NCBI GenBank assembly: GCA_950295325.1
Contig: OX485808.1
Location: 38,398,527-38,462,526, forward strand
Length of the DNA: 64,000 bases
From: Polytrichum commune
Taxonomy: Eukaryota > Streptophyta > Polytrichopsida > Polytrichales > Polytrichaceae
Direction: 5' to 3'
Positions 1 to 64,000 of the stretch are shown here, piece after piece. Position 1 is the first letter of the stretch. Each line of letters begins with the position of its first letter. The notes below the pieces were generated by a model. It did not search any database. It saw only the letters and a list, made by a program, of their open reading frames with translations, and was not told where the DNA came from. The translations under genes and the position numbers were made by a program.

Positions 1-698
1 CACAAAATTAGGCCTCGGGGTGTGAGAGTTGTGCAAGATTTTATATTGATGTGACTAATGTGACTAATACCCCGGCTGGGTATTAGTCACATTAGGCACA
101 TCATTCTATGATCTTCTATGATCTTATTTTATTGTATATTAAATTGCATGCAAACCGTTCCTATGATAGACATGACACAAACCAACACAATAGCATAAGT
201 ATTTGACCATTCTAACTGTTTCTCAATTTAAAGTTGATTTAAAAGTTAAATAAACCAAAAACATTATAATAATAAGTCACAAAATCCAATGCCCATAAGA
301 ACTTGAAAAATTGAAACTTCTTTGATGTGGCAACTACCCCAAAAATTATCACAAAATTAGGCCTCGGGGTGTGAGAGTTGTGCAAGATTTTATATTGATG
401 TGACTAATGTGACTAATACCCCGGCTGGGTATTAGTTACATTAGTCACATCATTCCATAATCTTCTAAAATCTTATTTTATTGTATATTAAATTGCATGC
501 AAACCGTTCCTATGATAGACATGACACAAACCAACACAATAGCATAAATATTTGACCATTCTAAACGTTTCTCAATTTCAAGTTTAATTTGAAGTTAAAT
601 AAACCAAAAAAATTATAACAATAAGTCCCAAAATCCAATGCCCATAAAAACTTGCAAAATTGAAACTTCTTTGATGTGGCAACTACCCCAAAAATTCG
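1..698. repeat. Tandem repeat, two copies of a 349-bp unit
   Basis: Bases 1-349 and 350-698 are two head-to-tail copies of one AT-rich unit beginning CACAAAATTAGGCCTCGGGG. They differ by scattered substitutions. Each unit holds a perfect 13-bp inverted repeat (GTGACTAATACCC / GGGTATTAGTCAC, 5-base loop), near positions 51-91 in copy 1. The first copy starts exactly at the window edge, so the array may continue to the left. No coding sense is visible. Confidence 0.9.
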
Positions 699-1364
699 AC
701 GTGGACCATGTCGCCGAAATCCTAGGTGACGTGGACGGAAATCAACTGAAACCTCTCCACCACTGTCCGAAACAGCTAGTCCGAGCTAAGAGGTTTTATT
801 AAGTGAAAACTCTTATGTACTAGTTGATTCAATGCTATTTTTTCTTCTAGTGACATCAAGGATTACAACACAAGAATATCGGCTCATGCCCAAGGATTAC
901 AACGAGGATTACAACACGGCGCAATCAGCTGAGACTAAAAACCCACAACAAAACTCCCACGAAATGCCGGAATTGTGCATGTGCTGGGTCACGTGGCTTC
1001 ACGATTATGATGCGGAGTTTCAGGCCGCTCTATACTGTGCGCCTAGGGAGCTTGTCTCCCACATGGAACCTCTCACCTGTCAACGCAACGTGTGCGGCAC
1101 AACATCTCCATACGGGCCTATTGCAAAAGCAGACGCCCTCACTAAACCCTCACAATGTGTCACGTCCGGGTGGATATCAACTCGGACATCCAAATGTCCG
1201 AGATGACATCTTCAGTAACAGGGTCGGAGCAGAGGTCGACTCCGATGCGGGAAGATCAATGGAGTCTGCGACTTCGAATTATCCTTGCAACCCACAAGTA
1301 GAGTGCGGCACAAACCTAAGGAGACCAGGAAAGGGTATGAGGTGTGCAAAAGGGTGATACATAC
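699..1364. other. Intergenic, nothing recognised
   Basis: This is mixed-composition sequence between the tandem repeat and the candidate minus-strand exon. Short plus-strand reading frames exist, but none has recognisable protein features. Confidence 0.4.
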
Positions 1365-2304
1365 CTCCATGATTGCTCCTTCTCCGACGCACCTCCGCTG
1401 TGCTCTCCAACCGGGATCGCCTCATCCTCGGAAGAAGTAAATTCGATCACCCTGGTGCGCTTTGGTGGTGGTGATGCTTGCTTTGGCAAACCCCTGCCTC
1501 TCGAACTTTGCGCAATCCTTTTGTCCTCCCTTGCCTTGGACCTTTGCTCTCCTGCCGGACGCCTATGTTGGCGCAGTGCGGCAACATCCACCTCCAACTC
1601 CGGCGTTGTTGTTGGGGACGTCGCCTTACGCTTCCCCGCCCGATCCCTAGGCCTCACCATCTTCAGAGGCGGCTGCAAACACCCGAGCGTCGAAGCAAAC
1701 ACCAGGACAGAGAGTGAGGACAGAGGGTGTATTGAGTGCGAGGGCAGTTGTGCCTATGGCCATTCGTGGCCCTATAGCCACATAGGGACCCTATGGCTGC
1801 TTGAAACCTATAGCCGAGGACAAACACGTGGACGTCCGGCTGCACAGGCTGCATGGCCGAGCAGCCTTTGCAGTGCGGAGGCGACCAAATTTTGAATCCG
1901 GAGAGACAAAATTTGGCAGCCTGCGTGGGGCAACATCTGAATCAATCGAATTGCAATGGAAGACTCACCTCATTTGCAGTTGGGTTGTTCTTGTTGGTTG
2001 CATTAGTAGACGGAGGCGAGTCATTTTCAATCCCCAGCAGGTGCAACAAGCGGGAGCTGCGGCAGCAGTGAGGTCCCTGGGTTTTAACAACTGTACTCTG
2101 TTTAGTGGAAGGCATCGTCTCCCCGCATTGCAATACAAAATTTGAGAGCACTGCAGCGGCCTCGGAGTCATCCACATCCACCTTGCGCGGTTGTATTGAT
2201 TTTTTTTGCAAAATGGACAACCCTAGCCCGCATTCGTGTTGCACGTGACACTGCCATGCTGCTAAGTGTTGCGCTTCCAATGTGCGCACGAAGGTTGACG
2301 ACAA
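1365..2304 (-). CDS. Possible minus-strand exons of an unrecognised gene
   Basis: Two minus-strand segments look exon-like. One (about 2304-1969) has no ATG of its own and ends at a good donor (GAG|GTGAGT). The other starts with an ATG at 1660, encodes a basic, Ser/Pro-rich stretch (begins MVRPRDRAGKRKATSP; later PPPKRTRV, then an acidic SSEDE patch), and ends at a donor (GAG|GTATGT) at 1365/1364. The second resembles the disordered basic N-terminus of a nuclear or transposon protein. I recognise no domain, and I cannot show that the two segments belong to one transcript. A chance open frame in GC-richer DNA is a fair alternative. Confidence 0.25.
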
Positions 2305-3083
2305 GCTTTAGGGTTTGGAGAATAGCGGCAACCCTTTCCCAACTCTTCTGGGACATTGACTATGATGTTTACTCTGTGGGACACGTGGGTAATGGTAATT
2401 CACATCCCTTTTTACTTCCATGTTAGAACCCACTGTTTGCGTAGATGTCATTTCTGACATCCAATGTGTCATGTGCATATCATGCGCAGTGTCTTCGTAT
2501 GGGAATGGAAGTGGCGTACCTGGAACGTGCTACCCAATCCGCCAGCTGTGCCACCCACATGCCAAGTGTAGATGTGCAAATTTCATTCAATGCACATTAC
2601 CATGCAGCACACTTCCAAATTCGCTATTCACCTCAAACGTTTGTAGAGTGTGCCGTAGATTGGGGAATGGTGATGTGCAACATCCATGATTGCCCCATAC
2701 ATGTACATTTATTGAATGCTCTATTGTGTTAGTGTGGGCATCTTCGTTTGTGTGTCCAAGAAGATGACACCTTGGACAAGATCACGTCCAAAACGACACA
2801 TATGTGGACATCCATGAGGACATGTAGGGAATTGCCGCTCATGTTTTTGTTGCAATTTGAAAGAGGTACAGTGGTCCCTAGAAGATTTGGGTTGCAGTTG
2901 ACAAGGGTGACAACATGTGTAGGCCGAGGCTATTTTACGACTCATGCATTAATGGAACATGACGTGAAAAAGAATTCCGCGATTTGTTGCAGCTTTTGAA
3001 ATGGTGGGCATGTGAGGACCTCTCTGTGGTCGTCTTTGTGAACAACATCACCAAGTGACCGATTGGAACATGACGTCAGCTAG
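2305..3083. other. Possible decayed upstream part of a CACTA element
   Basis: This stretch lies immediately upstream of the DUF4216 relic. It has moderate GC content and short plus-strand frames, but no domain I can name. An in-frame TAG at 3081-3083 marks the upstream limit of the readable transposase frame. By position it would be the decayed middle of the same element. Confidence 0.3.
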
Positions 3084-3767
3084 ACGCCGTGTTGCGACTA
3101 TCCGTTTCACGGAAGATGGACGCACACTACGTCACGTGCCTCTCGGGGACATAATTTTGCACACGGAGTTGCGAGTGGCCACTTTCGTGTTCGTAGTGCT
3201 GAAGGTGGCCGCGTCACGCGTGATTCGTGTGTGGTGGCATCTTTCACGCGACAAATACCATGGGGTTTGCGAAATGGGCAACCTATAGAGACAACCGAGG
3301 ACTATGTGGGGTACATCGAAGAGATTCTGGAGTTGGACTACCGAAATCATTGCACGACCGTGTTAGTGTGCGATTGGGTTCGTCCAAGCCAGGATCCTCG
3401 TCATCCAAACATTGAAAGGGACCGGTATGGTTTCACTATGGCAAACTTCAACCGCATGAATGGCACGGTGCATTCAAACTCTTTTGCATTTCCTTTGCAC
3501 TGTCAACAAGTCTTCCTCTCCAATGATCCAACGAGGCCGGGTTGGAAGATTGTATGTCGAACGGAAGTCAGGGGTAGACGCGGGCAACTACAAATCAACC
3601 AATGCATGCCAAACATAATTGACGTGGGCCACGATGGTGACTTCTTGGGTTTACAACCATGGGTGGAAGATGTAGAGCCAATCAGAGAGCCCGCCGATGA
3701 CGACGGTGTGTACATCCGAGCAGGACTAGATGATCGCGGCCAAGAAGACCACGAAGACACACAGTAA
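3084..3767 (+). pseudogene. CACTA (En/Spm)-type transposase relic, DUF4216 C-terminal part
   Basis: The frame is open from 3084 to the stop at 3767. It carries the layout of the DUF4216 region found at the C-terminus of plant CACTA TNP2-like transposases: a G-x-x-F-x-x-G-V segment with R-V-T-R-D-S near 3147-3220, then EEILELDY, VLVCDW, RYGFTMANFNRM, QQVFLSNDP and GWKIVCRTEVRG. The final ~70 residues are acidic and disordered. No TNP2 catalytic core, start codon or element ends are visible, so this is the surviving tail of a dead element. It acted, when intact, in cut-and-paste DNA transposition. Domain identity is from motif memory; the missing N-terminal two-thirds and the upstream stop are seen directly. 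Confidence 0.7.
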
Positions 3768-4022
3768 CATGGCCTTCTCCCAAAGCACATGCACCAACGT
3801 CACAACGCATATGGCATGCAATACAGCCAAGAGTCTCACAACACACGGCATGCAGGGTCAGAGCGGAGTGTCAAAGTTGATGTCTACACTTGCATTTGCA
3901 AAAACGTCCTCTGTGACATGTGCAATAAGAGGACCACAGGGATGTGGAGTGTTCCGGGCATTATTTGTTTTCCAATAGTTAGATTTTGATTTCCTCGTTG
4001 GGATGCGACCACGACATCATGG

Positions 4023-4577
4023 ATGAAAGCAACAAAGGTGTCAAGCATGTATATTCCAATTGGAAGGAGCAATAAAGATCCATATTTTGCAATGGATGAT
4101 GTTGTGTTCATGTCTTTGAATTTAAATTACAAGCCTGAAGTTCATCTGTCTTTAAATCTGGAAATAGCTTATGAAAGTTGTTGCAAGGCAATATGTATTT
4201 TGTCTTTTATTGCAATCCCAACATGTATATTTTATGCTAAAGAAAGAAAGAAGACGGATCCCTCAAAAATCTTTACTTTTTTAGACATATATGGTAAACA
4301 TGTCAACGCAATCTTGGAAAATATCATGCATGGAATTAACCATATTCAAGCAGTCCCAACCCGTTATGTGGAATTTCCCAAATTATTTGGGATGGAATTC
4401 GGTTTTTATAGCTCCCCGCAAGTAGCTGCCCATTCATGCTTTTTTTTTCCCCCGGGCAACTTTTCGAGTCTGCCCACCGCAACCAACGTGACTATGCATG
4501 CAAAGAAAATGACACCCGGTGATGACGTGGCCTTCTCGTTTTCTAAACACGTCAGCGGTGAACGTCAACACGTTTAA
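4023..4577 (+). CDS. Unrecognised 184-codon open frame
   Basis: An ATG at 4023 opens 184 codons without interruption in AT-rich DNA. The product has no recognisable domain. It includes one hydrophobic stretch (AICILSFIAIPTCIFYA, about residues 56-72) that could be a membrane segment. Residue composition does not look strongly coding and no neighbour supports it. Most likely it is a chance frame or an exon fragment. Confidence 0.15.
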   Translation: MKATKVSSMYIPIGRSNKDPYFAMDDVVFMSLNLNYKPEVHLSLNLEIAYESCCKAICILSFIAIPTCIFYAKERKKTDPSKIFTFLDIYGKHVNAILENIMHGINHIQAVPTRYVEFPKLFGMEFGFYSSPQVAAHSCFFFPPGNFSSLPTATNVTMHAKKMTPGDDVAFSFSKHVSGERQHV

Positions 4578-5832
4578 CAGAACATCTAAAAGAATACGCC
4601 CATCCTTACTAACATCTCCATGTCGAGGGAAAAGATCTCTCATGTTTCCCGCAACATCCTTCAAAATTTAGACTATTGCCTGCGTTAACGGCCGAACATA
4701 ATGACGTCTATGAAAACAAGACGCGTTTCCGTAAAACGACCCCAAAAACGCGGGTTTCTTATAGTGTTTTATGAAAATTTTCATAAGTTTTTGCTTTGAA
4801 AATGTCGACACGAAGCTCGTGCCCTTGTATAAAAACTCCCATAGGTATGCATGTGATCTTGGACTTTGCATCAACAATTCTGCTTCTTGGATGTTATATA
4901 AAGCAAGCTTGCAAATTTCAATTCATAACAAATCTTGAAGATAGTTGAAACCGCAAGGATAATAGGGGTTCAACCCATAGTGAGATGCATGTCCAATCCA
5001 TCACTCGGCTCATACGTACCCACCATGCATAAAGACTAGGTCTGCTAACTCACACACTACCACTACCACCACCACTCTCGCATGTGCACCATATATTGCT
5101 AGACAACGCATTAATTCAATCCGCCCCCTCCAAAAAAAACCCACCCTTTATCATAATATTCTATCTCCCACATGCTCCCTCTCAGTCTTAGCAAAGGATC
5201 AAGGGTTTGTGGTTGAATAACGCTATAAGACAGGGCGAGAGGGGGGCATAAAATGCTCAAAAACTGAATACTCCCATGACGACTTCATATTATGTGTAGT
5301 TTAACATGTGCAACGGGCAAATGATTTGAGAAATCCAACCATGCAATGCATACAAAACAAAGATTCATAATATATCACATATATGCATGTGTTTGTATAC
5401 ATATTCATAGAGAGAGGGAGAGAAAGAATTCAAATCATCATAAGTGCAACATTGAGTGAACCTCAACACAATTTTTGTGATGTTCATTTCAAAAAATAGC
5501 CTTGGTTAAGACGGACCCTAAGAAGTTTGGTTTTCCACACTTTTGGTCATTAGAGATGTTTATTAGGTCAAGTTGAATAATCACAATGGATGGATGGTGA
5601 AGTCCCCATCTCGTGTGATGAAATAGCACGGGTGTTCATTCATGATGGACTTGGGTTGCCATGCATCTTTGCCCATACCTTCAACTTCCAATAACACAAC
5701 CAATAACAAAATCGTAATCCATACTATACATTAAACTCCGAAAGTAAAAGAATAAAGGGTATTGTCAATATCAACCGTTATTCCTCCTTGATCACTACCA
5801 ACATGTCATTCACGCAACAAGCTTTATCGTAG
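4578..5832. other. Intergenic, AT-rich, no gene seen
   Basis: I see no coding region. A short perfect palindrome (ATGAAAATTTTCAT, near 4770) and simple GA-rich sequence near 5410 are the only structure noted. Confidence 0.5.
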
Positions 5833-6163
5833 TGGTACACTAAATAGGTAGATTAGTGTTAGATGCAATAGTTACCTAAAACACTAATTTTCAACTGATA
5901 TTACAATTAGTGTTTGAATAGGGTTTGAACAAATTATACCTTTTACGAGGTTCTCATATTCTTCTTCCTTCAATTCTTCATTCCAAGATTTACAAAATAT
6001 CATCTAACACTAAATGCGCTCATGTAAATATTTAAAGTTACTACTTGGTACAAATAGTGTTAGAGTTGACATTTAGTGTTCTAACACTATAGAGACAATT
6101 TACATTTAGCGTTTTCGTCGACTATTAGTGTTTCCAACACTAATCTACCTATTTAGTGTAGTG
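5833..6163. mobile_element. Non-autonomous TIR element (family A), 331 bp
   Basis: Both ends carry an inverted repeat of about 28 bp: TGGTACACTAAATAGG on the left and, reading inward from the right, CACTACACTAAATAGG, both continuing TAGATTAGTGTT. The interior is AT-rich and non-coding. The CACTA-like outer bases suggest an En/Spm-type MITE, but I cannot find a matching 3-bp target duplication, so the superfamily is open. Confidence 0.75.
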
Positions 6164-6853
6164 ATACTTGAAGGAATGCCTCATGGAAACTCGACACTTG
6201 TTATGAATAGATTGGTCCAAAATAATCACAAATGAGATGGCTATGTGTGTCTAAAGGATTTGGGGGAAGCAAAAGATAGATTTGAAAGAGAAGAGAGAGC
6301 AATGACGCCAACGAAGGTTGGCATGAATGAGAGTCAATGCACCCTTGACCCTAAACTTCAACTCATATGTAATTTTGAGGTGAACCATGATGTGGGATGG
6401 AGAATATGGATTATATATCTGCTACCCAACATTACAAATTGATAACTAAAGGTCTGAGACGACCCTACACTATTTGGTGGTAGTGGAGAGGTACCCATGT
6501 CCGAATGGAATGATTGGCGGTTCGATTCATGGTGTGAAATCTTCTCATTACTTGACATAAAAAACTGGATGAGTGGGTAGGAAGTCAAGAGCCCACCTTG
6601 CATCAAGAGGATTCTTGAGCAGGGTAGGGCCAACATGTTCAAATTCATGTAAGATAGCCTGACGTTGGTTATTTGTTTATTTACTTGATAAATAAACAAT
6701 AATGATGTAGGAGTAGGCAATGTAGTTTGGTCATTGAACATCGTGGATGCATTACAATCATATGAGTTCCACGCCATACATACATATTGTCTCATAAGGG
6801 CGGTAGATTTGCAATTATTTCAATGGTATGAGACGTGTTGTATGGGACTTGGA
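6164..6853. other. Spacer between TIR elements, no gene seen
   Basis: Short open frames on both strands (about 6245-6442 plus, 6358-6795 minus) show no domain or codon signal. No repeat boundaries were recognised. Confidence 0.4.
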
Positions 6854-7156
6854 TGGTACACTAAATATTCCTATTAGTGTGGGTCAGAGAATTAGCGTGG
6901 GTTACACTAATCTTCTGGTAAAAGGTGGAATTAGTGTGGGTCCAAGATCCTTGGGCCTTCCCCTAAGTCTTCATCAAGACTCATGACCAAGACATTGAAT
7001 GTTGGTTATAAGGATTAGTACAAAATCAAATAATCACCCATGTTAACTTTATAGAAGAAAAAAATAATCATGTGGCCCATGCTAATTTTCTACTCGGGAT
7101 TTAGTGTGGGTTGTGAATTAATGTGGCTCACAACAATAGGACAATTTGGTGTAGTG
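6854..7156. mobile_element. Non-autonomous TIR element (family A-like), 303 bp
   Basis: The left end TGGTACACTAAATATTCC and the right end read inward (CACTACACCAAATTGTCC) form a diverged inverted repeat of about 32 bp. The subterminal AGTGTGGGT motif recurs several times inside. It abuts the next element directly at its right end. Confidence 0.65.
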
Positions 7157-7538
7157 ATGGTCATATATGATATATATTGTCACCAATTCTAATCGTCTTG
7201 CTCGATACGAATTGTAAACAACGGTAGAGAGTCACCAACACTAAATGTCAACGCGACATTTTTTCATCATTCTTTGTAAATTTTATGTGGAATTATAGAT
7301 TTTAAAGAGTTGCAATTGTTGTCACTTACCAAGTGACTTTTCATCCAAATTTCAAACATCCATGATAATATTTCATCACAAGTTGTTGTCAAAAGAAGGT
7401 AGGGTTTTGGCCAATGGATGAACTCATCCATCATCCATGGCAATACTTCTAAACTTATTCATAAAGAAGTGTCATCTGAAAAGTTAGCATAGTGACACTA
7501 CATACCATACGACACTAAATATCATATGGAGTGTAGTG
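7157..7538 (-). mobile_element. Non-autonomous TIR element (family B), minus orientation
   Basis: The interior matches the 10,642-11,433 element in reverse: a shared block around TTTCATCCAA / TTGGATGAAA and a shared subterminal stretch ending ACACTAAATGT. The right end has the palindromic CACTAAATATCATATGGAGTG arrangement typical of the family. It is shorter than the 10.6-kb copy, which carries a nested insertion. Confidence 0.6.
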
Positions 7539-7639
7539 TCTCCAATGGGGAGTAAAAAAATTATACCATGGAGAATGTTGTGGGACTATGGAGGTCACAT
7601 GGTCTTATCATCATTTCTCTTTTACTATGTGGTTTTATA

Positions 7640-7945
7640 GTAATAATCACATGGATAACAAACCAAATAAACTAATATTCTAAGTTTGGGTAGATTCAAG
7701 AAGTACTTTAACATAAGTTAGACATTCATCCAAGTCATTTTTATAACTCATGGATGGTTTTCCTAATTTCCTCTATGGCAGCTACGATTAACCTAAACAC
7801 TTCCCTTAACCAACATTTCTTACCTTAAAGTTTGTCTTTTATTTGTATACCAAGAGGACTTGCTTGACAATATATTTTGCTTTGATTTGATGTTATTTTG
7901 TTGGATTCCAGTCAATGTCACTTGCACTACTGTGATTTTATGCAT
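7640..7945 (-). repeat. Diverged repeat, inverted relative to 19,395-19,690
   Basis: About 300 bp here match the interior of the 19,294-19,741 element in opposite orientation, for example CCATGGATGGTTTTCCTAAT-like blocks and the CAAGTCATTTTTATAA stretch. The terminal inverted repeats of that element are not present here, so this copy is truncated or the TIR element captured a common repeat. Confidence 0.65.
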
Positions 7946-8222
7946 TCTTTTAATTTTTTTTCTGTTCTTTTTTTTGACACACAACAAAATCAATTTCCCA
8001 TAAATTAATTCACCTTCAAAATTAATTATTTTATACCCAAACTACAAGAGAGTTGTGGTATCCTTGGAGGATTATTTTGCTCGCATTCAATTCAATCATG
8101 TGTTCTTTATTTCTTCTTCCAAATCATGGGTCACTTGAAGCCATTCCATTTTACATGTTTTCATACTTAGAAAGGCTTAACCATGTCTAAATATTATAAT
8201 TTTTTTATAATGCACGGTGGAT
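7946..8222. other. AT-rich spacer, no feature seen
   Basis: T-rich sequence between two repeat copies. I see no coding frame or inverted repeat. Confidence 0.4.
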
Positions 8223-8452
8223 TACTACACTAGATATTGTATTTAGTGTCACTAACTATTTGGAATTACGCAATGCCATTACTATTTACCATAAATCTCT
8301 TTTTGTGTCAACAAAGGTAAAATCGGTTGCTTGACATTACATAACAATAGATTATATACTTGGTAGAAAAATTAACACAAATTGTAAAAACATAAAGCAT
8401 TGTGTAACTCCAAATAGTAAGTGACACTATGTATCGTATATTAGTGTATTAA
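8223..8452. mobile_element. Small TIR element, about 230 bp
   Basis: Left end TACTACACTAGATATTG and right end (read inward AATACACTAATATACGAT) extend into a roughly 55-bp imperfect inverted repeat that includes ACTATTTGGAATTACGCAAT on the left. The element is non-coding. Its outermost bases resemble the other CACTA-like ends in this cluster. Confidence 0.65.
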
Positions 8453-8895
8453 ACTTGAAATAAAAACCAGAGGGTTAGTGAACTAAACCAAATATAGCAT
8501 CATTTGGTAGGTCGTGTCATTGTGATAGCCTTTTTAATGACACATCTTATAAATGAGATTACAAATACTGTCATTCAAACTTAATTTCAATTCATCCAAA
8601 TGCCAATTATTGAAATAAAGTTTGTTCTGTTCTAGATCCTCACATTTATGTAATGAAATATTCTCACGGATGATTGAAACTTGGATGAAAATGACTTACT
8701 AAGTGACCGTATTTGCAACATTGTAGATTTTAAGGATTTTACCATTTTGTTCTCAAGGAAGAATCAAATGTGACTGAATCATTTCAATGTTTTGCAAAGA
8801 GGTTGGTTGAAGACATATTGCATTATCGAGAAGGACTTCCAAGGACCGAGGTTGTTTTTTTGGGGGAAAAGTTGCCAGAGAGAGAAGAGAGAAGA

Positions 8896-8921
8896 AACGT
8901 TGACCATGTGATCAACGTTTT
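8896..8921. repeat. Short perfect hairpin
   Basis: AAACGTTGA and TCAACGTTT are perfect 9-bp inverted repeats separated by 8 bases, next to the presumed 3' end of the SINE-like sequence. Confidence 0.6.
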
Positions 8922-8934
8922 TGGAATGCCCGTT

Positions 8935-9236
8935 CGACCCACCCTTGGCATTAAACCCTCATGGCATAATACCAGTGGTGCAGGACTACTAACCCCTCTT
9001 GGGGTGGGCACTATAGTGACACACTATACTAGTTCCTAGCTAGCCACTAGTGCCTTGAGGATACTGGACATGGAATCCCCCCAAAGGGCTTTGAGGTACC
9101 CATACAACAAGGTCCAAGGACCCCCCACCATAGTTGGGTGGACTAAGGTGGTGAGCACCACGCCGGCATAGAACCCACAACCTCCTCATTGGGGACCATG
9201 AGCCCTAACCACCAAGCCAAGGCCCGTGGTGCCTCA
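8935..9236 (-). mobile_element. tRNA-derived SINE candidate
   Basis: On the minus strand the 5' part contains a good RNA polymerase III A box (TGGCTTGGTGGTTAGGGC) and, about 50 bases on, a B box inside GTGGGTTCTATGCC. This is the arrangement of a tRNA head. A non-tRNA body of about 230 bases follows. The B box differs from the GGTTCGANNCC consensus, so activity is unlikely. The 3' boundary and target duplication were not resolved. Confidence 0.6.
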
Positions 9237-9363
9237 TAATATTAGCAACATACCGTCAGACTTGTTGAGACTGCGTTTTAATATTAGTGACACTACACGG
9301 GCGGCTTACAATTAGTATTGGGCATGACAAATAGAATTAGCGACACTAAATACAATATTTGGT

Positions 9364-10641
9364 GTCTCGCTTCCCACGACGGTTGCGTAACTTTGTTCAT
9401 GTCTACATATATGGATCACTCGTACAATGCATGCATGTGAGATTTTGGAGTAGGTTCTTTGGCCACTTCACTTGAATCATCTTTGTCTTGCTATATAAGT
9501 TAACCGCGGTTTAAACTAGGTGGACATAATAAACGCCAATGTGGAATACACGCATGGGCAAGACTTCACACTAATTGCATCATTCTTCCCAGAGTTATTC
9601 TCGGAATTTTGGAAAGAGGTAGAGAATATGTAAATGTGACTCGTTAGTTGTTTAGCTTCTGAAGAAGAAAACATACAAATAGAGTGATGGAATTTTACTA
9701 ATACACCGAATTGGCCCATGTGCCACAATGTATAATAATAATAGTACTTATTATTATTATTATTATTATTATACCAAGTTGGTGAATCAACAATATAAAC
9801 TCAAGATTGGTACCATAACGTTCTATGTTGAAATGGCCGATGAAAATATGTTTTTATTTTGTTGGCACATATTAAAATTAAAAATAAAAAACGGAACCAA
9901 AAATACAACCACCTTGAGAGAACCTTTGGGTGATCAAAATATGATGGGATGTTTTGCTTTGGTATTAACACAAGGGAAGACTTCATCCTGCCATCACCTA
10001 AACCTTAACCCATCACAAAAATGAACACAACAAACCAAAGAGATTTGCTCACTTACTTTTGTTGGATGTCCATAATGTTTAGATGATGCACACAACTGGA
10101 ACCTGGAAAGGTCAAAATACAATTGTCATGAAAGGATGCACAAGAGACTGTTGTATTTTATCCCCAAAAAATAGCCTCTCACCAATCAAATTTACTTGGG
10201 AAAATGAGTGGAATGCTTGTGTGATCCATATTACAATCCCGTTTAGAAGTTGGTTGAAACAAATCGGCACGTCTTATGCTAGACCTCGCTGTACAGATGG
10301 GAGTTTTCTAGAAGTAGTATTGTTCACAAATGTTTTTGTAATTGTTCATGTATCCAAAACCAGAGGACTATACTGTAAATGTGTGCGTTGGTATTGTTGG
10401 TATTGTTGGCATTGACGATTATTTGGACAAAAAACATCTAACTCAATATTTAATTAAGGTTAACTCATTCTATTCAACCACCACATGGTAGTCTAGGCAC
10501 AACATTGTCAAGTGTTCTATTTTAGAAATAAATAATTCCTATGACAAACAAATAATATAGTTATGAAGAGAATTAGGGTTCAAATTCCTCGACAAGTCTC
10601 AAATCTATACAATGAAGTGCCAAAATAGCCATGTGTGACTA
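9364..10641. other. Intergenic, no gene seen
   Basis: Short frames at 9728-10024 and 10083-10415 (plus) lack domains and sit in AT-rich sequence. Apart from the (TTA)n tract I see no structure. Confidence 0.45.
9748..9772. repeat. (TTA)n microsatellite
   Basis: About eight uninterrupted TTA/ATT triplets. Confidence 0.95.
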
Positions 10642-11433
10642 CGGTACACTAAAGATGATATTTAGTGTCATAAAGATGAATTTTATGTCCCTATGGCAAC
10701 TTTTCGGATGACACTTCTTATGAACAAGTGAACAAATTTTGACATGGGTGATGGACACGTTCATCCATTGGCCCAGACCCTATGTTCTCTCGTCACCGAC
10801 TTGTGATGAAACATTATCATGGACGATTGAAAGTTGGATGAAACATCAACTTGCGAAGTGATTGTAATTGCAACACTCTAAATCCATAATCCCCCATAAC
10901 TTCTACGAGGGTCGACAAACAACGTTTGGTTGACATCACGGGTAGATCACTCCATTGTCAAGTTGAACACCACGTGCGACCAAAAAAAATCTTCTTTTGG
11001 TAAGTTGCACCACCAAAATGGGTCAAACTTTTATCAATTTTTTCTCATGAGTATCTATGACATATGTAAAAGTGGTAACTAAATTTGATGATTTGTTTTT
11101 TTCATAAAACATACCGTTTCTAACTAGAATGACACAAAATTGAACTAAAACATTTATTTAAAAAAATAAAGATGACTAAAATTTTCAAAAAAACATACAA
11201 AAGATACTATCAATGGTTATGTATATGTAGAAAAAATATCATAAATTTTAAAATTATGTATGGCATGTAATATAGGGGTAGCAAACTTTGTCCGCACGTG
11301 GTGTCAACTTGACAATGAAGTGACCTCCCCGTGGTTAACATTTAGTGTCGGTGACATTACACCGCGGTTTACGATTACTATTGACCAACACAATTGATAA
11401 TTGGTGACACTAAATATGATATTTAGTGTAGTA
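10642..11433 (+). mobile_element. Family B TIR element, 792 bp, with nested MITE
   Basis: The ends CGGTACACTAAAGATGATAT and (inward from the right) TACTACACTAAATATCATAT form a long inverted repeat, and each end is itself palindromic (AAATATGATATTT). It is the longest copy in the cluster because a second element (10,948-11,322) sits inside it. Non-coding. No clear target duplication was found. Confidence 0.7.
10948..11322 (+). mobile_element. Nested MITE, 375 bp, ~34-bp TIRs
   Basis: Left CACTCCATTGTCAAGTTGA continuing to CACCACGTGCG, and the right end read inward CACTTCATTGTCAAGTTGAC continuing to CACCACGTGCG, form a strong inverted repeat. The interior is AT-rich with no frame. A second, diverged copy in reverse orientation lies at about 27,640-28,004. 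The superfamily cannot be assigned from the ends alone. Confidence 0.8.
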
Positions 11434-13363
11434 CTTCATGAGCCGCCGTGTGGGGGGCCTTTGTGAGTTCTTTATATGTCTCATGACCAATGAGACGTGG
11501 AACCAAAGTGCGTGCTAGGGTTATACTCTTACGGTGGAGTATAGGAGTGACTAGCTTCGCTTGAAGTCGAACAAACTACGTAGGACCTTATCCACTCGAA
11601 ATAACTATGACATCAAACACTTGCAAGACGACAACAAAAAAGAAGGACAACTTTCGCCTCCGTGAATTGTTGAGCAAGTGTATGTTAACTACGTTTCAAG
11701 TTACGTGATGACACCACATTAAACTTTCATAGCGCTCGCCTCGAGAATATCTACTAATGATTCGGCATTTGCCGCCAACTTTGGCCTTTTGCCCGCGTTT
11801 CGTGAGCGGGGACTCTAGAATGAATGTGAGTCACAATTATAGTTCAAGGACGTCGTAGTAGTAGTAGTGAAGTTGATTGTGGACCGCACGAATCGCATGG
11901 TGGAGCGAACAATGTTGACTCCATCATGAATGGCCACTAGTGGGATCGGACACTTAAAAAAAAAACGAAGCACAATGAAAGTACACCTTGTGTACAATGC
12001 TATTGAAATTCCGATGGTTGACGAATAGGACGATTAGAAGTACCTTAATTCACACTATTAACCCTACCCTACACCCGGTTTGTCTTTCGGCCTCTCATGT
12101 ATACTTACAATAACTTGCTTGGAAATCGTACGAGGTGCATGATTGCATAGTGATATATAGTGTGGTTTTTAGTAGACCGGGATGGTTTGTTGGTTTTGGA
12201 ATGACTCCATTTTGACACACGATGCAACATAGATTTTAAATAAAACGAACAATGAGAGGGGGGTCAACGAGTGGCCAGTCATAAGAGTGTCGTGCCCTAG
12301 TATTGTCTTGCACACGTGGACAATTATGGTTGGTCGTCTAACTGAGACCAGATTTTGGTTCATTTTAGAGGTCGCTTTCCATCAATAGTCACTTGCATAT
12401 GGACCCCACTTGAAGAGCGGGTTATTAACATCATGTGTCACGTGGTTTTGACCAATGTTTGACCAATGTCAAAGGTCAGCCCCAGGTCTTTAGAATAGAA
12501 CCAATAAAATCCAATAACCAAGAGTTACTAAGTTCATTGTGTTCATCCCTGAGAAAATACCATGGCACAATATTTAGGTCGACCGGTACACTCTAACCTC
12601 CCTATTGTCACACATGTGGCAACCAAAATCTGCAATGTTAACACGGGTGCACGATAATACAAAATTTAGTTTATTATGTGACATTATAGAATAACACAAA
12701 GTCAACATTGCAACAATGGCAACAATGACAACGTGATGCATATGAGTGCGTGGTTTGAAATCTATGTTGGATGATTTTAATGTCAAAATCAATGATATAT
12801 GAGAGAGAAATGTGACACCAAGGAGAGATATTTAAATTGAGCACACCCATTCTCTAGGGTTTCGGGACATAAGAGGCGGCATGACATTATAGAGGGTGAC
12901 ATTATGAGGGTTTGGTTGTACACAATTCAAATAGCTTTATACTATAAAGCTTCAACCCCATCCATTTTACTAAGTTTCGTGAAACACATTTGAAAGAAGT
13001 TAGCCACGAACCTATAACGGGGATGTATGAGAGGGACACTTGCATGCAACATTTTCCTCTCACTCTATTTCGTGATAACTCTTATTCGTCTTATGTTTAG
13101 TAAGGATTTAAGGAAAGATGTGGCATATTGCTATACCCAAGTAGGGCACTTATAATAGTGTTCCCCCCTTGTTTATCGCACTAGAGCCGAAGGTCAAAAT
13201 CTCATGAACCATTATAGCTTTCTTCGAGATGCATGCCGATGACTTTAGAACTTTCCATGCCACCCAACGTATGAAGTTTCGGGACGCATTTGAGCTCACT
13301 CTCGACAACATTGGGTTGGGTGGGTTTCTTTTAACATATAATATATGTTGTTCCATGTGGGAT
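11434..13363. other. Intergenic, no gene seen
   Basis: Small minus-strand frames near 11815-11997, 12169-12363 and 12574-12792 show no domains. I recognise no repeat boundaries. Confidence 0.45.
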
Positions 13364-13567
13364 CAGTGTCCGGAAAGATTTTCGGGCATAGTTGGTCAAG
13401 ATTCTAGAGTTTCCAAGTCCAAATGGCTACATGTTGACATCTTTAGGGTTTCCTTTATGAAGGTGAGGTATATTCCACACATTCGCTTAAAAAGATTGGT
13501 AATTTTCATGAAGTCTTGAACCTCGACCGGTTCATCTATGACTTGTGGTCGGTTGTCTCCATTCATG
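13364..13567 (+). mobile_element. hAT-type MITE, diverged copy
   Basis: This matches the complete copy at 39,544-39,769 along its length: the start CAGTGTCCGGAAAGATTTTC, the block TACATGTTGACATC, and the closing GACCGGTTCATC region. The right terminus is degenerate and no 8-bp target duplication survives. Confidence 0.7.
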
Positions 13568-16500
13568 TTTTTGTCATAAATAAAATAGTAGAAGTACAAT
13601 ATTGAGAAGGTGGATAGGGATATAATTTTATTTTTTTTGCTCAAATGTGTTTTTTTTTCCATGGTAATAAATGCTATATGTAACTACTTGTGAGAGATTT
13701 TCTTTTTCTTTTTGTGAGAGATTTTTTTCTTTTCTTTCTCCTTCATAGGGAGGTGTCATTTCATTTCTCAATATATGTGTGCGACTTGTGAACATCTTGA
13801 GTGGTTGAATGCAGCATTGAATCCTTGAAGAATGGTAACCCAATCTAGGAGTCATTTCACAAAAAGAGAGTTGTAAGTAAGCTTTCATAGAAGACATTCG
13901 TGTAATTTATACATGATTTGGATCTTATAATGTCCTAAATGAATTGAAGTGAATTATATATGTATTTTCCTATTGATGTGTATTTTATATACCAAAACTT
14001 TGCGTCACTTAAAGCGTATCATTGTGTCTTTAACATTTTGTCAGAGTCTCAATCCGAGTGGCTAAAGTTGATGATGACTATTTTCTTATCTTATGCCCTT
14101 TAAGACCAACCTATGCCATGTCAAGCATGAATATTGAGGGCCACTCTTTGAAAGAAAAGATGAATTTTGCACATAAAAACATAACATTACTAAGTAACTA
14201 GACGATAGTGTTTCCAAAGAAAGAGGTTATGATGAATAAACTTTGATAAATTTTGCATGCTTATTGAAACTCTATAGTACACAACATGAGTGCTCCTCGT
14301 AAATGAGGATCCCCGAGTTAAAGGAGGATAATGCTCACCCAACACATCATCCTACATAACGCAAGCAAGGATTTAAGTAATGTTACGAACCTTAGTCTTG
14401 GTGAGCACCGTTGCATAGTGAATTTATTACAATATACATATCTTATTTAGTGTGCCATTAAAATACATGTGCCGTGTTATTTAGTGTATCGTCCATGATT
14501 TGTTTTGCAGCAACAAGTGCCCATCCCACTTTCTCCAGTTGCCCTCATTCAAGAATATAAACGTAGGCGGTGATGAATAGTGTGGGCCACACTAATTTCT
14601 GTATACATATATAGTAGGTAGTCGTGCCGTAGGAAGGCTGCAAGCAACCAAGACATTAAGAACATTACTACTCAATCCTACCTTTTGGCACGGTCTATTT
14701 ACTCCCTTGAGCTTATACAACTTCAACTCTATCTCCTTGGCATTACGTAGTGACCTTGCTATCATAATTGCTCACCTTTGAATGCATGCAAGGACACAAT
14801 GGACATATTAACATCACAACACTATATTTTAGAATTCTCCTCGACACAAGCTAATGTACCAAAATAACCTTTGAAACCCATACGTATTAAACATTATGAT
14901 GATCTCAAGACTCCACAAGGGTTAGTGTAAAATTGTGTTTATAGGTTGGACATTGAGCCCCGTATTAAGCATTAACCCCTACGAGCTATGGCGGACATTT
15001 TTGTCCATGCAATGACCACTACCCAACAATATTAGCATACACATGCACGTTTTATTACAGGTTTTATTTTAGACATGCAAATGGACGAACATTTGTGTGA
15101 GTCATTCTAACTCTACAAAACTTTAATATGTACGATCCCATATACCATAATCGATGTTAAAACTCTTTACACGAGCTTCTAAATTGGACTAAATTCTTTT
15201 ATGACCTTGGCGCAATTTACATTGGCCTTCGGGGGTTAAGCCCCGTAATAAGAGCCAGTTTAGACTACAATGAAGAAGTGCATTGGTCGGTCAAAGGTTT
15301 CAACCCAAGACAAGGTTATTTGAGGCAGCGGCTAGTATGGCGGATAGGATGGAAAAAAACAAAAAACAAAAAAACAAAACGGTCTAAAGTTGGTGTTCTT
15401 TGGAGACCAAGTTTCTTGTCCAAGGATTTGAGATTGCCCAAGAAACTCGACTTCCATAAAACACCCCTGGCAAAAAGTGTTGCCATGTCAACAACCATGT
15501 CATTTTTTCATGCATGTTCAAACCTCTCCACCATAGAAGTCTTGACCATAGTGTAAACCCATAGTTGGTGAATAGCCCATTTCATAGCCAATCACATTGC
15601 TACATTCCCCTAGACTGTTCGATTAATGCACTCCTTCACCATAGTCGAAACCCAACCCTAAGACTTGAAAGGCTAACTAAGTAGTGCCAAACTTGACAAG
15701 ATACAACGTTATAGCTAGAAAGCTTTGAGCCTCCGAGTGGCACGGGTTTCATGAGACCGTCCGAGAGAGTTGAGAGAGATTGAAAAAGGTTTTGGTGACT
15801 TTCAACGATAAGGAAATTAGTCCCGGGTCTTCAAAGCCTTAAGTTAGACCCGAAATTTTGGTGTACCTCATGTTGGAGACATCCGCTCTCGCATCAATTA
15901 TGTAAAGTTTGGATTCCAACAAAAGGGCATTATGTGTCTAGGGATTCGAGTGTGGCCCAAAACAGTTCCCCAAACCCCAAATGGGAAGGCCTAACTTAGC
16001 CTGCCCCAATGGCCACAATCCCATGATCCCATTGGAAGGGCCATTGACCGGGTGCACGCTATGTTTTCATTATCATCGTCATGGAAGGAGTTCAAAAGTT
16101 ATTTTTCCTTTGTACCCTTGAATTCATTTGATGCTCAAAACCCACCATGTACTTGGGCCTCTTGCATACGGTATGCAAGAATATTCCATTAAATGTAGAG
16201 TTTACTTGAAGTGGACCTTGCCAATAGCGTTTACCTTACAAGTCTTTTTGTTTGTTGAGATTTGTGGTTTTTTTTTAATGAAAGAAATGGATTTGTTCGT
16301 TGGCTCTTGGCCCATCCATTGGCTAGCTTTTGAGACACTTTGAGTGAAGTTAAAAGACGACTCGACTAGCGATTTGGAATGACTCGTGATATGGCAAATG
16401 TGAGAAGACGTCATGCAAAGTATGTGTATGTGGCTGGACATACCGTAATCTTTGTGGTGTGTGTATGTGGCCATATTTTGGGGAGGTGGAGCTAGCGTGT

Positions 16501-16580
16501 GGCACCCATTTCCTAAATTGTGTCATGGAGATATGGCTAGTACAGTGCAAACAATACAAAAATATGGCTACATGTGAGAA
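13568..16580. other. Intergenic, no gene seen
   Basis: This is AT-rich DNA with pyrimidine-rich tracts. Scattered TTTAGTGT and CACTAAT motifs near 14,440-14,600 suggest further decayed members of the CACTA-like family, without definable ends. I could not support any of the short frames. Confidence 0.45.
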
Positions 16581-16705
16581 TTATTGTATTACAAAAAAAA
16601 ATTTATGGGGGAATTGAACCATGGTCTTTCGACCTTGACTTTTGTAGTATGGAACGGCTTGCAAACCCACATATTAACACAACCCATCTACCACAAACAA
16701 AAACT
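16581..16705 (-). mobile_element. Weak tRNA-like (SINE) candidate
   Basis: The minus strand has an A-box-like GTGGTAGATGGG and, about 75 bases on, a B-box-like GGTTCAATTCC, followed by a T-rich run. The spacing is longer than in a standard tRNA unless there is a long variable arm, and no cloverleaf could be closed with confidence. Confidence 0.3.
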
Positions 16706-17104
16706 AATAATCTAGGCATATGACATGTGTTACCATCTTCCTCCAATGGCTCCATCCGAATATAGCTAGTGTACCGTACACAAACGGGCATGAAGGATTT
16801 GCGCCCTCAAGCATGCCACACATGCTTCACAATTTGACACCAAATGCTTGACGTATGAATCTATGCCGTGCTTCATCATGTTCCAAAATTTGATTGCATG
16901 TTGAATACATTAAGCACCTCTAATAAAACTAGAATAGATTAATCTTTTGTTTTCCAAGCCACTACTTAGTTGCTACTAGTTGCCCCTCACTTGTGCATAC
17001 ACCACTAGCACTACACTTAGAAGCAATTTGGAGCAACATACATTCTAACTCATCGGCCCCTTGAATTGGGACCGGAGTTTCTATTTATCTATCTATCTTT
17101 CTAT
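16706..17104. other. Spacer, no feature seen
   Basis: No coding frame. A short CTAT-type simple repeat lies near 17,082-17,107. Confidence 0.4.
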
Positions 17105-18110
17105 CTAACTCATCTCCATTTCCTCTTCATAGTGAACCCTTTGAGCTTTCCAATTTGATATCACTACTTGGTAAGGAAATGTTTTCAAAGTGTAATAGTC
17201 TTGTGCAAACATGCGCACCACCGAGTCTAGGTCGGTTGTGAGCAAGTTCCTTACCTTGCTCTGCAAAAACGATAAGGAGCTACATGTTCTCTCATCTTCC
17301 ACATCTGTTCACACTTGTACATGGGCAATCTCAACAACTTTCATGAACTCATAGAAATTCACTGAGATGAGGGCATTGCTATAAAGTTTGCACAAAGCCG
17401 GGACATCGGGTTTTCAGTCGTGTTTAAGGACATGGCATCTTGAGCATTCGATATCATGATGGTTTGGAAGAAGGAGCTTTGAAGCTCAAGGTTGCGGATA
17501 TCCAAGGATGGAGGCACCCACTTGTCAACATCTTGGGTCTTAGTGTCTACATGTACTCACAACTTCTTTGTTGTCATGTAGAATGTTCTCGATGTTGCAA
17601 TATGCATAGGATATGTAGCTTTGAGTGTATCAGTCAACCAATATGGGGGGGGTAGCATATGCCCAACTCACACATCACATCTTGGGTGTGGGAAACGTTT
17701 GTCTAACTCTTCTATAAGGTGTTTTGTTGCACTAGTCAGTTGTCGTTGCACCTCATAAAAAAATCACTACACAGTCAATCATGTTCACCTCTTCCCACTG
17801 CCTTGGGAAGGCTACAAACCTCATTGTAGCCATGTGGCAGACACATGCAACCTTGAAGACAAGGTGGTCCTCCTCACGATTTTAACAAAACACCCACTCT
17901 TGCTCAATTACCAAGGATATATCATATGCCAAGGACTTAAAGGTATTGAACTCGTTTGCATAAAAATCAAACATTGGATCTACATACAATTGATATAGAT
18001 CACCTTGGCAAATATTTAATACATAAATGAACTCCACAATGTAGCATGTTGGACTTTGTGCAAACTTAACGAAGGAATTCACAAAGTGCAGCATGGACAA
18101 TCAATAAGGA
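17105..18110 (-). pseudogene. Decayed hAT transposase (C-terminal half)
   Basis: Reading the minus strand across several frames gives recognisable pieces of a plant hAT-type transposase. About 18,100-17,880 encodes FVKFAQSPTCYIVEF, then LYQLYVDP. About 17,300-17,105 encodes the hAT C-terminal dimerisation motif VEDERTCSSLSFLQSKVRN followed by LLTTDLDSVVRMFAQDYYTL. In between the frame is broken by several stops and shifts; one TGA sits a few codons before VEDERT. The intact protein would have bound element ends and cut DNA as a dimer. It cannot be functional now. Non-autonomous hAT-like MITEs elsewhere in the window may derive from a related element, though nothing links them directly. Confidence 0.65.
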
Positions 18111-19293
18111 AGAACAAGCATATTTTGCCAATCTAGGAGGATGGATCATTTATTCTTTATTATTATTTTGTGGACCTCGTGTTCGCCTTGGTTGTAGCAT
18201 TTGAAAATGGTGATTTGTCTTCATTTCTACACCGCTTCTTGTTGTTGTTTTGGTGTTTTGTTGGGTTGGGTAGTTTGTTGTTTCTTTGATATGCTTCTAC
18301 AAGTTGGTGCGATCTACGACAACAAGATGTTTTTGCAATCTTGTCGCTTTGTTTCTTCATGCAAAGCTCCTCCGGAGCTCTACCCTCCATCCTTGTGAGG
18401 TTTATACACATGAGACAAGGTTGTTGACACGATTTTCAATTCGGTGTGCGAGTTCATCCATCTTCCTTTGGAGAATTGTGATTCAAAACATAGGAAAATG
18501 AATGTTGCATCATTTCCTCATGGATGATATCGCATGAAATATCTATAGTAACATATCAAATATTTTGATAAATGTGTCCATGTTGGATGAAAATATGTAA
18601 GATCATGCATATATTGCATCGTCACTCCCATGATTGTCATTGTTTTGGTTGTTTAAAAAACAAGCAAAGCATTAATTTGTTGATTAATTCATACGCTTAG
18701 AGGTTGCATAATATAACCAACATGTCTTCCACCACATGTTACTCAACAATCTATCATGTAACAATCTATGATAAAGTTCTCCAAAGTGGGTGTAGATGCC
18801 TCTTGGTTTATAGGTACTTTCTTTGTTGCAATGTCGTAGGCATGGGCGAGGGTATTGATGGGATGTCTTTTAATATGCACTAGGTTACATTCTAGTTTGC
18901 AACTTTAATCAAGGTTGAAAGCATCTCTCATTCATGCCAATCTTCAACTGGAGACAACTCCTTTCTATCTATACAATATATTTGTGTGGTTATGATATAC
19001 TTTCTTCTACCAAATTCAATCAACTCCAAATCAACTCTTCATTTTATTGCAACAGCGTTGATTATAACTCATATACTAATGGTCCTCAAGAAAATTGGTA
19101 CTCAATACTAACAATATTGCTAATGCACATTCCATTTGTGCCAAAATAATAATAAAATTTCATGTTCTTAAGTAGCTAGCAGTGGGGATAGTAATGCTCA
19201 TAGAGATGTTATATATCATGGCTCTTCTAACAACAAAGTTTTATGATACCTCCCTTCGGGGAGGGTGAAACCATATACAAACAATGTGTATTA
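18111..19293. other. Intergenic, no gene seen
   Basis: Possible further decayed transposase sequence near 18,160-18,410 on the minus strand (basic, Asn/Lys-rich frame), otherwise AT-rich DNA with no support for genes. Confidence 0.35.
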
Positions 19294-19741
19294 TAGCTCT
19301 CTAGCAGCTTGGGCAAAAAACAATTAATTTTTAAGGTGCCTATATTTATGGAATATTAATTTCATTGAGTGTATAAAAAAACACAATCAAATAGTGCCTA
19401 CAATTGTCATAATGCAAGTGACATTCACTAGGATCCAACAAAGTAGCATCACATCAAAGTAAATCTTGTTGCCAAGAAAAACCATGACATGTAAGTAAAA
19501 GACAAACTTTAGGGTGAGGAATGTTGGTTATAGGAAGTGTTTAGGTTAATCATAGTCGCCATAGATGAAATTAGGAAAACCATCCATGAATTATAAAAAT
19601 GACTTGGATGAATGTCTAGCGTGTTTTAAATTACTTCTTGAATTTGCCCAATTTTAGAATATTATTCTTTGGGTTACCTAACTTACTTTTGCACTTCGAT
19701 TAATTATTAGGCAGAAAGGTGCCCGAGCTGCTAGAGAGCTA
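19294..19741. mobile_element. MITE with ~22-bp TIRs, 448 bp
   Basis: The ends TAGCTCTCTAGCAGCTTGGG and, read inward from the right, TAGCTCTCTAGCAGCTCGGG form an almost perfect inverted repeat. The non-coding interior shares about 300 bp with 7,640-7,945 in opposite orientation. No target duplication was resolved. Confidence 0.75.
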
Positions 19742-20905
19742 CGGTAGTATCATTTCTTTCTACTTTTAACATAGTTGACCTCCAAATCAATGTCATGGAC
19801 CCCAGTTTGATGTAGTGATCAGACCCGATTGCAATGAATCAACAACAAACTTGGGAGGGGCCCAGTTGTTACCACACCCAATTCGATGAGGACACTTGAG
19901 ACGAGTATTATTATATGTACATAAATGTCCAATCATTCATTTATGAACAAGGAAATATAAAATATGAAAATATCTCGGCTAAATATCTAGCGACCATGTT
20001 TGTTGGTCATGTTGGCATGTTGACTCGAAGGGAATCACGTGAATCGGCTCGAGGTGTTGAGAAGGAAATATATCATTTATGGGAGGCCAAGTAACTTAAG
20101 GGGAGCCGATCATGTTGGTGTGCATTCCTATGCGGGAGGTGACTCGTGACAAAGTCTAATTGTGTCGGAATCCTAACATGAACTAAGGCAAGTTGCTCCC
20201 AACTAATGAGACATTCTAACTTGGTTGTTGAGTTGATCATCCTCGGATGACTAATACCAATTTTCATCCGGTTATTTCACCCAATTTTCCATCCCGCCCT
20301 TGATTGGATCCGTATTGAGTGGTCACGTGTATTGAATAAAACCATATTACAATAACATTATTCACATGACGTTGCTAAGCATTTACATGACAGTCACTTT
20401 TCAAAGAAAGATGTTTGCGATAAAAAAAACTACGATAATTTACAAATGCTTGTGGGAAAATTCACAGTACACATGTTTAGTGCTCCCCATGAATGCGGAA
20501 TCATGGGACTAAATAATCATCATGCTCATGTGATGCATGGTCTCATGGAATGCATCCAAGGAGATTTGTAAAGTTATGCAACCTCGCGATTCCACCGATT
20601 GGTTGCCCCGAGAACATGTAGCGCATAATACCATGAAGATGATCTAAAAGCATGAATTTCAACAGTGTGTTCTGGTGAGGTGTGGAAGCAGTACCAACAT
20701 GTGAGTTTTTAGGCAATCAACATGCATCATCGAAAGAATGATGTGAATCTATCATTGTGATACATATGTAGATATTTTTAGTGATGTAGGACAACTTTCC
20801 AATGACACATGATAATTTCCCAGGACTCATATGCTCAAAGTGAAATGTAAACATGTCAATCGTCCAACAATTTCACCTTGCAACCATCATGTTCCCGTTC
20901 CCGTG

Positions 20906-20910
<5 letters not shown>
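19742..20910. other. Intergenic, no gene seen
   Basis: No supported coding frame or repeat boundary. Confidence 0.45.

Positions 20911-20976
<66 letters not shown>
20911..20976. repeat. (CT)n(TA)n compound microsatellite
   Basis: About 24 CT units run directly into about nine AT units. Confidence 0.97.
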
Positions 20977-22270
20977 GTACAACTCTATTGTACTTGCAAT
21001 GGTAGTCCGATATTTGGTGAATCTCAATTAAATGTTGCCACTCTCCTCCACTCAATTGTTGGTTAGACTCATCATTGTCTAAAGCATGTCCACAAAACAA
21101 CACATGATGAAATCCACAAGTGTCTACTTTTAGATTCAAATGGGAGAGAGTACACATAATGGACAATCTTGTTGTTCTAAACCACATGGATGTCACTTTT
21201 GACTACGCTCTATACCTTGTCTTAGAATGTGAATATTAAACACCACCTCCAACATGATGGAGTAGGTCACGTCCTTACATTTGAGTTTGCACCTTTGATA
21301 AAAAATGAAGTTCAAACTTCACAATTTGCATGTTTTTTAGCACGAAGTCTTCACAATTCATCAATTTTCGAATGCAAATCTCCTCACGAAGTCTGACCAA
21401 ACGTCTCTATCACCAAAAACAATGTTTTATTCCTCTGAATATTACCACGGATCCTATCGTATATTGGTTGAAATTCACACTAATTTGTCGCACAATCTAC
21501 GCTTCGAGACTAAGGTAGACAACCGTGATTCAATGATTTTTGTTATCATGCACCCAAGTTTGAATGCTATGTAGTATGGTGTGGCTTCAAGAACCACAAA
21601 TTAAGAGAGGAAAGAAGAAGAAACATAATTGAAAATCGTTGGAGAGAGATTACATCGTGTGTTAAAAACATGATACCCATTCTATTCTCAACAATCAACA
21701 GGGTGCGGGAAATGGGGTAGGGAGAATCTTCGCTTTGACAATGAATAAGATATTCTTACGAATTCCAAAAAATTAAAGAAGAAGGAGGCTAATAGCAACT
21801 ACGGCATCAATATTTGGATTCGTCAACCACCTTGAACAAAATAGCGTGTCTCATGTCCAAGGAGAAGCGACCTAGACGGGCAGGGAAAATTTAAATTTAA
21901 AATTTAATTTTTTTTTTTTGAATAGAGTGCCCTCCACGGTAACTTAATTGTGAACATTGAACACACACAAGCAATCAACACAGGGTAGCATAGACGATGA
22001 CATGGCACACAGTAGGCGCCACGTAGGCGTTCCCCTTTAGAACGACTCGGTGCGTCATGTGCCAGGTGGACAGTTGCCAAAACCCGTGGTTGGTGGGTTA
22101 AGTGGTTGCATGCCAGTCTGTCACGGGGGCCCACCATTGGTCGGGCTCCAGCACGCCACTGCCACTAGACTTGGTTTTATTTTGGTTCCCAAACCAAGCA
22201 AGGAGTTGACTCGTTCTAGTATTTGCTGAGTGATTGATTCTTGTGACATAAGTTAAGTCAAGTTATTTAA
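20977..22270. other. Intergenic, no gene seen
   Basis: No supported gene. The stretch 21,950-22,150 is locally GC-richer but has no recognisable product. Confidence 0.4.
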
Positions 22271-23096
22271 GGGCCACTTCACACACGAGACTGAGAGCCC
22301 GTGACCGTTTCACTTCAAGCACTCTCATTGGTGGAAATGGTGGAGCCGGTCCAAGTTCGCGACTTCACACTACGCTTGAGGGGACCAACATAGTCCGTGA
22401 ATGCAAGAAGATGGATGTAAAGTCTACGTGGATTCGTATGTGGCGTCGAATGGATTATGTCTCATGGTCATTTAGATTATTTTCAAAAACCACCTCTTGC
22501 AGGTAGGTTTAACACAAAACTGGGAGACCATGGTACTCCGAAAGCTCACGAATGTTGATTTATTATATATTTTTCATGCCTAAGGACCCGCATGAATAGA
22601 AAATTCAGTGAAAAGGTGTTTGGTTGAGGGCTCGGTTACATATGACTTCACACTACATTTGAGGATCCGTGACCACACTACATGATTTTGGAGGTGACTT
22701 GGGACGGTCTTTGGACGGTTTTTTTGGGGGCTCTCGCAATTTCATGGTCGTGGCTCTTGGCTCTTGTGTGAAGTGGTCCTAAATGGATCATGATGAATAT
22801 GTTTTACTTAATCTATTTTTCAAGAACCACCTCTTGGAGGTAGGCCTAACACAAAACCGGGAGATCATGTTACTCCAAAATCTCACAAATGTTATTATAA
22901 TCTATTGTGTGTTGGAATGAATAGCATTGAAATTGCATTCGGTTGAGGGCCCATGCACATATGACTTTACACCACATTGGAGGGTCCGTGTCCACATTAC
23001 ATGATTTTGGAAGTGTTTTGGGACAACCTTTAGACACTTTGTTTGGGCTCTCACAATTTCATGGTCACGGCTCTTGGCTTGTGTGTGAAGTGGCCC
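22271..23096 (+). mobile_element. Tourist-like (PIF/Harbinger) MITE with duplicated right half, 826 bp
   Basis: The element starts GGGCCACTTCACACACGAG and ends with its complement (TGTGTGAAGTGGCCC). It is flanked by TAA at 22,268-22,270 and 23,097-23,099. A GGG/CCC terminus with a TAA/TTA target duplication is the PIF/Harbinger signature. An additional right terminus ends at 22,779, so 22,780-23,096 is a second, diverged copy of the right half. Non-coding. A related element lies at 41,035-41,709. Confidence 0.85.
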
Positions 23097-23099
23097 TAA

Positions 23100-26081
23100 A
23101 GTAGATGGGGTCTTGAATGGCTACTTTCCTACGATTGTTGTAGAGTGCACTCTATTTCATCTTTACTAGAACCGGATTGTAGATTCCATGTGGGATACAA
23201 TTGGGTCTTAGCCAACGTGAACATGACACATGACAAATTTGGAAGGAAGAATAATTATTTTGTCAAAATAGAGAGCCCTCTATGATGTCTTGTTCATTGT
23301 CATAGCCAGTGCTATTAATGTGTTCATTAAAAATCATAGGAGTCCATGTAATTAAGGTGACTATTAGAGTTATTCGTGAAGTGAAGCAAATGATACCATG
23401 GGTTTAGTCCCAAACCACGAGTGCATGAGAATTAACACAAAGTCCCTCAAGCATTCTCAATCATGTTTGAATGACCATATATAAAGCGAGGCGTCATGCT
23501 AATAAAAACAAAACTCATAGCATGTCCTACTAGAATGGGTGGCCCAAGCTAGTTTTGCATACGCTAATCTATGATTCAGGACCTTGGGTTCCATGCAAAT
23601 ACCTTATTTTAGATCCTAAAATTATCTCAAAAGTTCTGAAGTGGAAAGAGAATGTCCCAAAAATTTAACCTATTTTCAATATATTTCAAAAATTTAATAG
23701 ATATTAATATCAGAGAAGTATATCACATCCACACTTCCATCCTTCTTCAAGGGAATTTACAAAGTCATTTGTTGAGTCTATTATGCTTAGCATTCTTTGA
23801 GCATGTAGTCTAATTTCTATTAAACACGTGGTTTTTTTGGGTGTTTCTTATTGAAGCCTCACCTAGCCACATACCAATCTGATTTAGGTATCAATGCAAG
23901 AGAAGTAACCCCATAAGGGTTGACTCCCTTTCATTGTTTGTGGGTGGCTCCAAGTTTGGGCATTCATGAGTTGTAATGCGATCCACATGGCATGAATCTA
24001 CATATTGAATTTAAATAATGGACAGAAGTTTAGACTTACTACACTTTTTACACCTATTATTGTGGTTTACCACATGAACGTACGAATTGCTATAACATTG
24101 TATTGATAGTATCTTCTTTACTTAAGTATCAAGGAACTCCATACAACTTTGTTGGTTGAAAATGATGATATAGGTAAGAGGTTCTAGCAATGTGTTACTG
24201 CAAGTGTGTATTCTTTGATTGATTGGCAACACTATCATTGAATAGAATGATCAAAAAGAAAGAAAGTTGGAGATAGGAACATCAATGGTTTTCTGTTAGC
24301 ATGTTCTTTCACCACTCCTCTGACATGTCCACGTGAACATGGGTGTCGGGATAGCTTGATACCTATTCTCATAGGTAGGCATTGGGTTAGTGTTAGTTGC
24401 CTATCATACATCAAGTTTATGTGTCGGATGTTTTAGTCCATTGGTATTGGGGCATGGTTGTTTTCTAGTTCTCATTTGTTGAAAATGACACGTGTTAAAT
24501 ATCTTATGACGATTTGTGAAAAAAATTCCATGAATTTGTGGATTTTGGGGTTGGGGATATGGAGGTCTTGGAGACTATTGATCAATGGGTGTTGTGTATG
24601 GTGTCCCTCGTGCTTGTTGTCATTACAATGGACGGTAGGACTTCCCATCCTAGTTGGGATAGGAGTGGCGTGGAGGATGGTATAGAACGATCAAAAATCA
24701 AGGATGTCGTATCAATGGCCATAAGACCACATACAAGTTCGTTATTGGGTTTCCTTACCGGCCTGCCGTATTACTAGAATAGGACTAGTTGTTGAAGCCA
24801 CATTGGCAACGGCTGCCATGACTAAGGTATAGGGTGCTAAAACCAACACCCCACTCAAAACCGACACTTATATACGGCTCCCAGTTGCTAACTCTTTCTC
24901 GAACCATTCCCCATGGTGTAGGAATGTGCGGGCCCATGAAGCCACCTCATAATAGTTTCCGTTGCCTCCATGTAGGGTAGGTAACATGCTCCACTGTATC
25001 TCGGGTTGGTTCAAGGTGCAATCAGGGTGGCTTGTCATGGCTATTCCATCCATACTATATAAGAGGAGTTGTGGGTGGGGTGGGGGGATGGGAGATGGTT
25101 CTAGCCATTCTATTCACAGAGCCAAGGAAGTAGGCCACAAAGCACAACAAGGGTCGGTTCCCGGGATGCAAGGGGGTCGGTACCTCAAATGCAAAGTGAC
25201 AGTGTTGCAAGCGAACCGGGTGGGATCATGGAGGTGGCCATGTGGCTTTGCACCCCGTTACTAGTTGGGCTTTGATCTAGCTTGGGTCTAGTACCCAATT
25301 GTGTTGTGTTGGTTCTAGACAATGAAAACGGGGGTCCTCATCATATGCAAGGTCGTCGTACATGAGACAAATGGATTGGTTTAAGAAAGCTACTGATTAT
25401 GACTTTGAATGTTCATCAAATATTCAATTGAGGCTTGGAATATTCTTTCTTTCTTTCTTTATACCTATGTTTAGCCCAAAGGCTTATATGATTTTTTACA
25501 TGAACCACATCGCCGGGTGTATGTGTAATAGCTTAAACTGTTGGGTTGAGCATTGTCTACCTTACCCATGGGGTTTGATTTAACATGCATGTCTAGAACA
25601 AGGGCAACCATCGCCATGCCCATCCCTTGAGGGCATGAACCAGCTCATTCATTTGTGGCAACAAGGATTCTAGTTGACCCAGTTGCCATTACAAGGGAAA
25701 ACATGCATAACATTATTAACCCCTAATTTCCCACGCTTAGTTTTCCCTCAAATTTACCCAGAAAACATATTTACTCAAAAAAATATTGTTTAGGATACAC
25801 ATGCCCCTAAACCGCAAAGGTGACAAATGTCAAACATGCATTTGTGGATTGGTTCCATTGTAAACCACTTGAGAGCACACTCTCATATTGGAATTAATAA
25901 AGAAAAACATGTAGCTCTATTGAACCAAAATTATCCATGTGGCTTGATAATGCATACTTAACATGAACAAGAGGTATCCAAAAACCATCGGAATTGGTGT
26001 GAAAGAGGCCATGACGAATCTTCACGACCATATTGTGGTTGCATAGGATATTAAGGGTTAAGTAGTGTGCGTTCATTCATA
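23100..26081. other. Intergenic, no gene seen
   Basis: Frames at 24,458-24,777 and 24,962-25,264 are GC-richer but encode nothing I recognise. A TTTC simple repeat lies near 25,445. Confidence 0.4.
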
Positions 26082-26192
26082 TGGGCCTTGAGAATATAAT
26101 CATGGGATGCCCCAACCTAGTGCAATGAGACTCAAACTCAATATGGATTTGCACTAGGTTGGGACACCCCATGATTATATCCTCAAGGCCCA
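26082..26192 (-). ncRNA. miRNA-precursor-like hairpin candidate
   Basis: Two 44-base arms (26,082-26,125 and 26,149-26,192) are inverted copies with three differences and a 23-base loop. All three differences become G:U wobbles if the RNA is made from the minus strand and A:C mismatches if made from the plus strand, hence the strand call. It could equally be a small fold-back transposon. No mature sequence is assigned. Confidence 0.35.
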
Positions 26193-27639
26193 CATCAACA
26201 AACACACATTTCTTAATAATCCTATGTGTATTATGTAACCGGTCGAGTCACAAAGCGGTGAGTTCGTTATCGGATAAAACCATCTCTTCTAAACTAAATT
26301 AAAACCCTTAAGATAAGAACGACCCAATTTAGGATCATACCAGACAAGTTTTGATTGTATTACATGTCATCTCGACTAAGTCCTAGTTGACATGTTAAGA
26401 TAAGAATGACACAATGTAGGTAAAGCCCATCAAACCAACCCATAATTCTTGAATGAAAAAAAAAAAAACAACAAAAACACTCAAACATGTAATAGAGACT
26501 TGGTGTGACTATTATTGTATTGGAACACCCATGTACACAAAAATTTGAACAATTCATCACATGTAGAGATTTGAGGGAAAAGCAAGAGCAACTTCGAGGA
26601 TTCATGTTAAATCAACATGGGATTTAATGTACGTGGCAAAGCATATGTCATCTTTGTGTTTACATTTTGCCACAATTCCATGTTGTCATTTGCATCCGAA
26701 GCCATTGCCGTAGGCCATGGCCTAGGATGTTCTACGAACATACACTTTATTCACTCCGGCCTCTACGGAGACCGGAGTTCTTCTTCTTCTTCTTCTTCTT
26801 CTTCTTCCATGCTGCCTTGTCGGCAAAGCAAATGGATTGCATCGGGCCTTACTAGGATTATAGATATTGAATCTTGACCCTTAAAATAGGAGTACCTTAA
26901 ACCAAGAAACGAAGGCATTTGGCACACATGTGGTAGCCGTGTGGACCTACCAAATTAGTCCGAAGTGGAAAGAAAAAAAGACCAAATCTATTGGAAGAAT
27001 TCGAGGATGTTGGTTTTGGGTGTTATCTCGGTTGAAGGAGCTCTTATCTTACCTTTTCTTTAGGAGAACCACTTTCAAGGAAAGTCAAGCAAGCCATTAT
27101 TTACAAGATATCACACACATGCGCACACACACACACGCACATATACAAATACATATATAAATCATTTATATTTTTTCTTTCATTTTTTGGGGGTGGACTT
27201 AGAGATGAATTGATAAAGCAAAATCTATGATATGCGAGTTTTGTTAATACTGGCTCAAAGGCATTATCCGTCTCATCAAAGAATATTCGACAAAGAAGAA
27301 CAAAGTTTAACCCCGAAAGAGTAGAGGTAGAAATGATGCCAACCATGAGGGTGGTGTGAATGAGAGATGCTTTATCCTTGGGCATAGACTTTGCCTCATA
27401 GTTAAACTTGTATTGAGTTTATGATTATATGTATGTTTGTAAAGATTACACATTTCAACTCTTTGCACACATAAATTTTGTGTAAAAACAAGAATAACAT
27501 AGCAATAACATTGGAGAATTTATAGTTCACGACAATGTTGGCAAACATGGGCAATCTTTTTCTATATAAAAAAAACTACATAATATCTTGAACTTCGTTT
27601 ATTAATACTAAAAATCAAATATGTTTTTTTCCCAAAATG
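26193..27639. other. Intergenic with simple repeats
   Basis: This contains (TTC)n at 26,778-26,807 and a CA/TA-rich tract near 27,112-27,160. No supported gene. Confidence 0.5.
26778..26807. repeat. (TTC)n microsatellite
   Basis: Ten uninterrupted TTC triplets. Confidence 0.95.
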
Positions 27640-28004
27640 CATCACATTACGTTTCATAACCACGTGCGATAAACATTTGCTACCCTATATTATATGCCAT
27701 AGATAAATTATGATTTTTTTCCTACATATATATAATCATTGATAATATCTTTTTGATTTTTTTTGAAAGCTTTAGTCATCTTCATTTTTTGTAGTAATTG
27801 TTTTAGTTCAGTTATGCGTCATTCTAGTTAGAAACGGTACATTTTATTTTTTAAATGAATATTTGATTTTTTTTAACTATGTAATATACACCGTGCATGT
27901 CTACTCATGGAAAAATATTGATAAAAATTTGACCCATTTTGATGATGCTTTATGTAAAAAAAAAAAATTTTATCGCACGTGGTGTTCAACTTGACAATGG
28001 AGTG
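27640..28004 (-). mobile_element. MITE, diverged copy of the 10,948-11,322 element
   Basis: The right end CGCACGTGGTGTTCAACTTG continuing to ACAATGGAGTG, and the internal AACGGTA block, match the 10.9-kb copy in reverse orientation. The left terminus is degraded (only the CCACGTGCG part is clear). Confidence 0.7.
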
Positions 28005-30204
28005 CAGCCCCCAGGAATTTTACATTGTATTCCACTTGGTATAAAATAACAATTATTATGGGTCAATTATCCGCATGACACCAACTTTTGGGACCGTTTC
28101 ATTATAGAAAATGATATTTTGGGATTTTTTTTGTGGGAATTTATTTTCTTATAAGTTTGGGGTTTTCTTGGTACCATATGTTTTAATTATACCAAATTTA
28201 GCAAAAGGCAACAATTTACACACGTGTAATTTGTTGCTAACAACTCCTTGAGCCCACCAAGTGTTACAAAATAACTACCGACATAAAATAATTTAACAAG
28301 TTCATAAGGGTTATGAAAACTCCACAAAAAAACATGCCACCGATCTCATGTGAATAGTCTCGAGCATTGTGAAGGAGACGCGAAGGTTCATGCCGACCAT
28401 TGTTTTGATCTCGAACCTCCACCGAAATTACGTGGACACAATCTCAACATCCACCACACAAACCTCTCGATCCAAAAGAAAGAACAACAAAGTAGCAACT
28501 GTATTGGATTTGTCTAGGCACTCAAAATTCACATAAACCTCCACAACGAAACATGCAGGAAAGAGGATACTACTCCGTGTCAAAACCTGGGTGTCGACCC
28601 AATATATGTGCCATATTCTTGAGGGTTTGACCTGATAAACCCCGCTATTCTTTAAAACCTCTCGTGGTTATAAGAAACCGATGTCTCTTTCCTTTTTTTA
28701 TTGAAAATATTTTATGAACAGAGTGGACCGTTTCCTTGCTCTCACGTAGTTTACAAGACGTATACTAAGTGCCCCCCCCTCCCCCCCACCGCCCGAGTAG
28801 ATACATTGTGCCCATACCACCATCCTTTGGAGTTTTTTGATGGAGAATCATGTGTGCCATGTGCACTTAAAGTGACGCTTCTACATAGGAAGTCGGGGAG
28901 TGAGAGGAGTGGCCATGTCCACATCCTCAATGCCAATTTAGGCTTACCTAACTTATAGTTTGGACAAACAATCAACACGTACAAATAAGTCTCACTACTA
29001 CACTAGGTCTTTGCCAATGGGGGCGGGTGTGTGGCCATGTCGAGAATTCACCTTAAGTTATGCAATCGCCACGTGTGTCAAAAGCTTACTACTATATATT
29101 GGACTAAGTATTCAAAGAGAGAGGGTCGAGGATTAAGAAGGATCGGTAAGTGGGTGCACGCGAGTATTTGGGGAAATCTTTCGATTCACATTTATCAAGG
29201 TGGATTTCAATAGGGAAAAAAAAGAAAAAGAAACGAGCATTAGCTTTTGCCTATGTGAAGACGGCCCGTTTGCCATCTCCACTTCATTGTTGCCGGGAGA
29301 TGGAAAAAGGGATTGGGGGGGGGGGGGGTTTAATGACTATCTTTCGATAGGTGGACCCATTGAGGGGTTGTTTGCACCGTGGACCATGAAGTCGTGCCAA
29401 GGTCCTGTAAAATTTGTGATTGGTTGTGAACTTCTTCCAAGACCGTTTCGGTTTACATCGAGGAAAAAAAATATGTCAGAGTGACCATGGAGTTCGAGGT
29501 CCCCAAAAGATATATTTTCAAGCCTACATTATCCACTGACATGGTCCAACGGGTTTTGTGGTGGGATTGGCAAAAGAGGCGCTATGGTATAAAAATGCAA
29601 GGGCCCCTAGCAATTTTTTTTTGTTATAGTAAAAATTTAATGATTTTTTTTTGGGAAGAGAAGATGAATACAAGAGAGGCCAAAGCATGGTAAAACTTTA
29701 ATATTTTTCAAAACTACCTTTTTCTAGGCATATATTAAAAAATCAACACGTTCACTTTTTGGTGCATGGTCATTCTTCTTGGTTTATGTTCGGTTTACAC
29801 GTAGTGAGGGGCCCAAGGACTTTGTAAATTCATTTTTTTTTCAAGAAACCATATTGTGGAAGTTGGACCATCAAGTGGGATCATGGAAAAAGGCCATCTT
29901 CCATGGTTGGACTTCATGGTCCATGGTGTAAACCAACCATGATTCACATTTACCGAAATGGAGTTCACAAGTGATCCAATACAACATTGAATTAACGGTT
30001 ACCGGGCACAAAATTGTCACCGCTTGTTTCTTAATAAACTTCACATTTGAGTGGACTATCTTTATCGTGGGGAGGGAGGAGTGGACTAATTGGTACAAAT
30101 GTTATTGCATACTAAGATTCCTCCTTTTTGCATGGGTGTTCGAAGATTATGTGTGGTTGGTCGAACCTCAATACCATGCTTGATGGACATGGTGATATAT
30201 AACC
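28005..30204. other. Intergenic, no gene seen
   Basis: Includes a run of 14 G at 29,315-29,328 and C-rich sequence near 28,770-28,795. Plus-strand frames at 28,701-29,693 have no domains. I cannot support a gene. Confidence 0.4.
29315..29328. repeat. Poly(G) tract, 14 bases
   Basis: Uninterrupted G run in an otherwise AT-rich area. Confidence 0.95.
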
Positions 30205-30375
30205 AATGAATGAACCGGTTGGGTTTGAGAAACAAATGGTTGAAGTTTAAGACTTGAGGACGATTAACCAATTGTTTTGGAGGAATCCAAGGAATATACC
30301 TCAAATTAATTAAAAACTTTTTTGAAAGATGTCAACATGTAAACCCAGTTAGACTTGGAAACACTAGGATCTTGA
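30205..30375 (-). mobile_element. hAT-type MITE, truncated copy
   Basis: This matches the 39,544-39,769 element in reverse (GAACCGGTTGGGTTTGAGAA at one side, GTCAACATGTAAACCCAG and ACACTAGGATCTTG at the other). The CAGTG terminus is missing. Confidence 0.65.
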
Positions 30376-30569
30376 CAATTATGACAATGGAATGTTTTAC
30401 TAAATATGTCTTTGCCAACTTGGTTGGGTGCCTTTGGGATGACGGTATTTTGCCCACAAGCTTATTACTTCACAAAGAATCATGCTCCAATTGATATTGT
30501 TGCTATGGATGTCTTTTAGACTTTCAGAAAGTGCAATGTTTGTTTGGGTACTTTATATATATACATATT

Positions 30570-30960
30570 CACATAAGGTATTGGACGTGTCTAAATTTAC
30601 CACAAACAATATTTGGGACACCTATGATTGAATGGTATGCGGTTACATGTGGCTCCAAGAATGGACATAAAAAGGCATGTGTATAAAGGAGAATGAATCA
30701 CGTGCTCAAAATAGGTTAACCATTCTAGGGTCGATACTCGACATGAGTATGGGGACTTCTATGACCACTTAATGAGCACGATGATGTTCACATTGATATG
30801 GATATAAGGTATTCATACAAGCTTGAAGATTTACGAGGCAAATCTCTACATGCACATTGTGGACTTGCTAATCATCTTGCACTAATCGTGTGTTTTTTAT
30901 ATCCTACATGATGTGGGTGTAGCGAGAAAATGGTTTAAATTAGCAAATGCCCACCTTACA
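30570..30960 (+). pseudogene. Decayed PPR-protein gene fragment
   Basis: Plus-strand pieces resemble plant pentatricopeptide-repeat proteins across several frames. The clearest is GKSLHAHCGLANHLALI (about 30,836-30,886), which follows the common G-K-x-x-H-A-H...G-L layout, followed by a V-G-V-A-R-K-W-F segment. Upstream, NNIWDTYD and GYMW...NGH-like pieces fit the preceding repeat. Many stops and shifts are present. Intact PPR proteins bind organellar RNA in plants. A related scrap lies at 56,385-56,545. Confidence 0.45.
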
Positions 30961-31985
30961 CACACACACGTAGGCGTATACATACATGTATATATTGAAT
31001 GCCTTATAACGACGCTCATTGAACATTGAACCATGGCCATTAGTTAAGCTAGATGTAGGTGCCCATGAGTGCTCATAATAATAAAATGAGGCAATATGAT
31101 GCATGCGCACGGGACATGATCTACCTCCAATTGTACTAAGAATTTTGGCTTAAAATTTTTACTACCCTCAAAAAATGTTTGAGGGATATGGATGGATGTC
31201 ATTGGTCTTGAATGGTTAGGTTGGACGTGTGTTGGCCCCATGTTACAAGGCGAGGGAGTGACGAGGAATGTAAAAGACTTGGTCCTATGTTTGTGTGGTG
31301 TAATGTATAAGCCCAACATTTTTTGATTGCCACGTGGACCTAAACACAAAAAGTCAACACATTGGAAGACTCGACCATCTCATAGGATGTTATAGCATGA
31401 AGCCACTCACATAAAAATAGGCGCCTCGCACCATTTTACCATTCAAATAACACACGATATAATAACGCGGCATTTGATCTATCAACTTCTTCAACATCCG
31501 TTCGCATGTTGTTTGGGAAAAGAATACGCAACACAAGTTTGCTCACTTTGACATTGTATTGGATATTTATCACAATTCGCGCTTGAAAGGATACAAACAA
31601 ATGGCATTGACAACCCACCATGTAGAAAAGATTGCACTATAAACCGACGTGGATGCAAATATCGACATGGTCCATACAAAAAAATACGTGCATTAGATTA
31701 TACCCACGACTCCTCGTCACTCGCGTGGTCCACACTATATCACATATTCGGTGTACTTTGGGAGCCCTTGGATCCAAAAAACACTAGCTTTTGATCTAAT
31801 GAAGCTCACGATGACGTCCCCGTGTGCCCACCGATGGTACCAAGCAAGGTTCCGAATTCTCCATAGCCACCCACACCACGCAACAATTATATAATTAGGG
31901 TTTCATATATTATGATAAATGGAAGCCCTAATTTCCTATAGAAAGCCCCCAGTTGTTACGGAGGCGGCATCCTTCAAAGAAAAAG
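30961..31985. other. Intergenic, no gene seen
   Basis: No supported frame or repeat boundary. Confidence 0.4.
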
Positions 31986-31987
31986 TA

Positions 31988-32012
31988 AGAGAGAGAGAGA
32001 GAGAGAGAGAGG
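31988..32012. repeat. (GA)n microsatellite upstream of eIF5
   Basis: About twelve GA units at the start of a purine-rich region. Confidence 0.95.
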
Positions 32013-32059
32013 AGAGGCCAGGAGAGGAGAGGAGGAGAACCTTCGGGAGGGTCAAGGAA

Positions 32060-32395
32060 AGGGCTGCCCGAGAATAAAACGTGACGGACGCAAACAAAGA
32101 ACCTTCCACCCGGACAGGTTTGCCCGAGAAAAAAAAAAACTGAGAGGGGCTTCTATGCGGGAGGAAGAAGAAGAGTTTTAGGACCAGGCGCGGGCAGACT
32201 GCCCGGAAGAATACGTTGTGACTGGTAGTGCCGGGCAGGGGCTGCGATTTGCTCGGAAAGAACATGCGACAGAGGAGTACAGCGAACCTGGGGCACGGGT
32301 AGGGCGGGCACTCTGCCCGGGAAGAAACGTGGCAGAAATGGAAGCGGAACCAGTTTGGTAGGGGCAGTAAGGGCAGGGTGCCCAAGGAGAAATGG
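32060..32395. repeat. Degenerate TGCCCGRGAARAA repeats upstream of eIF5
   Basis: A motif close to CTGCCCGGGAAGAAACGTG recurs at about 32,067, 32,118, 32,198, 32,246, 32,311 and 32,377, at spacings of roughly 50-80 bp. The copies are diverged, as in an old minisatellite, but the core is easily recognised. Its role, if any, is unknown. Confidence 0.55.
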
Positions 32396-32410
32396 AGAGG
32401 TGAGAAAAGG

Positions 32411-32455
32411 GGGGAAGCGGGCAGCGGGGAAGCGGGCAGCGGGGAAGCGGGCAGC
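32411..32455. repeat. Three 15-bp G-rich tandem repeats
   Basis: GGGGAAGCGGGCAGC is repeated three times in tandem. The G-runs could support G-quadruplex formation. Confidence 0.95.
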
Positions 32456-33198
32456 CACCGTTCAGGAGGCAGGCAACCCTAGCTGCTGCTGCTTGCCTCG
32501 CTTGTGATGAGAGCGCCTCCCACTCACTTCTCTCTTATCTCTTACCTCTTACCTCCAATGTTTGTGCGCTACCCCTGCCTTCGCAGTACTCTTCCCGATC
32601 TCGACCTTATGTGCCCCATCTGAGAGGATCCAGCCATCGCCGCGTCGAATTCTGCGACGGAGGAGCGTTCGAGTGCGAGATTTGAGCGAGAATCGAAGCG
32701 GAGATTGAGAGGGGTGGTTGGGGCTTGTTGTTGTTGTTGTTGTGGTGGTGGTGGTGATTTTGTGGTTGTCGTGTGCAGATCGGGGAGTGGTGGTGTGGTG
32801 ATAGAAGGGTAAGAGAGGGGGTGAGTTCTGAGTTGGGAAGGAGTCAATTGCTTGCAAGGAGAGAAGGCGGAGGCGAAGAGAAGAGGTAGAGAGGGGAGTG
32901 GAGGAGAGTTTGGTGTGAGCCCACGAGGTTCGGGTTCGGCGGGGAGTGCGAGAGGAAGAAGAAGAGGAGAGCAAGGTGGCGGCACACTCTTTTATGTCTG
33001 AAGCCGGCTGCTTCTACCTGGGGTCGGTTGGGCTCTTAGGAGAGTATTGTCCTACCACGAGGAAGAGACACAAACAGCTTGAGGAGCGGCGATCGAGTCC
33101 CCGGAGTAGGCTGCATGCGGCGCAGCTCTCCCTCGTTGGTACGCGGCCCTCTTTGATATCGTCTTCGTCGTCGGTTTCCTAAGGCCCAACCTATCACC
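32456..33198 (+). promoter_or_regulatory. Probable promoter / 5' leader of eIF5
   Basis: GC-rich sequence with pyrimidine tracts (near 32,520-32,555) and a GTT/GTG repeat (about 32,728-32,757) precedes the eIF5 start. I see no clear TATA box. A short upstream frame with its own ATG (32,946-33,182) ends before the main start and would be a uORF if transcribed. Whether a leader intron is present cannot be decided by eye. Confidence 0.45.
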
Positions 33199-34617
33199 AT
33201 GGCGCTCCAAAATATCGGAGCCAGCAACCGCGATGATGCCTTTTATAGGTACAAGATGCCGAAGCTCATCACCAAGATCGAGGGGCGAGGCAACGGCATC
33301 AAGACCAATGTTGTCAACATGGTGGACGTTGCGAAAGCGCTTGCCAGACATCCGGCCTATACCACCAAGTACTTTGGATGCGAGCTGGGGGCTCAATCCA
33401 AGTTTGACGAGAAGACCGGAACCAGTATTGTGAATGGCGCTCATGATACCACCAAACTTGCATCACTTCTGGAGAATTTCATCAAGAAGTATGTGCAGTG
33501 CTATGGTTGTGGCAACCCCGAGACAGAGATCGTCATCACCAAGACGCAGCTTATCACGTTGAAGTGCGCGGCATGTGGTTTTGTCTCCGACGTGGACATG
33601 CGTGATAAGCTTACCACTTTCATTCTGAAAAATCCCCCAGAACAGAAGAAGGGAGGGAAGAAGGACCGGGCTCTGCGGCGTGCAGAGAAGGAGCGTCTCA
33701 AGGAAGGTGAGGTAGCGGACGAGGAGATGAAAAAGCTTAAGCGGGAAGCCTCCAAGAAGAAGAAAGGGTCCGATGACAGTAAGGCGGCCAGCAAGAAGAA
33801 GTCAGGTTCCGATGAGGATGATCTCTCGCCGACTGCACGACAAGCGGATGAAGAAGAAGCGACCGGGGGTGATGACGATGGAGTTGAGTGGCAGACTGAC
33901 ACGTCAGCTGAAGCGGCGCAAAGGCGTATTATCGAGCAGCTGACTGCCGCTACTAGCGAGATGGTTATGATCGGAAATGGAGCAGACAAGAGCGAAGTAT
34001 CAGTTTCCCCTAGGGTAAAGACTACTTCCAAGGACATCATCAAGCCGAAGCTTCTCAAGAAGTCATCGTCCAAGAAGTCATCCGATCCTGACGAAGCTAA
34101 GGAATCAGATTCTCCAGCAGAGGAAGAGGAGGAACTTAGTTCTCGTGAGAAACTGGTGAATGACTTTAAAGAGTGTTTGAAGAGAGGGATGACGCCCGCA
34201 CAGCTAGCCGTTCATCTGCAAAACAAGGGAGAACCCAAAGCAGAGGTGATGGACGCTTATTTCGTTGCTTTATTTGAGGGCCAGACCAAGGGCCTCAACA
34301 AGGAGATTTCAAGGAAGAAGAATTATCTGGAGGCAGTTGCACAAGACGAGACATCTCAGAAGAATCTGCTTGCTGCCATTGAAACATTCTGCTCTAAGTT
34401 GCCTGCAGATGCAAGCAAGGAAATAGCTCTCGTGCTCAAGGCCTTGTATGACCAAGAAATTCTTGAGGAGGAGCAGATTCTCATTTGGTTTGATAGCAAG
34501 CCAACCTCTAACGGTTCCGGTGGTGATGAATCTAAGGCAGCCTCTGTAAGGAAGTGTGCTCAACGCTTTATAGATTGGCTGCGTAGTGCAGAGGCTGAAT
34601 CTGAAGAAGATGATTGA
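33199..34617 (+). CDS. eIF5: Eukaryotic translation initiation factor 5 (eIF5)
   Basis: A single uninterrupted 472-codon frame starts at an ATG preceded by ATCACC and matches eIF5 throughout. Residues 1-150 form the GTPase-activating domain: FYRYKMP with Arg17 at the place of the arginine finger (yeast Arg15), [12 protein letters not shown], and a zinc finger with Cys101, Cys104, Cys123 and Cys126. A charged, low-complexity Lys/Asp/Glu linker spans about 150-340. The C-terminal W2/HEAT domain (about 345-472) contains the two acidic/aromatic boxes ([17 protein letters not shown] and [13 protein letters not shown]). eIF5 stimulates GTP hydrolysis by eIF2 in the scanning 43S complex in the cytosol; the W2 domain contacts eIF2-beta, eIF3 and eIF1. 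The intronless coding region agrees with what I know of plant eIF5 genes. All key residues are present. Confidence 0.98.
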
Positions 34618-37600
34618 TATATCTTTTTTGTTTCCTCAATCGTATTATTAATCTGGGATTACTCACGTGTATTTTGGTTTCTCAGCATCCTCCGCTGCGG
34701 TTTTGACCTAGGTTCATATATAGTATATATCCAGATGTCGATTTTAGTTCTTTTGGTAGGGTCAGGACACTGTCGATGGTGTCCTTCCTTCACAGTTATG
34801 ATTCCCTAACACATGCTGTATTATTCGAAATTTTAACAGAGATCTGTACTGCAATCCGGAAACGCCTTCATATTCTTCCTTTAGTGCCAAGTAGAATTAG
34901 GCAAATGATTGTGTAGGTTATATGGAAATTGGCTTCTGTTTTCGAACCGTAATGTTCTGTTGCCTGCCAAAGCAGGATAATATGTGAGCATTGTGACATT
35001 CAGTTGTCTGCAAGTTGGACCAGTGAAATTGATAGTTAGAAAAGAAATACGAGGTTATCGTGATTGCTGCTCGAATCTGAATGCCTGTCCTAGCACTTCC
35101 TCATGTCCTCATCACGCCTGATAATTGGTGCATTCATGTATCAGATGGTAGGCTTATCTCAATGGAGTCATGATTGTTTTTGGTTTGGGCATAGGCGGGC
35201 AGATGTTGCAACATCAATTTTTATTTGGTGTAAGCTGGGACCTTTTGCTGATCAGGTTCGTGGTTTATAATGTTGGTCTCATCTACGAAGTTGTATTCCG
35301 GCAACGTATAGGTCTTTCATGTTGTCTGTATGTTACCCTTTTGAAGGGTGATGGCAGCTGTGTCTTGGATGTTTCAACTCATTTTACCTAGTGTAGTGTA
35401 GCTAGATGAAATCACACGTTTTTGGGATGCATACTGAGTATGCCATCTATCACGATACGGCTCGAGTGGGTTAATTTTCTGAGTCTTGTGTGATCTTGGG
35501 TTTTTTTTAATAGGATCTTACATCCACATCAATTCTATCCAAAATACTTTAAGATTGAGTGTAGAATGTGTTCACCAGTTGACTTTGTTCTTTTAGGGTT
35601 TAGCAACAAGTTTCATGTCAGAGAACCTCCGAATTGTCTCCAGTTCTGCCTAACCGGAGGAATCTTAGATCCTTTCTCTACTCTGCGAAGTTTTGTCTGT
35701 AAGCATAGGGGTAATCAGTCTGCTCCCTCTTGAAGGAGCAGCTCTCACCAAGCATCAAGGTTCTTCTCTGTTTTCAACTGAGATTGTAAAGCTGAGATTG
35801 TAGCCACCATACAAGAATCTTGCTGGGAAAGGAAACCTGTAGTGGGTGGTTTTGTGGAACCCAGAGGCGAACTTAAAAGGTACCTGGTGCTCTTTGCGCA
35901 GGTGATAGGTTTAGTGATTGCCAATCACGATTGTAACAGTATTACTAATTTCGTCGGTTGGCCCTTTGAAAGTATGTCAGGCAGTCTATGGTTGACATGC
36001 TTGATGTTTTTCTTGTCCTTTTTCATGTAGACTGTTTTTCTCTTCTGAAAGCCAGTGTAAATCTCCCTTCTTTTGGTGTATCGTATTGATCTAACAATTT
36101 TGGAATTTCATTCTGGCATAAGAGCCTTTGGTTTTGGTTCACTCTGTAAAGGATGTTACCAGGTTTCTACTCGGTTCAAGATTGCTACCACCAAAGTATT
36201 ATACACAGCCCCATGGAGCTGATTTCAAGCAATCAAGATTCCAGCATTTTCGAAATATGTGGAAGAAGAACGAGCACATGGTAGTACTTACAAATCTGGA
36301 AATGAGAAGAGTTTCAGAGGAAGATGATCATAAGAATTAGAAAGTGCATATGTGGTATGCACATGTCTCCATTCGATTTATGAGTTGGAGAGAAATATGG
36401 TGTCGTATCTAAGTGGTTCTTAGCGAGCATGGATTTCACAATCCTACCTGGATCTTGTACTGAAGGGCACTTTCAAATCCAGGACCTTTTCTATGCACAT
36501 GGATATGCAGTTTAAAGCTTTAATTAATATCTGACAGCTGGTGTGGGCGAAAGGATTTCGTGACACTAACTATGAGAGACGATTAGTGTAATTGCAGGGC
36601 TGGGCGCTAAATTTGTCAGAGTAGTGAATTTTGTGTCAAGGTGAAGAACGTCCAATCAACTTGATAAGGTTGCATCCAAGATGTTGACAGTGGTCCAAGA
36701 ATCTGCTTAGTTCCATTATGAGTAGCACTAGGAAATAAAATTCTCGATGGTGAGTGGATCTCTTAGGGGTCCAGTGACAGTGTAAGTAAACGTTTCCAGT
36801 TACACATGGAATTTGTCACTATTGCAGACTATGTTTCAAGTGAGAAGTTCTGTGTTTTTTCATCTTTTATGTAACACCATAACTGCTTCTTTGTGTCCAG
36901 TTGTGGACACTTTGTACCTCAAGAGCAGACTTAGTGATGTAAGGAGTTATATAATGATATAAGGATGGTTTGAGACATCCAAAGTCGCCTCAAATTTAGC
37001 AAGCCTGTTTGAAATGTATGGGGACCATTGTTTTTTAATATGTCAAAATCATCGTGTTTGCTTGCACGAAACCTTTATGCTGATACAAATTGTGCCACCA
37101 CGAGGTAGAAGTGGCAATTGGAACAAATCAGTGCCATTGACTAGACTGGGTGAGACCATGATTGCGCTGCGGAATGGGTTTCCTGTTCTGCTGTGCAGGT
37201 TTTCCTGAGTTTTGGCAGTTTCAATTTACTCTAGGAAGTGTACAACTGCGCAGTTGCGTCAATGTGGATTTATTCCACATTGGACAGAAACTTTGCAAAA
37301 GTTTCTGGAGAAACATTGAATTCCTACAACCTGCTCAAGACTGTGTACTTAATGGATGCTTGTGGCAGGATTGGAGGTTTCCCAGCTGCATTCACAGAAT
37401 TTCAGTCTTGTCTGTTCAGAAAACCTAAAGTTCATCATTTAGCTCCTGACCGCTTGCGGCAGAGACTAGGTCTAGCTTTAGTGACAACACTTGCAGCAAA
37501 AAAAATGCTGAGGTGTGCATTTAATTGCTCGTAGCAAGGAAGGCTCTGTGATGTAATATGCTAACATAAATTTCTTGTTTGTTCCGTCCGTGCTACATAC

Positions 37601-38400
37601 AATTTTCTATCACATGTTGGTTAAAGCTCTCATGTTAGCGCTTCCTTCCCATGATTGACCACATGGTTAAATGAACCGATGACCAGTGGAGATTGTTTTC
37701 TTCTTTGTTTCTAGTACTCCATCTCACATTTAGACTCCTTTTGATTTACCTCTAATATAAGTTTGCATCCAAAGGAAGTAGGCATGGGTGAAACAACAGT
37801 GAGGCATTGGTGCTGGACTCATTCATCAGGTGGACATAAGTTTAGCTTCAGTGAAAGACACGGTCAAGGGGGTTCAGGATAATCTTTGTGGACTTGGTGA
37901 TACACAGGTCCAAAAGACAAGCTGAAACTAATATAAATAAACATCTGTTATTGTTTGACAAGCCATAGCTTCTTTGAAAGTGGAGTCACCTGGAGATCTT
38001 CTAAGTCACACTTCATCTAACATCCAACAGCATGATACTCCTGCTCGCACGAACAACAAAACTGCTTGCATTTGACATAGACTAGAATAAAAAGGTGTAA
38101 AAGATACAAACTGAAAATCTTACACATGCCTCTAAGCAAACCACATCATGTATGCTGTAACCCTGCCATCTATATACTGCGATATGTATGTTTATAATAT
38201 CGAAAATGCATATACGTCACTCACTTCATCGCAACTTGGAAAAAGTTGTCAATTGACCAGAACTCGACTTGCATCACCACTTGTTAACGGCAACTGCAAC
38301 AGATGCCAGCCTCTTCCTTTTCCCTCCTCCAACAATTCAATTCAAAGAACTAATGGAAACTTGCATCAATCAACTGATGAACAATCCTGAGGCTCGATGA
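34618..38400. other. 3' flank of eIF5, no protein-coding gene supported
   Basis: The sequence resembles transcribed non-coding plant DNA (T-rich, frequent TTGT and CAG motifs) more than the repeat-rich intergenic DNA elsewhere. Short frames (e.g. 35,170-35,391; 36,128-36,340; 37,162-37,534) have no domains. It could be a spliced 3' UTR or a non-coding transcript; I cannot resolve this. Confidence 0.4.
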
Positions 38401-39535
38401 AGCTCGCCAAGGCTAGGAACAAAAGTAGTTTCAAATACGAAAACCCACCAACCTAAGTCATTGGATTCGATCACAACATGTTGATGTTTGTATACTTCAG
38501 CGATCGATCCAAGTTCGACCTGACAAAAGCTGGCAAAGAAATCGATCTCTTTGATGTAGTTTCAAATGAGTACTAAGACCCTTACACTAATCACTTAACA
38601 TTGTTAAGTCTCATGTTCCCTCACCCTTCCTAAATAGAAGAGGCCGTGGCATTAAAACTTTGGCCATCGTACATTGAGAATAACAATATGTTTATAACTA
38701 GCCGTGTTTTTATTCTCTGGCTTAGGGTGAGTGGCCGGTGAAGCTTAACAATGTTATGCAACTTCAAATTGTAGCTAATGGACGATCAACTTCTATGTAT
38801 TCATGTAATGGTGTACTATACAAGCAATTTAGAGTGTCATGAATTTTGAAAGAAATTGATGCAATTTGAGTTAATCCTTGAAGGAAGCCATGTCAACCAT
38901 GTGTAATGCATGTCACTGTGCACGTTTCCATAACATCTTTAATCCTTGCATCCATTCAACCTGAATATTAGTACACAACTACTTACCATCAGTCTGGAGC
39001 TCCATCAAAGTGATACGTTGAGAACAACAATCAACATAGCTTCCACACATATTAGTGTCCTTATGCCACTTGAGACTCTTGTTGCTTCCTAAAAGAGGAA
39101 TTATGTAGCTCCAAGTTAATGTAAGCTCACTAAATCCAAGAAATGTGACATGTACCCCTTGATGCGGTTCCACGTGAGTTAAGCATTCCAAAATCGAAAG
39201 GTGCAACTCATGCACAATGGATGACCACTTGCTTATAGAAGTCACAAAAAGTGGGTTGCAGGGCCATGCACTCTAGGGTTCATGGTACAAGGGTTGAAGG
39301 GCTCTCTCAAGAGGGCCTCTATTCCATAAGTGTTGGGCAATAAGAAGTTTGGACACACACACACACACACATATATATGGAGAAGCCGGATGTAGCGTCC
39401 ATTATTGCCTTTATAAATCATAAAGTCCTTGCTCATTTTTGGCCATGCAAACACCGGGGACCTTATATGGCATACTTTCCTATTGTAAATCATGGCGGGA
39501 CATTATATGTAACAACACATCCACCATTGATCATG
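38401..39535. other. Intergenic with CA/TA microsatellite
   Basis: No supported gene. A (CA)n(TA)n tract lies at 39,352-39,378. Confidence 0.45.
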
Positions 39536-39543
39536 CTTTGCAT

Positions 39544-39769
39544 CAGTGATCGGGGAGATTTATGGACATAATCGGTTGATATCCTAGTGTTTGCAAGTCC
39601 AACCGGTTACATGTTGACATCCTCCGGGTTTCCTTAATTAAATTGGAGCATATTCTATAAATTCCTCTAAAATGATCGGCAATTTTCTTGCGGTCTTGAA
39701 CTTCAACCAGTTATTTCTCAAACTCGACCGGTTCATTTGTAACTAACTGCTGGTTCTTCCCGATCATTG
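39544..39769 (+). mobile_element. hAT-type MITE, complete, 226 bp
   Basis: The element begins CAGTGATCGGGGAGA and ends with TTCTTCCCGATCATTG, the inverted match. It is flanked on both sides by the 8-bp duplication CTTTGCAT (39,536-39,543 and 39,770-39,777). A CAGTG terminus plus an 8-bp duplication is diagnostic of the hAT superfamily. Non-coding. Diverged copies lie at 13,364, 30,205 and in the pair at 60,299-60,766. Confidence 0.88.
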
Positions 39770-39777
39770 CTTTGCAT

Positions 39778-41031
39778 GGATAGTTAAGAATTTGCACTTA
39801 GTCTTTACACGTGATGATGCCCTTAGGAGGAGCTATTGTGCAAATAAAGGCCACCCTTGAGGGATTTTGCATGTTCTACCCCCACCTCCCCCCATCGAAA
39901 ACTATTGATTTTTCTTTTTTCTTTTTGCCTTTGATATAATTGGCCCTTTATACACTAGAATTGCACCCCCAAATACAACGATGCATTTGTGTGTAATGTA
40001 GCAATCCAACCCACGATACAACTCCAACCAAAGGAATGCACCATGTAAATAATATAGGTTGGGTGGAAGACAAAAACCATTGTTATACTATACAATGAGA
40101 CACTCTCATGTCGGACTCTTGTATGTGTAAGGGCATCGACACCGTGAGCAAGGCCCCTCAACCTCAATGTCCTTACATGAAGGAAAGCCAAAGTCTAACA
40201 TAAAAAGGTGTTTTATTGCATAATGGAATATGGTTAATTTCCCGCGTAACCCGTTTTACCTACGTAGTGCGTTCCATGTGTATAGGTCCATGCCGGATTT
40301 CCCTTGGTAATATGAGGTATGTGTACTTCGTGTAATTCAACCCAGGTATTTTGGAGTGCATTTTTTTTATTAGCAAGAAATTGTGTTTTCCCAGTCAATC
40401 AGAGTTGTTGAAATCCATCCTTGGGTCTTTGTGTATGGTAATGCATGAGGGGGAGTGCATCATGGGAACATAGATATTTATGCTTGGCTACTGCTTCGCA
40501 TAGTGTCGTCATTTCCCCATAATCAATTTGGGGCTATATCTCGCCTATGTGGTGCTCTCTTAGTGGCTCCAAGGAGGTCAGTCATATGATGATAATGATT
40601 ACTTGATGGCATGTAGGGTAGGTAGGGAGAATGTGTCAAAAATTCATTGGCTCAATATAACCTTGCCAACGGTTATATGCGGTATTGGTTCTTTGTGGTT
40701 AGCGACCCTCAATAAACTCAGCCTACATGCCTCGCTTATTGAGGACCCCCATGTATACACTAAAACTTGTCCTCAAAAAACCAATACCTCATACGTTAAG
40801 AATATGGATGATTTCCCTTTGTTAAATTTTGTCCATTGTACATGTGAACGCCCTACTCATAGGTGACGGGACATTATGACACCACAAAATGCACTGTGCC
40901 AATCATAGGTGGCATAATACAATGTTGAAATGAATTAACCCATTTTCTTTATGTTGGGTAGGCCTTCTTGGATTGGGCATTCCTTGAATTGCGGGCCTAC
41001 ACCTAGGGCTACCGCCCTTGGAAATAGGCCC
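39778..41031. other. Intergenic, no gene seen
   Basis: Short frames at 39,955-40,191 (minus) and 40,603-40,866 (plus) are unsupported. Confidence 0.45.
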
Positions 41032-41034
41032 TTA

Positions 41035-41709
41035 GGGCCACTTCACACACGAGCTAGGAGTTGTGACCACGGAATTGTGAGAGCCCTAAAGAAAGTGTCC
41101 AAAGGCCGTCCTAACACACCTTCAAAATCGTGTAGTGTGGTCACCAACACTCAAGTCGAATGTGAAGTCATAAGTGACCGGTCCCTCAACCAAAATCCAT
41201 TTCGATGAATTTCTATTCATTCATGCGAGTCTCATGCATGATAAAATAAAATAAATCAACGGTTGTAAGCGTTCGGAGTGTCATGATCTCCCGGTGGTTT
41301 TGTGTTAGGCCTACCTCCAAGAAGTGATTTTTGAAAAACAATCCAAATGACCACGAAACATGATCCATTCGATGCCACGTAGGAGTCCATGTAGACTTTA
41401 CATCCATCTTGCATTCACATACTCACTCCGTTGGTCCCTCAAGTGCGTAGAGTGAAGCGAACTTGCACCGGCCCTGCCCTTTCCACCAACAAGAATGCTT
41501 GAAGTGTAATGGTCACGGGCTCTCAGTCTCGTGTGTGAAGTGGCCCTTAATTCCAAGAATGCCCTCTCCTTCCATCTTGCATTCACATGCTCCGTTGGTC
41601 CCCTCAAGCGTAGAGTGAAGTGAACTCGCACCGGCCCCGCCCTTTCCACCAACGAGAGTGCTTGAAGTGTAATGGTCACGGGCTCTCAGTCTCGTGTGTG
41701 AAGTGGCCC
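41035..41709 (-). mobile_element. Tourist-like (PIF/Harbinger) MITE with tandem duplication, 675 bp
   Basis: GGGCCACTTCACACACGAG at the left and the complement at the right are flanked by TTA (41,032-41,034; 41,710-41,712). It is the same family as 22,271-23,096, in opposite orientation. An internal terminus ends at 41,546, followed by a copy of the flank (TTAATTCCAAGAATGCCCTC), which recurs after 41,709. A tandem duplication of about 163 bp therefore occurred after insertion and took flanking host DNA with it. Confidence 0.85.
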
Positions 41710-41746
41710 TTAATTCCAAGAATGCCCTCTCCTGCAGGCCCTAGTC

Positions 41747-42170
41747 TCTAGATAATGTACTCCCCCGCATGCATGTCTCTATTACGAATAAACCGTATTA
41801 CGAATAAACCGGAGGTAGCGGCCCATTTGCGGCGCCATGGGTGGAGATGCCCTTGGCCAAGTGAAGAGGCGCCTCCCAAACCCCGTGGGCCCAGGCAGGC
41901 AGGCAGGCCAACGCCACCCCAACCCCACCCCCACAAAAGGATCACTTGGGTCCGTCCGCCCGTCCTCGTTGGCTCCGCCCCTTTCTCGTCGCCCGCTTAC
42001 CCTTCCTCTCGTCGTCGTCGTCTTCTTCTTCTTCCTCCACCTCTTCTTCTCTCCACCCCCTCTGACCGCGCCCTCCGCACATTCTCTTCGAGCCTCTCCT
42101 CTACAACCCGCTTCTCTTCCCTAACCCTCGCCCGCCAGCCCTCCCTCCGTGCATCCCTCCCGCTCGCGCT
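41747..42170 (+). promoter_or_regulatory. Probable promoter / 5' leader of the ACP gene
   Basis: GC-rich sequence passing into a pyrimidine-rich leader with TCG and TTC runs (about 42,001-42,060) immediately before the ATG. No clear TATA box. Pyrimidine-rich leaders are common in plant plastid-protein genes. Confidence 0.4.
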
Positions 42171-42599
42171 ATGGCCGCCACCGCCCACATGGCCGCCGTG
42201 CCAACGCTCGCCGTCCACAATGCCGTCTCCGTTAGCGACCGGAGCTTCCAGGGTTTGAGGGCCGTGGCGATGCGCTCTCCCTCCTTCAGGGCGCTGTCAT
42301 TGCGCTCTTCGTCGCCCGCAGTGGTGCCCCGCCGCTCGCTGCAGGTGTCATGCGCCGCACAGAGCGGTACTTTGGAAGTGGTGGCGCAGCTCATCGCGGA
42401 GCAGTTGGCCATTGACAAGGAGACCGTCCTCCCTGACTCCAAGTTTGTGGACCTCGGAGCCGACTCATTGGACACCGTGGAGATTATGATGGCGCTCGAG
42501 GAGAAGTTCGACATTCAACTGCAGGAGGAGAATGCCGAGAAGATTGTCACCGTCCAGAATGCCGCAGATTTGATCGAGGATGTGTTGGCCACCAAGTAG
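42171..42599 (+). CDS. ACP: Plastid acyl carrier protein precursor
   Basis: A 142-residue protein. Residues 1 to about 60 are a chloroplast transit peptide (Ala/Ser/Arg-rich, almost no acidic residues), with likely cleavage near VSC-AAQ. The rest is a complete acyl carrier domain: [18 protein letters not shown] carries the Asp-Ser-Leu motif with Ser99 as the 4'-phosphopantetheine site, then [17 protein letters not shown]. In the plastid stroma it carries growing acyl chains through type II fatty-acid synthesis. The start is chosen because the transit peptide begins there and the frame is closed upstream. The frame has no intron, whereas the Arabidopsis plastid ACP genes I recall have introns, so either this lineage differs or this is an old retrocopy. 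Protein assignment is near certain. Confidence 0.96.
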
Positions 42600-44355
42600 A
42601 AGACGTCCGTTGGCTCGGACACTTAAAAATAGTGTTTAAATGTTAATGTTAAGGTGTGGATGCGGCTGGTCCGCTTATTGTTAGCGGATACATCAGGGAC
42701 GATGATGATGATGATGAGGAGGAGGAGGAGGAGGAGGAGGCCCCTCTCTTAGGCTTTGGCGTAAGGTTTTACATTGTAGGAGGACGAGACAGAGACATTT
42801 ATCTACTTTCTTTCTTGGACTACCGTTGCCCTTCTTGTGTACGGTTTCAAAAGGTTTCTTATAGGAAATTTCGCCAAAGTTTTGGCTCTTATTCTTCACC
42901 TGGCTCTCGCCTCAGATGTGCACTGATTTTGCATTCGGTTTTGCTCAAGATTTTCGGAATGGAGGTTTCTTAAAGAGTTTGTCCTTGTCCATCGAGGTTC
43001 TGCTACCTTTTCTGCTGTTTTAGCTCTCTCTCTCTCTATCCCCTGTTCTCGTGTTATGACTCCAAGTCTGAGCTTAGTAGTTCCGGTGATGGATCCAAGG
43101 CTGGCCCAGGAACGAAGTGTGCTGAGATGTTGTGTTTTGACTTGCTCACGTTTTGGATTATTTTGTTTCTTCCGGTGTTTTGGTGTTTTCAATACCTATC
43201 CGCCCCGTACTATTCCAGGTTTGCCTCTTTACACATCCTCCTCGTGTGTGTCATCCAACATTTTCTGTGATACGGCCCGTTGGTGTATGCTATCTCGGAG
43301 TTGCTCGATAGTTTGTAGCTCCATGGTAACAATGATTTGGTTTTGCGTTAGCTATGAGTGGCAAGTTTGGCTGCTGTTCTTGGCGATTTTCTGACGTGGT
43401 CTTAACTTGAAATTTGTTCATGCGGGCAGCCATTGGTGTTACCTTGAAGAATCAACGTGCGCGACGTCGCTGTTCTTGTCACAGACCAATGGTTGATTGA
43501 AATACGTAGTGTCAGCTGCAGTTTCACATCCATTAGCAACGCCCTAAATTTCCTGTTTTGCTAGGCAGGGTTGCAGAGATATTTGACGGTCTGATAGTGG
43601 ATCATGAATTGTTGTGACCTCACAAACCTATTGTCGTTGTTTTGTTTTGTAGTATTACCTTGCTTGGATATTATCTCTCTGAATAAGGAGAAAATTGATG
43701 AGATTGTGGTCTTGACCTAAATTGTTTGTGGTCCTGTTGGACTATGATTCACAAGCTCTTCATCCTGAATTAGGGTTAATGAGTTAACGTACTTCAGTTT
43801 TAGTGGGTCACTGCTCCGTTTCCTGCATCGTCTGTTCCTTGGTCATGTGATATAAGTACAAGCCTTATTTTCTCCTAAATCTAGATGATTGTCTTGGCTT
43901 ATCTATTAACACTATTTGTGTTTTCTGAGTAGGTACCTGATATTTCCAACGTTGTGTTCACGGCAATCGGCCAGATGTACAATGTCGCTTCCTGCCTTTT
44001 TTTTTTGGTGTGAGAGATTTCCACCTGTTTGGTTGCCTCTAAACACTAGGGTTCTCAACTTTAGTCCCAATGTGAGGAAAAACAGAGCTTTCACCCAGGC
44101 CAGTGTTGCCTATATGAGAATTGCACTGTATTTTAGGCTTCTGTATTTTAAGTCTTATGCCATTAATAATGTGCTCATGGATGGACTCGATGTGTTACGA
44201 GAAATTCTCGATGGCAATAAATGGTGGATATATAGTTGTTCAGAGACCTTATCTAAAGTATGAGACTGTATCACTTCACCTATGATCCCATTTTTACTGT
44301 TTCCATATGATCTGCAGCACGAGAGTATCCGAACAGTGGGTGATGAGGTTACTGT
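42600..44355. other. 3' flank of ACP, no gene supported
   Basis: The 3' UTR side begins with a GAT/GAG triplet run at 42,701-42,740. Beyond it the sequence is T-rich with several short frames (43,056-43,394; 43,916-44,263) that have no recognisable products. A spliced 3' UTR or non-coding transcript is possible. Confidence 0.4.
42701..42740. repeat. (GAT)n(GAG)n microsatellite
   Basis: About five GAT triplets run into about eight GAG triplets in the ACP 3' region. Confidence 0.93.
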
Positions 44356-44784
44356 GAGAGACTATGAAGATAGAAGCAGTTTACACTGTTCCACGAAGTG
44401 ATGGCCTGGATCAGGAACACATGTAGAGCATATTTTCTGGCGCCACGATGGTAATTGACACGCATGTACTTAAATAAAAAGACATACTTAAGTGCAGACA
44501 CATGACACATATTCATCAAATAGAGAAACATCTACCTTAGACACTACATCTCACTTGCATCAGTCTACTCGAGAGACTATGAAGATGGAAGCAGTTTACA
44601 CTGTTCCACAAAGTGATGGCTGGATCAGGGACACATGTAGAGCATATTTTCTGGTGCCACAATGGTAATTGATGCACATCTACTTATATAATAACACATA
44701 CTTCAGTGCAGACACACGACACATATTCATCAACTAGAAAAACATCTACCTTAGACACTACATCTCACTTGCATCAGTCAACTC
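44356..44784. repeat. Tandem duplication, two ~214-bp units
   Basis: Units at 44,356-44,570 and 44,571-44,784 share GAGAGACTATGAAGAT at the start and CTCACTTGCATCAGTC at the end, with about 10% difference. Part of unit 2 is the outermost portion of the palindrome's left arm. Confidence 0.85.
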
Positions 44785-46007
44785 AATGTCATAAGTCATG
44801 ATAACCATGGACGGATGTGCAGGAAACTCCCCACACGTTTATCATATTATATCCCAACATTCTCATGTTCAATATTGTTGCAATTTTGAATTTCGTGTTC
44901 AAAACTTCAAAATGCACACGTGTTGTTTATGCAATGTGTTAATATGGATGAGGCCTACTATCCATGATATTTATGAGGGACGTGCTAAAACATATCCACC
45001 AACAAAGTGCCAGAATCCACAACAATGTGCCTCCTAAAACTCGGCCAAGTTCTAAGATTCCATGCATTTTGGAATTATGTCACTCAAGCTTATGGAACCA
45101 GGTTGCACAACTAAGAAACGCATATACGTATAGTAGATCATGGATCACATAGGGACACATTCTTCAACTCTTTGTAGGGCCGGATGCAGTCCTCACCCAA
45201 TCCTCGACCACTAAGCAAATGGGATGTCTTTCGAGGGCCCCTCCATATCCAACTAGAGAGCTTGCGACATCCACCTGAACTAACAAAGAAAATGAGTGGA
45301 AAGTCCATTAGAAAACATAAAGCATGTGGGCATTATTTGGTTTGTTTTTCATGTCCTCCAACTTCTACCGATACCGATCAGATCAGATTTACACGACAAA
45401 ACTTGTGTTGCATCGGCAGATCACCGATGAAACATCTGCAAAAACCGGATTGAAAATCAGACCTCCCCCCATTTAGCTACGGTTGTCGGAAATGCCTATA
45501 TGTTAGATTTCTTAAGTGGATACATAGATCCTCCCAAGTGTGTTCACTATCATCGAGTGTACACTAGTTATTGATATATGAGGACGTGGTCCAATCTCTT
45601 TGAACACATGCATGTGTCTTTATGATGTTTGCTCTTTGATCCCCACCGAACCACATACCAATGAATATTTAGGCGTCTGATTTAGAAAACGAGTCACTTA
45701 AGACCCATCCACCTTATACACAAAACCAGGATCAAGAAATTGTGTCATTATTTCACCACATCATTGTAGTACAATTCACGATTCTCCGATATCACAGTCG
45801 GAACACAGTTGAAGGTCACAATATATATGGAGATTGTCAAAGCCAGTCACACAAAGTGTATAAATTCGGAGCTTCGAAGTTGTGGTCGAGCATTGAGGAA
45901 AGAGAACTTCCTAATTAACGTAACGACCGACACAAAACAAGAACGTAGAATGACATGACTGAGGTGATGATCGAGTTGCTCATGGAAGAGGTTTATGGAT
46001 ACCTTGA

Positions 46008-46370
46008 TCACTCCACACATATTATCAAGTCGTTGGCGGCGGCCTTGATGATGACGGCGATCGAATTTTCCACATCAACTACGAGGCCGTCAGCGGTGCC
46101 CGCGAATACCAACGAAGTCACGGATGGTGCGCAAGTGTAGGTGCCTGACACCAGATTCCCTTTTGCGTTCGTCACCTCACAAACAATTTATCGAACAGCC
46201 TCATCGACAGTGATGGTCACTGTAGCACCCACTTCGACCTCCTCACCGTTCAATGTAATCGGCTCACAATAGTCGTTCTTACAAGTCACTTCCTTGCTGC
46301 CAGCTTGTGCGGCCATCACCATGGCAGACACGAGCATGAGCATGAGAGCAACCTTTGCCGCGGAAGCCAT
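46008..46370 (-). pseudogene. Small secreted-protein gene, left copy, internal stop
   Basis: Mirror image of 47,564-47,926 and, in the compared region, identical to it. The ATG is at 46,370; the frame has a TAA after 60 codons (46,188-46,190) and continues in the same frame to a TGA at 46,008-46,010. Residues 1-23 are a typical signal peptide (MASAAKVALMLMLVSAMVMA then AQA). The mature part before the stop is 37 residues with two Cys. If only the first part is made, it is a truncated secreted peptide. I do not recognise the family. Confidence 0.6.
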
Positions 46371-46493
46371 TGCAGGGAGTGTTGAAACTCGGAGGTGAAG
46401 TGCAGCCGAAGAGGAGAAGCTGTGGTGGTGGCAAGTGTGATAGTTGTGAAGTGGTTGCAGTGGATGATGAACTCCAAGTTATAACGCTGCATG

Positions 46494-46500
46494 TTATATA
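46494..46500 (-). promoter_or_regulatory. TATA box of the left copy
   Basis: TATATAA on the minus strand, mirror of 47,434-47,440 and about 125 bases upstream of the ATG at 46,370. Confidence 0.6.
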
Positions 46501-46836
46501 CTCTTGGTCGAGCCTCGCCCGCCTCCACCACGTCCTCATCGACATCCCCCTTAAAGAAATCACGTCGACTTCCCGACTCCGTATGATCCCTCCACTTTAT
46601 GATCCACGTCGAAAAAATGTGAGCGGGACCAGGTGTCTACCGATTGAGTAGAGTGGTTTGGTGTGTCCTTTGGGTACCGACACGAACATGGCCAATAGAG
46701 GCATTGCCAATGGTCGGGTCTTCTGTTACTTCCTGAACCTTAGACTCCACGGCAACCTTGAGAAATTGCAACATGGCAATCTTACAGTATTGGAGACTCT
46801 ATCAAATCGGGCTCCAATCCCACATGGAGACTGTAC

Positions 46837-47097
46837 TTCCGCAACAAAAGAGGATGACATAAGAAGCACCTTAACTTTAAGGTTCCCTTTAGCACCTTCG
46901 AAGGATGATGCTGACTATGCTTGGGTTGGGTCCCGGGGCGGCAAAACGTGTGTAGGGGTCAGTAGCATAATAAGGCTTTGAAAATTGATAATAATTTCAT
47001 AATATATAGAATAATATATTCAGGTTTCAAATACTATAGAATAATCCCATGTCTTGTATTGTACTTGTTCCATCCACTCTGAAAAGGACCATGGAGT
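46837..47097. other. Palindrome spacer, 261 bp
   Basis: Non-repeated centre between the arms. It is the shared upstream region of the two divergent gene copies, though their TATA boxes are more than 300 bp away inside the arms. AT-rich near 46,990-47,045. No coding sense. Confidence 0.7.
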
Positions 47098-47433
47098 GTA
47101 CAGTCTCCATGTGGGATTGGAGCCCGATTTGATAGAGTCTCCAATACTGTAAGATTGCCATGTTGCAATTTCTCAAGGTTGCCGTGGAGTCTAAGGTTCA
47201 GGAAGTAACAGAAGACCCGACCATTGGCAATGCCTCTATTGGCCATGTTCGTGTCGGTACCCAAAGGACACACCAAACCACTCTACTCAATCGGTAGACA
47301 CCTGGTCCCGCTCACATTTTTTCGACGTGGATCATAAAGTGGAGGGATCATACGGAGTCGGGAAGTCGACGTGATTTCTTTAAGGGGGATGTCGATGAGG
47401 ACGTGGTGGAGGCGGGCGAGGCTCGACCAAGAG

Positions 47434-47440
47434 TATATAA
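47434..47440 (+). promoter_or_regulatory. TATA box of the right copy
   Basis: TATATAA in the context GAGTATATAACATGC, about 125 bases upstream of the ATG at 47,564. Confidence 0.65.
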
Positions 47441-47563
47441 CATGCAGCGTTATAACTTGGAGTTCATCATCCACTGCAACCACTTCACAACTATCACACT
47501 TGCCACCACCACAGCTTCTCCTCTTCGGCTGCACTTCACCTCCGAGTTTCAACACTCCCTGCA

Positions 47564-47926
47564 ATGGCTTCCGCGGCAAAGGTTGCTCTCATGCTCATGC
47601 TCGTGTCTGCCATGGTGATGGCCGCACAAGCTGGCAGCAAGGAAGTGACTTGTAAGAACGACTATTGTGAGCCGATTACATTGAACGGTGAGGAGGTCGA
47701 AGTGGGTGCTACAGTGACCATCACTGTCGATGAGGCTGTTCGATAAATTGTTTGTGAGGTGACGAACGCAAAAGGGAATCTGGTGTCAGGCACCTACACT
47801 TGCGCACCATCCGTGACTTCGTTGGTATTCGCGGGCACCGCTGACGGCCTCGTAGTTGATGTGGAAAATTCGATCGCCGTCATCATCAAGGCCGCCGCCA
47901 ACGACTTGATAATATGTGTGGAGTGA
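47564..47926 (+). pseudogene. Small secreted-protein gene, right copy, internal stop
   Basis: ATG at 47,564 gives a signal peptide (charged start, hydrophobic core LMLMLVSAMVM, Ala-x-Ala cleavage near residue 23) and a mature part containing VTCKNDYCEP and EVEVGATVTITVDEAV. A TAA at 47,744-47,746 follows codon 60. The same frame then continues for 59 codons with protein-like composition (VCEVTNAKG, YTCAPSVTSL, DLIICVE) to a TGA at 47,924-47,926. The full frame would be about 120 residues with five Cys after the signal, and alternating hydrophobic strands suggest a small beta-sandwich. The identical stop in both arms shows it predates the duplication or was copied between arms. A translated 60-residue product, or a gene silenced by one mutation, are the alternatives. 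Confidence 0.6.
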
Positions 47927-48343
47927 TCAAGGTATCCATAAACCTCTTCCATGAGCAACTCGATCATCACCTCAGTCATGTCATTCTACGTTCTTGTTTT
48001 GTGTCGGTCGTTACGTTAATTAGGAAGTTCTCTTTCCTCAATGCTCGACCACAACTTCGAAGCTCCGAATTTATACACTTTGTGTGACTGGCTTTGACAA
48101 TCTCCATATATATTGTGACCTTCAACTGTGTTCCGACTGTGATATCGGAGAATCGTGAATTGTACTACAATGATGTGGTGAAATAATGACACAATTTCTT
48201 GATCCTGGTTTTGTGTATAAGGTGGATGGGTCTTAAGTGACTCGTTTTCTAAATCAGACGCCTAAATATTCATTGGTATGTGGTTCGGTGGGGATCAAAG
48301 AGCAAACATCATAAAGACACATGCATGTGTTCAAAGAGATTGG

Positions 48344-48348
48344 ACCAC
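48344..48348. other. Copia target-site duplication (left)
   Basis: ACCAC flanks the element here and at 54,005-54,009. The intact left palindrome arm has a single copy at the mirror position 45,586-45,590. Confidence 0.95.
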
Positions 48349-48665
48349 TGTTGTTAGCAATTGGAATTTAGCAACTTATTCATAGCAACAAGACTACATT
48401 CGCATGACATTCTGCAATCACTCAAAGCATAAAGAGACACTTTATTGATAAACTGGTTGCTACAGACAAACAGCTCACAGGCATCTACACGTGCAGACAC
48501 GCACTATCCAATACACACAGCGTTCACTCACACACACATAGCAGGAGTGATGCCGTGCTCTTTATTCTGCTGATAAGAAGCTTCTATTACTAATCAACAA
48601 ACCTGCACTAACTAATCAAGTGACTAATCAGTAACTAATCAATGCGAAACGAACTATCTCCAATA
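48349..48665 (-). repeat. 3' LTR of the copia element, 317 bp
   Basis: Differs from the 53,688-54,004 copy at about two positions (near 48,361 and in the GCTCTTTATT stretch). Coding-strand ends are TATTGGAG and AACAACA. Confidence 0.95.
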
Positions 48666-48674
48666 CTCCCACTC
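48666..48674 (-). other. Polypurine tract of the copia element
   Basis: GAGTGGGAG on the coding strand, immediately before the 3' LTR; primes plus-strand DNA synthesis. Confidence 0.8.
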
Positions 48675-48706
48675 GTTGAGCATTGAAATATGAACTAAGC
48701 TCCCAC

Positions 48707-51073
48707 TCAATGCTCAACAGTGCACATGCCAAGTTGATGGCGAAGTCGGTGAAAGGTGTCTTTGGGCAAAGCTTTGGTGAAGATAACTGCAATTTGATCG
48801 TGAGAAGAGACAAAAGAAGGAAGAAGAATATCTGCGAGAAAAGCTTCACGAATGACGTGATACTGAACATCAATGTGCTTGGTCCTGCGATGAAATTCAG
48901 GGTTCTTTATAAGACGTAAAGCACTTTGATTATCAGTATAAAGAGGAGTGGGAGAATCGGGGGTTTTTCCGAGACTAGTGAGTAAACGCCGGTGCCAGAT
49001 GATCTTCTTGGTGGTAGAGGAAGCAGCAAGGTATTCTGCTTCCGTAGTGCTGCTGGCGCAGCTTGCCTGTTTGCGAGATGCCCAGAAGACAGGACCATGG
49101 TTGGCAAAGAGAATAAATCCGGAGCGGGATTTTCGGTCATCAAGATCCATCGCATAATCGGCATCACAATAAGCAGAAAGAGTGATGGGTTGGTGATTTC
49201 TTGAAAAAGAGAGGCCGAGCTGCAAAGTGCCGGCAAGGTACTTCAGGATTCGGCGTAAAGCGTTGCAATGGGCCGGTGAGGGATTGGTGCAGTACTTTGC
49301 AGCAACGCTGACAGTGTAGGATAGATCAAGACGAGTCCCGATACATGCAAATTGAAGACAACCCACAATAGTTTGATAGGGAAAGTTGGAAGCAGAGAGA
49401 GAATCTGCAGAAGAGAGAAAGCTGAGTTGAGTGTGCGGGTCAGCAGGAACAGAGAGAGGTACCGCATCAAGAAACCCGAATTTCCGCACCAGCTTTGTGA
49501 GACAATGAGTTTGATCCAAGAAAATTTCTTGAGAATTCCTGTGACGAGTAATGCGCAAACCAACATAACAATGAGCTGGTCCTCGAGTGTTTGTGAAGGC
49601 TTTATCCATAGAATCCAGGATGTAATCAATATTGGTTCCTTTGGAAAAGCAGATGAGCCCATCATCCACATAGATGAGGAGGATTATAGTTTTCCCACCT
49701 TGAGAAGAATAATAGGCGCAAGGATCAGCATCACTGACTTTGAAGCCGAATTGAAGAAGAAATGTGTGAAACTTGTGATTCCAATTGCGAGAGGCTTGTT
49801 TGAGGCCATAGAGAGCTTTGCGAAGGAGACAAACATAGTCAGGATGATCAAGATCGATAAAGCCCTCAGGTTGCTCCAAGTAGAGTAGCTCAGCAATATC
49901 ACCATTGAGGAAAGCTGTTTTGATGTCAAATTGAACAATCTCAAGATCATCAGCTGCGGTAATGGCCATAACAATTCGAACTGTTTCGAATTTTACCACA
50001 GGGGAAAAAGTTTCGCTGTAGTCAATTCCTGCCTTTTGAGTGTAGCCCTTAGCTACGAGGCGGGCTTTGAATTTGTCAATATCTCCATTGGGGAGATATT
50101 TGGTTTTAAAAACCCACTTACATTGGATGGCTTTTCGCCCATCAGGAAGACGAACGAGCTCCCATGTCTTGTTCTCTTTGAGGGAATGAATTTCTTCTGT
50201 CATCGCTTTAACCCACTGGGCAGCATCAGGGCTGTGTAGGGCTTCAAGATAGGAAAAAGGGTCATCAGGTGAAGAGTCGGCGGAAACAGGATTGGTGGGT
50301 TGTGAAGAGGAGGCGGAGGATTCGAGAGAAAAAGGACGGGGAGTCGACTTATCGAAAACAGTGTGACTGTCGTGAGCTTGAGTGAGCGGAGGAGTAGGTA
50401 CAGACAAGGATGAAGTAGACGCAGAATGATTGATATCGGCGAGGGAACGCAGGCGAACAGGAGTATCTGGTTGATAATTGGGATGAGAGACAAGAGTGTG
50501 AGGTGTGAGAGGAGAGCAATTGACAACTTCAGCAATGGGATTGATATCAGGAAGCGAACAAGGTGAAAGAGCCGTTTCAGGAGTGGAAGTGGACTTAGGG
50601 GGAGATGGAATTAGGGGAGACTCAAAGGGATATTGAGGGGTGGAGAACTGAGAAGAAGAAGAAGAGGAAGAAGAAGGTACATCATCTGCAGAAGGAATAG
50701 GACTGTCAAGAGAAACAGGAGCAGGTGGCATAGTATCAGAAGAGAAAGAGGAGGATGATTCCGCTGGATGGCGGTAAAGAAGTTGTTCGTGAAAAATGAC
50801 ATCGCGACGAATTAGAACCTGAGAGGTCACCGGATCCCAGATCCGATACCCTTTAGTGTGATCGCAATAGCCCAAAAAATAACAGAGGTGGCTCTTTGGA
50901 TCCAATTTTGTGCGCTGCTTCTTTTCGATATAGGCATATGCATGACACCCAAAGATTCGGAGATGTTCAAGAGAGGGTTTGAAACCATACCAGAGAGTGA
51001 AAGGGGTGTTTCCTGGAATCAAGCGGGAGCCAGTTCGATTTAAGGTGTACACCGCCGTGTGACAAGCTTCAGC
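48707..51073 (-). CDS. Copia pol, C-terminal part (integrase end, RT, RNase H)
   Basis: This continues the gag-pol frame directly after the stop at 51,074-51,076. In order: the end of the integrase (AEACHTAVYTLNR, PFTLWYG, LRIFGCHAY), a Ser/Pro-rich linker, the reverse transcriptase (KWVFKTKYLPNGDI, KARLVAKGYTQ, FDIKTAFLNGD, LYGLKQASRNWN and the catalytic YVDD), and RNase H (YCDADYA, SRSGF, SSTTEAEYLAAS, YTDNQSAL, TKHIDVQYH). The frame ends at a TGA at 48,707-48,709, 41 bp before the 3' LTR. Nothing else in this half is broken. Without read-through of the stop this half lacks a start codon of its own and would not be made in quantity. Confidence 0.93.
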   Translation of the reverse strand, partial: AEACHTAVYTLNRTGSRLIPGNTPFTLWYGFKPSLEHLRIFGCHAYAYIEKKQRTKLDPKSHLCYFLGYCDHTKGYRIWDPVTSQVLIRRDVIFHEQLLYRHPAESSSSFSSDTMPPAPVSLDSPIPSADDVPSSSSSSSSQFSTPQYPFESPLIPSPPKSTSTPETALSPCSLPDINPIAEVVNCSPLTPHTLVSHPNYQPDTPVRLRSLADINHSASTSSLSVPTPPLTQAHDSHTVFDKSTPRPFSLESSASSSQPTNPVSADSSPDDPFSYLEALHSPDAAQWVKAMTEEIHSLKENKTWELVRLPDGRKAIQCKWVFKTKYLPNGDIDKFKARLVAKGYTQKAGIDYSETFSPVVKFETVRIVMAITAADDLEIVQFDIKTAFLNGDIAELLYLEQPEGFIDLDHPDYVCLLRKALYGLKQASRNWNHKFHTFLLQFGFKVSDADPCAYYSSQGGKTIILLIYVDDGLICFSKGTNIDYILDSMDKAFTNTRGPAHCYVGLRITRHRNSQEIFLDQTHCLTKLVRKFGFLDAVPLSVPADPHTQLSFLSSADSLSASNFPYQTIVGCLQFACIGTRLDLSYTVSVAAKYCTNPSPAHCNALRRILKYLAGTLQLGLSFSRNHQPITLSAYCDADYAMDLDDRKSRSGFILFANHGPVFWASRKQASCASSTTEAEYLAASSTTKKIIWHRRLLTSLGKTPDSPTPLYTDNQSALRLIKNPEFHRRTKHIDVQYHVIREAFLADILLPSFVSSHDQIAVIFTKALPKDTFHRLRHQLGMCTVEH

Positions 51074-53230
51074 CTAGAAGGTCAGAGGGAACCCACTAGT
51101 ATGGAGAAGAGAACGGACACTCTCCATAATGGTCCGATTGTCCCTCTCACAGAAGCCATTCTGCTCTGGTGAGTAAGGGGCTGTAATTTCATGACAGATA
51201 CCCTTTTGTGAAAGGTAGTCTTGAAACTTTTTGCTGGTGAATTCACCGCCGCCATCAGAGCGAAAAATTTGCAGGTGGTTACCTGTATGGCGAAAAATGG
51301 CACTGTATACATCTTGAAAGCACCGAAGGGCATCAGATTTTGCAGCAATACAAAAAATGTGGCGATACCCTGAGTAGTCATCCTTGAAGAGGATATAAAA
51401 GAGGGCTCCTTCAAGAGAAATATGTGCCATAGGGCCACAAATGTCAGCATGCAGTAAATAGCCAGGAGTCGAAGAGGGTGTGCGAGTTGGTGGTGTAGCA
51501 AAACTGTGTCGGTGGCTCTTCCCAAGAACACAACCTTGGCAGAATTCTGGAACATTTTTGTTTTGTAGAGTCATCCTAGTGACGGCTTCTGTGCGATCCA
51601 TAGCTAGAATGGCGGGATAGTTGAGGTGACAAAGGCGTTGATGCCAGACGGCTAGGCTTTGTGTACCATCTGCCTTAGAACTGGTACCTATCAATTTAAT
51701 TACATTTGCATGAGTAAGAGAAGGAAGAGCTCTAATGTGTAGTTTATAGAGCATTCCCTCCAGAGAGCCTTCCATGAGAACAACGCCATCAGCGAGCATC
51801 TGACAGCCGTTCTTGGTGTAAAAGGTATTGACATTCTTACAAGCTGCTGAAGACACAGAGAAGAGATTTCTCTGAAGGGTAGGAACGTACAGCACGTCGG
51901 TGAGCACACCACGCTCCCACTGATTCCTAATATTAATCTCAATGGGAATGTCACCAATGCCTTCAACGAAAGTTGTGTGTCCTCCCACTGCCTGAACTGG
52001 CCAAGTACCTGGATGCACTGTAGTGAAGTTGGTGAACCAAGATCGTTGATCAGACATGTGATGTGAAGATCCACTGTCAGCAAGCCAATCTGTAGAGTGG
52101 ACTTCTTGATCAAGAAGCTGAACCATATAAGCCCTTGGTGGTGTCAGTGTTAGATGAGATAAGCGTGCGGAGTGTCGTGAATCTTGTGAAGAAGAGGAGG
52201 CTCCGGTTGCAGATGGTTCTGGTGAAGGCTGATGTGAAGCACTTCGAGCGGCAACATGTTTTCTTGGTCGGGGGCACTCTTTGTGCCAGTGACCGTATTC
52301 GCCACAATTTCCACAGCGGGATGCTTGCTTGCGAGCGGCAATCTCTTGAGCACGTTGGAAACGATGATCATGATGTTCATGTGGTGTGAAAGAACGAGAA
52401 GCATGAACACCATCAGAGGCAGGTCCATTCATACTCCCGCTGACAGGAAAAGGAGAAGAGCGATATCGCCCTGATTCGCCCGAAACTCGGGTACTGCGAG
52501 AATAATATGCCGAAGTGTGAGACATATTTTTTGTCTGCCGCTTCCGAATAGCTCGCTCCTCGTCCAGAAGCCAGGTCTGTAAGTGAGAGAGAGTTTGTTG
52601 CTCTGGAGCAACTGTTTTCCACATAGTCTGGAAAGTGTCGTAAGCCGCTGGCAGGTTGCTCAACATTTTGGAGATTACCATTTCCTCGGAGAAGGGTCTG
52701 GTTCCAAGTTCTTCGATTTGACTATTGATCATTTCAAGATCACCAATGAATGTGGCCATATCGCCATTATCACCAAGCCGCATGTTATAATAGTTTTCTT
52801 GGAGCTGATACAATGACTGCACAGCAGTGCGTTGATGAATGAGAGCGAGTTTGTCCCAAATTTCTTTGGAAGTTTTACAGTTAATGATCTGATGAAGAAT
52901 TGGTTTGTCAACCAACTGAATGAGGATTGAAAAAGCTTGTTTATCCTTTTTCTTGAATTCTTGAATAGCATTCTGAACATCTTCCCTTTGTGCAGGGGAC
53001 AGTCCTTCATTTGGAGAGAGAGTAAGTTCGGAGAATAGAGTACACCCAAACTGAATTTCAGGAACAGGGGTGGAAGATTGTGGAGGTGGAAGGGCTGGCA
53101 TAATCTCAGTTCCATCAACAATTCCCATAAAACCTCGACCATCAAGATAAGCCTGAGATTGGAACTTCCAGAGATTGTACTCCTTGCCATTGTATTTTTG
53201 CAAATTACTAAGTTCTTTGAGATCACTCAT
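51074..53230 (-). CDS. Copia gag-pol, N-terminal part (gag, protease, integrase)
   Basis: The start is placed at the ATG at 53,230 because the conserved gag region begins there (MSDLKELSNLQKYNGKEYN); upstream codons have no homology. In order: a copia gag domain (to about residue 235), a zinc knuckle CGNCGEYGHWHKEC (about 306-319), protease active site LADSGSSHHM (about 383-392), the GAG-pre-integrase HHCC-like segment (WHQRLCHLN, CQGCVLGKSHR), and an integrase core with DICGP, DGGGEF and PEQNGFCER supplying the D-D-E residues. It ends at a TAG (51,074-51,076) where the family normally has a conserved Trp in the integrase; a single G-to-A change would explain it. Reading continues in the same frame beyond. 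Confidence 0.93.
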   Translation of the reverse strand: MSDLKELSNLQKYNGKEYNLWKFQSQAYLDGRGFMGIVDGTEIMPALPPPQSSTPVPEIQFGCTLFSELTLSPNEGLSPAQREDVQNAIQEFKKKDKQAFSILIQLVDKPILHQIINCKTSKEIWDKLALIHQRTAVQSLYQLQENYYNMRLGDNGDMATFIGDLEMINSQIEELGTRPFSEEMVISKMLSNLPAAYDTFQTMWKTVAPEQQTLSHLQTWLLDEERAIRKRQTKNMSHTSAYYSRSTRVSGESGRYRSSPFPVSGSMNGPASDGVHASRSFTPHEHHDHRFQRAQEIAARKQASRCGNCGEYGHWHKECPRPRKHVAARSASHQPSPEPSATGASSSSQDSRHSARLSHLTLTPPRAYMVQLLDQEVHSTDWLADSGSSHHMSDQRSWFTNFTTVHPGTWPVQAVGGHTTFVEGIGDIPIEINIRNQWERGVLTDVLYVPTLQRNLFSVSSAACKNVNTFYTKNGCQMLADGVVLMEGSLEGMLYKLHIRALPSLTHANVIKLIGTSSKADGTQSLAVWHQRLCHLNYPAILAMDRTEAVTRMTLQNKNVPEFCQGCVLGKSHRHSFATPPTRTPSSTPGYLLHADICGPMAHISLEGALFYILFKDDYSGYRHIFCIAAKSDALRCFQDVYSAIFRHTGNHLQIFRSDGGGEFTSKKFQDYLSQKGICHEITAPYSPEQNGFCERDNRTIMESVRSLLHTSGFPLTF

Positions 53231-53673
53231 AGTGTTTATACTTGGCAGATGATGTGGGAAGAATGCTTTGATTGCTGTGACGAGGACAGAGAAAATGGCA
53301 GATATCGAGGAAGAAGATGAGAAAAGATATTTTAGGAGGCACCACCTGAGCGGTGACTGTAGAAGACTTCGATCACTGGAATACGCCAATGTACTATTAT
53401 GGAAGAAGAACGAAGAAAGACCAGGATTCGTTGATTGTCAATATATGTATGCTGTTAAAGAAGATCAAGATGATCAGATTACATCAAGAAGGAAGATCGG
53501 TGCAGTAAAGACGAGTAACCTGGTTGTGTGCGTATCAGAGTTGAGGATGGAAAAACAGACACAAGAGACAGGCAATTTTCGTGAAGAAAGAAAGATTACT
53601 AATCAGCGAAGATGAAGAGAAACAGTAACAACTCGCAACATACGACACTCATGACAGCTTGGAAAGACAAGAT

Positions 53674-53687
53674 GTGGGCCCATAACC
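53674..53687 (-). other. Copia primer-binding site (initiator tRNA-Met anticodon region)
   Basis: Directly inside the 5' LTR the coding strand reads GGTTATGGGCCCAC, which is complementary to the anticodon stem-loop of plant initiator tRNA-Met (GTGGGCCCATAACC), not to a tRNA 3' end. This is the half-tRNA arrangement known from Drosophila copia. Confidence 0.75.
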
Positions 53688-54004
53688 TGTTGTTAGCAAC
53701 TGGAATTTAGCAACTTATTCATAGCAACAAGACTACATTCGCATGACATTCTGCAATCACTCAAAGCATAAAGAGACACTTTATTGATAAACTGGTTGCT
53801 ACAGACAAACAGCTCACAGGCATCTACACGTGCAGACACGCACTATCCAATACACACAGCGTTCACTCACACACACATAGCAGGAGTGATGCCGTGCTTT
53901 TTATTCTGCTGATAAGAAGCTTCTATTACTAATCAACAAACCTGCACTAACTAATCAAGTGACTAATCAGTAACTAATCAATGCGAAACGAACTATCTCC
54001 AATA
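53688..54004 (-). repeat. 5' LTR of the copia element, 317 bp
   Basis: Paired with 48,349-48,665. It would hold the element promoter; no TATA box was assigned. Confidence 0.95.
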
Positions 54005-54009
54005 ACCAC
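54005..54009. other. Copia target-site duplication (right)
   Basis: ACCAC, identical to 48,344-48,348. Confidence 0.95.
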
Positions 54010-54959
54010 GTCCTCATATATCAATAACTAATCTACACTCGATGATAGTGAACACACTTGGGAGGATCTATGTATCCACTTAAGAAATCAACATATAGGC
54101 ATTTCTGACAACCGTAACTAAATCAGGGGAGGTCTGATTTTCAATCCGGTTTTTGCAGATGTTTCATCGGTGATCTGCCGATGCAACACAAGTTTTGTCG
54201 TGTAAATCTGATCTGATCGGTATGGGTAGAAGTTGGAGGACATGAAAAACAAAGCAAGTAATGCCCACATGCTTTATGTTTTCTAATGGACTTTCCACTC
54301 ATTTTCTTTGTTAATTCAGGTGGATGTCGCAAGCTCTAGTTGGATATGGAGGGGCCCCGAAAGACATCCCATTTGCTTAAGTGGTCGAGGATTGGGTGAG
54401 GACTGCATCCGGCCCTACAAAGAGTTGAAGAATGTGTCCCTATGTGACCCATGATCTACTATACACATATATATACGTATATGTGTTTCTTAGTTGTGCA
54501 ACCTGGTTCCATAAGCTTGGGTGACATAATTCCAAAATGCATGGAATCTTAGAACTTGGCCGAGTTTTAGGAGGCACGTTGTTGTGGATTTTGGCACTTT
54601 GTTGGTGGATATGTTTTAGCACATCCTTCGTAAATACTATGGATAATAGGCCTTATCCATATTAACACATTGCATATACAACACATGTGTGCATTTTGAG
54701 GTTTTGAACACGAACTTCAAAATTGCAACAATATTGAACATGAGAATGTTGGAATATAATATGATAAACGTGTGGGGAGTTTCCTGCACATCTGTCCATG
54801 GTTATCATGACTTATGACATTGAGTTGATTGATGCAAGTGAGATGTAGTATCTAAGGTAGATGTTTTCTATATGATAAATATGTGTCATGTGTTTGCACT
54901 CAAGTGTGTATTGATTATATAAGTACATGTGCTAGTTCTAAGATGATCAAACCTCCTTG

Positions 54960-55230
54960 ACTAGTTATAAGTTATGTGGGTGTTATTTGGTATGTTTTTC
55001 TTTTTATCCATCTTCAAATGATCATATTTACGTCTTGAAATTTGCGTTATTAAGGAAATGAATGATGAAAAATCAACAAAATTTGGATTGGAAATTGGAC
55101 CTCCACTTATTTAGTTATGGTTATTGGAAGTGTGAATTTGTTCATTCCTTGATTGAATACATAAGTTCTCCCTATTGTGTTTGTTGATGAGTGAGGAGTA
55201 TTTCACAAAGTTTGAAGACATAGTTCATTA
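54960..55230 (+). repeat. Diverged copy of the palindrome outer-arm sequence
   Basis: Resembles left-arm 45,310-45,590 in direct orientation (GTGGGTGTTATTTGGTATG, then GGATTGGAAATTGGACCTCC, and GAATACATAAGTTCTCCC). It lies just outside the right arm, so the outer-arm sequence belongs to an interspersed repeat. Confidence 0.65.
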
Positions 55231-56384
55231 TGTTTCGAGAATGTGTCTCACCAATCAAAAATAAAGGTCTGGTTAAGAAAAGTAATTGATAACACCCACA
55301 TACCTTAAGTTAGATGAACAAGTTGCATGTCATCTTGGAAGGGTGCAAATAACAAAGACAAGTATTTAAGGAGTTTGGAATACACCAATCAATGCAATGC
55401 ATTAGAAAGACATTAGATTGCATGCTAAGGTTTGTTCATCATTCTAGACACACTAATCAACATTCTTGGGAAGACATAGTGTATGGTGATTCAATAACTC
55501 ATAGAATTTTGACTTTGTCAATGAATTTAAAGAGATTCATACAAGCTCCAAGGATTACAAGGAATATCGTAGCCGATTCTGGAGATATAGAAGCTGATGT
55601 GGCGAAGTCCCATTGGCTCTCCACTGGATGGTCCAAGACCATAGCGACCTACTGTGTTGCGACCTACCTAACTTGTTCCGACCTACTTACCTACCCTTTT
55701 CACTATGTGGGACTAGATTATTACACCAAATTGAATTATCATCATCCATATATGACCCACCTATGTGGATGAATACGACAAATCAACTTCTAAATGGATG
55801 AAACCACTACTACCCACCAATTTCAAATTTCAAAATGGAAATCCAACATGCCAATTGCCATTCAAACTTTGAAATTGAGACAATACGCTCCCAATGCACA
55901 GAGTAATTTGTATGGAACATGAGTTGTTTTTGTATTTCAAAGCTTGAATGTCGGTGATAACAATCGCCAAAGCACCAAGAGTTTCAATTGCAACATTAAT
56001 GTCTCCAATTGCCAGTACTTGAATGAATGAAACTATCCATATGCACCTACTATCCATTTCAATTATGGACTCAAGAATCCTACTAAGAAGACATTGTCTT
56101 GATGTCTTTGATAGACACTTCCGTGAGGCTTTTCCTCCACATCCGTCTGTAGTCTTCGTCATGTTGTCAAATGAAGTTTGTACCTCTTGCTCCAATGTGT
56201 GGCATCCACTAGTTACCGTAAAAGTTGCCTTCACACACATTCACTCATTTATTCGGATGCTGGAACAACATGCAAACATATTTGTACCTTAGTAATAAGT
56301 TAATACTGCAGCAATGGTCTCATCAAGTCAACCTTCTCGAAATTGCGGCTGAAATTATGTTGATTCTCCATCTAAGGTAGATAT
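55231..56384. other. Two unrecognised open frames, otherwise no feature
   Basis: A plus-strand frame at 55,392-55,772 (126 codons from ATG) and a minus-strand frame at 55,830-56,240 (136 codons) have no domain I know. The second contains a hydrophobic stretch around GALAIVITDI. Either could be an exon fragment. Evidence for real genes is weak. Confidence 0.25.
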
Positions 56385-56545
56385 GCATAAATTTGGACAC
56401 CTATATGTGAGTGTGGTTATGTGTGGATCTAAGAAAGTGTAGCATCAAAAAGACATGTGTCTAAAAGAGATTGAACTACGTGCACAAAATATGCCAACCA
56501 TTCACACCAAAAACACATTTAGCTTCAGAAATTATCAATCTAGGG
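56385..56545 (+). repeat. Copy of part of the 30.6-kb PPR-like relic
   Basis: Shares order with 30,600-30,730: GGACACCTAT, a GGTTATGTGTGGATC-like block, AAAAGACATGTGT, then ACTACGTGCACAAAATA and ACCATTC. Too decayed to translate. Confidence 0.5.
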
Positions 56546-56729
56546 TGCAATCTATATCCAAGAGGATGATCGAAAACAAAGTAAGGCAGGCACATGAACA
56601 ACCAGCTACAGATCATTGCATAAATTAATGCAGGCAGAGGAATTAGCTATAGATCAACCCATGCTCAAAGCTGCCAGCACAATTAATTCAATCGCATACC
56701 TGCACTGGGTTTGCACTAATCTTCTTGCA

Positions 56730-59700
56730 TTAATTCCCTGAACCATCACGTCCAGTTCGTTGGAATATATTCTCCAAAACTCTTGACAAAGAGATGGGAT
56801 CGCCTAAAACAATGTTGTAGTGGTGGTGAACTCCAGCATGGAACTGAATTCGACCAACATCAGCTTGCCTAGGGACATCAACTTGTTGCAATGCCACGGG
56901 ATTCAATACCGCAACTCCTTCACCAACTTGTTGGTTATTCCTCTCAGCATCTTGCATGACCTGATTAACATCATTAGTTTGTGCACATTGACCACTTGAA
57001 ACAGCTTGGACACACGGTAAATTTACAGCATCAACAGTAGTAGCCGGGATGTGATGACTGAAATCTTCTTTCTCAAAAGATGTCCATTCATAATTCCAGC
57101 ATTCTTTAACGTACTCTAACCACACAGCTTCCGGGGTAGATGTATTAGGTGTCACAACATGTGGTATGTTACCGCAACCTGTCCTGATGTTACCGGGATT
57201 TGCCTGACCAATAGATTGAACATGTTGATAAGGAGCCATAGGCCTCGGCGGAGGAGCAAAAACCCTATCACGATAGATATCGTTTGGTTTGTACACATGA
57301 TTAAAAGGCCTTGAAGGGGTATAAAATTGCCTCTGCAATGGAGCCGCTTGCGGTCTGTATATTGGAGGCGGCACATGAGGTCGGCAAGAAGCTACTGGAC
57401 GAAATGCATTGTGCACGTTACTTGGACGAAAGGCACTTGCATGGGGAATTGTAGTAGGAGGAACCTGGAATCTGACATGCGAAGTGGAATCAAATCTCCT
57501 AGTCTTTGTTGGTGGGAGAATAGAAGGATCGTCTAAATTTTGGCCACACTCTTGAACTTCAGGACAAACAACAATTTCATCATCATTTTCACTCGTATTA
57601 TGAACATCTTCCTCAAAAGCTTCAGAAACAAAATTTTGTTCCTCAACCTGGTCCGGTGCAGATCAGATCTGGATTCGGCCACCAAAACCTTGTTGGATGC
57701 CACTTCCATGAGAGGGAGGAAGTTCTGATGTACTATCCTCTGGCACATTTTCATGCGCATGGTAATGCTCCATTTGCCTGCGATAATGGTCTTCATATGT
57801 AAGAGGATTACCATCCTCATCGTAAGGTTCCCTACAAAGAGCTTGGGCAGCGTTTTGTTGCAATTGCAACGTTCTATCGTACCTTTCAAGAGTCTTTTCA
57901 TCACGATGACCAGTAACTGAAGCGATTGCTTTTCTAGGGACCATACCTGCTGACATGCGTGAAATTGCAGTCACTCTCCCTGATTTATTAGTAAAATCAC
58001 CAACTAGACCTACTGTCTTACACATCTGACGCATCCAGTTTCTCATAGCAGACTCACCAACATTGATGCCACTTCTGAACCAAATATTAGAGCGTGGATT
58101 GACAATTGCAGCAAGAAATAGATGACCATGCTTTGAGCTGCTTGGCATATGAGACAAAAGAGCTCGAAATGTGGCTACTACATCAGGATCGAAAGAAACT
58201 ACTGGCCTCCTGAAGTGTTCCTCTTAGAACCTGCTGAGTGTAACTTTGTGGTTCTTTGAAGTACGCTCATCGTACCTGCACAACATATCAAAATTGTTAA
58301 TATGTTCATACTCACACTACCGAAAATGTTTGAGACTCCGAGCAGGCCCGTAGACACCTAATTATTGAAGTTGTTAGTTATGCATCATTCTGAACCTCAA
58401 GACCAAAGGCCATTCAAATGAGAATAATATTATGCTCGTACTCAGAACTTTAGTGCACATATATAGATACAACAAAGGCACTTGTAGATTCTAAAAATTG
58501 ATGGATTCTGAAGAGAGGACACGTACTTCAAGAACTCACTTCAATTGTGAAGTCCTTGACCATTACCTTCCACAATTCAGTGTTACCTCTGATGAGGAAG
58601 ACAATAAAACAGTAAAAGGCCATTCTCTTGTGAATCCCATGAGCAGATGTAACCTGATGTAAAGGATGGGCCAAGATTAACTTCTCCTGCTCATAAGTTA
58701 GAGGATCGACTTTCCTCCGAGGTTTATTGGCCCCTAGATCCTTACTTTTGGTCATTGCCTTTTGTACGGCGCGACAAACACCAATAAACCACGGATGCCT
58801 CTGAATATTGAACTCAACCTCCTCATTCCCAGTCAGATTGATGCGAGTTTTCTGCTCTCTTAGAATTATGCGATTGAAGACATCAAGAGGTTTTTGATGG
58901 ACTCGGTTGGATACCTGTTGCCATCAACCTTGCAAACCATCAAAAAGAACTTGCTAAGAATCACACCAAGTTCCTGTAGTGGAATCTTTTCCACGGGGAT
59001 ATCAGTGGCGATATTCATGTGCCTACGCCAAGCATTAAATCTATTGATACACCACCTCTCGTTTCAGTAACTGTTCGATTCATCGCCATTTTGGACACTA
59101 TTGAAATCCTCTTGATCTAAATCCAAAAATTCCGAGGAAGATGGAACAATCGCATGTGCCACATGCACAACAAGGTCTTGTGAAGATCTATCTTGGAGTG
59201 GAAACTTACTAACATGCACTGGAACCTCCCCAAGATGCACAGAACTAGAGCTTGGATTGCCATCACTTCTTGTCCCATTTATGAAGGTAGCATTTACGGA
59301 TGCAGCAGTTGTGAGATTTGCACACACAGTAGTGTTCACAAACACTGGTGCATTCAAAACATTGGGAATAGTGTTGCTTCTCACAATGTTCGAATCAACA
59401 CCATCAACACGAACATCTGAGGATGGAGGTGCGTTAATACAAAGAGTTTGCACACTTGAAACAACATTATGGCTATCACTCAACAAAACGCCATCTGCAC
59501 CACAAGCAAACTGTGATGAATTCAACAAAGATGTTTCTAATGGAACATAGATCTCTTCGACACCGTGTGAATCACGATGCACAGGAGCTTGTCCTCGTCC
59601 TCGACCTCGACTGCGCCTTCCAGAACCACGAAACCTCGTGCCAGAACGTCCCTTTTTTCTACCCCTTGAAGCACCAACTTCTAACGGCCTCTCCAACTCA

Positions 59701-59777
59701 TCGTCATCACTAAACAACTTGAATGACGACATTGGCTGATGTTGCTCAACGTCACCATCCTCCTGATTACCTTCCAT
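56730..59777 (-). pseudogene. Crypton-like (DUF3504) tyrosine-recombinase gene, broken
   Basis: The start ATG is at 59,777. Segment 1 (about 240 residues) is disordered with an RG-rich, AT-hook-like patch (RGSGRRSRGRGRG). After a TGA (59,064-59,066) the same frame gives an N-terminal SAM-like domain (RWCINRFNAWRRHMN, LSKFFLMVCKVDGNRYP). A one-base frameshift near 58,885 follows, then VDPLTYEQEKL and FLIRGNTELWKV with the first catalytic Arg (58,588-58,590). A probable intron (donor GAA|GTGAGT at 58,540/58,539, acceptor TGTGCAG at about 58,276) does not join in phase. The next exon has TSKNHK, a TAA (58,224-58,226), then NKSGRVTAISRM, VTGHRDEKTLERYDR with the nucleophile Tyr at 57,879-57,881. 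A TGA at 57,663-57,665 precedes a proline-rich tail to 56,730. The box II His is Lys here. Family: the Crypton/DUF3504 recombinases also seen in KIAA1958- and ZMYM-type proteins. They cut and rejoin DNA via a phosphotyrosine. Confidence 0.75.
58276..58539 (-). other. Probable intron in the recombinase gene
   Basis: Bounded by GTGAGT and TGTTGTGCAG on the minus strand. The two exons do not join in phase with these exact borders, so a further lesion or a shifted acceptor is likely. Confidence 0.5.
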
Positions 59778-59961
59778 GACAGCGACAAGACTGGTAGACA
59801 ACAAAGACACAACTGACAAAACACAAAAAGTAAAAACTGAGAATAGAAGTGTTGGAGATAGCTCGACGTGACACTTTTGAAATTCCTACCTCCCGCCAAC
59901 AAGGAAGGTACCTAGTAGTACCTGGATAGGCAGGTAACTAATTTTGAGATCCTTCATCGGC
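59778..59961. other. Upstream flank of the recombinase gene
   Basis: No TATA box or repeat boundary recognised. Contains short GGTACCT/CTAGTAGTACC inverted motifs near 59,907-59,925. Confidence 0.4.
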
Positions 59962-60105
59962 TACATATGGTAGCAGGTCATCCAGAGGGGCCACCGGTTG
60001 TAGGAGGTGAACAGAACCTCCCTCGTTGCTGACGCGACTCGGCAGGTTCTGCTCCCCTGCTACACCCAGTAGCCCCTCTGTAGATGACCGCTACCTAGTA
60101 CATAG
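59962..60105. ncRNA. Long imperfect hairpin, pre-miRNA-like or fold-back element
   Basis: The left (from TACATATGGTAGCAGGTCAT) and right (ending GATGACCGCTACCTAGTACA, then TAG) arms of about 60 bases pair along their length with mismatches and small bulges; GAGGGGC / GCCCCTC and CAGAACCT / AGGTTCTG are perfectly paired blocks. The loop is about 20 bases (GTTGCTGACGCGAC). Size and shape fit a plant miRNA precursor, but a small fold-back transposon is equally possible. No mature sequence is assigned. Confidence 0.4.
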
Positions 60106-60298
60106 CTACATGCACAATTTGGGTTTGCTGACCTTGTAGTAATTGTGTGTTTCATAGCCTATGAGAGACGGGTGCAAAGAGGAAAGTGTCGGTTTAAGAC
60201 CCGGTTACCTTAAAATGGTAGTACGACAAGAACTTCAACCTACTACGGTCAAGTGTAGCAACGATGTGTTGCTACATTAAGTTAGCTTTAATGTGGAG
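60106..60298. other. Spacer, no feature seen
   Basis: Short AT-balanced sequence without frame or repeat. Its last eight bases (ATGTGGAG, 60,291-60,298) recur at 60,767-60,774. Confidence 0.5.
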
Positions 60299-60766
60299 CA
60301 GTGCCCAGGAAGGTTTTGGGCATAGTCAGTCAAGATCCTAGTGATTCTAAATCCAACTGGTTACATGTTGACATCTTCCGGTTTTGCTGCTTTATTCATT
60401 TAAGGTATATTCTTGTAGATTCTTTTAAAACAATTGGTAATTCTCCTAAAGTCTCCAACTTCAACCAATTATTTTTCAAACTCAACCGGTTCATCTGTAA
60501 CTAGTTGTCAATTCTCCCCGAACCATGATTAATGATCGGGGAAAACTGGTAGTTAGCTACAAATGAACCGGTTGAGTTTGAGAAATAACCGGTTGAAGTT
60601 CAAGACTGCAAAAAAATTATCGATCATTTTAGAGGAATTTATAGAATATACCCCAATTTAATAAAGGAAAACCGAAGGATGTCGACATGTAACCGGTTGG
60701 ACTTGCAAACACTAGGATCTGAGCCGATTAAGTTAGGCCCAAAAATCTCCCCGATCACTGACCATG
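60299..60766. mobile_element. Tail-to-tail pair of hAT-type MITEs
   Basis: A plus copy (60,299 to about 60,524, starting CAGTGCCCAGGAAGG) and a minus copy (about 60,533-60,760, ending CCCCGATCACTG) of the 39,544-39,769 family face each other, forming a palindrome of nearly 470 bp. The whole is flanked by ATGTGGAG on both sides, an 8-bp repeat of the length expected for hAT, although six extra bases (ACCATG) sit before the right one. Confidence 0.75.
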
Positions 60767-60774
60767 ATGTGGAG

Positions 60775-61494
60775 CTTGCCACCTGCAAGGCCGAGCCTCA
60801 CAACTTTCTAAGTTAGAAATACGATCGCCCGTTAACCACCCTCTAGCCGTGCACTAGACCGCCGTCATAATGGTGAAGTGCCATTTTTGAAACCGATCAT
60901 GGTTCGACGGCAACTTCAATGTGTGTACACTTAGTGTAGCCAATGGGAGTCAAGTGCTAATGTACTCATGAGGTAACCGATTTAGGCAATGTTATGTATG
61001 GAAATGCGGATTACCGTGTTCAGTGTAGGAAGAATCTAGTGAACGAGTAGGGGTTTGGACAACTTTCCACTTTGAAAAATTGTAGCATTTTTTGTATAGG
61101 ACAAAAAAATATGAAACAACTTGCATTCTTCATGAATCCTTCTTGTCTATCTTGGAATATTATCTCATGATTGTCAGACCACATCTTCAATGTGAATCAT
61201 CTTATTTTCAAGGGTTATGGTATTTCTACCTTATATAGACTACCAATAACCTGCAAGGGCACAACCTTCTTCAGGTTTCTTTTATTTTTTCTATCTTCAG
61301 GTTTCTTTTACCAAGCCCCTGAAGATTTGCACATCCCGATTCGTGGGCACTGGGCAGCTTGCCCAGCGAGTGTGTCGGGGTTGCGGGCAGCTTGGCAAGA
61401 AAAAGTTTACACATAGCCTATCACATGCATCCCTCCAACATGAAACTTGACCTCTATAGGTTTGTGGTTGATTCGTATGAAATGGCTTCAACTA
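60775..61494. other. Intergenic, no gene seen
   Basis: A 61,171-61,416 plus-strand frame is unsupported. No repeat boundaries recognised. Confidence 0.45.
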
Positions 61495-61803
61495 CTAGAC
61501 TAGGGTATGTGGGTGTTATTTGGTTTGTTTTTCGTGCTCTCCAACTTCTACCAATTCGATTCACATAACAAAACGTGTGGTGCAACATCAGTAAGTCTAC
61601 GATGAAACATCTGCAAAAATTAGATTGAAAATCGGACCTCTGGGATGAGTTAGTTATGATTATGAGAAATGCGAGATTGTTGATTTCTTAACATGATACA
61701 CATGTCCTCCCAAATGTGTCCACTATTGAGTGTAGAGTAGTTATTGATATTTGAAGAGGTAGTCCAATTTTTTTTTTAACATGTGTCTTTATGATGTTTG
61801 CTC
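61495..61803 (+). repeat. Diverged copy of the palindrome outer-arm repeat
   Basis: Matches left-arm 45,330-45,640 in direct orientation (TATTTGGTTTGTTTTTC, GATGAAACATCTGCAAAAA, GTGTCTTTATGATGTTTGCT). It ends exactly where the Harbinger element is inserted, so the transposon landed in this repeat. Confidence 0.8.
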
Positions 61804-61806
61804 TTA
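61804..61806. other. TTA target site of the PIF/Harbinger element
   Basis: TTA directly precedes the terminal GAGCATCTTCAATCC. The partner copy lies beyond the window. Confidence 0.75.
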
Positions 61807-62121
61807 GAGCATCTTCAATCCATACACGCCAAATGGGCCCGGCATCCTATATGTCACGTCTGTCTTCTGGACTCGCAAGAACAGCGTCCCCAGTTCTGCG
61901 CATCGGGAGCCAACGCTGGCTCTTTACCCTAAACCCTAAATGTGCCACGTCAACCATCGGGCTGGCCACGTCAACCTTCTGTCTGTGCTCCAGGGGCTTC
62001 GACGCCGCTGCTCCAGGAAGGTGTCGCCGCTGCTCCAGGGACTTCGACGCCGCAGTGAACTCAGGATTCATCTGCTCCTCCGAAGTTCGAAGTGGTTGCA
62101 GATTATAGAGAACGCACATTC

Positions 62122-63414
62122 ATGGATCAATGGCGGGCTGAACTTGCAGGTGCTATTCAACAAGCTCTGGATGATTCCGATGACGAGCTCCAGGAGCATT
62201 TTCTTGCAGCAATCCACCAAGATTCAAGTGAATCTGATGAAGAGATGAGGCAGAGGCCAAGAAGAGGGAGCTGCATGGGGAGGGCGTTTGTGCACAGAGA
62301 CAGGGAGTTGTGGCATGAACACTTGGTTCGAGATTACTTTGCTCCTATTCCTGTTTTCGACAATGTCAAGTTCCGTCGTCGGTTCAGGATGCGCAGGGAT
62401 TTGTTTCTGAGGATTGTAGACTCCGTGACTGCTTTTGATTCATACTTTGTCCAAAAACGCGATGGCTTGGGGAGACTAGGATTGTCTTCTCTTCAAAAGT
62501 GCACAGCAGCTATTAGGATGCTAGCGTATGGTGTTGCTGCTGATGCAACCGATGAATATTGTCGTTTAGGAGAGAGTACTGCAACTGAAGCAATGCGTCG
62601 CTTTGTGAATGCCATTCGCCACTGCTTTGAGAGTGAATACCTTCGCATTCCCACAGAATCGGATCTTCAAACACAATTACAAATTAACACCCACAGAGGA
62701 TTCCCTGGCATGTTTGCTTCACTGGATTGCATGCATTGGCAGTGGAAGAACTGCCCCGTTGCATGGCAAGGGCAATTCCAAGACAAAGATAAGAAGCGCT
62801 CTGTGATTCTGGAGGCAATTGCAGATCAATCCCTATGGATTTGGCATTCTTTTTTTGGCCTTCCCGGAGGAAACAATGACATCAACGTATTGGATCGGTC
62901 TCCCATTGTGAGAGACATGCTCAGTGGTGACGGTCAACACTTGAACTTCACGGTGAATGGTAATGTTTACCCCCGTTATTACCTCCTCACGGATGGGATA
63001 TACCCCCCATGGTCTTGTTTTGTTCAAACGATCCATGAGGCTCAAGAAGAGAAGAAAAAACATTTTGCGAAGATGCAAGAAGGGGCAAGAAAGGACGTGG
63101 AGAGGGCATTCGGTGTCCTTCAGGCACGATGGGAGATCTTGCGCAACCCTTGTCGACAGTGGGACATTGAGGCTATGACCGACATCATTCAAGCATGTGT
63201 TATCATGCACAACATGATAATACAGGACGAGAGTGGTTTAGACTTGGAACCTTACTTTGATGTGGGACTCATGGGAGGCCGTATGGGTGGAGGATTGTCA
63301 TTCGTGGAGCTCCGGGAAGGGACTAGGGAAATAGAGAACGCAGACAGTCACTTCTCTTTGCGGAATGACTTGATCGAGCATTTGTGGCAAAAGAGAGGGG
63401 AATCTTACATGTGA
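62122..63414 (+). CDS. PIF/Harbinger transposase (DDE nuclease)
   Basis: 430 residues from the ATG at 62,122 (the ten codons upstream that remain open lack an ATG). An acidic N-terminus is followed by a helix-turn-helix-like region (FRRRFRMRRDLFLRIVD, then GLSSLQKCTAAIRMLAYG) and the DDE_4/HARBI1-like nuclease core: Asp202 in SLDCMHWQWKNCP, Asp253 in LPGGNNDINVLDRS, Asp291 in YYLLTDGIYPPW and Glu327 in RKDVERAFGVLQARW. All catalytic residues are present and there is no frameshift or stop. Length is normal for plant PIF transposases. It excises and reinserts the element at TTA/TAA sites, normally with a Myb-like partner protein. A CAATAAA polyadenylation-type signal lies near 63,457. The gene appears functional, so the element may be active. 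Confidence 0.95.
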   Translation: MDQWRAELAGAIQQALDDSDDELQEHFLAAIHQDSSESDEEMRQRPRRGSCMGRAFVHRDRELWHEHLVRDYFAPIPVFDNVKFRRRFRMRRDLFLRIVDSVTAFDSYFVQKRDGLGRLGLSSLQKCTAAIRMLAYGVAADATDEYCRLGESTATEAMRRFVNAIRHCFESEYLRIPTESDLQTQLQINTHRGFPGMFASLDCMHWQWKNCPVAWQGQFQDKDKKRSVILEAIADQSLWIWHSFFGLPGGNNDINVLDRSPIVRDMLSGDGQHLNFTVNGNVYPRYYLLTDGIYPPWSCFVQTIHEAQEEKKKHFAKMQEGARKDVERAFGVLQARWEILRNPCRQWDIEAMTDIIQACVIMHNMIIQDESGLDLEPYFDVGLMGGRMGGGLSFVELREGTREIENADSHFSLRNDLIEHLWQKRGESYM

Positions 63415-63762
63415 GATACCTGTATGTTTGAGCCTATTGTATGCACATCAGACAATCAATAAAAGTTTGCAGTGCCTGGATTGAATTCCCTGAATTGCAG
63501 TGCCTGAATTGAAATGCTTCAATCGATTAACTAATTGCAATGAATTGCAACTGAAATGTAGAGACTCGAAATTCCATTCAATCTGAAACCCCCACATGCA
63601 GATATCCCAACAAAGACACCTCCGAATGCTAAACTGAAACAGATAACTCCCAACAGATTCGAACTGAACTGAAACTCATTCCACATTCGATATGAAACTG
63701 ATACCACATTCAAGCTGAAACTGAAAACTTAAACCACATTCGAACCTAAACTGAATCTGCAG
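63415..63762. other. Short intergenic spacer between convergent Harbinger genes
   Basis: AT-rich with repeated CTGAAACTGAAA- and GAACTGAA-type short motifs. Polyadenylation-type signal CAATAAA near 63,457. Confidence 0.5.
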
Positions 63763-63951
63763 TGTTGATGATCCCAAGTGTTTCGAATTCAAGAACAGAT
63801 TCATCTACTTCCAAATCAGAGATTCTCTCAACATCTGAAGCTCCATCTTCACTGGAGCTGCTGCCATCAGAGCCGTCACCAGGGGAGGATGATGTTGTAT
63901 CTCGATTTCGAAATAAGTAACTCGTTCTCAGGCGTCATAAGACCACCGTCT
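63763..63951 (-). CDS. Possible 3' exon of the Harbinger partner (Myb/SANT-like) gene, partial
   Basis: On the minus strand a likely 3' splice site (TTTGTTTGGCAG, around 63,964) precedes a frame rich in Ser and acidic residues (DTTSSSPGDGSDGSSSSEDG, then ERISDLEVDESVLEFETLG) that ends with TAG. The coding start of this exon is uncertain because the frame just after the splice site contains a stop. No Myb/SANT helices are visible in this fragment; the assignment rests on position in the element and convergent orientation. Confidence 0.35.
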
Positions 63952-64000
63952 TCGTCCGCCGCACCTGCCAAACAAAATTTAGTCACCAAATTTTCAAGTG

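Follow-up and report, generated by a model that had tools for sequence, protein, structure and literature searches.

Crypton-like tyrosine recombinase transposons in a plant genome and their possible folded attachment site

We found that a 64,000-nucleotide stretch of Polytrichum commune DNA (the window) holds a decayed copy of a mobile element that encodes a tyrosine recombinase (YR) and carries a large hairpin at one end. This element and its relatives are very probably YR DNA transposons resident in the genome of a streptophyte, very probably a land plant. Both the YR family and the way it inserts are well established. We read the element as a Crypton-like YR DNA transposon and infer, at a probability of about 0.6, that it uses a folded attachment site. 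An earlier note on this DNA had given positions 56730-59777, which span the gene only; the whole element occupies 55569-60101, and its hairpin end, the most unusual feature, had been missed. The window copy belongs to family A of four families (A to D), and its features are as follows.

55569..60101, minus strand: whole element, a dead family A copy of 4533 bp, by comparison with copies L009, L011 and L012
60095..60101, minus strand: left end, 7-nt spacer GTACTAG (GTAYTAG opens the left ends in A, C and D)
59970..60094, minus strand: terminal hairpin with arms L' and L (DNA fold -46.5 kcal/mol, z -9.8, matched by 0/200 shuffles)
59965..59969, minus strand: inner spacer of 5 nt, CATAT, from alignment
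59956..59964, minus strand: arm R', GTAGCCGAT, the complement of the right end (9/9 pairs with R in A)
59777, minus strand: start ATG of the YR gene
58527..59777, minus strand: exon 1 region, with RG-rich N-terminus, core-binding domain and catalytic Arg
58588-58590, minus strand: codon of the catalytic Arg in FLIRGNTEL
58276..58526, minus strand: GT-AG intron, predicted from reading frames
56730..58275, minus strand: exon 2, with catalytic Lys, KxxR, GH, Tyr and proline-rich tail (Phage_integrase E 8.3e-4)
58245-58256 region, minus strand: catalytic Lys motif TSKNHK
57984-57986 (Lys) and 57975-57977 (Arg), minus strand: TNKSGR box
57906-57911, minus strand: GH box
57879-57881, minus strand: codon of the nucleophile Tyr in ERYDR
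56730, minus strand: end of the proline-rich tail
55569..55577, minus strand: right end with arm R, ATCGGCTAC, then the target G

The gene (minus strand, 56730-59777, one intron) carries its motifs in the order R..K..KxxR..GH..Y. The earlier note had proposed a minus-strand YR, and both the ordered motifs and the profile matches bear this out. Pfam Phage_integrase, a type of profile that the note had named as a check, matched the window catalytic frame at E 8.3e-4, under its curated cut-off; the PHROG integrase profile matched L009, a nearly identical copy, at E 1.2e-9 in its spliced core, and a profile built from six related sequences picked up 3nkh, an integrase of solved structure, at E 0.0014 (0.0086 for the best stretch). 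The RG-rich N-terminus, FLIRGNTEL, TSKNHK, GH, ERYDR and the proline-rich tail were all found at the places claimed. In the 3nkh alignment, GH..Y stands opposite GH..Y and KSGR opposite HILR, and because of the latter we read box II (TNKSGR) as K-x-x-R and not H-x-x-R, with Lys where most YRs have His. All catalytic boxes (R, K, K-x-x-R, H, Y) are present in order in families A and C. They are also visible in family D, yet D gave no Pfam recombinase match.

The kinship with Cryptons and DUF3504 proposed in the note stood in part. The YR is the sole recognisable enzyme, which is Crypton-like, and DUF3504 (PF12012) had no match in Pfam scans of the element frames. A genome-wide PF12012 search was also without a match and carries little weight, since the controls were unmatched there too. 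The sole hint of the ZMYM/QRICH1 group was a weak match to PF25561, the QRICH1/ZMYM N-terminal domain, at E 0.027-0.028 (E 0.028 in exon 1 of the window copy) and 15 bits vs a cut-off of 30.8. The best match to the NCBIfam integron-integrase models, from one of four proteins, had E 0.12 and 11.9 bits vs a cut-off of 220. No relatives were found in the viral contigs, prokaryote genomes and phages searched. The AlphaFold2 model of the single window frame failed, at a mean pLDDT of 41.8.

The window YR copy is a pseudogene. Exon 1 is disrupted by a stop (59064-59066), a frameshift (within 58866-58923) and a short deletion directly before the intron, and exon 2 by two in-frame stops (58224-58226 and 57663-57665). 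The exon 2 frame is open in L009 and L011. Just beyond the element, on the plus strand at 62059-63414, lies a 451-aa open frame that matches Pfam Plant_tran at E 9e-88 and encodes a transposase of the PIF/Harbinger type.

Relatives occur across the 408 Mb genome, nearly all of which is contained in seven contigs of 42-78 Mb. YR protein matches were located on C1, C2, C3, C4, C6 and C7, six of the seven large contigs, and C5 contained end-derivatives only. LEAFY domains lie on C1 and C7, which agrees with the plant nuclear setting assumed in the earlier note. Four further loci match the window catalytic frame at 97%. Two of them, separated by 32 kb on C7, agree at 99.96% and therefore represent a segmental duplication; the others are at C7:38.12 Mb and C6:44.09 Mb. 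Identity to the window family in the catalytic part is ~57% for B, 50-52% for C and 26-32% for D, and many decayed fragments exist besides. Family D is linked to A by genome searches (down to E 4e-23, N-terminal part) and by the catalytic boxes. The GT-AG intron, predicted from frames, has the same codon and phase in A, B and C; D is without it and has a different predicted intron instead. Family A elements measure 4533 (window), 5169 (L009), 5587 (L011) and 6224 bp (L012), and family D elements, at ~3.2 kb, are filled by the YR gene. The dN/dS ratio of exon 2 was 0.24 for L009/L011 in A and 0.21 to 2.28 for D pairs (one undefined), with too few changes in either family to rely on.

Several loci hold altered pieces of these elements. 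L039 (2262-3317) and L040 (2217-3188) carry the N-terminal piece of the A gene alone, without element ends; the two pieces are ~90% identical and break off at nearly the same exon 1 position. At L020:262-339 we found a 77-bp perfect-looking palindrome of two inverted A-type left ends, 9.2 kb from an A left-end fragment (L019:388 onward), a copy that breaks off after about 0.9 kb; both loci lie within C1:28.596-28.606 Mb. The DNA between them is bounded by inverted CACTA-like termini, as read by eye, and a CACTA-type element may have split the palindrome from the fragment. In family B, L013:8393-8765 contains two direct copies of a 160-bp stretch with GTAGGTAACC, which resembles the C left end; no hairpin was found there.

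Termini were fixed by copy comparison in A, in C (L014, L015) and in D (L034, L035, L037, L038). The proteins of these three families are ~26-55% identical, yet one end design is common to all. The left end reads GTAYTAG, then a hairpin (125 nt in A, 76 in C, 112 in D), a 5-nt spacer (CATAC in L009, L011, L012 and L019; CGGAC in C; CTGGC in D) and an inverted repeat of the right end, which itself terminates in ...TAC or ...AAC, then G. The second half of the hairpin is deleted in the D copy L035. Eight A- or C-type left ends, one of them the L020 palindrome, had z values of -6.7 to -15.3, and none of 200 shuffles was as stable in each case. D ends were folded without a shuffle comparison. Family B termini could not be fixed by comparison, and no hairpin was seen at its aligned left boundary; none was found in five older loci either. 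A generic search of the loci for the end design returned mostly chance matches and did not find the design in L036 or L051-L054.

When right ends were joined to left ends, the predicted fold paired R with R' and L' with L in all 14 junctions (four of A, two of C, three of D and five of D-derivatives; the arm of the window copy was taken one base too short). R:R' pairing was 9/9 within A, C and D and 3-7 of 9 across mixed families, and complementarity has therefore been kept while the sequence changed. L':L pairing was 9/9 in C and D and 6/9 in A, because arm L of A has a one-base bulge. For the same reason a strict test of the whole design missed both A elements; it found 4/6 real elements (C, D and one derivative of each) and none in 200,000 random trials, 2,778 of them with a stem. 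In the D junction most of the spacer bases pair with each other, so that the centre is not open and shows a bulge of only 2 nt. Within families, two pairs with double changes were found in A (with L019; reached in 63/500 shuffles), two in C (reached in 66/300) and none in D. Since these changes are few and often matched by shuffles, copying from arm to arm could keep the hairpins. The covariation evidence within families is thus weak, and the evidence between families carries more weight.

Three insertions have close empty sites, and each is exact, at a G already present in the empty site, with no base duplicated or lost. For L009, the empty site CTCTTT/GAGGGAC (L021, L022; the slash marks the insertion point) corresponds to CTCTTT/GTACTAG...GGCTAC/GAGGGAC (89-91% alike). 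For L037, TTTA/GTAATTT (L041) corresponds to CTTA/GTACTAG...TTTAAC/GTTATTT (94% alike), and for L048, GTAAT/GTCTGCA (L056) to GTAAT/GTACTAG...TTTAAC/GTCTGCA (95-96% alike), with L055 as a second empty site that has one nearby change. In two other cases the comparison is less clean. The window site exceeds its four distant empty relatives by 2-3 bp, and ATCAAC stands as a 6-bp direct repeat on either side of L035, together with 8-9 extra bases, unlike at the clean insertions. Among 15 insertions (four of A, two of C, four of D and five of D-derivatives; the segmental copy L010 and L019, which is without a right end, were omitted), position +1 is G in 14/15 and position -2 is A or T in 15/15.

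Small derivatives consist of the two ends only, both kept in 20/20 of those read for C and 5/5 for D. A search with the D left end returned the four D copies and five elements of 256-266 bp, made of 135-145 bp from the left and 115-120 bp from the right and 94-99% alike. The C left end gave 222 first-look candidates in the genome; the 40 that were scored, L015 included, match over nearly the whole end. The 20 C-derivatives read are 268-318 bp long with a mean pairwise identity of 0.96. This high likeness among derivatives makes recent movement likely, as judged from their sequences. In the C-derivative target tally (19 of the 20; L075 has an altered spacer and was omitted, though it too has G at +1), G stands at +1 in 19/19, T at -1 in 17, A at -2 in 18 and T at -3 in 16. 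No direct repeats of 3-8 bp were seen at the junctions of 20/20 C-derivatives. At L073:189-207 one C-derivative has inserted flush with a C-type element's right end, forming a natural R-GTATTAG junction; it was counted in the tally, its left flank being the right end of another element.

We propose that the element would exit as a circle whose junction has the order R, GTAYTAG, L', hairpin, L, 5-nt spacer, R'. As a single strand or a cruciform, this junction could fold into a long imperfect hairpin with unequal spacers between the arm pairs. The recombinase would recognise the folded junction, as IntI does folded attC, cut beside the step C/GTAYTAG and join the cut end to a chromosomal G after a TAT-like trinucleotide, which is similar to the element end TAC/G. 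If one strand is exchanged and replication completes the reaction, GTAYTAG would stay with the left end and the target would be recovered unchanged; this scheme predicts the features observed, namely a spacer on one end only, a restored target and a match needed at about the first base alone. In favour of this reading are the end design common to A, C and D, the stable hairpins, the arm pairing kept across families, the strict design test, the exact insertions at G, the derivatives that keep both ends and the flush insertion L073. Against it stand the largely paired spacers in D, the A elements missed by the strict test, the scarcity of double changes within families, the hairpins not found in B and in five older loci, the two less clean sites and the lack of a Pfam recombinase match in D. 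The main rival is an ordinary Crypton-type double-strand recombination, in which the junction would be a normal YR site and the hairpin an accessory with a binding, regulatory or replication role. It owes this standing to the A and C junctions, which resemble ordinary YR sites: the joined ends GGCTAC-GTACTAG-GTAGCG (A) and GGTTAC-GTATTAG-GTAACC (C) are inverted arms around 7 bp, and a YR site is usually built of inverted arms around a spacer of 6-8 bp, according to part of PMC3212892. However, R and L' are not inverted repeats in D, yet R:R' and L':L pair there; the entire hairpin is kept in derivatives; and the target agrees strongly with GTAYTAG at its first base alone. We consider the double-strand reaction unlikely, though a serious contender.

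The remaining explanations fare worse. The element might be what is left of a retroelement with a YR (DIRS, Ngaro or kin) after loss of the reverse transcriptase, and DIRS/Ngaro-type elements do use YRs; but no reverse transcriptase was recognised in the scanned frames, the YR gene occupies the whole ~3.2 kb of D, and an unsystematic look revealed no DIRS-type split direct repeats or internal complementary region. This origin is highly improbable. The lowest probability, close to negligible, goes to a domesticated host gene or contaminant DNA, both of which we rejected. The lone N-terminal pieces at L039 and L040 would suit domestication, but the copies are broken and have defined ends and empty sites. 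Contamination is unlikely because the genome has LEAFY and six of its seven large contigs carry YR relatives, the LEAFY-bearing C1 and C7 among them. Nor is the window copy a captured domain, a possibility raised in the earlier note; it is one dead member of a mobile family whose ends are defined and for which empty sites and small derivatives were found.

Recombination of folded single strands by a YR is known from bacterial integrons. If the folded-site reading holds, a eukaryotic YR acting on a folded site would mean that the mechanism arose or was acquired more than once, and YR DNA transposons would join the known land-plant elements. Small hairpin elements of this kind could then escape annotation, because they have neither a target duplication nor ordinary terminal repeats.

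Among known systems, Cryptons share with these elements a YR as the sole recognised enzyme (no reverse transcriptase in the scanned frames, where weak matches could escape), the lack of target duplication in clean cases, a presumed circular intermediate and small derivatives, the last as in some animal Crypton families (PMC3212892, in part). The same part of that paper reports Cryptons from fungi, animals, oomycetes and a diatom, with 4- or 6-bp direct repeats in fungal Cryptons and no terminal repeats in animal ones; part of PMC8969392 gives a short direct repeat as their sole structural mark. The moss elements differ in plant host, large hairpin end and inverted R/R' pair, the latter two standing where Cryptons have no long inverted repeats and, in fungi, short direct repeats. 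Part of PMC7385966 states that Arabidopsis thaliana had no described Crypton, and that of a plant-element review names Cryptons as a class and no plant family (PMC11630846). Our search of open-licence papers, without Repbase, found no published land-plant Crypton; an earlier description is possible. DIRS/Ngaro-type retroelements and ALOG domains are alike in having a eukaryotic YR; part of PMC3537659 traces plant ALOG regulators back to the DNA-binding domain of a DIRS1-type YR, and the retroelements differ in carrying a reverse transcriptase. Helitrons also have a terminal hairpin and no target duplication (parts of PMC8969392 and PMC7385966), but use another enzyme and insert between A and T, vs at G after a TAT-like trinucleotide here.

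Integrons offer a parallel for the ends. The moss junctions and attC are both imperfect palindromes whose structure is kept more than their sequence, with two arm pairs, unequal central spacers, a variable hairpin tip and insertion without duplication. The two arm pairs with unequal spacers stood in the predicted folds of 14/14 junctions, the spacers largely pairing in D. The attC R-box has AAC/GTT at the crossover, and the crossover arms here are of AAC/GTT type in D and TAC/GTA in A and C. Part of PMC8946536 describes attC as having little sequence conservation, an imperfect palindrome, an unpaired central spacer and a variable tip, with replication completing the one-strand exchange. The moss elements differ from integrons in encoding the enzyme inside the element, with no NCBIfam integron-integrase match above cut-off, and in insertions dispersed in the genome, vs one attI site. 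With about even odds, they may represent a eukaryotic equivalent of integron cassettes, with a YR acting on a folded site, one-strand exchange at TAT/G, and derivatives that are nearly the folded site alone, sometimes flush with another element, as at L073, like neighbours in a cassette array.
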